Part shown: piece by piece, positions 1-35,058 of the stretch
Layout: each line of letters starts with the position of its first letter
How positions within the stretch are numbered: position 1 is the first letter of the stretch
From: a virus
Virus record (IMG/VR): IMGVR_UViG_3300012988_000028
Location: 1 to 35,058 of that record
DNA length: 35,058 nt
Reading direction: 5' to 3' (one strand)
The notes under the pieces: model-generated
Database searches by the model: none
What the model was told of the DNA's origin: nothing
What the model saw: the letters and a program-made list of their open reading frames with translations, nothing else
Made by a program: the position numbers and the translations under genes

Positions 1-1
1 A

Positions 2-298
2 GACATCTCGGCGACGGCTGAAAAGCAAAAGAAGCTCGGGCTCGGCGGTGAGACCGCGGTGACGACCAACCTGTTGTACAGCATCGTCTCGATCGACGGC
101 GTTGATGACAGGGCAAAGATCGCTGGTTTCGTCAGGATGATGCCCGCTCGTGACTCGCTGGCCTTACGAAACTACATCAAGGACAACGAACCAGGCATCA
201 TCATGAAACAAGAGGTCGTGTGTCCGTCGTGTGCTCACACCGAGGAGGTGGGAATGCCGATCGGCGTCACGTTTCTTTGGCCTTCGGCCGGAAGATAA
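2..298 (+). CDS. T4 gp26-like baseplate hub protein, C-terminal part
   Basis: The reading frame is open from the window edge, so only the last 98 residues are visible. The end carries a CPSC zinc-knuckle-like pair followed by the MPIGVTFLWP segment. From memory this resembles the C-terminus of the T4 baseplate protein family (gp26/gp51 type), which helps assemble the central baseplate hub. A GTG at 59 is in frame, but the coding quality upstream (lysine-rich helix, then GLGGETA) suggests the gene begins outside the window. The stop at 296-298 lies well inside the next conserved reading frame, so a frameshift or overlap must be considered. The family call comes from motif recognition only. Confidence 0.6.
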   Translation, partial: DISATAEKQKKLGLGGETAVTTNLLYSIVSIDGVDDRAKIAGFVRMMPARDSLALRNYIKDNEPGIIMKQEVVCPSCAHTEEVGMPIGVTFLWPSAGR

Positions 299-545
299 GG
301 AACAGCTGATCCTCGAGCCATCGTTCCTGCTGATGTACTACGGCGGGTTCATGTGGCACGAGACGCAGCGTCTTCCTGTCGCCTACAAGCGCTGGTTCAT
401 TGACAGGATCGTCAAGGAACTGAACAAGGGTAGCGAGAGCGGCGAGAACCAATCGCGTGCCCTACACCAGAACTCTCCCGAGGTGAGGACCATGCAGAAC
501 AAGGCCAGAGCGCATTCGCCATCGCGTCTACGACGATTTACTTGA
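231..545 (+). CDS. Small baseplate-associated protein overlapping the gp26-like gene
   Basis: The conserved-looking part begins near base 291 (PEDKEQLILEP), runs through MYYGGFMWHETQRLPVAYKR and ends in a PSRLRRFT tail. I recall similar short proteins beside gp26-like genes in large phages, but no activity is known to me. The start is unclear. GTG at 231 lies inside the upstream gene in another frame and would add about 20 residues that do not look conserved. The first ATG at 333 would cut off part of the conserved segment. A +1 frameshift from the upstream gene near 287-298 would join the two smoothly. It is probably a tail assembly or baseplate accessory protein. Confidence 0.55.
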   Translation: MLTPRRWECRSASRFFGLRPEDKEQLILEPSFLLMYYGGFMWHETQRLPVAYKRWFIDRIVKELNKGSESGENQSRALHQNSPEVRTMQNKARAHSPSRLRRFT

Positions 546-604
546 TCGCCTACTTATGAACGGTCAGACGTTTACACGTGTGACATACCTAACTCGAGGG
601 GTCG

Positions 605-952
605 ATGGCTGATACGCAACCGCTTAACGAACTGAAACTTAACCTGTTGGGAAAGATCTTTTTCACTGCCTGTGCTGCATGGCTCGTCGGCAAGGCGACC
701 AACATGAAGATTCGGGGTAGCGAGCAAGAGATCAATGCTGTCAGCAACGCGATGATGGCATCACGTCGTTTCCAGGACGAGCTTCGAAAACCGGGCGCGA
801 CCGTCGAGAGCGTCATGGAAAAGCTGGGTTTGAAGCACGCAACTGCTAAGGACTTTGAGAGAATCCTTGGGATACCCTGGCCCCTGGCCATACCTATGAT
901 CATGGGTTTTGGTCATGTTTTTGTCAGTCTCTTCTCAACCTTCTCGGCGTAA
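605..952 (+). CDS. Small conserved tail-region protein
   Basis: This protein has 115 residues. A GAGGGG ribosome-binding site lies about five bases before the ATG. The N-terminal half has a short hydrophobic stretch (FFTACAAWLVG). It is followed by a charged helical region (RFQDELRKPGATVESVMEKL) that ends near ILGIPWPL at about residue 98. The last 17 or so residues (AIPMIMGFG onward) look unlike the rest and overlap the start of the endonuclease gene at 915. I infer that the original protein ended near PWPL and gained a new tail when the endonuclease gene inserted. The function is unknown; its position between hub and tape-measure genes suggests a role in tail assembly. Confidence 0.6.
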   Translation: MADTQPLNELKLNLLGKIFFTACAAWLVGKATNMKIRGSEQEINAVSNAMMASRRFQDELRKPGATVESVMEKLGLKHATAKDFERILGIPWPLAIPMIMGFGHVFVSLFSTFSA

Positions 953-1802
953 AGCGTTTCCAAAACGGACACTTCATTTACGATGTGATGTGTGTGATCG
1001 TGAGTATGAAAAACCGTACTTTTCACACATTGAAAAAGCTGTTCATCATGCGTGTTCTCGAGACTGTCAGAATCGAGCGCAACTGATCGGAGGTGTGCTT
1101 GATGCAAAGAAACGCCAAGTGATGTTAGAGCGTCATGGCGTTGAGAGCCCGCAGCAACTTCAGCGAATCAAAGACAAAACGCGAGCAACCAATATTGAAC
1201 GATATGGCGTTGAAGTCGGATCACAATCTGCCACAGTGAAAGAGCGCGCCCGTCAGACGAACCAAGAGCGATTTGGGGTTGATTGGCACACGCAATCTGA
1301 GAATTTCGCTTACAAAGCGAAGGAGACGTGGCGAGAGCGCTATGGCGTTGATCATCCGATGCTAGCTGATGAGGTGAAAGCCAAACATGATTTTACTGAA
1401 TCATGGCGAAAAGCTCATGAGACAAAGAAACGTAATGGAACATACGCGTCATCACGCGTAGAAAAACGTTTTTACGAATGCTTATGTCGATTGTGTCAGA
1501 ATGTTGAAACTCAGGTTCGCGTCAATCATGACGCAGGTACTTGGTTGATTGATTTCAAGGTGGGTAACATCTACGTTCAATTTGATGGCGCATATTGGCA
1601 TGGCCTTGATCGACCGATTGAGATCATCCGCGCCTCAGAGAGGCCTCGAGATCGTGCGATCATCAAACATTACGATCGTGATCGTCGTCAGGACGCTTGG
1701 TTCTGTGCGAACGATCTGAAACTCATTAGGATTACTGATCGACAAGCAAAGACGATGTCTGATAACGAACTTTGTCAGTTACTTACAAACGTAGGAAACT
1801 AA
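915..1802 (+). CDS. Homing endonuclease, zinc finger plus repeats plus Vsr-like/EDxHD-type nuclease domain
   Basis: This is a predicted DNA endonuclease of a selfish mobile gene. The N-terminus has a CxxC...CxxxC zinc-binding pattern (C24, C27, C47, C51). Four copies of an RYGVE/RFGVD repeat follow at about 23-residue spacing (residues 73, 97, 119, 142). This is the repeat type seen in DNA-recognition regions of phage homing enzymes. The C-terminal domain (residues 180-275) has E183, LIDFKV with D213, VQFDGAYWHG with D224 and H229, then IRITD. This matches the Vsr-like fold of EDxHD homing enzymes such as I-Bth0305I. Base composition is visibly more AT-rich than the neighbours, which fits transfer. 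It begins inside the end of the previous gene and stops three bases before the tape-measure start. I chose ATG 915 over TTG 909. Confidence 0.8.
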   Translation: MFLSVSSQPSRRKAFPKRTLHLRCDVCDREYEKPYFSHIEKAVHHACSRDCQNRAQLIGGVLDAKKRQVMLERHGVESPQQLQRIKDKTRATNIERYGVEVGSQSATVKERARQTNQERFGVDWHTQSENFAYKAKETWRERYGVDHPMLADEVKAKHDFTESWRKAHETKKRNGTYASSRVEKRFYECLCRLCQNVETQVRVNHDAGTWLIDFKVGNIYVQFDGAYWHGLDRPIEIIRASERPRDRAIIKHYDRDRRQDAWFCANDLKLIRITDRQAKTMSDNELCQLLTNVGN

Positions 1803-1805
1803 CAC

Positions 1806-4800
1806 GTGGCAACGAAAGAGGAGCTCAGTGACCAGCTAGCTTTGACGCAGAAGCTAGCGGCGACCGTCGACCAGATGGCGAAGGCCATGGCACGCATCGA
1901 TTCGTCGTATGACACACAGATCGCCTCCGTCGAAAAGCTAACGAAGGCCATCGAGACGCTGACAAGCCAGGATTTCAGCAAGCTCAATGCGAACAAGCTT
2001 GACGCTGCTCAGAAGCAGATCAAGGACACCGAACAGCAGGTGACGAGCCTGTCAGGTCGTATCAAGGACCTGGGACAGAATCTGAACAAGAAGTTTCCGG
2101 CTGCAGCAGCTGTCGGCGCCGCAGCCTTAAGCGGTCTCGTCCAGGGCGTCCGGAACGTCGTCGCGTTGGGCAAAGGAGTGACGGGATTCTTCACTAGCTT
2201 TGTCTCCGGCGCGGGCAGCATTGCTGCCGCGATCGTTGCGATCCCGTTCAAGATGTTTAACGCGCTCGTCGACACCGCTGCTGCGGCCGCCGGCGGCATG
2301 AACGAGCTGCTTGTTGCTATTGAAAAAGTACGCAAGGAGTTTGGTGATCTAAGGGGACCCGCGTCGCACGCAATCCTTGACACCACGAAGACGTTGAAGG
2401 GATTCTCAGACACGGGCCTAAGCGCGTTTCGCATCTTCGGAACGATGGCAGAGCGTCTTGAGCACGTCACCAAGATCGCCTCATCAATGGGCCCGACCTT
2501 CGGCGTCGTTCGTAAGGAGTTTGAGGCCAACGGTGGAGCGTTGTTGGCCTTCGAGAAGGGTCTAGATGGCTCTGGCGAGGGGATGAAGCAACTCGCTGAG
2601 AGGGCGATCGCCATGGGCAAGCCCATCACGAAAGTGTTCATGGACATGACGAAGCAGACGCTGGCCTTGGGCAAGGCGTTTGACATCGATCAAAAGCTGA
2701 TCGGCAAAGACATGGTCAAGGCGCTAGCTGACGTGCGCCACTTCGGCCAACTGACCGTCAAGGAGATCGGCATTGCAGCAGTGTACTCTCGTAAGTTGGG
2801 CGTTGAGCTCGACAAGATCACTGGTACGCTTGATGCGTTTGAGACGTTCGACACCGCTGCAGAAAACGCTTCGAAGCTATCGCAATCCTTTGGCGTGACC
2901 GTCGACGCGTTCAAGCTGATGGACGCGCAAAACCCTGCTGACCAGCTAGACATGCTGCGAAAATCGCTCAAGGCTACTGGGCAGTCAACAGAGACGATGA
3001 CTCGCCAGCAGCTAAAGCTGCTAGCGCAGACCACGGGCCTCGATGAGGCGACGGCTAAGCTAGCGTTCTCGTCTAAGAACGAAGGCGTTAGCCTAGATGA
3101 CATCAAGAAGAAGTCTGCGGAGGCTGAAAAGAAGACGCTGTCACAGGCTGAGGCGATGAGCAAGCTGGCTGACAGCATCGAACGCCTCGTCAAGTCAGGT
3201 GGAGGCCAGGAAGGTGGCTACTGGCAACAGTTCTTCAAGGGGTTTTTGGGCGGCATCCAATCATCCAAAGAGTTTAGAGAGATCATCTGGAACATCAAGA
3301 GGGGATTGCAACAGACGTACTTCGAAGGCGTCCGCTTGGGTCGAGCCTTTGTCCAGATGTTCCCAGGCGTCAAGGACTTTCTTGGCGGAATCGCTGACTT
3401 TTTCAAGCCAGCAAAGTTCAAGAAGCTAACGGGTGGCGTCACCGACGTCATCGAAGAGTGGATGAAAAGCCTGACTGACCCGAACGGCAAGGCTTCGTTC
3501 GGTTCGTTGATGACCAACATCCAGAAAAAGTTCTTCGACTTCTTTGATTCCAGTTCTCCTTCCGGGCAGAGGACGCTAGCTGGTTTCAAGACGATGATGA
3601 AGACGATGGCAAAGATCCTGTCAGAGGGAATCAAGTGGATCTCTGACAAGATGGCCGATGGCATCAAGTTCGTCGTCGACCTCTTGACGGGAAAGGTCTC
3701 TCTGTCGTCGATCGGTGCTAAGACAAAAAACGGCACTGGTTTCTTGGGTGAGGTGTTGGCTCCCATCGCTGACAGCCTAGAGCACGCATGGACCGTTCTC
3801 AAGGACCCGTTGTTCTCTTTGATCAAGACGCTGTTCAAGAAACTCAAGGGTTTCTTGATGTCAGACGAGGTGTTGAGCATCATCAAACCAGCAATCTGGC
3901 CACTAGCTGGCGTCTTGTTCGGGCCCATGTTCAGCAGGGCGATCGCAGGTTTCATCACCCAATCGATCGGCAAGCTTGCATTCAAGAGCATCGCTGCAGC
4001 CATCTCTAAGAAGGCGGGAGTGGCAGCCGTTGAGAAGGCGGGAACCGCGGGCCTGAGCAAGCTCGGCGCAGCTACGGGTATCGGTGCCATCATCGCAGCT
4101 GGTGCTGCGATCGGAAAGGGCGTCAACACGTACACAGATCAGATCACCAGCACGATGGATCACTCATCGAAGGTCATCGCTGCGGGAGCGACAGGCCTGA
4201 TCGATGCTCTGACGTTGGGCCTGTTACCAGATGACCTGATGACCGATCTCGCAAACACGTTCGGTCAGGTCGCCGACCAGGTAACCCTTGCGATGACTGA
4301 CGTCTTTGGAGCTGGTTTCGTGACAAGCTTGAAACGAAAGCTTTCAGGTACGTTCGAGCTGTTTGGTAACATTTACGATTTCTTTGCAACGTTGTTCACT
4401 GGCAACCAAACAGACGTGACCAGGTCAGCGACCGAATTGGGCCTCTCTGTTTTGAGGTTCTTGCAAGACGCACTTGAGTTCACGTTCATTCAGTTGCCCA
4501 TCTTCTTGGGCAAGCTCTCAGCCAAGGTGCTCGATATCGCGTTGACCGCTTTGAGCAAGGTCATCTTTACGTCGTTGGGCCTGCTCACCAAGGGAATCGA
4601 TGCTGCGTTGGGAACCAATTTCAGCTCTAAGATCAATGACACCTTGAACAAGGCAAGCGACGCTGTCAAGAAAGGCATTGACGAGTCAAACAAGACGATC
4701 CAAGTCTCGCTAGAGTATGCTGCTAGCTCTGTCTCAAACGCCTCAAAAGAAGCGCAAGACAAGTACCTCAGGACAGCAGAGGACCAGGCGAAGATCGCCG

Positions 4801-5639
4801 AACAGGCGACCAAGTCGATCGGAGAGTCACAGGCTGCAGCAGCGGTCGCAGCAAACAAGAACATTGAGCGTTCGTTGAACGAACAGGTCGGCAACATTGA
4901 CGTGTCACAGACGGCAAATCACATCGAAGAGTACACGAAATCGATGAAAAAGATCGGCGAGTCTGTCGACACGAAAGGCATCCAAGAGACGTTAGACTCT
5001 GTTGGCGAGCTGACCAAGAAGACGCAAGAGCTTAATGCCTCGTTGACACAGGCTGGTGCTGCTCTGAAAGAGATCTCAAGCATCAGCGTTGACTCAACTG
5101 CTCTCACTAAGCTCGGTGACAATTTCAGTAACACGATCGTCAACATAAAAGATCCCGTCAAGAAGGTCGTTAACAGCTTAGATGACGCAGCGCTGAACGG
5201 CGTTGACGCTGCTCGCACTCGCATTGAAAAATACGCAAGAGCGCTTGACAAGATCAATGACACGGTGACCAGCAGCGGCATCGGTCAGGCGTTGTCTGCT
5301 GTTGGTGAGATGGTCAAGAGAACCCAACAGCTCGATAACGCATTGGCACAAGCGCCGAACATGAACGTCGACGCTCGCCTTCAGAAGCTAGCTAACGCGA
5401 CCGGCATCGGCGGCAAGTTTGCGTACACTGTCAAGAGCAAGGACATCGTCATCAACCTTAACCTCAACGTGACGATGGACGTCGGCGAGGCCGAAAAGAT
5501 CATGATCATGAGAAAATCATCGATCATCAGAGATCGTTTGGAGTTTGCGACCGGAGCAGGAACCCACGGTGACCAAGCCACGCCATCGATACCAGAGAAC
5601 TACACTCCAGGTTGGAACGTTCCTCCGACGAGAGTGTGA
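1806..5639 (+). CDS. Tape-measure protein
   Basis: This 1277-residue protein is predicted to set tail length and pass through the tail tube. The N-terminus is a coiled-coil. Strongly hydrophobic, alanine- and glycine-rich segments follow at about residues 97-170 and 740-775, and an LPIFLGKLSAKVLDIAL stretch lies near 900. Long helical segments alternate with these, as is typical of tape-measure proteins. The C-terminus ends in a beta-rich piece (IVINLNLNVTM) that may form the distal anchor. At roughly 0.15 nm per residue the tail would be near 190 nm, which is an inference from other phages. The start is GTG 1806; its AGGA ribosome site (1793-1796) lies within the last codons of the endonuclease gene. 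Residues about 1040-1084 and 1140-1184 are imperfect copies of each other. Confidence 0.85.
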   Translation: MATKEELSDQLALTQKLAATVDQMAKAMARIDSSYDTQIASVEKLTKAIETLTSQDFSKLNANKLDAAQKQIKDTEQQVTSLSGRIKDLGQNLNKKFPAAAAVGAAALSGLVQGVRNVVALGKGVTGFFTSFVSGAGSIAAAIVAIPFKMFNALVDTAAAAAGGMNELLVAIEKVRKEFGDLRGPASHAILDTTKTLKGFSDTGLSAFRIFGTMAERLEHVTKIASSMGPTFGVVRKEFEANGGALLAFEKGLDGSGEGMKQLAERAIAMGKPITKVFMDMTKQTLALGKAFDIDQKLIGKDMVKALADVRHFGQLTVKEIGIAAVYSRKLGVELDKITGTLDAFETFDTAAENASKLSQSFGVTVDAFKLMDAQNPADQLDMLRKSLKATGQSTETMTRQQLKLLAQTTGLDEATAKLAFSSKNEGVSLDDIKKKSAEAEKKTLSQAEAMSKLADSIERLVKSGGGQEGGYWQQFFKGFLGGIQSSKEFREIIWNIKRGLQQTYFEGVRLGRAFVQMFPGVKDFLGGIADFFKPAKFKKLTGGVTDVIEEWMKSLTDPNGKASFGSLMTNIQKKFFDFFDSSSPSGQRTLAGFKTMMKTMAKILSEGIKWISDKMADGIKFVVDLLTGKVSLSSIGAKTKNGTGFLGEVLAPIADSLEHAWTVLKDPLFSLIKTLFKKLKGFLMSDEVLSIIKPAIWPLAGVLFGPMFSRAIAGFITQSIGKLAFKSIAAAISKKAGVAAVEKAGTAGLSKLGAATGIGAIIAAGAAIGKGVNTYTDQITSTMDHSSKVIAAGATGLIDALTLGLLPDDLMTDLANTFGQVADQVTLAMTDVFGAGFVTSLKRKLSGTFELFGNIYDFFATLFTGNQTDVTRSATELGLSVLRFLQDALEFTFIQLPIFLGKLSAKVLDIALTALSKVIFTSLGLLTKGIDAALGTNFSSKINDTLNKASDAVKKGIDESNKTIQVSLEYAASSVSNASKEAQDKYLRTAEDQAKIAEQATKSIGESQAAAAVAANKNIERSLNEQVGNIDVSQTANHIEEYTKSMKKIGESVDTKGIQETLDSVGELTKKTQELNASLTQAGAALKEISSISVDSTALTKLGDNFSNTIVNIKDPVKKVVNSLDDAALNGVDAARTRIEKYARALDKINDTVTSSGIGQALSAVGEMVKRTQQLDNALAQAPNMNVDARLQKLANATGIGGKFAYTVKSKDIVINLNLNVTMDVGEAEKIMIMRKSSIIRDRLEFATGAGTHGDQATPSIPENYTPGWNVPPTRV
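4924..5370 (+). repeat. Imperfect tandem duplication in the tape-measure C-terminus
   Basis: Two segments about 100 residues apart share one pattern: IEEYTKSMKKI...GIQETLDSVGELTKKTQEL and IEKYARALDKI...GIGQALSAVGEMVKRTQQL. Both are helical, and each is followed by a non-repeated spacer. The match is visible at protein level and blurred at DNA level, which suggests an old duplication. Confidence 0.6.
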
Positions 5640-5653
5640 GATAAATTGAAGCC

Positions 5654-5929
5654 ATGTTGACTAAGAAGGCTCTGATCAAGCGCTTGCAGAATGATCCGAT
5701 GTATCGTGAGGCCCTTAAGATGGCCTCAACAGACACTGAACGCCGTCGTATCATCGCTTCGGCTGAAGGCTTCCTGTCAGAATTCATGGACAACCTGACT
5801 CCGATCGTGGGTAAGCTACAACAAGATCCTTCGCTTGGAGCAAAATTACAGGAGGTCATGAAGAGCGGTACTCAGGTAATTAAGGAAAGCGATGGACGAC
5901 GCATCGACGAACCTGAGAAGATCGAATGA
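5654..5929 (+). CDS. Small helical protein between tail genes
   Basis: This 91-residue protein of unknown function is predicted to be mostly alpha-helical and rich in charged residues (TDTERRRIIASAEGF). It has no membrane segment or cysteine motif. Its stop overlaps the start of the next gene (ATGA at 5926-5929), so the two are probably translated together. No clear ribosome site is seen, but TAAATT lies six bases before the ATG. Location points to a tail or baseplate assembly role; sequence alone does not show one. Confidence 0.6.
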   Translation: MLTKKALIKRLQNDPMYREALKMASTDTERRRIIASAEGFLSEFMDNLTPIVGKLQQDPSLGAKLQEVMKSGTQVIKESDGRRIDEPEKIE

Positions 5930-8900
5930 CGGGCACTAAGACGGGAAACGGTGGATTTGAGATTGATGGAAAGGTCTATGACTTTGATCCCGGCGATCCG
6001 TCTGCGCCTGGCATCGAACCTATCAACGTCGATCGCGGCGACATTAACGTTGACAACTCGAAGAAAGACCTCGGCAAGAAGACACGAGCAACGCTGGGGA
6101 AGTATCTCAGCGATCTGACGTTGGGAAAGGAAGGATCCGCAAAGGGCAACCCGAACGCCTTTCCTATTGACCCTCCAAGATCACTGGCAGGCCCGACTGA
6201 GATCAGCCTGACAGATGCAAAGGGCCTTCCGAGTCCCATCGTCCCAACGAACAACTCTTCACACTTCGTGGCATCGAACCCACAAGGTGTTGACGGCTCT
6301 GTCTTCGACTCGCCAGACCTTCGTGATTGGTCAGGCGCGCAACCTGACGCCTCGACTAAGCTTAGCGACCTGGGCAAAGGCAAGGAAGGAAAGAAAGTCA
6401 ACGGCAACAATCTTCTTAACGGCGTCACTAAAAACAAGACGTCAGAGCCGATCGAGACGTATCGTGCGACGGTGTTGTCAACGAATCGTTTCACAGCAAA
6501 CGCACAAACGTACGATCCTGCATCGCTGTCACAGCCTCCGTCGGGCACGCCTAAGTTCAGGATCCGTGGAAATGACTATTCAGAAAACCAACTCAAGCAG
6601 GTCGGCGTCATGCTATCGTTACGTGGTAGCCAAGAGTTTCCTGCCGCCTTCAATGATAACGTGAACCCGGTCAATGCAGGTTCTGTCGCTGGTGCACTGT
6701 TGCCCAGCCCAAACCAGCTTGGCGTGCTGAAGGTCCCGAATAAAATACTCGAAGCGCTTGACGCATTGCAGACGCTGTCTGACCAAGACGATGAACCTGC
6801 CCCTCTTGACATCGCTCCCATTGGAAACCAATCATGGGGCGCGCTCAACAACGTTGAGGAACCATGGTCTGGTACGTTAAATCTGGGAATGGTAGCCATG
6901 GCACTCGCTTTGCAATCAGCGCTGTTGCTTGCGTTCGAAGGCCTAGGATCGCTGATCGGGTTAATGGGTGACGGAAAACCAAACACCCCGGGTCGAAACC
7001 CGAATGGAACCTATACGAAAGGCAGCTACTTGTCGAGGTCTCCTGGAGCGAGCCCGCTCGGTGGATTCCCTCCTGACGTCATGACGCTGTTGGGAATTCA
7101 CGGCACGATGTTTCCGTTCGGTGATGCCTTAAAGGTCGGTACTATCGCGTTTTTCTTGGGTGGCGATCAGGCTAAGGCAAAGACAGGCATCGGTGCCCAG
7201 CTTGCGTTCTCTCTTTCGTCAGCTGCGTCAGCTACGCTCTCTGATAACTCTAGCGCTGGTTACCTGGTCATCGTTTCTAGGTTGATCGTGCGAACGGGCC
7301 AAGAGGTCGCCGCGCAGGTCCAAAAGATCAGCGCAGCCTTTTCATCAAATCCAATCTCTGGGATCAAGGCGATCGCCGGCCTGCTTGACATCATCAAGCA
7401 ATCAAAGCTGATCGCTGCGATCAACATCTTCACGACGTTGGGCGACGCCGTCCTCAGCGAGGACACCTACAGCAAGGACGTCTCGGGTGCGACGGAAGCT
7501 GGGATCTATTCTAGCGTAGACGCTGTCGATCCAAACGCCCCAAGCGCGAACGTCAAAAAGAATCGGATCAAGAAACCCAATGACCCGTCGGGAAACGCTC
7601 TTAAGTTAGCATGGGCGTCTAACAGGTCACCTGCGTCTTACCTGATTCCAGAGTCGTTAGCCACGATGGCGCTAGCTGACACTAAGTTGGGAGGATTCAG
7701 GGGTCCGATGGGCGCTAATGATCCAGACAGCAGGAGCTATCTCGTCGTTCAGACGGACGATGACAGGAAAGCTAACGGAGCTCGTATCCCACACGCCTCG
7801 CCTGATCCACAAGGTGTGGACGTCAAAAAAATGGAAGCGCTGTTAGAGGCAGAGTACATGCCTTTCTACTTCCATGACATCAGGACCAACGAGATCATCA
7901 GCTTTCAAGCGTTCTTAGCCTCGCTTAACGATGACTACACTGCCAACTGGGAGACTGTCGATGGGTACGGTCGCGTAGATCCCGTCAAGATCTACAAGAG
8001 CACCGCTCGCCGCATCGGCATGAGCTTCTACGTCGTAGCAACCGACAAAAAAGATTTTGATGAGATGTGGATGAAGCTGAACAAGCTGGTAACCCTCGTC
8101 TATCCCCAATACACGAAAGGTCGTTTATTGACAGACGGCACCAACACGACGTTCGTGCAACCCTTCAGCCAGCTCATCGGAGCCAGCCCATTGATTCGAA
8201 TCAGGTTAGGTGACCTGTTTAGGTCGAACTACTCTAGGTTCGCATTGGCTCGTCTCTTCGGAGCGGGTGACGGTGACATGGTGCTCGACGGTCAGCCGAT
8301 TAAGTTTCAGGGCGCACAAAAGATCGTCTCTGACGGTACGTCTGCGCAACAAGCGATTGACATCATCACCAAGGCTCAGAACGATTCCAGCAGTAGGTAT
8401 CACCTGTCGTCCGCAGGCTGGGCTAGCGCGATGTCATCAGGCATCAGCCTCAGCTTGCCTTTCGGCAGCTCGGGTCCGTCATCACCCGACCAAGCACCTT
8501 CAATGAGGATCGATGAAGGTGACCTCGGGTACTTTGAGTTCACGATCACCGGAAAGCTCAATGACACGATGGTTGCTGTCTCGCCCGCGATCGTGTCTGC
8601 TAACGACCTTGTCAACCGCTACGGTCTTGATGACGATAGCGCTCGCGCACAGTTTGCTACATTGAACGACAAGTACAATAGCGACAAGAGCCCAGCGACG
8701 AGGGTCGTCGGAGGCCCGTCAGGTTACGCAGTTCCGATGCATGCCTTGCGCTTGACACCTCAGTCATTGAACAAAGCGTACGCGGAATTGCCTGGCATCA
8801 GTGACGCGATCCAGAACATCGAGCAACTGTCAGCCTTCCTCGACGTTGAAAAAAACGCGCTTGTCAAGTCATTCAGGTCGATCCAAGGCAAAGGTCTCGG

Positions 8901-9117
8901 CGGTGTCATTGAGACGATGGGATTCGATTGGTATGACAAGGTGACGTGGGAGATCGATCCAGGGTCGCGAGCACCCAAGATGTGCAAGGTGACGATCGCG
9001 TTCTCTCCGATCCACGACATCTCTCCTGGCATAGACCACCTCGGGTACAACAGGAGTCCCGTGTATCCTGTCGGGAACCTGATGGGACAGGGCTTTGATC
9101 CTGACAAATCCGGATAG
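5926..9117 (+). CDS. Large baseplate/virion structural protein
   Basis: This protein has 1063 residues. The first 300 are low in complexity, rich in Gly, Pro, Asn and Asp, and look extended. A hydrophobic, helix-like stretch lies near residues 324-350. Residues about 646-735 contain MPFYFHDIRTNEIISFQAFL and RIDP-like GRVDPVKIY segments. I recognise these from baseplate-region virion proteins of large marine-type phages. The C-terminal region (about 992-1050) has WEIDPGSRAPKMCKVTIAFS and PIHDISPGIDHLGYN, also typical of those proteins. No enzymatic motif is seen. Its place between the tape-measure gene and the gp53-like gene supports a baseplate or tail-tip role. The exact subunit is not identified. 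Confidence 0.65.
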   Translation: MTGTKTGNGGFEIDGKVYDFDPGDPSAPGIEPINVDRGDINVDNSKKDLGKKTRATLGKYLSDLTLGKEGSAKGNPNAFPIDPPRSLAGPTEISLTDAKGLPSPIVPTNNSSHFVASNPQGVDGSVFDSPDLRDWSGAQPDASTKLSDLGKGKEGKKVNGNNLLNGVTKNKTSEPIETYRATVLSTNRFTANAQTYDPASLSQPPSGTPKFRIRGNDYSENQLKQVGVMLSLRGSQEFPAAFNDNVNPVNAGSVAGALLPSPNQLGVLKVPNKILEALDALQTLSDQDDEPAPLDIAPIGNQSWGALNNVEEPWSGTLNLGMVAMALALQSALLLAFEGLGSLIGLMGDGKPNTPGRNPNGTYTKGSYLSRSPGASPLGGFPPDVMTLLGIHGTMFPFGDALKVGTIAFFLGGDQAKAKTGIGAQLAFSLSSAASATLSDNSSAGYLVIVSRLIVRTGQEVAAQVQKISAAFSSNPISGIKAIAGLLDIIKQSKLIAAINIFTTLGDAVLSEDTYSKDVSGATEAGIYSSVDAVDPNAPSANVKKNRIKKPNDPSGNALKLAWASNRSPASYLIPESLATMALADTKLGGFRGPMGANDPDSRSYLVVQTDDDRKANGARIPHASPDPQGVDVKKMEALLEAEYMPFYFHDIRTNEIISFQAFLASLNDDYTANWETVDGYGRVDPVKIYKSTARRIGMSFYVVATDKKDFDEMWMKLNKLVTLVYPQYTKGRLLTDGTNTTFVQPFSQLIGASPLIRIRLGDLFRSNYSRFALARLFGAGDGDMVLDGQPIKFQGAQKIVSDGTSAQQAIDIITKAQNDSSSRYHLSSAGWASAMSSGISLSLPFGSSGPSSPDQAPSMRIDEGDLGYFEFTITGKLNDTMVAVSPAIVSANDLVNRYGLDDDSARAQFATLNDKYNSDKSPATRVVGGPSGYAVPMHALRLTPQSLNKAYAELPGISDAIQNIEQLSAFLDVEKNALVKSFRSIQGKGLGGVIETMGFDWYDKVTWEIDPGSRAPKMCKVTIAFSPIHDISPGIDHLGYNRSPVYPVGNLMGQGFDPDKSG

Positions 9118-9125
9118 AGTAAGAC

Positions 9126-9428
9126 ATGACGACCAGCAGGTACATACGCTCTCCCAGGCTTGACCTCGGCGCTCAATTCGGAACGTCGCAGGTGATACCA
9201 TTGGTGCGTGCTGCGATCAAGAACGGCAGCATCCCAGTCAAGACGATCACAGTCCGGGGAGCCGAACGACTCGACACGTTAGCTGGCGTGTTGTACGGTG
9301 ACAGCAGGTACTGGTGGGTCCTTGCGATCGCCTCGAACATCGGGTGGGGACTGCAGGTCCCGACTGACACTATCATCAACGTACCTGACCTGGCTACGAT
9401 CATCAATTTCGTCTCAAGCGTAGGTTGA
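9126..9428 (+). CDS. gp53-like baseplate wedge protein with LysM-like fold
   Basis: This 100-residue protein resembles the T4 gp53 baseplate wedge group. The diagnostic part is RLDTLAGVLYGDSRYWWVLA followed by ASNIGWGLQVPTDTIINVPD. This is the LysM-like pattern of a helix bearing a YGD...WW core, a turn, then a beta strand ending in VPD. gp53-type proteins sit in the baseplate wedge and help wedges join around the hub. The gene lies eight bases after one large structural gene and four bases before another, so it is probably co-transcribed with both. The family call is by motif; placement as a wedge protein is by analogy with T4. Confidence 0.75.
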   Translation: MTTSRYIRSPRLDLGAQFGTSQVIPLVRAAIKNGSIPVKTITVRGAERLDTLAGVLYGDSRYWWVLAIASNIGWGLQVPTDTIINVPDLATIINFVSSVG

Positions 9429-9431
9429 CAC

Positions 9432-12377
9432 ATGGCAGACACAGACGTCTCAACCCTTGACAACATTTTTCGAATGATCACGCCTGCTGACCTACTCGGA
9501 GCTCAGAAGCTGTCAGTGGGAAAGAAGCTTGACATTCCAACGATCAAGGACCTATTAGACATCATCTATGGAACATCGGGTGCGTTGACAGCAGACCAGA
9601 TGAGTGAGGCTTTCAAGTCACTCGTCCTGAAGTCTGGGACTGACTCTGCCGAGCAGTTCAAACGCGTCCTTGCGTTTTTTAAGACGGGCGAACCGTGTGA
9701 CGCGTTCGGAACGGGTCCCTTCATGGCCGTCGATACTGATGGGAAGACGACGCTGCCCAAGGCAACGTTTTCACAGATCGTTGGTGAGAGCGCTAGGATA
9801 GAAGACGCTCGTCCAAAGAAGAACATGAGCATCATCCTGTGCAAGTCGGGATTCTTGAGCCCGACCGTCAGAAACGCTGAGCGCGTCGAGATGTTCATGA
9901 ACTTCTTGCCCAGCATCATCGTCTCGCGCCTTGTCCCGTACCTGAACGTTGAGTTCGCTTTCTACAGGATGATCCCGGAGAACGGAACGTCGCAGCCTCA
10001 CATGTGGGCTCCGAGCCTGATGAAGTTCTTGTTGGGCGGCGACAAGTCACTGGTTGACGATCAGTCGACGTCGACTGCTCAGATGCTGAGGTTACGTGAG
10101 TCACAGTCATCAACGACAGACGGCAAGAGTAACGTGACTAACACTCTCTTTTCTACCTCTGGCATGGAGATGTTTACGTCGCCGCAGATGCTGATCAATA
10201 CCTCACCTGCAGCAAATGCCGGGCGTTACGTTGACGTGTTAGATCCGACTCGTCCTTTCATGACGATCGAGAGCTTCAACGTCAACATCACGCCCACGGT
10301 CGGGATGTACTCGTTTAAGAAGGCAACGCTGGTCTTCAAGATCCACGATCGATCGAGGTTGTCTGAGATCTCTGACTTGGTTCGTCCACAAATCTATCAA
10401 GACGCTGGCTCTGCGCCCACCGTCTGGGTGACGTACGGATGGCGACACCCTGCAGAACCCAACAACCCGTATGCTGATTTCATCAACGGCAACATGCTGG
10501 TGCGTGAAGCGTACAAGGTGATGAACTCTCAGTTTGCTTTTGATGACCTGGGTCAGGTGACGATCACGTTGCAGCTGTTCACGCAAGGCCTGCCTGAGAT
10601 GCGAACGACGAACATCACTGACGACGGCAGCAAGGCAATCTTTAAGCAGATCAAGGACATCGCCCAACAGGTCCAGAACAACAGGCTCGCTTTGGGCATC
10701 GGCACGCTCGAAGGCGTTAACAAGGAGATCAGGCCTTTCATGCTGATCGATGCTGCTGAGCGTGGCACGTTTCCTGACATGACGCAAAAGGAAGTGACCG
10801 ATGCCTTGGCGTCATTGAAATCAAGCCTCAACTCGCAAGGTTCGAAGCTCGATCAAAACGCCATCCAGGCGTTGCTCTCTGCGCTTAACTCTCTGTACAA
10901 TCCCAAGGACAAGAACTATCTCGACTTTGACACCCAGCTCAAGTCTCGTGCGACGACGGTCGCCAGCGAGAGGTTTTCTGAGGTGATGGTCGGCATCGAT
11001 CCGTTCTTACCGACGGTCGACAAGGACACGAGAAACGAGACGGAATCTAAGTCCAAGCCTCACCCGTTGACGTCGCTCGTCGCTGCCCTCAATGCATACA
11101 ACAGCACGGCTGACGCAGAGATCACTGCGTTGTCAAACCCAACTAATAAAAAGATCCCTGGCTTTCGAAAGAAGGCATCGTCGTTTGGCAAGCTGGTCTC
11201 TGTCTTCATGGCAAACGCTTTCAAGACCATCGAAGGCATCGACGAGATGCAGCTGTACTTCTATCAGTTCAATGACCAAGCGGGCGCCTGTGCTAACGTC
11301 AACATAGCTGACTTTCCGATCGAGATGCCGGTCTTCCTGGACCAGTATCGCGATCACATCGAACGTAAGGGAAGCGAGCTCGTCACGCTCGAGGAGTTCC
11401 TACGCCTGGCGATCGACTCACAGTTGCACGATATCCGTGCGATCGGTTATGGGTTTCGAAAGTTTTACGCCCCGTACGATCCTGCACACAAGCACGATGT
11501 CAAGACGAAGGCGGGCATCAAACCTGAGGACGTCGAGATCGCAAAGGGACCGTTCAAGATGCCAGCCATCGACGTGTACGTCGAGACGGTCTACGCTTCC
11601 CCTGACGGAAAGGACAGCCTGGACAAGCTGCACCAGTTTGAGACGCCCGGAACCATCCCAGGCGAACCTAACCTGGGTCGAGCGAACCAATACGCTCGCA
11701 TCATCCGCATCCACGTCTTTGACAAGGCGAACAGCCCATACAAGCTCGCGAGCACGCTGCTGCAGTCTGATAACGGGCTTGTTTTTGCTGAAGTCGAGAA
11801 CGAGCTTGCTGCCCAGACCGCCAAGGACAAGAAGGACCTGACAAGCGTTTGGTCCCCCATCATCAAGAACCTCACGCCTGATGCTAAGCTAGATCCCTCA
11901 AAGGGCGCTGTCACGAACCAACAGATCAAGGAGTACGTGTCGAAGATGGTTCCTACCATCGTGTACGGCGGCAACGCTTCGAGCGTTGTCAGCGCTAACC
12001 TTGCATCAAAACAAGATGCCCTGCTTGCGACGACCCAGATGCAAGCGCAGGCCAAGGGATCGGGCAAGCAACAAACGTTGCAACCGAACGGTTCTGACGT
12101 GGGAGGTTTACCGTTACGCGTCGTCCCGGCATCAATGACGATGACGACGTTCGGTTGTCCTTTGCTGACGTATGGACAGCAGTTCTTCATTGATTTTAAC
12201 ACTGGAACGACGATCGACAACATCTACCTGATCACGGGACTGTCACACACGATAACGCCAGGAAAGTTTGAGTCGAACCTGACCCTGACGTTCTATGACG
12301 CCTACGGAAAGTTCTTCGGAGCTCCGACGGTGACAGAGTACGTCAAGTCCATGCAGGTTCCAACTGCCAAGAAGTGA
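9432..12377 (+). CDS. Large baseplate/tail hub-type structural protein
   Basis: This 981-residue protein has no catalytic motif. Residues about 280-400 hold a beta-rich stretch (KKATLVFKIHDRSRLSEISD, WVTYGWRHP, a FINGNM segment and a Q-V-T-I-T-L-Q strand). I associate such stretches with hub or baseplate proteins of large phages. The C-terminal part (about 904-970) is again beta-rich, with FGCPLLTYGQQFFIDFNTGT and YLITGLSHTITPGKFESNLT. That arrangement is typical of tail proteins that build ring-shaped hubs. It closes the structural block; the next gene is a polymerase. It may correspond in role to T4 gp27 or to a wedge component, but I cannot decide which. Confidence 0.6.
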   Translation: MADTDVSTLDNIFRMITPADLLGAQKLSVGKKLDIPTIKDLLDIIYGTSGALTADQMSEAFKSLVLKSGTDSAEQFKRVLAFFKTGEPCDAFGTGPFMAVDTDGKTTLPKATFSQIVGESARIEDARPKKNMSIILCKSGFLSPTVRNAERVEMFMNFLPSIIVSRLVPYLNVEFAFYRMIPENGTSQPHMWAPSLMKFLLGGDKSLVDDQSTSTAQMLRLRESQSSTTDGKSNVTNTLFSTSGMEMFTSPQMLINTSPAANAGRYVDVLDPTRPFMTIESFNVNITPTVGMYSFKKATLVFKIHDRSRLSEISDLVRPQIYQDAGSAPTVWVTYGWRHPAEPNNPYADFINGNMLVREAYKVMNSQFAFDDLGQVTITLQLFTQGLPEMRTTNITDDGSKAIFKQIKDIAQQVQNNRLALGIGTLEGVNKEIRPFMLIDAAERGTFPDMTQKEVTDALASLKSSLNSQGSKLDQNAIQALLSALNSLYNPKDKNYLDFDTQLKSRATTVASERFSEVMVGIDPFLPTVDKDTRNETESKSKPHPLTSLVAALNAYNSTADAEITALSNPTNKKIPGFRKKASSFGKLVSVFMANAFKTIEGIDEMQLYFYQFNDQAGACANVNIADFPIEMPVFLDQYRDHIERKGSELVTLEEFLRLAIDSQLHDIRAIGYGFRKFYAPYDPAHKHDVKTKAGIKPEDVEIAKGPFKMPAIDVYVETVYASPDGKDSLDKLHQFETPGTIPGEPNLGRANQYARIIRIHVFDKANSPYKLASTLLQSDNGLVFAEVENELAAQTAKDKKDLTSVWSPIIKNLTPDAKLDPSKGAVTNQQIKEYVSKMVPTIVYGGNASSVVSANLASKQDALLATTQMQAQAKGSGKQQTLQPNGSDVGGLPLRVVPASMTMTTFGCPLLTYGQQFFIDFNTGTTIDNIYLITGLSHTITPGKFESNLTLTFYDAYGKFFGAPTVTEYVKSMQVPTAKK

Positions 12378-12378
12378 C

Positions 12379-12416
12379 TTGTAGAAACACACGGCACGAC
12401 ATAGGATCTGGTCGTG
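12379..12416 (+). promoter_or_regulatory. Candidate promoter and inverted repeat at the polymerase start
   Basis: TTGTAG (12379-12384) and TAGGAT (12402-12407) are separated by 17 bases, and TAGGAT ends six bases before the GTG start. CACGAC (12395-12400) and GTCGTG (12411-12416) form a perfect six-base inverted repeat. Its loop holds TAGGAT and its right arm contains the start codon. The AGGA inside the loop could instead act as a ribosome site. It may be a leaderless promoter, an operator, or a translational hairpin. Confidence 0.4.
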
Positions 12417-13634
12417 GTCTCTTTTTGCGTTGACGCATCGTTGTTAGGAACGGATCGACACCTGGTCGTCTCCACTGAAGGTTACCACTGGAGCATTCTC
12501 GTGCCTGAGGCTACGTGGCACCTGAGCGGCAACGTCAAGCCCGAGAGCGACTGGTGTTTGGACACCGTGTTGAGGCTCAATAGCTCGAAGATCGACCTCC
12601 AACCGCCCGTCAGGTTCTCTAACGCGATGGCCCTGTTCCAGTCGGGTTCGAGCACAGTTACACTCCCGCCATGGCAAAAAGTGATGCCGACAGCGGCCCA
12701 CCGTGCCTTCGTGAAGGGCATCATAGGCCAGGTGGCAGAGGTCATTAACAAGCTTCCGACAGATTACTACAGGAACACCTGGGTGCCCGGGAACGGCGCC
12801 ATCCGCTCCCTCCGACCTGCACGGATCGATGAGGCCATGTTCCAGCAGCTCGTGGCTGCGAAGGTGAGAAACGTCCCGATCGTCAAGAGCTTCGCTCCAG
12901 ACTACCAGGGATATGCAGCTCCCGTGACCTATGACAGGTTCGGTACCTTGACGGGTCGCCTGACGGTCAAGCAAGGACCTGGGATCCTGACGCTCAAGCG
13001 TGAGTACCGTAACATGCTGATCCCAAGCGATGATGGGTGTATCGTCTCGCTAGACTTTGCTGCGCTAGAGGTGAGGCTGTTGCTGTACGAGGCTGGTAAA
13101 TCGTGTCTCGATCCCGATCTCTACAGCATGATAGCTCGTGACATCGGTCAGTACGATCGAAAGGCAGTGAAGGGTGCTGTCATCAGTGAACTATACGGAT
13201 CGTCTAAGCATGCATTGGGGAAGGTCCTCGGCATCGAAGGCAGGGAGCTAGACGCCTTCGTCAAGCGCATCAAGTCATATTTTAACACGCCAGAGCTGTT
13301 GAAACGAATCAAGACGCAGTTTTACGAGACGGGCCACGTCATCAACCGTTACGGTCGACCAGTTCTCATTGACGATCCTCTAGATCATATCTTCATCAAT
13401 TACTACGCACAATCCTCAGGTGTTGACGTGACGTTGTTAGGCTTTTCACAGATCGTACAGAGGCTGGCGTTTGAGGCTCCTGCTGTCAAGCCTCTGTACC
13501 TGCTACATGATGCGTTGATCCTAGACGTCCCGTCGAAGCACCTCGATGAGGTGATGTCGATCAAGTCAGTGACTGTCCCTGGGTACGTTCAATCCTTTCC
13601 TTTGAAACCTGAGCGGTTGTCTTGTACACCTTGA
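12414..13634 (+). CDS. Family A DNA polymerase (PolA-like), polymerase domain only
   Basis: This 406-residue protein is predicted to replicate phage DNA. Motif A is SLDFAALEVRLL with D214. The TLTGRL segment lies at 178-183. The O helix runs from R249 through K253 to Y261-G262. Motif C is LHDALILD with H365 and D366. Three oddities stand out. The protein is shorter than a Klenow-type enzyme (about 600 residues) and shows no 3'-5' exonuclease motif in its first 150 residues. The O-helix position that is normally Phe or Tyr is I257. Motif C has HDA instead of HDE. The carboxylates D214 and D366 remain, so activity is plausible. Proofreading may come from a separate gene outside the window. The start is GTG 12414. 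Confidence 0.85.
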   Translation: MVSFCVDASLLGTDRHLVVSTEGYHWSILVPEATWHLSGNVKPESDWCLDTVLRLNSSKIDLQPPVRFSNAMALFQSGSSTVTLPPWQKVMPTAAHRAFVKGIIGQVAEVINKLPTDYYRNTWVPGNGAIRSLRPARIDEAMFQQLVAAKVRNVPIVKSFAPDYQGYAAPVTYDRFGTLTGRLTVKQGPGILTLKREYRNMLIPSDDGCIVSLDFAALEVRLLLYEAGKSCLDPDLYSMIARDIGQYDRKAVKGAVISELYGSSKHALGKVLGIEGRELDAFVKRIKSYFNTPELLKRIKTQFYETGHVINRYGRPVLIDDPLDHIFINYYAQSSGVDVTLLGFSQIVQRLAFEAPAVKPLYLLHDALILDVPSKHLDEVMSIKSVTVPGYVQSFPLKPERLSCTP

Positions 13635-13650
13635 CACCCCAAGATAAGAT
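13622..13650 (+). promoter_or_regulatory. Candidate promoter for a leaderless HD-hydrolase transcript
   Basis: TTGTAC (13622-13627), a 17-base spacer and TAAGAT (13645-13650) lie at the very end of the polymerase gene. The TAAGAT ends seven bases before ATG 13658, and no Shine-Dalgarno sequence is visible. The spacing is the same as at 12379, 25558 and 33147. Confidence 0.4.
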
Positions 13651-13657
13651 CAGTTCC

Positions 13658-14251
13658 ATGTCATTGACCCCTGAAGAAATTGAGTCGAACTGGAAACGCA
13701 TGAGGTCGTTGCTTGAGAAGTGTGGCGACCGTAGCGTGGCCTCGCTCAGGATGGTCGATGCCCTGGGAGAGCGGTTAGCGCTGTGCCCTGCCTCTGCTAA
13801 GCGTGACTTTCATAATGCCTTTCCAGGCGGGTTGGTCGATCACTCGTTACGGGTCTTGGGAAACGCAATGCGATTGACGGGAGCTTTCGGATGGAAGATT
13901 CCTAAGGACTCGTTGATCATCGGTTCTCTCTTTCATGACCTGGGCAAGGTGGGTGATCACGAGCATGATTATTACGTGCCACAGACTGATCAGTGGCGCG
14001 TCGACAAGCTCGGTGAGGAATACACCTACAACAAAGAGATCCAATTCATGACGGTGCCCGATCGAGGCATCTTTCTGTGCCAACACTTCGGTCTCCTTTT
14101 GACCCAAGACGAGATGCTTGCGATCCGCTTGAACGACGGTCAGTATGCTGATGAAAACGCCCCATACAAGCTCAAGGAACCGATGCTCGCGGACGTCGTC
14201 CACATGGCTGATCTCATCTCGACGAAGCAAGAGAAGGGTCTTTTGCCCTAG
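13658..14251 (+). CDS. HD-domain phosphohydrolase
   Basis: This 197-residue protein (from ATG 13658) shows the HD superfamily metal-binding pattern. It has GGLVDHSLRVLG with H62, GSLFHDLGKVGDH with H93-D94, and a late aspartate in DVVHMADLIST. HD enzymes remove phosphates from nucleotides or cyclic nucleotides. In phages they are often linked to dNTP pools, but the substrate here is not shown. It sits between the polymerase and the ssDNA-binding protein, which suggests a link to replication. The upstream in-frame TTG 13622 would add 12 residues; I prefer the ATG because it is preceded by a good -10-like hexamer and begins an evenly charged helix. Confidence 0.7.
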   Translation: MSLTPEEIESNWKRMRSLLEKCGDRSVASLRMVDALGERLALCPASAKRDFHNAFPGGLVDHSLRVLGNAMRLTGAFGWKIPKDSLIIGSLFHDLGKVGDHEHDYYVPQTDQWRVDKLGEEYTYNKEIQFMTVPDRGIFLCQHFGLLLTQDEMLAIRLNDGQYADENAPYKLKEPMLADVVHMADLISTKQEKGLLP

Positions 14252-14268
14252 CTCGCCATACTTATGAC

Positions 14269-14499
14269 ATGAGCGCAAAACTGCTCAAGCGGTACATTCA
14301 GGAAGCGGTAGCTGAGGCAAAACTCGCAAGAGTTCCGAATCAGTTAATGGCACCCGAAAAAGAGGAAAGCGGTAACGAGGATGAAACAGTCGAAAATGTC
14401 AACGAGTTCTCAGGCGTCGGTGCGATCGCAGGCTACAGTGGGCCTCTCGGCATGGATCCTGACAGGCTCGGCCGCAAAAAGAACAGTCGTAAGAAGTGA
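14269..14499 (+). CDS. Small protein with N-terminal LKRYIQEA helix and GAIAGYxxPLGM C-terminus
   Basis: This protein has 76 residues of unknown function. The N-terminus (LLKRYIQEAVAEAKLARVP) is a basic-acidic amphipathic helix resembling those of the genes at 22744 and 23170. The middle is acidic and probably unfolded. The end, NEFSGVGAIAGYSGPLGMDP, then a Lys/Arg-rich tail, resembles a short motif I have seen in small proteins of large marine phages. No membrane segment or signal peptide is seen. There is no ribosome site, but CATACT lies six bases before the ATG. It could be a small virion or DNA-associated protein; this is a guess. Confidence 0.55.
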   Translation: MSAKLLKRYIQEAVAEAKLARVPNQLMAPEKEESGNEDETVENVNEFSGVGAIAGYSGPLGMDPDRLGRKKNSRKK

Positions 14500-14530
14500 C
14501 GCTGAGCGCCTCAACAAGGCTTGCGTCACT
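14495..14530 (+). terminator. Inverted repeat after the small gene, possible terminator or leader hairpin
   Basis: AGTGACGC (14495-14502) pairs perfectly with GCGTCACT (14523-14530). An inner GCCT/AGGC stem lies within the loop. It begins in the last codons of the gene at 14269. No T-run follows, so a classical intrinsic terminator is not supported. It could instead be part of a structured leader of the ssDNA-binding gene. Confidence 0.4.
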
Positions 14531-14537
14531 GTGACAG

Positions 14538-14574
14538 TTGAACTTTAGAAGACTTGATCGTACTATCGATCAGG
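14538..14574 (+). promoter_or_regulatory. Candidate promoter with inverted repeat around its -10, ssDNA-binding gene
   Basis: TTGAAC (14538-14543) and TACTAT (14561-14566) are 17 bases apart. TGATCG (14555-14560) and CGATCA (14567-14572) form an exact inverted repeat whose loop is precisely TACTAT. With a U-G pair it extends to eight pairs (14553-14574). It could be a promoter covered by an operator, or an RNA hairpin in the leader. Unlike the other sites it lies 63 bases before the preferred GTG start. Confidence 0.45.
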
Positions 14575-14629
14575 CCACATGGCGTGGCTTGTTGGTTTCA
14601 CGATCAGAACAAGGAAAGAGGATAGCAGC

Positions 14630-15526
14630 GTGGCAGTAGATCTCGAAGCGATTCGTAGGCGTGTACAGGAACTCAGCGGTAACCGCAAGAACTCATCCGT
14701 CCAACTCTGGAAGCCAGAGATCGGCGAGTACAAGGTTCGCGGGTTGCCTTGGAAGAACTCAGAAGACGGCATGCCGTTTCGTGAGCTCTGGTTCTATTAC
14801 ATCGGAAGCGGGCCAGGCATCCTGGCACCACACCAGTTCGGCAAGCCCGATCCGATCAACGACCTGATCAGGAAGTTGTACAGCTCTGGTAAGCCTGATG
14901 ACAGGTTGCTCGCCAAGAAGCTACAACCGAAGATGAGGACCTACATGCCCGTCATCGTTCGTGGCGAGGAAGACAAAGGCGTCCAGGTCTGGGCCTTCGG
15001 CAAGCCGATCTACCAGCGTTTGCTCGGTTTCTTCACTGACGAAGATGGTGGTGACATTCTCGATCCGAACGAAGGCTTTGACCTGAAGATCGCGATCACC
15101 CACACGCCTGGCAAGATGTTCATGGGTAAGCCGTCGCTCGACACGACCGTCGACATTCGCAAGCCTTCGAAGCTTTCAAACGATCCCGCTCAGGCGAAGA
15201 CGTGGCTCGATGGCATCCCGAACCTGGACGACATGTACAAGCTGAAGTCCACGCAAGAGATCGAGACGCTATTGAACAATTGGCTCAATGGTGGTGAGGT
15301 CTCGAGCTCAGATGAGGGAACGTCAAAAGGTTCTGCACCGTCAGGTGACGAGCTCGACAGGCTCGTCGACGAGGTGAAGAGCGACACGAAACCGGTCACT
15401 GAAGCGAAGTCTGACAAAAAAGCGAAGGCGAAACCTCGTGCCCCTGAGGTCGATGAGGACGACAGCCCAGTCGAGAAGAAGAGCCTCGACGATGCCTTCG
15501 CAGAGCTCATGAAAGAAGACGAGTGA
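14630..15526 (+). CDS. Single-stranded DNA-binding protein, T4 gp32-like
   Basis: This protein is predicted to coat single-stranded DNA at the fork. The core (about residues 20-190) carries the gp32-type features: VQLWKPEIGEYKVRGLPWKN, an FRELWFYYIGSGPGILAP stretch, then NDLIRKLY and RTYMPVIVRGEE. The C-terminus is a Lys/Asp/Glu-rich linker ending in an acidic tip (DDAFAELMKEDE), which in gp32 recruits replication partners. I chose GTG 14630 because AAGGAAAGAGG lies just before it and translation begins AVDLEAIRRRVQEL. ATG 14579 would add 17 poorly matching residues. The canonical gp32 zinc cysteines are not seen. It precedes the recombinase by 11 bases, as expected for partners. Confidence 0.85.
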   Translation: MAVDLEAIRRRVQELSGNRKNSSVQLWKPEIGEYKVRGLPWKNSEDGMPFRELWFYYIGSGPGILAPHQFGKPDPINDLIRKLYSSGKPDDRLLAKKLQPKMRTYMPVIVRGEEDKGVQVWAFGKPIYQRLLGFFTDEDGGDILDPNEGFDLKIAITHTPGKMFMGKPSLDTTVDIRKPSKLSNDPAQAKTWLDGIPNLDDMYKLKSTQEIETLLNNWLNGGEVSSSDEGTSKGSAPSGDELDRLVDEVKSDTKPVTEAKSDKKAKAKPRAPEVDEDDSPVEKKSLDDAFAELMKEDE

Positions 15527-15537
15527 AGGAGTAACAA

Positions 15538-16788
15538 ATGGCGAAGGCAGCAAAAGCTGCCGCGACCGACGTCTCTGAGGTGAAGTCAAAGAAGGGAATG
15601 GCGGACGAGATCGATGAGCTCACCGCCAATCTCATCAAAGACATCAACAAGGAGTTCGGCCAGCGGGTGGCGTATAACCTAGGCGAGACTGAAGCTCCTA
15701 CTGTTGTCAAACGATGGCTTGACACCGGATCGATCCAACTGAACTACGCCATCCGTAACGCCGCTGGAGGTGGGTATCCTGAAGGAAGGATCATTGAGAT
15801 CGCCGGTCCTCCGTCGATCGGTAAGTCACACCTTGGCTACCACGCTGCTGCTGTCACCCAGTCCATGGGTGGCATCGTCATCTACATCGACACCGAGAAC
15901 GCGACACCCATCCAGAAGCTCGGGCAGATGGGCATCAACGTCAAGAAGGGTTTCGTTTACATGGACATCCATGCGACGGAGCACGTCTTCAAGGCCATCG
16001 AGGACACCATCCTCAAGGCAAAGGGGTTGATGAAGGATGTTCCGATTCTCGTCATCTGGGACAGCGTCGCCGCGACATCTCCACTCGCTGAACTGAACGG
16101 AGAGTACGAAGACAACACGGTGGGTCTTCAGGCTCGTGTCATCAGCAAGGGCATGCGTAAGATCACTGGTGTCATTGGCCAGAACAACGTGACGTTGTTG
16201 TGCTTGAACCAACTGCGTGATGCCATCGGCGTCATGCACGGTGACCCACAGGTGACGCCAGGTGGAAAAGCCATCCCGTTCCATGCCTCAGTTCGCATCC
16301 GGCTCAGCTCGGGTACCCAGATCAAGGACGCCAAAGGCAACATCATCGGCATCCACGTCATCATGACGTTGAAGAAGAACAAGGTTGCACCACCTTTCAG
16401 GAAGTACGAGTTTGACATCATCTTCGGCAAGGGGATCGTCGAACACGAGTATGTCTTTGACGAGTGTAGGGCGTACTGCGCAGACAAGGACAACAAGGTA
16501 CTCGCTGATTACGAACATGCCAAGGATGGCAAGCGACAGGTCCAGATCGTGATCGCAGGCACGTCAGCCTGGAAAGAGCTGACGGTGACTGACACCCAGA
16601 CCGGTGAGGTCTTCGTCGAGAAGAAGTTTTATAAGGGCGACTTTGACAAGATCATGCGTGACCCTGAGTACAAACCCTTCGTTGACAAGGTCATCGATGC
16701 TGCATACACCATGGTGATGGGCGAGGCAGCGTCTGAAGGCGAGACGCCTGACAACGACGCTGAGGACGAGGTGGCGACCGATGGCTGA
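15538..16788 (+). CDS. recA: RecA-like recombinase
   Basis: This 416-residue protein is a strand-exchange ATPase. Walker A is GPPSIGKS (residues 90-97). The YIDTENATP segment carries the catalytic glutamate. Walker B is ILVIWDSVAA. The DNA-binding L2 side reads NQLRDAIGVMHGDPQVTPGG followed by HASVRIRL. These are closer to bacterial RecA than to T4 UvsX in wording, though the role is the same: recombination-dependent replication and repair with the gp32-like protein. A strong AAGGAG ribosome site precedes the ATG. The last eight bases overlap the dUTPase gene. Acidic residues end the protein, as in RecA. Confidence 0.92.
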   Translation: MAKAAKAAATDVSEVKSKKGMADEIDELTANLIKDINKEFGQRVAYNLGETEAPTVVKRWLDTGSIQLNYAIRNAAGGGYPEGRIIEIAGPPSIGKSHLGYHAAAVTQSMGGIVIYIDTENATPIQKLGQMGINVKKGFVYMDIHATEHVFKAIEDTILKAKGLMKDVPILVIWDSVAATSPLAELNGEYEDNTVGLQARVISKGMRKITGVIGQNNVTLLCLNQLRDAIGVMHGDPQVTPGGKAIPFHASVRIRLSSGTQIKDAKGNIIGIHVIMTLKKNKVAPPFRKYEFDIIFGKGIVEHEYVFDECRAYCADKDNKVLADYEHAKDGKRQVQIVIAGTSAWKELTVTDTQTGEVFVEKKFYKGDFDKIMRDPEYKPFVDKVIDAAYTMVMGEAASEGETPDNDAEDEVATDG

Positions 16789-17218
16789 GGTCATCGTCTT
16801 CATCAAGAAAGCTAACGTTGACGTGCCGACACCTGCCTACAAGACGGCAGGCGCGGCCGGGTGTGACGTGACATCGACAGAAACCCTGACAATACGACCG
16901 GGGTGTCGCCAATTCGTCAACACGGGACTTTTTCTGGAGGTCCCAGAAGGGTACGAGTGTCAGGTCAGGCCCAGGTCTGGGCTAGCGCTCAACTACGGCG
17001 TCATCGTCCTAAACTCTCCTGGAACGATCGACAGCGACTATCGAGGTGAGATAAAGATCCTCCTCTACAACACGGGAATCAAGGACTTCGTCGTCCAGCC
17101 AGGCGAGCGCATCGCCCAATTGGTGTTCGCTCCTGTCACGCAGGTAACCTTCGAAGAGATCGAAGAGCTGTCAGAAACAGATCGCGGTTCGGGTGGGTGG
17201 GGATCGACCGGGAGATAA
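16781..17218 (+). CDS. dut: dUTP diphosphatase (trimeric dUTPase)
   Basis: This 145-residue enzyme converts dUTP to dUMP and pyrophosphate, keeping uracil out of DNA and feeding thymidylate synthesis. All five motifs are present: AGAAGCD (23-29), PRSGLA (64-69), GTIDSDYRGE (81-90, with the catalytic aspartate D84), PGERIAQLVF (107-116) and RGSGGWGSTG (135-144). In the last motif the usual stacking Phe is Trp. Length is normal for the family. It overlaps the recombinase gene by eight bases and probably depends on its translation. Its product dUMP is the substrate of the ThyX encoded at 24635. Confidence 0.95.
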   Translation: MAEVIVFIKKANVDVPTPAYKTAGAAGCDVTSTETLTIRPGCRQFVNTGLFLEVPEGYECQVRPRSGLALNYGVIVLNSPGTIDSDYRGEIKILLYNTGIKDFVVQPGERIAQLVFAPVTQVTFEEIEELSETDRGSGGWGSTGR

Positions 17219-17220
17219 CC

Positions 17221-17679
17221 ATGGAAAGTGAAATCGTTGACGTTACGTATTACTGGTCACGCATCCCTGGCAAGTTCCTCGTGTCTAGGGCGGGATTGGA
17301 GATCAAAGATCTCCCGTTTAGGTTCTCGGGAACGTCTAAAGAATGGGATGAAACGCTTGTTGAGACGGTCATTGACTACATCAATCGTTTGCAACACGAT
17401 GTTGAACTCGATAAAAACAAGGTGATACAGCGCCAAGATCTACGAGTCTACGCGTCTCCTAGCGTAGCGCTGATCTTCAGGTGCTCGACGCTGTTCAAGC
17501 CAGTGTCAGATGTTTTTCTTGCACAAGATGAACCAATTGGAAAGATCGCTGATTGGTTTGTCTATCAAGATGTGACGTTGACAAACGATCTGATCAAGGT
17601 TGTCGCGTCTTTTAAATGGTACGACGGTCAGATGTTGAAGACGGGACAGATCAAGTTACTAGACATGCCAGAGACCTGA
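17221..17679 (+). CDS. Conserved-looking hypothetical protein after dUTPase
   Basis: This 152-residue protein (from ATG 17221) matches no family I recognise. It reads as a mixed alpha/beta protein without membrane segments. Repeated hydrophobic strands such as ALIFRCSTLFKPV and LIKVVASFKWYDGQ suggest a beta-sandwich. An in-frame upstream start at 17197 exists but would lie inside the dUTPase gene. GGGAG lies a few bases before the chosen ATG. It sits between dUTPase and the 5' nuclease, so a replication or nucleotide role is possible but not shown. Confidence 0.55.
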   Translation: MESEIVDVTYYWSRIPGKFLVSRAGLEIKDLPFRFSGTSKEWDETLVETVIDYINRLQHDVELDKNKVIQRQDLRVYASPSVALIFRCSTLFKPVSDVFLAQDEPIGKIADWFVYQDVTLTNDLIKVVASFKWYDGQMLKTGQIKLLDMPET

Positions 17680-17682
17680 TCT

Positions 17683-17722
17683 CTGAACTACTGACCCATG
17701 ACAGGTTAGTGTTACTGTCATG
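17683..17722 (+). promoter_or_regulatory. Candidate promoter and 8-bp inverted repeat covering the nuclease start
   Basis: CATGACAG (17697-17704) and CTGTCATG (17715-17722) form a perfect eight-base inverted repeat with a ten-base loop. The right arm contains the ATG of the 5' nuclease gene. CTGAAC (17683-17688) and TAGTGT (17707-17712, in the loop) are 18 bases apart, with TAGTGT seven bases before the ATG. No Shine-Dalgarno sequence is at a normal distance. Confidence 0.5.
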
Positions 17723-18694
17723 TCAACACCTCGTCCGGTGCTCATCGTCGAAGCGATGAACCTATTCGTCAGGTCTTACTCAGCGTATCCCACGATGTCT
17801 GCTCACGGCTATCAGATGGGCGGAACGATCGGGTTCCTGAAGACGCTGCGCAGGCTCGTCCTAGAGCAACAACCCAGCGCGATCTACGTTGCTTGGGAAG
17901 GTGGAGGGTCCCAACGACGACGTAGCATCTATCCTGATTACAAGATGAACAGGAAGCCATCGAAACTAAATCGCTTCTATGACGACGACATCCCAGACAC
18001 CCAGGACAATGAAAAACATCAGGTCATCGCCCTCCTGAGCATGTTGAAGTGCGTTCCCGTGTGTCAGATCTACGTGTCAGACTGTGAAGGTGATGACGTG
18101 GTCGCCTATCTATGTCGCGGTCTGATGAGAAACGTACCAAAGGTCATCGCGTCATCTGATAAGGATCTCTATCAGCTCTTAGACGCGGAGACGAAGGTCT
18201 ACAGCCTGCACAAGAAGACGTACATCACGGAGCCAGACGTGCTCGTTGAGTTCCGTGTCCGGGCCCAGAATTTCGCTCTCGCTAAAGCGTTGTGTGGCGA
18301 CCCAGGTGACAACGTCCCTGGCATCAAAGGTCTCGGTTTCAAGACCGTTGCCAAGATGTATCCGTTCTTGGGCACCGAACAGGACATCTTGTTGCAAGAG
18401 GTGTTCGATTACGCTGCTGCACACCAGGACGATAGCATCGTTCACCGTCGGGTGATCGAACAACAGGATGACGTCAGAAGAAACTGGAAGCTGGTGTTTC
18501 TAGACGGCAGCATGCTGTCAGCGACCCAACAGTCGTCGGTCGATCATTTGGTCAGTACATTCAAGCCCCGCGTCGATAGGATGGGGTTGGTAAAGCAGTT
18601 GGTGAAGGAGGGTATCGGCGACTTTGACGTCGAGAGCTTCTTTTATGCTTTCAACTGCATCGATGGTCTCGAGTACAAGACCGCAGACAAGTGA
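17720..18694 (+). CDS. 5'-3' exonuclease / flap endonuclease (PIN/FEN family)
   Basis: This 324-residue enzyme resembles phage flap nucleases (T4 RNase H, T5 D15) and the N-terminal domain of Pol I, which remove RNA primers. Metal-binding acidic clusters are visible: SDCEGDDVVAYL and SSDKDLYQLL. The helix-hairpin-helix entry is GDPGDNVPGIKGLGFKT. The N-terminal motif reads VEAMNLFVRSY, where families usually have an Asp at the first acidic position, so Glu appears to replace it here. Because the polymerase at 12414 lacks this domain, the nuclease supplies it as a separate protein. The start codon lies in an eight-base inverted repeat. Confidence 0.88.
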   Translation: MSTPRPVLIVEAMNLFVRSYSAYPTMSAHGYQMGGTIGFLKTLRRLVLEQQPSAIYVAWEGGGSQRRRSIYPDYKMNRKPSKLNRFYDDDIPDTQDNEKHQVIALLSMLKCVPVCQIYVSDCEGDDVVAYLCRGLMRNVPKVIASSDKDLYQLLDAETKVYSLHKKTYITEPDVLVEFRVRAQNFALAKALCGDPGDNVPGIKGLGFKTVAKMYPFLGTEQDILLQEVFDYAAAHQDDSIVHRRVIEQQDDVRRNWKLVFLDGSMLSATQQSSVDHLVSTFKPRVDRMGLVKQLVKEGIGDFDVESFFYAFNCIDGLEYKTADK

Positions 18695-18716
18695 CTCAAC
18701 ACGTTAAGGAAAACAA

Positions 18717-20135
18717 GTGAGCATAGAAACAACTCCGTCGTTTGGTCAGTACGGGAAGTCCTTTCAAGAAAAGATCGTCCAAGCGCTACTGTCAGACCGG
18801 CAATTTGCTGAGCAGACGCTCGAGGTCTTCGACACGTCGTACCTTGATGTCAAGTATCTCGTGTTCTTAGCTGATCGTTATTTCGGTCACGCCAAGAAGT
18901 ACAAGGTGTTTCCGACGTTGCAATTGCTGGTCACGATCATCCGTGATGAGCTGAAGTCTGGCAATGACGTGGTGTTGCGTGACCAGATCATCGATTACCT
19001 GACACGCATGCGTTCGAACCCAGACCCGGGAGACCTTCAGTACGTCAAGGAAAAAGCGCTTGACTTCTGTCGCAAGCAAGCCCTAAAGCAAGCGTTAGAG
19101 AGCGCCGTCGATCAGATCCAGGCTGAGAAGTACGAACAGATCGTCGAAGGGATCAAGCGAGCGGTCTGCGTCGGAACGACCCCACAATTGGGACACGATT
19201 TCTTCTTAGATTACGAGGCGAGGTTCACTCGGTTGCAACGCAACTGCGTCGCCACGGGCCTAGACGAGCTCGATCGCAAGGACATCCTGAATGGTGGCCT
19301 AGGTGCTGGTGAGATCGGCGTCGTCGTCGCTCCCACTGGTGTCGGTAAGAGTCACTTTCTCACCTACCTGGGCGCTAACGCCTTACGTAGCGGCGTCGAC
19401 GTGTTGCACTACACCTTCGAGCTGTCAGAGTCCGCGGTCGGACGTAGGTACGATTCTAACCTCTGTGACATTGAGTCTAACGACGTCATCGAATCCAAGG
19501 ACAACATCATCGCTCAGTACAAGTCGATGAAGCTAGGTCGACTCATCATCAAGGAGTTTCCGACCAACACGGCGACCATCTACACGTTGCGTAGCCACAT
19601 CGAGCGTTTGGACCTGAAGGGATTCAGGCCAGGATTGATCGTCATTGACTATGCAGACATCATGAGGTCGACCCGACAGTACGACTCTCTGCGTCACGAG
19701 CTTAAGCTCATCTACGAAGAGTTGCGTGGTTTTGCGGGTGAGAAGCTGATCCCAGTCTGGACCGCGTCGCAATCTAACAAGGAAGGCGCCAGCGCTGACG
19801 TCGTCGACCTCGGCAACATGAGCGAGGCGTATGGCAAAGCACAGGTCGCTGACGTCGTCTTGGGCCTATCAAGGAAGGCACACGAAAAGTCAGGAGGCAT
19901 GGGTCGGCTGTTCATCGCCAAGAACAGGGCAGGACGTGACGGCATCGTCTACCCAGTGAAGATCGACACGGCACGTAGCAAGTTTGAGATCATCGGTCGA
20001 GCGGCGAGCCCAGAAGAGACACACAACGAGGACGAGAGAGGTTTCAAACGAGCGCTGAGGGACAAATGGCTCGAGGTCAAGAAGGACAACATCCTGCAAA
20101 AGGCAGAGTCCGTCGAACCGAACGGTGCTGAATAG
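18717..20135 (+). CDS. Replicative DNA helicase, DnaB/T4 gp41-like
   Basis: This 472-residue protein is a predicted hexameric 5'-3' helicase that moves the replication fork. The first 150 residues are helical, like the DnaB N-terminal domain. Walker A is APTGVGKS (205-212, with K211). Walker B is LIVIDYADIM, followed by RHELKLIYEELRGFA. A sensor segment, WTASQSNKEG, comes before KNRAGRDGIVYPVKID. These are the DnaB-type RecA-fold motifs. The start is GTG 18717 with TAAGGAA upstream. It follows the 5' nuclease and precedes the reductase. No separate primase is visible in the window. Confidence 0.9.
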   Translation: MSIETTPSFGQYGKSFQEKIVQALLSDRQFAEQTLEVFDTSYLDVKYLVFLADRYFGHAKKYKVFPTLQLLVTIIRDELKSGNDVVLRDQIIDYLTRMRSNPDPGDLQYVKEKALDFCRKQALKQALESAVDQIQAEKYEQIVEGIKRAVCVGTTPQLGHDFFLDYEARFTRLQRNCVATGLDELDRKDILNGGLGAGEIGVVVAPTGVGKSHFLTYLGANALRSGVDVLHYTFELSESAVGRRYDSNLCDIESNDVIESKDNIIAQYKSMKLGRLIIKEFPTNTATIYTLRSHIERLDLKGFRPGLIVIDYADIMRSTRQYDSLRHELKLIYEELRGFAGEKLIPVWTASQSNKEGASADVVDLGNMSEAYGKAQVADVVLGLSRKAHEKSGGMGRLFIAKNRAGRDGIVYPVKIDTARSKFEIIGRAASPEETHNEDERGFKRALRDKWLEVKKDNILQKAESVEPNGAE

Positions 20136-20208
20136 GTATCTGAGCTTTGCGTGACCGTTCGTGTTGGCGACTAGGCTGATTGTTGACGTGCGTTGAGAGA
20201 GCGATTTG

Positions 20209-22713
20209 ATGATGAAGTACACTTACGATGAAGTGCGTAGTGCCTCACTTGAGTATTTCAAGGGTGACAACCTAGCAGCAGAGGTCTTTGCGGGAAAGTA
20301 CGCATTACGTGACATGCAAGCGAACATATACGAGCTGACTCCTGCTGACATGCACAGGAGGCTAGCAAGAGAATTCGCTCGCATCGAAAGCAGGTACCCT
20401 AATCCGTTGTCAGAAAGTGAAATCTACGACCTTCTCGCGTCTTGGAAGGTGGTGCCACAAGGCAGCCCGATGTCTGCCGTCGGAAACCCGTACCAGTACC
20501 AGTCGTTGAGCAACTGTTTCGTCATCGAATCGCCTCAGGATTCGTACGGTGGCATCCTACGTGCCGACCAGGAACAGGCGCAAATCATGAAACGTCGCGG
20601 CGGCGTCGGTTTTGACGTGTCGACGATCAGGCCTCGTGGGTTGACGACCTCGAACGCGGCCCGAACCACTGATGGCATCGGCGTGTTCATGGAACGCTTC
20701 AGCAACACGTGTCGTGAGGTCGCCCAGGGAGGCCGACGCGGTGCATTGATGCTGACGATCTCCGTCCATCACCCTGAGATCAGGACGTTCATCAACATCA
20801 AGCGTGACCTGAAGAAGGTGACGGGAGCGAACATCTCCATCAGGCTCTCTGATGAGTTCATGAACGCTGTCAAGAACCAGACGAAGGTACAGCTCAGGTT
20901 TCCGGTCGAGAAAGACGTCGAGCACATCATTGAGAACGACGTCAATGCAGTCGAGCTCTGGAACGAGATCATCGAAGCAGCACACTTTGCGGCCGAGCCA
21001 GGGTTGCTGTTCTGGGACACGGTGTCGAGGATGGGACCCGCTGACGCGTACAAGGACGCTGGCTACGGCTCGACATCGACGAACCCGTGTGGTGAGATCA
21101 CCTTGTCTCCGTACGACAGCTGCCGCCTGTTGTTGGTCAACCTGTACGCCTTCGTCAAGAGACCGTTTGAAGCAGACGCATCGTTCGATTACGATGACTT
21201 TCGTGACACCGTCTACAAGGCACAGAAGCTGATGGACGACCTGGTCGACCTTGAGCTCGAGGCCGTCGACGCGATCATCCAAAAGATCGAGAATGACCCA
21301 GAGTCTGATGAGGTCAAGCGAATCGAGCTACAACTCTGGAGCAAGATCAAGAAGGCCGCCACGGGAGGGCGTAGGACGGGCTTGGGTATTACCGCCCTGG
21401 GCGATGCGTTAGCAGCAATCAACGTCCAGTACGGATCGTTAACCTCTGTTTCTGAAACAGAATCGATCTACAGGACACAAGCGCTCGCAGCGTATCGTTC
21501 GACCGTTGACATGGCTCGCGATCGTTCACCCTTTCCAGTCTTTTCACATGACACCGAGAGAGGTCACCCGTTCATCGAGCGCATCATGAACGAGGACTCG
21601 AAACTCAGAGCAGACTACGAGTGCTACGGCCGGCGTAACATCGCGTTGACGACCACGGCGCCCGCAGGCTCAGTGTCGATCTTGACCCAGACGACGTCAG
21701 GCTGTGAGCCTGCGTTCATGCTGTTTTACAAACGTCGCCGCAAGATCACTGCTGCTGATGCTGACGCTCGTGTCGATTTCACTGATGACATGGGCGACAA
21801 GTGGCAGGAGTACACGATCTACCACCACGCGTTCAAGAAGTGGATGGAGGTCACTGGTCTGACTGAAAACGACGTCACGAAGTCACCTTACGCTGGTGCG
21901 ACCAGCAATGACATTAACTGGGTGAGAAAGATTGACGTCCAGGCCGCAGCACAAAGGTGGATCTGTCACAGCATCTCGAACACGACCAACATCCCAAACT
22001 CGACGTCGGTTGACGTCGTTAAGCAGATCTACATGCACGGTTGGGAGACCGGGTGCAAGGGCGTGACCATCTATCGTGACGGTTCACGTGCAGGTGTGTT
22101 GGTCAATGAGACCAAGGATAAGACGAGCGAGGTCGACAAGTCTGGGCAACCGCTGGTCATCTCAGAGACACACGCTCCGAAACGTCCGAAGGAGCTACCG
22201 TGTGACATTCACAGGACAACTGTCAAGGGTGAGACGTACCTGGTCCTCGTCGGACTTCACAACGATAAACCTTATGAGATCTTTTGTGGCCTGCAGGAAC
22301 ACGTCGAGGTTCCTAAAAAGATCAAGCACGGCACGCTCATCAAGAATGGCAAGGTCAATGGCATTGCCACGTACAACCTCAAGATCCCGTTGGGAGACGA
22401 CGACGAGCTGGTGTTTAAGAACGTCGTCGAGCTGTTCGATAACCCGATCTACGGAGCCCTGACGCGGACCATCTCGTTGACGTTGCGCCACGGTGTGCCG
22501 TTGCAGTACCTGATCGAACAGCTTCGCAAGGACAAGCACAGCGACATTATGTCGTTCAGCGCTTGCATCGCTCGGGTCCTCAGCAAGCACTACATCCCAG
22601 ATGGCACCAAGGTCACGACAGAGAAATCGTGTGCAGAGTGCGGAGGCGCCAACCTACACTACATCCAGGGTTGCGTGACGTGCTTTGACTGCGGCAACAG
22701 CAAGTGTGGGTGA
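20209..22713 (+). CDS. nrdJ: Adenosylcobalamin-dependent (class II) ribonucleotide reductase
   Basis: This 834-residue enzyme reduces ribonucleotides to deoxyribonucleotides using a B12-generated radical. The active site reads NPCGE (292-296). N292, radical Cys C294 and E296 form the catalytic triad, C305 lies eleven residues later, and SNCF holds C103, the two redox cysteines of the family. The phosphate-loop region TTAPAGSVSILTQT is present. The C-terminus carries CAECGG...CVTCFDCGNSKCG, a cysteine-rich tail that regenerates the active site or binds zinc. It is monomeric-type with no separate small subunit. ATG 20209 has GAGAGAG upstream; ATG 20212 is also possible. No cobalamin riboswitch fits in the 73-base leader. 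Confidence 0.95.
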   Translation: MMKYTYDEVRSASLEYFKGDNLAAEVFAGKYALRDMQANIYELTPADMHRRLAREFARIESRYPNPLSESEIYDLLASWKVVPQGSPMSAVGNPYQYQSLSNCFVIESPQDSYGGILRADQEQAQIMKRRGGVGFDVSTIRPRGLTTSNAARTTDGIGVFMERFSNTCREVAQGGRRGALMLTISVHHPEIRTFINIKRDLKKVTGANISIRLSDEFMNAVKNQTKVQLRFPVEKDVEHIIENDVNAVELWNEIIEAAHFAAEPGLLFWDTVSRMGPADAYKDAGYGSTSTNPCGEITLSPYDSCRLLLVNLYAFVKRPFEADASFDYDDFRDTVYKAQKLMDDLVDLELEAVDAIIQKIENDPESDEVKRIELQLWSKIKKAATGGRRTGLGITALGDALAAINVQYGSLTSVSETESIYRTQALAAYRSTVDMARDRSPFPVFSHDTERGHPFIERIMNEDSKLRADYECYGRRNIALTTTAPAGSVSILTQTTSGCEPAFMLFYKRRRKITAADADARVDFTDDMGDKWQEYTIYHHAFKKWMEVTGLTENDVTKSPYAGATSNDINWVRKIDVQAAAQRWICHSISNTTNIPNSTSVDVVKQIYMHGWETGCKGVTIYRDGSRAGVLVNETKDKTSEVDKSGQPLVISETHAPKRPKELPCDIHRTTVKGETYLVLVGLHNDKPYEIFCGLQEHVEVPKKIKHGTLIKNGKVNGIATYNLKIPLGDDDELVFKNVVELFDNPIYGALTRTISLTLRHGVPLQYLIEQLRKDKHSDIMSFSACIARVLSKHYIPDGTKVTTEKSCAECGGANLHYIQGCVTCFDCGNSKCG

Positions 22714-22718
22714 TACTT

Positions 22719-22735
22719 ATCGCTTAGAAAGCGAT
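22719..22735 (+). promoter_or_regulatory. Short hairpin between nrdJ and the next gene
   Basis: ATCGCTT and AAGCGAT form a perfect seven-base stem with an AGA loop just after the nrdJ stop. No T-run follows, and the next ATG is nine bases beyond. It could be a weak terminator, an mRNA 3' stabiliser, or a control hairpin for the downstream gene, which has no evident ribosome site. Confidence 0.35.
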
Positions 22736-22743
22736 CGCCTCTC

Positions 22744-23166
22744 ATGAAGAAACAAGTCGTCAAGCTAAGCCAAACCTCGCTCCGCCGCCTGATCAGCGAG
22801 GCGATCGAAACTCGTCAACCTGGCTCTCCGCTGTTCACGCCTCCGAGAGACAAGAAACTCTCTGAGCGTTTTGGTTCGTGGGATCGAGACATGAATCTAG
22901 ATGCTGGAGGCGAAGAAGGCGATGATCTTGGCATGGGCATGATGCCTCATAACTTTGAGGCAGCTGCAAAGGAAACGTTTTCGATCGTGCTTGACAAGGT
23001 CGCTGAAGCCTTCGTTGACACTCACATGGACATAATCGAGGCAGGTTTTTCACCTGAGACGCAAGATGCCTACCGTGAGCAGCTGATGGAAAAGGCTCTC
23101 AAACTCAAGCAAGCGATGATGGGTCTGATCGAAAAGTACAGCGACGAGTTTTCTGAGGAGCTGTGA
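22744..23166 (+). CDS. Small protein with N-terminal LRRLISEA helix
   Basis: This 140-residue protein is of unknown function. The first 25 residues hold a basic amphipathic helix (SLRRLISEAIE) similar in pattern to those at 14269 and 23170. A Gly/Asp-rich link (GGEEGDDLGMGMM) follows. The rest is helical and acidic, with no cysteines or membrane segments. It lies directly before the related-looking gene at 23170, three bases apart, so the two are probably co-expressed. A virion or nucleoid role is possible; nothing in the sequence proves it. Confidence 0.55.
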   Translation: MKKQVVKLSQTSLRRLISEAIETRQPGSPLFTPPRDKKLSERFGSWDRDMNLDAGGEEGDDLGMGMMPHNFEAAAKETFSIVLDKVAEAFVDTHMDIIEAGFSPETQDAYREQLMEKALKLKQAMMGLIEKYSDEFSEEL

Positions 23167-23169
23167 TTC

Positions 23170-23436
23170 ATGAAGGTCCGCGTCGGCGATCTTAGGAAGG
23201 CGATCCGCGAAGAATACCTTCGAGGCGTGCCGGAGTTCGTCCTGCGACAGGCCACGACGAAGTACGTTGACGAGATCCGCCAACAGATCTTTCGGTTCAT
23301 CATGATGAACAAGTCACAGACGCCTGCTGACCAACGCGAGGCACAGGCCGCTGCGAACCAAGTGCTCGAGGACCTTGAAACGAAAGCGAACGACCTGCTC
23401 GAAGATTGTCTTTACCAATTCATACGTCAAGTGTAG
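23170..23436 (+). CDS. Small helical protein with N-terminal LRKAIREEY motif
   Basis: This 88-residue all-helical protein of unknown function begins MKVRVGDLRKAIREEYLRGV. This is a variant of the N-terminal LRR.I.E helix shared with the genes at 14269 and 22744. A glutamine-rich and leucine-rich helix (AAANQVLEDLETKANDLLED) fills the second half. I have seen similar small proteins in other large phages, where they are also uncharacterised. It is co-directional with, and three bases after, the previous gene. Confidence 0.55.
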   Translation: MKVRVGDLRKAIREEYLRGVPEFVLRQATTKYVDEIRQQIFRFIMMNKSQTPADQREAQAAANQVLEDLETKANDLLEDCLYQFIRQV

Positions 23437-23449
23437 TACCGTCTCTCAA

Positions 23450-23740
23450 ATGGAGACAGAACACTTTGATTGCCAGCGTGGCAGTCTAGATCACGCTGTT
23501 AGGTTTACGCTTGACTTTAATGACGGCAACGTTCGCTTAGACATTCGCCTCAATCGACAATTACCTTGGCACAAACGAGCCTGGCAAGGGTTGAAATACA
23601 TCTTGGGAGCCAATGTCAGCCATGTCGTGCTCTTGCACGATGACGACTACAACCAGTTACGGAACATGCTCACCAGGTCTGAGATCGCAAAGGTGGGTTA
23701 CCTTTCACGAGCACGTGAACAGAGGCGCGAAGGTTATTAG
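23450..23740 (+). CDS. Small conserved phage protein with aromatic W/Y core
   Basis: This protein has 96 residues from ATG 23450. The recognisable part is LNRQLPWHKRAWQGLKYILG, a WKR...W..IKYI.G pattern that I have seen in a widespread family of short phage proteins of unknown function. The N-terminus is acidic and beta-like (HAVRFTLDFNDGNVRLDI). I prefer this start over an upstream one at 23375, which would lie inside the previous gene. TACCGT lies seven bases before the ATG and no ribosome site is seen. Confidence 0.55.
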   Translation: METEHFDCQRGSLDHAVRFTLDFNDGNVRLDIRLNRQLPWHKRAWQGLKYILGANVSHVVLLHDDDYNQLRNMLTRSEIAKVGYLSRAREQRREGY

Positions 23741-23783
23741 AATGACCTGAGTTAAATCTTAGATCGTAAGTCGAGGTTACCCA

Positions 23784-24632
23784 TTGGCTACTGCAATACC
23801 TGTTTTTTACACTCCCAAGATGGTTGCTGACTCAAGAAGCCTCTCGCCCAGCGCTGCAAAACCTGCGAAGGTCGTTGAGTCTTGGCAACGACAGTTTTTG
23901 ATCGACGTGCACGAACCCGTTCCTGTGACGGTTGATGAGCTATCTCAAGCTCATGACCGCGATTTTATCGAAGGGGTGTTATCGTGTCAGCGTAGCAACG
24001 GGTTTGGTAACAAGTCGCCTGAGGTCGCTGCGTCGTTGCTTTACACCTCAGGTGCCATGCTCACCGGCGCGCGACACGCGTTGCAAACAAAAACGGTTGC
24101 TGTGGCGCCCGTGTCGGGTTTTCACCATGCTGAATGGGCGACGTCAATGGGATTTTGCACCTTCAACGGACTGATGGTGACTGCGCTGGCCTTGAAGGCT
24201 GACGGTTGTAAGAGGGTCGGTATTCTTGACCTCGACATGCATTACGGTAACGGCACTGATGACATCATCAATCGGTTCAAGATCGATTGGATCGCACACT
24301 TTTCGGGCGGAGCATCCTTCACCGAGCCTCGCCAGGTGACACAGTTTTTCAATCTCCTTCCTGAGATCATGAAAGTGATGTCCAACTGTGATGTTGTACT
24401 GTACCAAGCTGGCGCCGATCCGCACGTTAACGATCCTTACGGGGGTTGGTTGACGACAGACGAGTTACGTCGCCGCGACGGAGTTGTCTTTGATGCCCTG
24501 AAAGCGGCAGGTACACCGGTCGTTTGGAACCTCGCGGGAGGCTATCAAACTGAACCCGACGGTTCGATTCCGAAGGTCCTTGAGATCCATGATAACACCA
24601 TGCGCGAGTGCGTTCGCGTTTACGGAGCATGA
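23784..24632 (+). CDS. Histone-deacetylase-fold amidohydrolase
   Basis: This 282-residue protein is a predicted zinc-dependent deacetylase of the HDAC / acetylpolyamine amidohydrolase family. All key residues are visible: GFHHA (H114, H115), LDMH (D151, H153), AGADPHVND (D212) and LAGGY (Y254). The zinc site and charge-relay pairs are therefore intact, and the enzyme should be active. Targets could be acetyl-lysine on host or phage proteins, or acetylated polyamines that bind packaged DNA. The sequence does not decide. It starts at TTG 23784 with a GAGG ribosome site. Its stop overlaps the possible ATG 24629 of thyX. HDAC-fold enzymes are unusual companions for phage thymidylate genes. Confidence 0.85.
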   Translation: MATAIPVFYTPKMVADSRSLSPSAAKPAKVVESWQRQFLIDVHEPVPVTVDELSQAHDRDFIEGVLSCQRSNGFGNKSPEVAASLLYTSGAMLTGARHALQTKTVAVAPVSGFHHAEWATSMGFCTFNGLMVTALALKADGCKRVGILDLDMHYGNGTDDIINRFKIDWIAHFSGGASFTEPRQVTQFFNLLPEIMKVMSNCDVVLYQAGADPHVNDPYGGWLTTDELRRRDGVVFDALKAAGTPVVWNLAGGYQTEPDGSIPKVLEIHDNTMRECVRVYGA

Positions 24633-24634
24633 AA

Positions 24635-25561
24635 ATGGCGTATTCAGTAAAAATCCTAGCAGACAGCATAGCGATCAGGGGTAAACACGTCAGCCGTCTG
24701 ACGACGATGGAAGTCACGTTGCCACGAATCGTGTTGGCGGAATTCAACACCCATCGCGTGTTTTCTCGGAACAGCGCTTCGAGCCGTGCCATCCCAGTCG
24801 AGAAGCGGATCGCAGCCATTGAGCTCGATCCGTTCGAGCCCGAAGCGTTCGGCAAGAACCAGAAGGGAATGCAAGCCTCTGAGGACTTACGTTCAGACGA
24901 TGACGTCATGGCTCGAATGGCCTGGCGAAAGGCGTGCGCGGACGCAGTTTCAAGCGCAAAGGTGCTTGCCTCGTTAGGCGTTCATAAGCAACTAGCGAAT
25001 CGATTGATCGAACCTTTTTGCTGGCACACCATCATCGTGTCTAGCACTGAGTGGGACAACTATTTCGGCTTGAGATTGCACCCGGATGCACAACCTGAGA
25101 TTCGCAAGCCAACGGGCATGATGTGGGAAGAGTACCAAGCCTCGAAGCCCAAAGAACTAAAACCAGGCGAGTGGCACTTGCCCCTGTTGCAGCCGGACGA
25201 GTTTGTCTTGCCTGATGATTCGCCCGAGTGGAACGATCCGATCGGTTTTTCTTGCACTCAGTTTCGTATCGATGATGCGAAGCGTATTTCCGTCGGTCGC
25301 TGCGCTCGAGTCAGTTACCTGACACACGACGGTCGTCGAGATCCAATGGCTGACATCGAGCTAAGCGCTAGGTTACACGCTAGCGGTCACATGAGCCCGT
25401 TCGAACACGTCGCTCGGCCGCTCACCAACCAAGACATCATTGAACGAAAGCTGTCAAGGACGGCTCCGTTCGTGGGCAATTTTAGAGGTTGGTTGCAGTT
25501 TCGCAAGGAACTAGCGAACGAGGACAACTTTAAGAAAGTCCTAGACACACGGGTTCGTTGA
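24635..25561 (+). CDS. thyX: Flavin-dependent thymidylate synthase ThyX
   Basis: This 308-residue enzyme makes dTMP from dUMP using FAD and folate. The signature motif appears as THRVFSRNSAS (T39-H40-R41, then seven residues, then S49). The first Arg of the classical RHR is Thr, as I recall from other long phage ThyX proteins. A segment reads SVGRCARVSYLTHDG, and the C-terminal helix region has SGHMSPFEHVARPL. It is longer than typical bacterial ThyX (about 220-250), with an insert around residues 100-200. Start 24635 has GGAG at a good distance. ATG 24629, two codons earlier, overlaps the HDAC stop. It acts between dUTPase and the kinase at 25593. Confidence 0.9.
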   Translation: MAYSVKILADSIAIRGKHVSRLTTMEVTLPRIVLAEFNTHRVFSRNSASSRAIPVEKRIAAIELDPFEPEAFGKNQKGMQASEDLRSDDDVMARMAWRKACADAVSSAKVLASLGVHKQLANRLIEPFCWHTIIVSSTEWDNYFGLRLHPDAQPEIRKPTGMMWEEYQASKPKELKPGEWHLPLLQPDEFVLPDDSPEWNDPIGFSCTQFRIDDAKRISVGRCARVSYLTHDGRRDPMADIELSARLHASGHMSPFEHVARPLTNQDIIERKLSRTAPFVGNFRGWLQFRKELANEDNFKKVLDTRVR

Positions 25562-25592
25562 TCTTTAGTGTCACGAAAGGTATTATTGACAC
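25558..25592 (+). promoter_or_regulatory. Candidate promoter with inverted repeat at the kinase start
   Basis: TTGATC (25558-25563) and TATTAT (25581-25586) are 17 bases apart, and TATTAT ends six bases before ATG 25593. GTGTCA (25568-25573) and TGACAC (25587-25592) form a perfect six-base inverted repeat whose right arm fills the gap between -10 and ATG. AAAGG in the loop (25576-25580) could also be a distant ribosome site. Confidence 0.5.
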
Positions 25593-26180
25593 ATGAGACT
25601 CTTGGCAAAATTGATCGTCGTCGAGGGACCTGACAAGGTCGGCAAGCAAACGCAATCGAGGTACTTGTCCCACGTGTTGGGCCGTTACGGCGACAGGACA
25701 GCGCTTGTCGAGGTCCCGTTTAACGATCGGGTGACCTATCGCCTGATCTATCGGATGTTGAAAAATGGCCAAGCGAAAGACTATCCGAACCTGTTCCAGT
25801 TCGTTCAGTTTCTCAACAAGTTCATCTTTCAGTGGACGGTTTTGCTGTGGTTGCGCCTGACGTGTGATTTCGTCGTCCTAGACAGGTGGAAGCTCTCGGC
25901 AATCGTCTACGGCGACGCCACGGGAGTCAACCCAACGTTCAATCGCTTCCTGTATTCCATGCTGAAGAACGCGGACGACACGGTCATCCTTCACGGCTCG
26001 TCGTTCAAGCGCCAAGAAGTTGACGACGTGTATGAAAAAGACAACTCCTTGCAGGCTACTGTCAGGAGAGGTTACTATGAGTGGGCTCAGGAACACCCAG
26101 AGGACCATCACTTGATCAACAACCAAGGATCGAGAGATGAGGTCCACGCTCGTATCTTGAATGCGGTGAAATCAGCATGA
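25593..26180 (+). CDS. tmk: Thymidylate kinase-like enzyme
   Basis: This 195-residue P-loop kinase probably turns dTMP into dTDP. The P-loop is VEGPDKVGKQTQS (K18), followed by RYLSHVLGRYG and a VEVPF strand. A DRWKLSAIVYG segment matches the DR(Y/W) motif that contacts the nucleotide in thymidylate kinases. A lid-like stretch (ILHGSSFKRQEVDDVYEKD) and a C-terminal helix finish the fold. The substrate assignment rests on family resemblance plus the neighbouring thyX and dut genes; a broader dNMP kinase is possible. Its stop overlaps the next gene by four bases. Confidence 0.8.
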   Translation: MRLLAKLIVVEGPDKVGKQTQSRYLSHVLGRYGDRTALVEVPFNDRVTYRLIYRMLKNGQAKDYPNLFQFVQFLNKFIFQWTVLLWLRLTCDFVVLDRWKLSAIVYGDATGVNPTFNRFLYSMLKNADDTVILHGSSFKRQEVDDVYEKDNSLQATVRRGYYEWAQEHPEDHHLINNQGSRDEVHARILNAVKSA

Positions 26181-26782
26181 AATACCAAGTCATCGTTGCT
26201 GACCCAGCGTGGGGCTTCAATGATAACCTCAAGAAAATGAAACGCAAGGTCAAGCGAGCAGCGTCAGCACAGTACAACACGATGACACCTGCACAGGTCG
26301 CTGCGATACCAGTAGCAGACGTAGCTGACCCGATGGGATGCTTGCTAGCGCTGTGGGTGCCCTCAGTGTTGTTGCCGGTGGGCCTAGACGTCATGAAAGC
26401 ATGGGGGTTTTCGTTTAAACAAACCTTTGTCTGGGTTAAGCTAAAGAAGGACCATCGCAAAGAGGACGACTGGAACAATGGCACCCGTGTCGGGATGGGA
26501 AGGCTATTCAGGCAGTCGCATGAGATCGCCTTGATCGGCACGTCAGGAAAGTCAGTGTACCCGTGGCTCGAGGATCACTCGCAGCGCTCTGTTGCGTTTG
26601 ACCTGAACGCCGGTCACTCCATCAAGCCTGCGACCCTGCAAAAGCGCCTAGAGAAGATGTTTCCTGACACCCAACGCCTCGAGATGTTCGCTCGGCGGCA
26701 ACGATCGGGTTGGACGTGCGCAGGTGATGCGATCGACGGAAAAGACATCACGCAGACGATACAAGAGCTCTCGTTAGCATAG
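26177..26782 (+). CDS. MT-A70-family DNA adenine-N6 methyltransferase
   Basis: This 201-residue protein is a predicted S-adenosylmethionine-dependent m6A methyltransferase. The catalytic motif is DPAW (9-12), a variant of DPPW. Further marks are QYNTMT, the ALWVPSVLL strand, FVWVKLKK and the HSIKPATLQKRLEKMFP helix. The protein closes with RLEMFARRQRSGWTCAGDAI. The order matches the MT-A70 (phage and Ime4-type) group. It may mark phage DNA against host restriction. No partner restriction gene is visible, so a solitary protective or regulatory role is more likely than a restriction system. It overlaps the kinase gene by four bases. Confidence 0.85.
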   Translation: MKYQVIVADPAWGFNDNLKKMKRKVKRAASAQYNTMTPAQVAAIPVADVADPMGCLLALWVPSVLLPVGLDVMKAWGFSFKQTFVWVKLKKDHRKEDDWNNGTRVGMGRLFRQSHEIALIGTSGKSVYPWLEDHSQRSVAFDLNAGHSIKPATLQKRLEKMFPDTQRLEMFARRQRSGWTCAGDAIDGKDITQTIQELSLA

Positions 26783-26792
26783 GATATGACCC

Positions 26793-27047
26793 ATGAGTGA
26801 ATTCAAGTTTGCAGACAACGTTTCGATGCGAATGGTCCAGATCTTTCAAGAGGCGATCATGACCGGCGTCGACGGGGCGGACCTCCTGCGCCAGGTGCGT
26901 CTGGTCACCGACCCATCCGATCCGAGCGTGTTGGTCCTGTCAGACGACTACCAGCGCCAGGTCAAAGAATCGTACGAAAAGCTCGAGGCGCAGGCTCTCG
27001 AGCTCGCAGCGTCGGCCACCACCGGAAAGTTCATCACGGAGTTCTGA
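26793..27047 (+). CDS. Small conserved phage protein (VQIFQEAxxTGVD motif)
   Basis: This 84-residue protein is of unknown function. The recognisable part is MVQIFQEAIMTGVDGADLLR followed by a V-R-L-V turn. I recall this pattern from short proteins in other large phages. It is helical, without cysteines or membrane segments. TAGGAT (26780-26785) lies seven bases before the ATG, and AGGA there could also serve as a ribosome site. Its stop shares bases with the next start (TGATG). The nearness to the pyrophosphatase suggests joint expression. Confidence 0.6.
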   Translation: MSEFKFADNVSMRMVQIFQEAIMTGVDGADLLRQVRLVTDPSDPSVLVLSDDYQRQVKESYEKLEAQALELAASATTGKFITEF

Positions 27048-27430
27048 TGTTTGTCGAAAACGATGACGACAGGCTCGACTACATGTGGCAGCAGCAGCTC
27101 AGCTTCATGAAGCTGCTGCAAGAGAAGCGTGGGTTCCCGAACTTTCCCACTGACATCACCACGAAGAAAGGCCAACAGTTCCTTAAGGACATCAGGAACC
27201 ACCTGATGGAAGAGCTGTTCGAGGCGGGACAACACCTCAAGAACTCAAAATCACACCGAGCGACAGATCTGCCTGAGGTCGACCGCGAGGCGTACAAGGA
27301 AGAGCTCGTCGACGCCTTGCACCTGTACTTTGAGCTCGTCATCGCCAGCGGCGTGACGTTGGAAGAACTGTATGACGCTTACATCGCAAAGGGCGACGTC
27401 AATTTCGAGCGAATCAAAAGCGGTTACTAG
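27047..27430 (+). CDS. All-alpha NTP pyrophosphatase (MazG/dimeric dUTPase-like)
   Basis: This 127-residue protein is all-helical. The metal site reads HLMEELFEAG (E55, E56, E59) and EELVDALHL (E86, D89), the ExxE...ExxD pattern of all-alpha NTP pyrophosphatases. Such enzymes hydrolyse dUTP, dCTP or unusual NTPs, and phage versions tune nucleotide pools. The end, DAYIAKGDVNFERIKSGY, is typical of the group. The substrate cannot be read from sequence. As the window already encodes a trimeric dUTPase, this one may act on another nucleotide or on modified dNTPs. It starts at ATG 27047, overlapping the previous stop by one base. Confidence 0.75.
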   Translation: MFVENDDDRLDYMWQQQLSFMKLLQEKRGFPNFPTDITTKKGQQFLKDIRNHLMEELFEAGQHLKNSKSHRATDLPEVDREAYKEELVDALHLYFELVIASGVTLEELYDAYIAKGDVNFERIKSGY

Positions 27431-27449
27431 CCTTCCCAACGTCGTTAGG

Positions 27450-27484
27450 GTGATTACTCTCTTTGGCAGAGGAGTGAAAATCAC
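27450..27484 (+). promoter_or_regulatory. Hairpin hiding the ribosome site of the heat-shock gene, RNA thermometer candidate
   Basis: GTGATT (27450-27455) pairs with AATCAC (27479-27484). Then ACTC (27456-27459) pairs with GAGT (27472-27475) and TC with GA (27460-27461, 27469-27470). A bulged G sits at 27471, a three-base bulge at 27476-27478, and the loop is TTTGGCA. The Shine-Dalgarno GGAG (27471-27474) lies largely in the stem, which ends exactly before ATG 27485. Confidence 0.5.
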
Positions 27485-27937
27485 ATGCTAACCAGTTACT
27501 ATCGCGTCATGGCAAAAGATCACCCGTTTGGAAAGATGTTCGAGGAGTTCGAGGGTCTCCTTGGTGACCTGTTTTCGACCCGATTGGTGACTACACCTGC
27601 ACCCGGCTCGCCGCTTGCTGAACCTGAAGAGGTCAGCAAGTACACGCCCACGAGCGACCTGCGAGGGTACAGCTCGACGAGCGACGACGCTGGGATGACG
27701 CTTCTTGTTGACTTGCCGGGGGTCGATCCGAAAGCGTTGAGACTTTCAGTCAAGGACGACCTGGTCGTGGTCTCGGGCCCGACCCGGGAAGGCAAGACGT
27801 TCACGAACAGGTACAAGATCGCTCGTGACTTTGACACGAGAACCGTGACAGCCTCATGGCAACACGGGCAGCTCACGGTCAAGGTCAGCTGGGTCAGGCC
27901 CACAGAAGGCATCAACATTCCCATCGAACTCAAGTGA
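27485..27937 (+). CDS. Small heat-shock protein (Hsp20 / alpha-crystallin)
   Basis: This 150-residue protein is a predicted ATP-independent chaperone that holds unfolding proteins. After a variable N-terminus come the alpha-crystallin strands: DDAGMTLLVDLPGVDPKALR, LVVVSG, FTNRYKIARDFDT and ASWQHGQLTVKVSW. It ends in NIPIEL, close to the IxI C-terminal motif used for oligomer assembly. The length is normal. Hsp20 genes are known from T4-like marine phages, where they are thought to protect phage or host proteins. ATG 27485 has GAGGAG upstream. ATG 27509 is an alternative start without such a site. A hairpin covers the ribosome site. Confidence 0.88.
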   Translation: MLTSYYRVMAKDHPFGKMFEEFEGLLGDLFSTRLVTTPAPGSPLAEPEEVSKYTPTSDLRGYSSTSDDAGMTLLVDLPGVDPKALRLSVKDDLVVVSGPTREGKTFTNRYKIARDFDTRTVTASWQHGQLTVKVSWVRPTEGINIPIELK

Positions 27938-27963
27938 TTGCTTGAAGTGAAAACCGGGCCTTC

Positions 27964-27981
27964 CTAGTGGTATTCTAGTGG
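27964..27981 (+). promoter_or_regulatory. Direct repeat with extended -10-like hexamer before the metallopeptidase gene
   Basis: CTAGTGG occurs twice (27964-27970, 27975-27981) with four bases between. TGGTATTCT across the pair resembles an extended -10 element, nine bases before ATG 27986. A GTGAAA 18 bases upstream could be a -35, as before the gene at 29607. No good ribosome site is seen. Confidence 0.3.
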
Positions 27982-27985
27982 CCTG

Positions 27986-28678
27986 ATGGCAGCACCCTTC
28001 GTCGTCGATCCTACAAATTACGACAAGTTCGTTGCGATCCGAGACGCTGCTCACTACGTTGAGTCGTTTCTCGACCTGAACGGCATCGCGCGGGTGCGAG
28101 AGTACCTGCTCGTGCCCGATCCTTCTAAGAAACCGCCGGGAAAGAACCCATGGCACGACAACGGGTGGTACTGGAACGGCGTTCTCTTCGTGAACATCAA
28201 TAGAGCACGTCCACCCACCAAGACGCCTGGCTTTGCCTGGTCGTTCACGGGATTCAAGGCGGACATGACAGCGCCGGGGATACTAGCGCACGAGACGGGT
28301 CACCACATTCACTTCGAGATCAACAAGCGAATCGACGTCAAGCACCAACAGGTTCTCATCAACAACCTCAAGTTGATCGCCAAACACGAGCTCCCAGTGT
28401 CGGGTTACGAGCCCAATCCTTACGAAGTCATGGCAGAGATGTGCAGGCTCTTCATCCTGAACCCAAACCTCCTTCGCGTGGGTCGCCCGATACGATACGT
28501 CTTTCTCACCCAAGTCTTGAAATTGCAGCCATCACATGATGTTCCCTGGCGAGACGTTTTGCGAAACGCTCATCCCAAGATCATCTCTGCGGCAGAAAGC
28601 TGGATCAACAAATGCACTTCAACATCGAAGAACGAACAATATTTCTCGCCCGTCACGGTTCCCACGCCTACGGCCTGA
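27986..28678 (+). CDS. Putative zinc metallopeptidase (HExxH, zincin-like)
   Basis: This protein has 230 residues. The motif LAHETGHHIHF (H102, E103, H106) is the zincin signature. A probable third ligand lies in YEVMAEMCR (E147 or E151), about 45 residues later, as in many Glu-zincins. The first 100 residues include a Trp-rich segment (WHDNGWYWNGVLFVN). No signal peptide is seen, so it would act in the cytoplasm or in the virion. It may process phage or host proteins. The last 67 bases overlap the next gene in another frame, so the low-complexity tail (SPVTVPTPTA) may be a by-product of that overlap. Confidence 0.65.
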   Translation: MAAPFVVDPTNYDKFVAIRDAAHYVESFLDLNGIARVREYLLVPDPSKKPPGKNPWHDNGWYWNGVLFVNINRARPPTKTPGFAWSFTGFKADMTAPGILAHETGHHIHFEINKRIDVKHQQVLINNLKLIAKHELPVSGYEPNPYEVMAEMCRLFILNPNLLRVGRPIRYVFLTQVLKLQPSHDVPWRDVLRNAHPKIISAAESWINKCTSTSKNEQYFSPVTVPTPTA

Positions 28679-29562
28679 ACGTCGCATCCTCAGACGAGGA
28701 TTACAAGGGCGTTTGCATAAAACCCAAGGAATGCTATTTCGGCTTCCTCCAGAAATTCGAGCAGCTCGAGCACATGGGCTCGAAGAGCGATGGTATCGAC
28801 AAGGTGATCTACTCGCTTGACAAGTTCGCCTCGCTGGCGATCGATTGCAACCCGAACATCATCGAGGTCCTCCACGTCGCTGAAGAGGACGTGTTGGTCT
28901 GCACCGAGTTCGGCGAAGCATTGAGAGCCATCAAGGACGATTTCCTGTCAAAGAAGGCGAAGTTCACCTTCGCGGGTTACGCTCACTCCCAATTGAAAAG
29001 GATCAAGACCCATCGTTCGTGGTTGTTGGACCCTCCCAAGGCAGCTCCGTCGCGCTCTGACTTCCACCTGTCGGAAACGTCCAAGGTGTCAGCGTCCGAG
29101 CTCGGTGCCTTTGAGGCATCCGTCCGCGAGGGAATCGAAGTGGAATTGCCCAAGGACGTGTTGACATTGTTCACCAGGGAGAAGCAGTACCAGGCTGCGA
29201 AGGCACACTACGACCAGTATTGTAACTGGGTGAAGTCTCGCAACCCGGCTCGGGCCCAGCTCGAGGCGCAGTTCGGTTACGACACGAAGCATGGCATGCA
29301 CCTCTTGCGATTGCAGACGATGGGCGTCGAGATCCTTCGGGACGGCGTCGTCAATGTCAAGCGGACGAACGACAGAGAGAAGCTGCTTTCAGTCCGACAC
29401 GGCCAGGTCAGCTACGACCAACTCGTTGAGGAAGCAGAGGCCCTTGAGGCCCAGAGCGAGGAACTCTACAAGACCTCGACCTTGCGCAAGGAAGCTGACA
29501 GGAAAAAGGTCGACGCAATCATCATTGACCTGACCGAACGTTTTCTCAGGAAACACGGCTGA
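28612..29562 (+). CDS. RlaP-type nucleotidyltransferase (DNA polymerase beta superfamily)
   Basis: This 316-residue protein carries the nucleotidyltransferase signature GSHAYGLNVASSDEDYKG: the GS pair (16-17) and the metal-binding D28-x-D30. This fits the family PF10127 (RlaP), linked by earlier genomic work to RNA repair. A helical C-terminal half ends in a coiled-coil-like stretch (EEAEALEAQSEELYKTSTLR). The predicted reaction is transfer of a nucleotide, probably to an RNA end; the substrate is not proven. The presence of polynucleotide kinase (30122) and RNA ligase (34622) nearby supports a role in RNA repair. The start ATG lies inside the end of the metallopeptidase gene. Confidence 0.72.
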   Translation: MHFNIEERTIFLARHGSHAYGLNVASSDEDYKGVCIKPKECYFGFLQKFEQLEHMGSKSDGIDKVIYSLDKFASLAIDCNPNIIEVLHVAEEDVLVCTEFGEALRAIKDDFLSKKAKFTFAGYAHSQLKRIKTHRSWLLDPPKAAPSRSDFHLSETSKVSASELGAFEASVREGIEVELPKDVLTLFTREKQYQAAKAHYDQYCNWVKSRNPARAQLEAQFGYDTKHGMHLLRLQTMGVEILRDGVVNVKRTNDREKLLSVRHGQVSYDQLVEEAEALEAQSEELYKTSTLRKEADRKKVDAIIIDLTERFLRKHG

Positions 29563-29563
29563 A

Positions 29564-29585
29564 CGGGTGGGTGAAAACCCACCCG
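29564..29585 (+). terminator. Strong GNRA-tetraloop hairpin just after the nucleotidyltransferase gene
   Basis: CGGGTGGGT pairs perfectly with ACCCACCCG over nine bases around a GAAA loop. It lies one base after the stop codon. No T-run follows, so it is either a Rho-independent terminator lacking its tract, an RNA processing or stability hairpin, or a protein-binding site. Confidence 0.5.
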
Positions 29586-29606
29586 GCTTCGTGGTAAGGT
29601 GATCAA

Positions 29607-30122
29607 GTGTCCAACATGGAAATCTGCCCAGGGTGTCAGCATCCAATGCAAGAGCATCGCGCTGAAGGTCATGTCACCTTTTATAAGTGCTGGCATCGAA
29701 ACAGCATGGAGAACAACGACTTCTGTGGGTGCACTCATGGGAGACCTGAGCCGCCAAGCTTCACGTTCTATGCGGTCGTTAACGACCCGGATCTGACCAT
29801 CGCGCATTGGTACTGCACCTACTCCCAACGAAAGAACTCAGGTTGGGTCAAAGACTTCAAGGACGCAAAGATCTGGACCCGACCCGGCCCAGCGCAGGGC
29901 AAGTGCACCAACCTCGGTGTTGGAGCGTTCTTGGTCAAGTTCGCTGCTGGTCATGTCGAGGTCATCGACCAACGCGCTCGTTTAGAGCGAGTCGCTGCTG
30001 AAAAACGTAACAAAGAGATGCTGCGTCTCCAAAACGCAGAACAACGACGCATCATCGAGGCCGAAAGAGCCCTCAAGACAGCCCAAGAAAACCTCGCTAG
30101 ACTCAAAAAAGGTAACCAATAA
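29607..30122 (+). CDS. Zinc-ribbon-like plus coiled-coil protein
   Basis: This protein has 171 residues. The N-terminus has CPGCQHPMQEH and later CWHRN...CGC, enough cysteine and histidine for one or two zinc sites. A globular, aromatic middle follows (WYCTYSQRKNSGWVKDFKD). The last 50 residues are a heptad-rich coiled coil (ERVAAEKRNKEMLRLQNAEQ). It may bind nucleic acid or hold partners together. The family is not recognised. GTG 29607 follows AAGGTGA; ATG 29616 is an alternative. Its stop overlaps the kinase start by one base, so the two products may function together. Confidence 0.55.
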   Translation: MSNMEICPGCQHPMQEHRAEGHVTFYKCWHRNSMENNDFCGCTHGRPEPPSFTFYAVVNDPDLTIAHWYCTYSQRKNSGWVKDFKDAKIWTRPGPAQGKCTNLGVGAFLVKFAAGHVEVIDQRARLERVAAEKRNKEMLRLQNAEQRRIIEAERALKTAQENLARLKKGNQ

Positions 30123-31129
30123 TGCGCACTCTGATGATTTTCAAGGGCCTTCCGGGGTCAGGCAAGTCCACGCTGGCAGCGGAGTTGGTCCGCAAGGAGC
30201 CCAATCGTTGGATTCGCGTCAACCGCGACGACCTGCGTGGGATGGTGGTGGGCCCGGGCAACAACCCACACGCTCGCAACAACGACCGCGAGGAGCTGGT
30301 CCGAGGCATGAAAGAGGCGCTGATGCGCCAGGCCTTCGACGCAGGATACGATGTCATCCTCGATGACACCCACCTGGTGCCGATGACCGTCAGGAAGCTG
30401 CACCAGGCAGCTGCTGCTTATGGCGATGTCACCGTCATCGAGAAAGGCGTCAATGTCGACATCAAGACCGCGCTCGAGCGCGACCTGAAACGTACCGGTT
30501 TCGCCCAGGTCGGTGAGAAGGTCATCAAGGACATGGCCCGAGGTGCCGGCCTCGACAAGGGAAGGAAGCTCAGTGACAAGACGTCGTACTACGAGCCTCG
30601 TCCTGACTCCTTTAAGGTCGTCGTCCAAGACGAGAGCCTGCCAAAGGCGATCATGTGTGACCTTGACGGTACTCTGGCGCTCGTCGGAGACCGCTCGCCG
30701 TACGACGCGACTGACTGTGACCTGAAAGACTCTCCGAACTGGCCCGTCATCCGCGTCGTCCTGGCGATGCACGCTCAGGGCATCAAAATCTTGTTCATGT
30801 CGGGTCGTGACATGAAGTACAGGCCTGAGACCGTTCGTTTCATTGAGAAATACTGTCGCGTCCCGGCGCAATGGGCCTTCTCACAGGAAAACGATACCCG
30901 TCCGAAAGACTTGTCCATCCCGTACGAGCTTCACATGCGAGGCGAGACGGCTCCCGATCCCGACAAGTTGGATCAACGCAAGGACAGCGTCATCAAACAG
31001 GAGTTGTTCGACAAGTACGTCGCTAATCAGTACAACGTGCTATTCGTCTTGGACGACCGAAACCAAGTCGTCGATTTCTGGCGCAGCATCGGCCTGACCT
31101 GCTTTCAAGTGGCCCCGGGTGCGTTCTAG
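30122..31129 (+). CDS. pseT: Polynucleotide 5'-kinase / 3'-phosphatase (T4 Pnkp-like)
   Basis: This 335-residue enzyme heals broken nucleic-acid ends by adding a 5' phosphate and removing a 3' phosphate. The kinase P-loop is GLPGSGKST (9-17), with the NRDD loop (34-37). The phosphatase half has CDLDGTLAL (D180, D182), FMSGRD, the RKDSVIKQELFD stretch and VLDDRNQVVDFWR. This is the T4 Pnkp domain order and length (T4 has 301 residues). In T4 it works with RNA ligase to repair host tRNA cut by anticodon nucleases. Here the ligase gene starts 3.5 kb downstream and an RlaP-type gene lies just upstream. Confidence 0.94.
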   Translation: MRTLMIFKGLPGSGKSTLAAELVRKEPNRWIRVNRDDLRGMVVGPGNNPHARNNDREELVRGMKEALMRQAFDAGYDVILDDTHLVPMTVRKLHQAAAAYGDVTVIEKGVNVDIKTALERDLKRTGFAQVGEKVIKDMARGAGLDKGRKLSDKTSYYEPRPDSFKVVVQDESLPKAIMCDLDGTLALVGDRSPYDATDCDLKDSPNWPVIRVVLAMHAQGIKILFMSGRDMKYRPETVRFIEKYCRVPAQWAFSQENDTRPKDLSIPYELHMRGETAPDPDKLDQRKDSVIKQELFDKYVANQYNVLFVLDDRNQVVDFWRSIGLTCFQVAPGAF

Positions 31130-31158
31130 ATTGATTTTCACAAAACAAGGAAAGACTC

Positions 31159-31665
31159 ATGTCAAGAAACGATTGGGACTCATTCGATCGGGCTGCAAAC
31201 AAAGGCCCGGCAGCGCTCTGGTTCAAAGTCCTTGGTGTCATCGCGGTCTGCGCGATCCCGACCATTTTCGTTGCACACGCTTGCAGCGCAGCTGACGAGG
31301 CGGCGACCGTCGCCCAACAGCAGTTCGGTGCCAAGGCCTCACTCGAAAAGTACGAGTGGTTCAAAAACGCTGCTGCGCAGCTCGATGCCAAACGGGCGAC
31401 CTTAAAGGTCTACGAAAATCGTTTCAATGATCTCAAGGTCCAATACGGTGAGAAAACCCGAGGCGATTGGGCCAAGGACGACCGCGAACAATGGTCGATC
31501 TGGCGCTCTGAAGCTGCAGGCATCGCTGCGAGCTACAACACCCTTGCCGCTGAATACAACGCTCAGATGGCAAAGGCCAACTGGCGTTTTGCCAACGCCG
31601 GACAACTCCCCGCGGGTGCAACAGATCCGTTGCCTCGTGAGTTCAAACCCTACATCACGGAATGA
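31159..31665 (+). CDS. Inner-membrane-anchored helical protein
   Basis: This protein has 168 residues. A short basic/acidic N-terminus is followed by one membrane segment (about residues 22-44, VLGVIAVCAIPTIFVAHAC) and a long helical domain of about 120 residues (SLEKYEWFKNAAAQLDAKRA). Topology is probably N-in, with the helical part in the periplasm. A strong AAGGAAAG ribosome site precedes the ATG. It overlaps the lipoprotein gene by four bases. An N-terminal anchor with a periplasmic coiled coil is the layout of i-spanins, but the sequence is not one I can assign. I have seen KYEWFK-type proteins in other phages with unknown function. Confidence 0.6.
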   Translation: MSRNDWDSFDRAANKGPAALWFKVLGVIAVCAIPTIFVAHACSAADEAATVAQQQFGAKASLEKYEWFKNAAAQLDAKRATLKVYENRFNDLKVQYGEKTRGDWAKDDREQWSIWRSEAAGIAASYNTLAAEYNAQMAKANWRFANAGQLPAGATDPLPREFKPYITE

Positions 31666-32222
31666 TCATGATCACCAAGTCTCGCTTCGCACTCGGTTTC
31701 TTGACAGCGTTGGTTCTCGCTTTGAGCGCATGCAACGATGGCGATTCAGTCCCTGTTTCGACATCTGGCGTACGCAAGGCAACGGTGAAGGTTCAAACAC
31801 AGGCCGACGGCCGCACCGTCGAGCAAGAGAACATCGCAAATCGCCTGCTAGCTGACAACACGCCAGGCTCGATCAAACACCTCTACGTCATCTCGGCGTA
31901 CAGCGGTCAGGTCATCATCTACTCGACCGTCAAGGGGAAGGTGACCAGCGGCAGCAAGCGCTTGAGTCCGTCGTCTGTCGGCAACAGCACAGGTGGACAG
32001 TACTGTAACTCTGTCAACATTGACGGCACGAATTTCTGTACTTCTGAAGTCCTTGGCGATGACGGAGCGTACGGCAGCTCAGGCGACTACATCTTTTGGT
32101 TCGACGCGGAGAAGAATGGCTATCACCAACACTACATGTCGGGTGGTCAGATCGTTCACATCTCCAGTGAGCCTCTCGTTGTCAAGAGCGTGATCATCAA
32201 CATCTCGCCCGCCAAAGAGTGA
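31662..32222 (+). CDS. Phage lipoprotein
   Basis: This protein has 186 residues. The start MIMITKSRFALGFLTALVL and the lipobox LSAC (cysteine at about residue 24) predict export and lipid anchoring. After the signal come DGRTVEQENIANRLLADN, a SIKHLYVISAYSGQVIIYST strand pair and a C-terminal sheet (HISSEPLVVKSVIINI). I have met this pattern in lipoproteins of other large phages. Its role is unknown; surface exclusion, or lysis with the preceding membrane protein, are possibilities. ATG 31668 is an alternative start. It overlaps the upstream gene by four bases. Confidence 0.65.
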   Translation: MIMITKSRFALGFLTALVLALSACNDGDSVPVSTSGVRKATVKVQTQADGRTVEQENIANRLLADNTPGSIKHLYVISAYSGQVIIYSTVKGKVTSGSKRLSPSSVGNSTGGQYCNSVNIDGTNFCTSEVLGDDGAYGSSGDYIFWFDAEKNGYHQHYMSGGQIVHISSEPLVVKSVIINISPAKE

Positions 32223-32235
32223 AGATTTCCGCCGT

Positions 32236-32517
32236 GTGCTGGTCGAGCAACAGCTCGAAGCAGCCGGTCTCGTAGCCGTCACGGCGGCCATGCAACAATT
32301 ATTCGCTATCGTCATCGGAAAGGTTGACCAGCACCCGTACTGGATCACGGGAAAGTTCGTGTACTTACACGACAACGACTGGGGTCCCTCGCCCACGCTA
32401 TCAATGACTGACGTGCCTGACATCTTCCTGACTGCCAAGGAAGCACAGGACGTGATCGACAAGTACAACACCTACGACATCGAGATGAAGGTCGCCACCT
32501 TCGTGAGGAAGCTATGA
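32236..32517 (+). CDS. Small hypothetical protein
   Basis: This protein has up to 93 residues. GTG 32236 has no clear ribosome site; ATG 32290 would give 75 residues (MQQLFAIVIGKVDQHPYWIT). The core is a mixed alpha/beta region with YWITGKFVYLHDND and a final AKEAQDVIDKYNTYDI helix. No family is recognised. Its stop overlaps the next start by four bases (ATGA). Confidence 0.5.
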   Translation: MLVEQQLEAAGLVAVTAAMQQLFAIVIGKVDQHPYWITGKFVYLHDNDWGPSPTLSMTDVPDIFLTAKEAQDVIDKYNTYDIEMKVATFVRKL

Positions 32518-32750
32518 AGATCCACGTTTTCTTGAAGGACCCGGACGGGTTTTCGAACAGCGTCGATGACGCGATCAGGGCATCGGTCGATGAGATCGAG
32601 GGACTTACCGACGCTGAGAAAGAAGATCTCTTCGAGACGCGTCGCGACGCTGAGTGGGACAAGCTCGACAAGTTCGTCAAGTACAAAGAGTGTCTGACGA
32701 TCGTTTTTGACACTGACAAGGGAACAGCCACCGTGCTGAAGGTCGAATGA
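32514..32750 (+). CDS. Small acidic phage protein
   Basis: This 78-residue protein is acidic. It begins MKIHVFLKDPDGFSNSVDDA and has a helical middle (EIEGLTDAEKEDLFETR) and a beta-like end (CLTIVFDTDKGTATVLKV). This shape is common in small phage proteins of unknown function. It is tied to both neighbours by four-base overlaps, so the set from 31159 to 33150 is probably one transcription unit. Confidence 0.55.
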   Translation: MKIHVFLKDPDGFSNSVDDAIRASVDEIEGLTDAEKEDLFETRRDAEWDKLDKFVKYKECLTIVFDTDKGTATVLKVE

Positions 32751-32956
32751 AAAAGTTCTTCAAAACATTAGGAATGTTGTTGTGGATTCCGGGTGGCCTT
32801 GGCATCCTATGCTGGATGATAGTCGAAGATGCGTGGATCACTCGAAAGAAGAAAGGGCTTCTTTGGGTTTTCCCAGCCTTGTTTTTGACGATACCCGCCA
32901 TCGCGAACCTGATCGTGATGTTTTTCATCGATCTTTTCAAAAGGATCACTCGATGA
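32747..32956 (+). CDS. Small membrane protein, two predicted transmembrane segments
   Basis: This protein has 69 residues. Hydrophobic stretches lie at about 7-26 (TLGMLLWIPGGLGILCWMIV) and 37-62 (LLWVFPALFLTIPAIANLIV), separated by a Lys/Arg loop. Both ends are basic (MKKFFK, FKRITR), which predicts both termini in the cytoplasm. Two-pass small proteins of this type include holins, but nothing here is specific enough to name one. It overlaps both neighbours by four bases. Confidence 0.55.
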   Translation: MKKFFKTLGMLLWIPGGLGILCWMIVEDAWITRKKKGLLWVFPALFLTIPAIANLIVMFFIDLFKRITR

Positions 32957-33150
32957 TCACCTCCATGAAGAGGACGATCTTCCTGGGCGTAGGTTCGAGC
33001 GCTTTTGCATCGATGAGCCTACTAAGTGCGATCGTGACGCATCGCAAGCCTTTGATCTTTGCGTCACTGTGCCTGCTTGCGTTCAATACATTCTTAATGA
33101 TCAGGAACATCATGCGCCTGAGGGCACGTTCTCTCGAAGAGAGATCTTGA
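32953..33150 (+). CDS. Small membrane protein
   Basis: This protein has 65 residues from ATG 32953, which overlaps the previous stop. Two hydrophobic segments (IFLGVGSSAFASMSLLSAIV and LIFASLCLLAFNTFLMI) flank a basic loop (THRKP), and the end is Arg-rich (MRLRARSLEERS). It is probably an inner-membrane protein partnered with the one just upstream. The ATG at 32965 is also possible. No family is recognised. Confidence 0.5.
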   Translation: MITSMKRTIFLGVGSSAFASMSLLSAIVTHRKPLIFASLCLLAFNTFLMIRNIMRLRARSLEERS

Positions 33151-33197
33151 ACTCTAGGGCCTGACGTTGTAGTTTCTGAGCATGAAAAAGCTCAGGA
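33147..33197 (+). promoter_or_regulatory. Candidate promoter and start-codon hairpin of the nucleotidase gene
   Basis: TTGAAC (33147-33152) and TAGTTT (33170-33175) are 17 bases apart, and TAGTTT ends six bases before ATG 33182. CTGAGC (33176-33181) and GCTCAG (33190-33195) form a perfect inverted repeat, extended to 33174 and 33197 by a U-G and a U-A pair. The ATG is in the eight-base loop. No Shine-Dalgarno sequence is present. Confidence 0.5.
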
Positions 33198-33769
33198 TCT
33201 TGCTTGACTGTGACGGCGTGTTGTCTGACTATTGCTCGGGATGCTTTGACCTGATCGAGCAACACACGGGCGACCGTCACACCCACGAAGAGGTGACACA
33301 CTGGGACGTGTTTGAGGTCCTAGGCAAAGGTCACCTCAAGCCCAGGTTAAAAGAGGAACAGGCAAAGCCGGGATGGTGCCAGAGCTTCCCAGTCATCCAA
33401 GGCGCCAAAGAGTTCGTTCAATGTCTTCATGAGATCGGCGAGGTCGTCATCGTCACCTCGCCCATGTCAACTCCCACCTGGGCAGACGACCGCCGGATCT
33501 GGCTTGATCGTCATTTTGGGATCCCGAAAGGGCGCATCATCAGCACCGAAGGTAAGCAGTACGTCGATGGTGACGTTCTCATCGATGATTCTGACGACAA
33601 CTGTCACAAGTGGCTCGCTGAGTATCCCAACAAGCTCGCGTTGCTGTGGGAGGCACCCTACAATCGCAACGTCGACGTCTCTAGGTCTGACATCGTCAGG
33701 GTCAAGAACGCTGGTGACGTCATCAAGGCAATCAACAACGCGGTGACGTTGGGCCTCAAGCGCCGTTAG
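33182..33769 (+). CDS. HAD-family 5'(3')-deoxyribonucleotidase-like phosphatase
   Basis: This protein has 195 residues. Motif I is LDCDGVLSDY (D9, D11, D16), as in the NT5C deoxyribonucleotidase group. The middle motif VVIVTSPMSTPTWADDRR and the late acidic motif DVLIDDSDDNC complete the HAD set. The enzyme would dephosphorylate deoxyribonucleoside monophosphates and so adjust dNTP balance. The substrate is inferred from family only. Length is normal for the group. The next gene follows after eight bases with an AGGAG ribosome site. Confidence 0.82.
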   Translation: MKKLRILLDCDGVLSDYCSGCFDLIEQHTGDRHTHEEVTHWDVFEVLGKGHLKPRLKEEQAKPGWCQSFPVIQGAKEFVQCLHEIGEVVIVTSPMSTPTWADDRRIWLDRHFGIPKGRIISTEGKQYVDGDVLIDDSDDNCHKWLAEYPNKLALLWEAPYNRNVDVSRSDIVRVKNAGDVIKAINNAVTLGLKRR

Positions 33770-33777
33770 GAGACGCG

Positions 33778-34089
33778 ATGTCAACCAAGAAATACATGGA
33801 CGACTACAACTACCATGACTGGGCGAAGTTCATGGTGGAGAAGGTAGAGGACAAGCCGAAAGGGCCACACTTTGCCAGCGTAATGTTCGACAAACACCAC
33901 GAACACTCAGGCTATCCAGAGGACAGCGGCTACCTGGTTCCCAACGTTATCTATTTCGCGTTTCCAGACCAAGAGACTCTCAAGGAGTGGGTCTTGCGTG
34001 CCATGAAGGACAAGAAACAGTTCTTCTTTTTCGAGGTGAAAAAGCTAGGCAATTCAGAGCTGAAAATTGACGTTGACCTGGGTGTGTAG
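33778..34089 (+). CDS. Small hypothetical protein
   Basis: This protein has 103 residues. It is rich in aromatic and charged residues, with no membrane segment. Near residue 30 it reads HFASVMFDKHHEHSGYPEDS, and a later stretch is KQFFFFEVKKLGNSELKIDV. The fold looks beta-rich. A good AGGAG ribosome site lies before ATG 33778, which supports a real gene. I recognise no family. It lies next to the nucleotidase gene and is probably co-transcribed with it. Confidence 0.55.
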   Translation: MSTKKYMDDYNYHDWAKFMVEKVEDKPKGPHFASVMFDKHHEHSGYPEDSGYLVPNVIYFAFPDQETLKEWVLRAMKDKKQFFFFEVKKLGNSELKIDVDLGV

Positions 34090-34113
34090 GCTCGAGCCCG
34101 ACCGTGATAGGAT
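34089..34113 (+). promoter_or_regulatory. Palindrome and -10-like hexamer before the gene at 34123
   Basis: GGCTCGAGCC (34089-34098) is a perfect ten-base palindrome just after a stop codon. TAGGAT (34108-34113) follows, nine bases before the TTG start. GTGTAG 18 bases upstream of it resembles the -35-like TTGTAG at 12379. It may be an operator over a promoter. Confidence 0.3.
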
Positions 34114-34122
34114 TGAGATAAG

Positions 34123-34395
34123 TTGAGCTTCACACCAAAAGAGCTACGGGCCGCCTTAGGCGACAGGATCTACAAGAACCTGCTCGTTAGCAAGCATCTC
34201 GCTGCTGTCGTCGCTGCTAACCCGATCACTGAAGAGGATCACTGGGACCTCAACCCACATCTCAACATTATGTACCTAACCAATAAGGTCATCGCAGCGT
34301 GTAAAGAAGAGTGCGAAGACCTGGTTCCGTCGGAACACGACGTAACGTTGATGTGGTTAACGATGCTGGTCTATCACGGAAAGGTTACGCCATGA
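34123..34395 (+). CDS. Small hypothetical protein, TTG start
   Basis: This protein has 90 residues and appears all-helical. It begins MSFTPKELRAALGDRIYKNL and ends EHDVTLMWLTMLVYHGKVTP. It has a possible N-terminal helix-turn-helix-like stretch but no clear motif. TTG 34123 is the only in-frame start that keeps the whole N-terminal helix. Its stop overlaps the next ATG by four bases. The function is unknown. Confidence 0.45.
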   Translation: MSFTPKELRAALGDRIYKNLLVSKHLAAVVAANPITEEDHWDLNPHLNIMYLTNKVIAACKEECEDLVPSEHDVTLMWLTMLVYHGKVTP

Positions 34396-34625
34396 AACAA
34401 GTCCTGTTGCAACTTCCTGCGAAAGACAAGTACTGGGTGGGCACCCTCGAACGCGAGCCGGTGATTGGTAAGCCTCTTGTCATCTCTCTCGATGGCGTCC
34501 GTGAGTACGTGACGTCAACCATCGTCAGGATCTTGAAGCTCACTGACGATGACGTGTACTTCGTGAAGACGGAACACAGCACCTACAGGATGACCGCAGT
34601 CCAAAAACAATCGTGCGCCTCATGA
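34392..34625 (+). CDS. Small hypothetical protein with beta-rich core
   Basis: This protein has 77 residues from ATG 34392. It reads as a small beta barrel: GKPLVISLDG, TSTIVRILKLTDDDVYFVKT and HSTYRMTAV. I have seen this style of short protein in phages, without a known function. Four-base overlaps link it to both neighbours, including the RNA ligase gene, so the three are probably translated together. Confidence 0.5.
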   Translation: MKQVLLQLPAKDKYWVGTLEREPVIGKPLVISLDGVREYVTSTIVRILKLTDDDVYFVKTEHSTYRMTAVQKQSCAS

Positions 34626-35058
34626 TCAGAAAATATCCCCGCACCCAACACGTGAGAGGCTCACGGTTTCAAAACGGCGACCATGACATGGAAGCAGCAG
34701 ACTGGTCTGAGCTCGCTGGCAAGCATCTTGTCATCGAAGAAAAGGTCGATGGTGCTAACTGTGGCGTCAGCTTCTCTGAAAAAGGAGAGCTCCTCCTTCA
34801 GTCTAGGGGGCACTACCTGCGAGGTGGGCCTCGAGAAAAACACTTCGACCTGTTCAAGCAGTGGTCTGCCACCCACCAAGAGGCGTTTTACTGTGTCCTG
34901 GGATCGAGGTACGTCATGTACGGTGAGTGGCTCTACGCGTGTCACACGTACTTTTACGATGCCCTGCCCCATTACTTCATGGAATTCGACGTCCTGGACA
35001 CGGAGACGAACGAGTTTCTCTCGACTCCCGAGCGTCGGAAGCTGCTCGCCCAGTGTCC
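34622..35058 (+). CDS. RNA ligase, N-terminal part, cut by the window edge
   Basis: The first 145 residues are visible. The nucleotidyltransferase motif is EEKVDGANCGVSF, with the AMP-accepting lysine at K41. Motif III is MYGEWLYACHTYFYD, and the later EFDVLD fits motif IIIa of the ligase fold. This resembles the RNA ligase branch used for nick or end joining (Rnl2-like). It joins the ends prepared by the kinase/phosphatase at 30122. The remaining motifs (IV and V) lie beyond the window. The start overlaps the previous stop by four bases (ATGA). Confidence 0.82.
   Translation, partial: MIRKYPRTQHVRGSRFQNGDHDMEAADWSELAGKHLVIEEKVDGANCGVSFSEKGELLLQSRGHYLRGGPREKHFDLFKQWSATHQEAFYCVLGSRYVMYGEWLYACHTYFYDALPHYFMEFDVLDTETNEFLSTPERRKLLAQC

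Follow-up and report, generated by a model that had tools for sequence, protein, structure and literature searches.

The window, as the whole analysed stretch of 35,058 nucleotides is called here, is a fragment of a virus record and derives from a large tailed dsDNA phage. Its genes include those for a tape-measure protein, Pol I, gp32, UvsX, dUTPase, FEN, DnaB and a ribonucleotide reductase (RNR), together with thyX, dTMP kinase, MT-A70, RlaP, PNKP and NT5C. A contig sharing synteny with the window (L008) is 309 kb long. On the plus strand, the RNR large subunit (20206..22713; Pfam PF02867, E=1e-82) forms the upstream anchor of a gene order conserved in L002, L003, L004 and L007. It is followed, all on the plus strand, by three small ORFs that are partly conserved according to the ORF list and synteny (22744..23740), an HDAC-fold zinc deacylase of a class IV/cluster 5-like, SPSAxKP subfamily (23784..24632), thyX, encoding a flavin-dependent thymidylate synthase (24635..25561), a thymidylate kinase (25593..26180; Pfam PF02223, E=9e-8; PHROG 761), and an MT-A70 family DNA (adenine) methyltransferase (26177..26782; Pfam PF05063, E=4e-25; PHROG 359). 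Neither PurZ nor DatZ was seen in the window, and no acyltransferase was found among its annotated genes. Elsewhere, positions 28612-31129 hold an RlaP-type nucleotidyltransferase and a Pnkp-like kinase-phosphatase, likely an RNA-repair pair, whose conserved counterparts in related phages are 59-80% identical. The window also has two genes of the dUTPase type, at 16781-17218 and 27047-27430, which belong to different families (PHROG 135; Pfam dUTPase_2).

The deacylase gene starts with TTG and encodes 282 amino acids. This start is supported by a Shine-Dalgarno-like GAGGT (23773..23777, plus strand) about 7 nt upstream and by the alignment of the TTG codon with the ATG starts of L003 and L007. 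The protein matched Pfam Hist_deacetyl (PF00850, E=3e-31). It had no match in PHROGs or NCBIfam, which agrees with the view of the initial annotation that this is not a standard phage nucleotide gene, and no PADLOC model matched it. The zinc and catalytic set was complete (H114, H115, D149, D151, H153, D212 and Y254). The residue numbering given when the enzyme was first called intact proved exact, and D149, the second dyad Asp, was also present. Thus the Asp-His-Asp zinc ligands, the double His and the catalytic Tyr of the HDAC / arginase-deacetylase superfamily were all found, as was its alpha/beta deacetylase fold over the chain. The AlphaFold (AF2) model (pLDDT 88.3, pTM 0.90) showed the HDAC fold across the whole chain, and VIA-align comparison with HDAC-fold structures gave Z-scores of 28-34 across about 270 residues. 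Judged by sequence and model, the protein is apparently an intact, predicted catalytically competent Zn2+-dependent amidohydrolase of the HDAC fold.

The thyX gene begins directly 3' of the deacylase gene. Its product matched PHROG 85 (E=6.5e-69) and Pfam Thy1 (E=5e-14), passing the curated Thy1 cut-off (52.9 bits against 24.8) and falling below the cut-off of the NCBIfam equivalog TIGR02170. The likely thyX start is ATG 24635, which has a GGAG (24624..24627, plus strand) 7 nt upstream; an alternative ATG in the same frame, at 24629, overlaps the deacylase stop as ATGA, and a GTG at 24608 is an unlikely start. The deacylase gene ends in TAC GGA GCA TGA, and the thyX GGAG is part of these codons. 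The same layout was seen in L002, L003 and L007, where the deacylase ends in TAY GGA GGN and a stop, immediately followed by the thyX ATG. Since the thyX Shine-Dalgarno sits within the last deacylase codons, and does so likewise in these relatives, the coupling of the two genes is, as read from the nucleotide sequence, translational and conserved within the window lineage. The proposed coupling to thymidylate synthase is thereby borne out. The order RNR, small ORFs, deacylase and ThyX recurred in L002, L003, L004 and L007 at protein identities of 50-74%, followed by the dTMP kinase where the contig extends that far, so the neighbourhood is not a product of chance. In L005 and L006 the deacylase gene was located elsewhere, with no ThyX nearby. 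In L115 (63% identity) a ThyA gene (PF00303, E=9e-107) comes first, and the deacylase gene begins with the very next base beyond its stop codon. With ThyX in the window and ThyA in L115, the deacylase gene therefore adjoins thymidylate synthases of two unrelated kinds.

Among solved enzymes, those closest in sequence were C. reinhardtii HDAC11-1 (9RJE) and Vibrio cholerae HdaH (9GKV). By structure, using the AF2 model, the closest were VcHdaH (Z 34.2) and L. interrogans HDAC11 (9GZ5; Z 31.6), with lower matches to class II enzymes and acetylpolyamine amidohydrolases (APAHs; Z 28-29.6). On both counts the class IV (HDAC11 / bacterial cluster 5) deacylases are the nearest kin of the window deacylase, which resembles human histone deacetylase 11 in its build and shares with class IV the fold, the catalytic set and an xGxHH motif in place of RPPGHH; cluster 5 of the bacterial deacylases was defined in PMC11532494. 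Signatures of class IV clades A and B were taken from PMC13325672, with residue equivalences assigned via profile alignments, and were mixed in the window protein. Gly73 at the Glu94 position is the clade A state, and Phe113, the foot-pocket gatekeeper before the double His, is the Phe/Tyr state of clade B, present in the window and in all 25 rows of alignment A2. SPSAxKP and Gly73 stand where clade B and HDAC11 have the HPFD L1 motif and Glu94, and SPSAxKP, Phe113 and Ser84 stand where clade A has HRFP, a Thr/Ser foot gatekeeper and the foot-pocket Arg. The segment from the zinc His to the second zinc Asp (H153-D212) comprised 59 residues in the window and 58-69 in the family, as against 75-76 in class IV (about 75 in class IV/cluster 5 generally) and at least 79 in the class I/II-like comparison sequences; a loop of about 15 residues has therefore been deleted. 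The phage family also differs from class IV/cluster 5 in its GADPHxxDPxGG and LAGGYQ signatures and in being mostly phage-borne. Because of the mixed clade signatures, SPSAxKP and the loop deletion, the window deacylase is placed as a distinct lineage near class IV with hallmarks of its own.

Several known proteins were compared with this lineage. APAHs (cluster 4), including the viral APAHs of Imitervirales, share the superfamily and the catalytic residues, but the phage protein has VSGFHH in place of RPPGHH, PYG in place of the PIS (or HDAC10 PEG) gatekeeper, and a weaker sequence match. Identity as an AcuC and as an APAH was rejected on motifs, sequence ranking and structure; for APAH, a structural similarity of Z 28-29 means that structure alone would not suffice to reject it. 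Rhodococcus phage E3, the nearest named isolate, encodes gp202 ('putative histone deacetylase'), which, like the copies in uncultured phages of 595-735 kb, is a distant member or an outlier of this group (24-39% identity); these proteins differ in their long branches and contexts and are uncharacterised. In the 595 kb phage LR756511 (L017:7947-8857), the HDAC-fold gene lies in two frames joining at one position, either a frameshift or an assembly error. Matches in Staphylococcus phages UPMK_1 and SA 1306 Kay had 24% identity and are possibly host-like deacetylases. Phage sirtuins (KVP40, T5, Vibrio phages) are likewise predicted phage-encoded deacetylases, but have an unrelated, NAD-dependent fold.

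A profile scan of IMG/VR found relatives on 187 viral contigs, from which 79 viral loci were kept, representing 64 groups at 90% identity with identities down to 34%. The HHDDHDY set was kept in 78 of 78 complete copies; the 79th was cut before the Tyr. Loss of catalytic residues in close homologues had been named as the observation that would count against an intact enzyme. All seven intact close phage copies (the window and L002-L007) retained a complete active site, and two other phage copies had decayed: L008:8001-8410 has lost its N-terminal half and carries frameshifts, and L009:4618-4989 has an in-frame loss of residues 106-259, the whole active site. A NADAR gene lies 1.5 kb upstream of the decayed copy in L009. 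Among the close copies dN was 0.19-0.31 and dS was saturated. The window lineage formed one clade (support 100/99, and 97 in a wider tree). That wider tree was dominated by phage branches, among which the bacterial copies were nested, and the proposal that the phage copies were taken from myxobacteria was withdrawn. The family is described neither in PHROGs nor in the searched open-access literature, which yielded no paper about any phage enzyme with the HDAC fold. Overall, the window gene is one member of a sizeable, overlooked, mostly phage-borne enzyme family.

The distribution of bacterial kin was patchy. Among 300 genomes of a single order, 10 had a member at E<1e-50, two of these being catalytically dead; members were also present in 10 of the 195 genomes from G004's phylum and in 2 of 369 genomes of a class sample. 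One bacterial subclade (L041, L042 and L060) has lost the catalytic residues (HL/HQ/NR for HH, SxQ, GAGH) and may have a non-enzymatic role. Given this subclade and the decayed copies of L008 and L009, the gene is dispensable in some lineages.

The contexts of the viral copies were clade-specific. The RNR/ThyX context belongs to the window lineage. PurZ, MazZ and DatZ genes were found in 15 of the 79 viral loci (phrog_1211, 1e-87; phrog_801; phrog_7076, 1e-31), with the deacylase about 150-600 bp downstream of DatZ. This pathway replaces adenine by 2-aminoadenine (diaminopurine) (PMC8342488), and the Z-phage papers retrieved from the open-access literature do not mention 'deacetylase'. The rim of the Z-cluster copies has diverged (I21, S22, K25, I26, W214, Y/F219, A/S255). 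In L154-L171 (e.g., L162:739-4834 and L170:315-4870), PurZ-MazZ-DatZ and the HDAC-fold gene are followed by an orphan gene for a 415-aa protein, the start of which overlaps the stop of the HDAC-fold gene; the protein matched no family and no phage record and was poorly modelled (pLDDT 54.6). Sixteen loci carried the deacylase downstream of tail sheath and tube genes, eight beside a CI repressor, and others with replication genes. An RNR was near the deacylase in L131 and a nucleotidyltransferase-Nudix gene in L147. An aromatic residue at rim position 219 accompanied a nucleotide context in 16 of 17 cases, a link that is not significant given the tree, with only four independent pairs, and is a lead only. 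The rule that position 219 has Leu in bacteria but an aromatic residue in phages is true of the window lineage; phages with tail and CI contexts have Leu. The suggestion in the initial annotation that the enzyme serves a DNA-modification path is favoured circumstantially by the diaminopurine clusters of the relatives, but the window itself has no PurZ, DatZ or annotated acyltransferase.

Sequence and model together demonstrate, at the level of prediction, the fold, the complete active site, purifying selection and the coupling to thyX. The best explanation, at a probability of about 0.38, is that the protein is a mainly phage-borne class IV/cluster 5 offshoot, a predicted Zn deacylase made together with ThyX and acting on a small, non-peptide, nucleotide-pathway-linked substrate. 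In HDAC-fold catalysis, a water activated by the His-His pair attacks the Zn-polarised acyl carbonyl and the Tyr stabilises the intermediate. The H114/H115-Y254-Zn site would accordingly be expected to hydrolyse the N-acyl bond of a small substrate, probably one linked to the nucleotide pool or base chemistry, and while phage DNA is being made the enzyme could release a metabolite or cofactor of the nucleotide pathway from an acyl block. A non-peptide substrate is suggested because Gly73 replaces the peptide-reading Glu: Glu94 reads the peptide backbone in class IV clade B, and clade A enzymes with Gly there show no peptide activity (PMC13325672). A link to nucleotides is possible because of the genomic contexts. 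The points counted for the best explanation were the complete active sites, the dN/dS data, the thyX Shine-Dalgarno, the ThyA abutment in L115, the Z loci, L131 and L147. Divergent LysR regulators are common for small-molecule enzymes, and the divergence of the gene from a LysR regulator in two myxobacterial copies was counted for a small-molecule substrate. Against this explanation stand the large tail and CI clades, which have no nucleotide link, the absence of ThyX near the L005 and L006 copies, and Phe113, which is of the long-chain-deacylase type and peptide-active in clade B. A more specific version is improbable as a whole. In it, a deacylase family peculiar to phages would deacylate either a compound of the nucleotide pathway or an acylated nucleotide of host origin by which phage DNA synthesis is blocked, and would be linked to ThyX/ThyA and, in a diverged branch, to Z-genome synthesis.

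Protein deacylation and counter-defence are serious rivals. As a protein lysine deacylase, the enzyme would remove acetyl groups or longer acyl chains from proteins of the host or the phage (metabolic enzymes, nucleoid proteins, RNA polymerase), the role proposed for phage sirtuins. This reading, which takes in the host-protein deacetylation suggested in the initial annotation, is possible, if doubtful. The nearest solved relatives are class IV enzymes, of which those of clade B deacylate lysine peptides, and VcHdaH has weak lysine de-decanoylase activity; the foot-pocket gatekeeper is Phe, which matches clade B, and the protein lacks the Arg of clade A. Both the use of acetylation by phages and phage-borne sirtuins are also known (PMC7824862, PMC5107563). 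The peptide-reading Glu has, however, been replaced by Gly73 and the HPFD loop by SPSAxKP, the loop deletion has removed about 15 residues, and the annotated window genes include no acyltransferase.

A role in defence conflict was raised by the bacterial copies, which in Burkholderiales-type genomes often lie in DUF2779/WYL defence-type islands. DUF2779 was single-copy and within about 5 kb of the deacylase in G001, G148 and G188, and G169 carried two DUF2779 and two deacylase copies, paired, also within about 5 kb. In G111 DUF2779 was 21.6 kb from the deacylase, and in G124 the DUF2779 genes were on other contigs. Assuming independent loci and even placement, the chance of DUF2779 within 6 kb in four of six cases is about 2e-9. 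Island neighbours comprised WYL, MzaB, WYL-SIR2, HIT, bpMoxR-VWA, cREC and type III R-M genes; in a cross-locus comparison, none of six class IV control loci had the shared DUF2779/WYL genes. WYL regulators co-localise with phage defence (PMC9122601). In G169 the two island blocks (L050/L051; G169:C1, about 1.027-1.033 Mb and 1.844-1.850 Mb) were 98% identical, each holding DUF2779, WYL, the HDAC-fold gene, a 6-fold beta-flower protein and a 5'-nucleotidase, with MzaB near the first. The enzyme could thus reverse an acyl modification or destroy an acylated immune signal, the bacterial copies being defence-island parts and the phage copies antagonists or stolen versions. Carriage of the gene in cargo sites (CI, tail) by some phage clades is consistent with this, as is the finding that deacetylation can restore acetylated Cas12a (PMC9114340). 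Such a conflict role is nonetheless rather unlikely: defence genes were not evident next to the myxobacterial copies, which are among the nearest bacterial kin, the protein matches no PADLOC model, islands gather unrelated cargo, and the window context is nucleotide metabolism.

The acetylpolyamine option of the initial annotation, taken here as an APAH that would, as in Imitervirales, supply free polyamines to phage replication or packaging, is disfavoured and very improbable, since despite the shared superfamily, the viral APAHs of giant viruses (PMC9992855) and the structural match at Z 28-29, the protein is closer to class IV/cluster 5 in sequence and structure, APAHs are weak in sequence searches, and VSGFHH and PYG replace RPPGHH and the HDAC10 PEG gatekeeper.

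Phages carry a sizeable, apparently active and essentially unannotated HDAC-fold family, intact in very different genome positions. If its members act on nucleotides or on acylated immune signals, as the preferred reading and the defence-conflict reading respectively suppose, they would represent a hitherto unknown step in host defence or in the takeover of nucleotides by phages; if they act on proteins, phages would be editing acylation without NAD. In the Z-genome clusters, the family supplies a new candidate gene, open to direct testing, next to PurZ, MazZ and DatZ.
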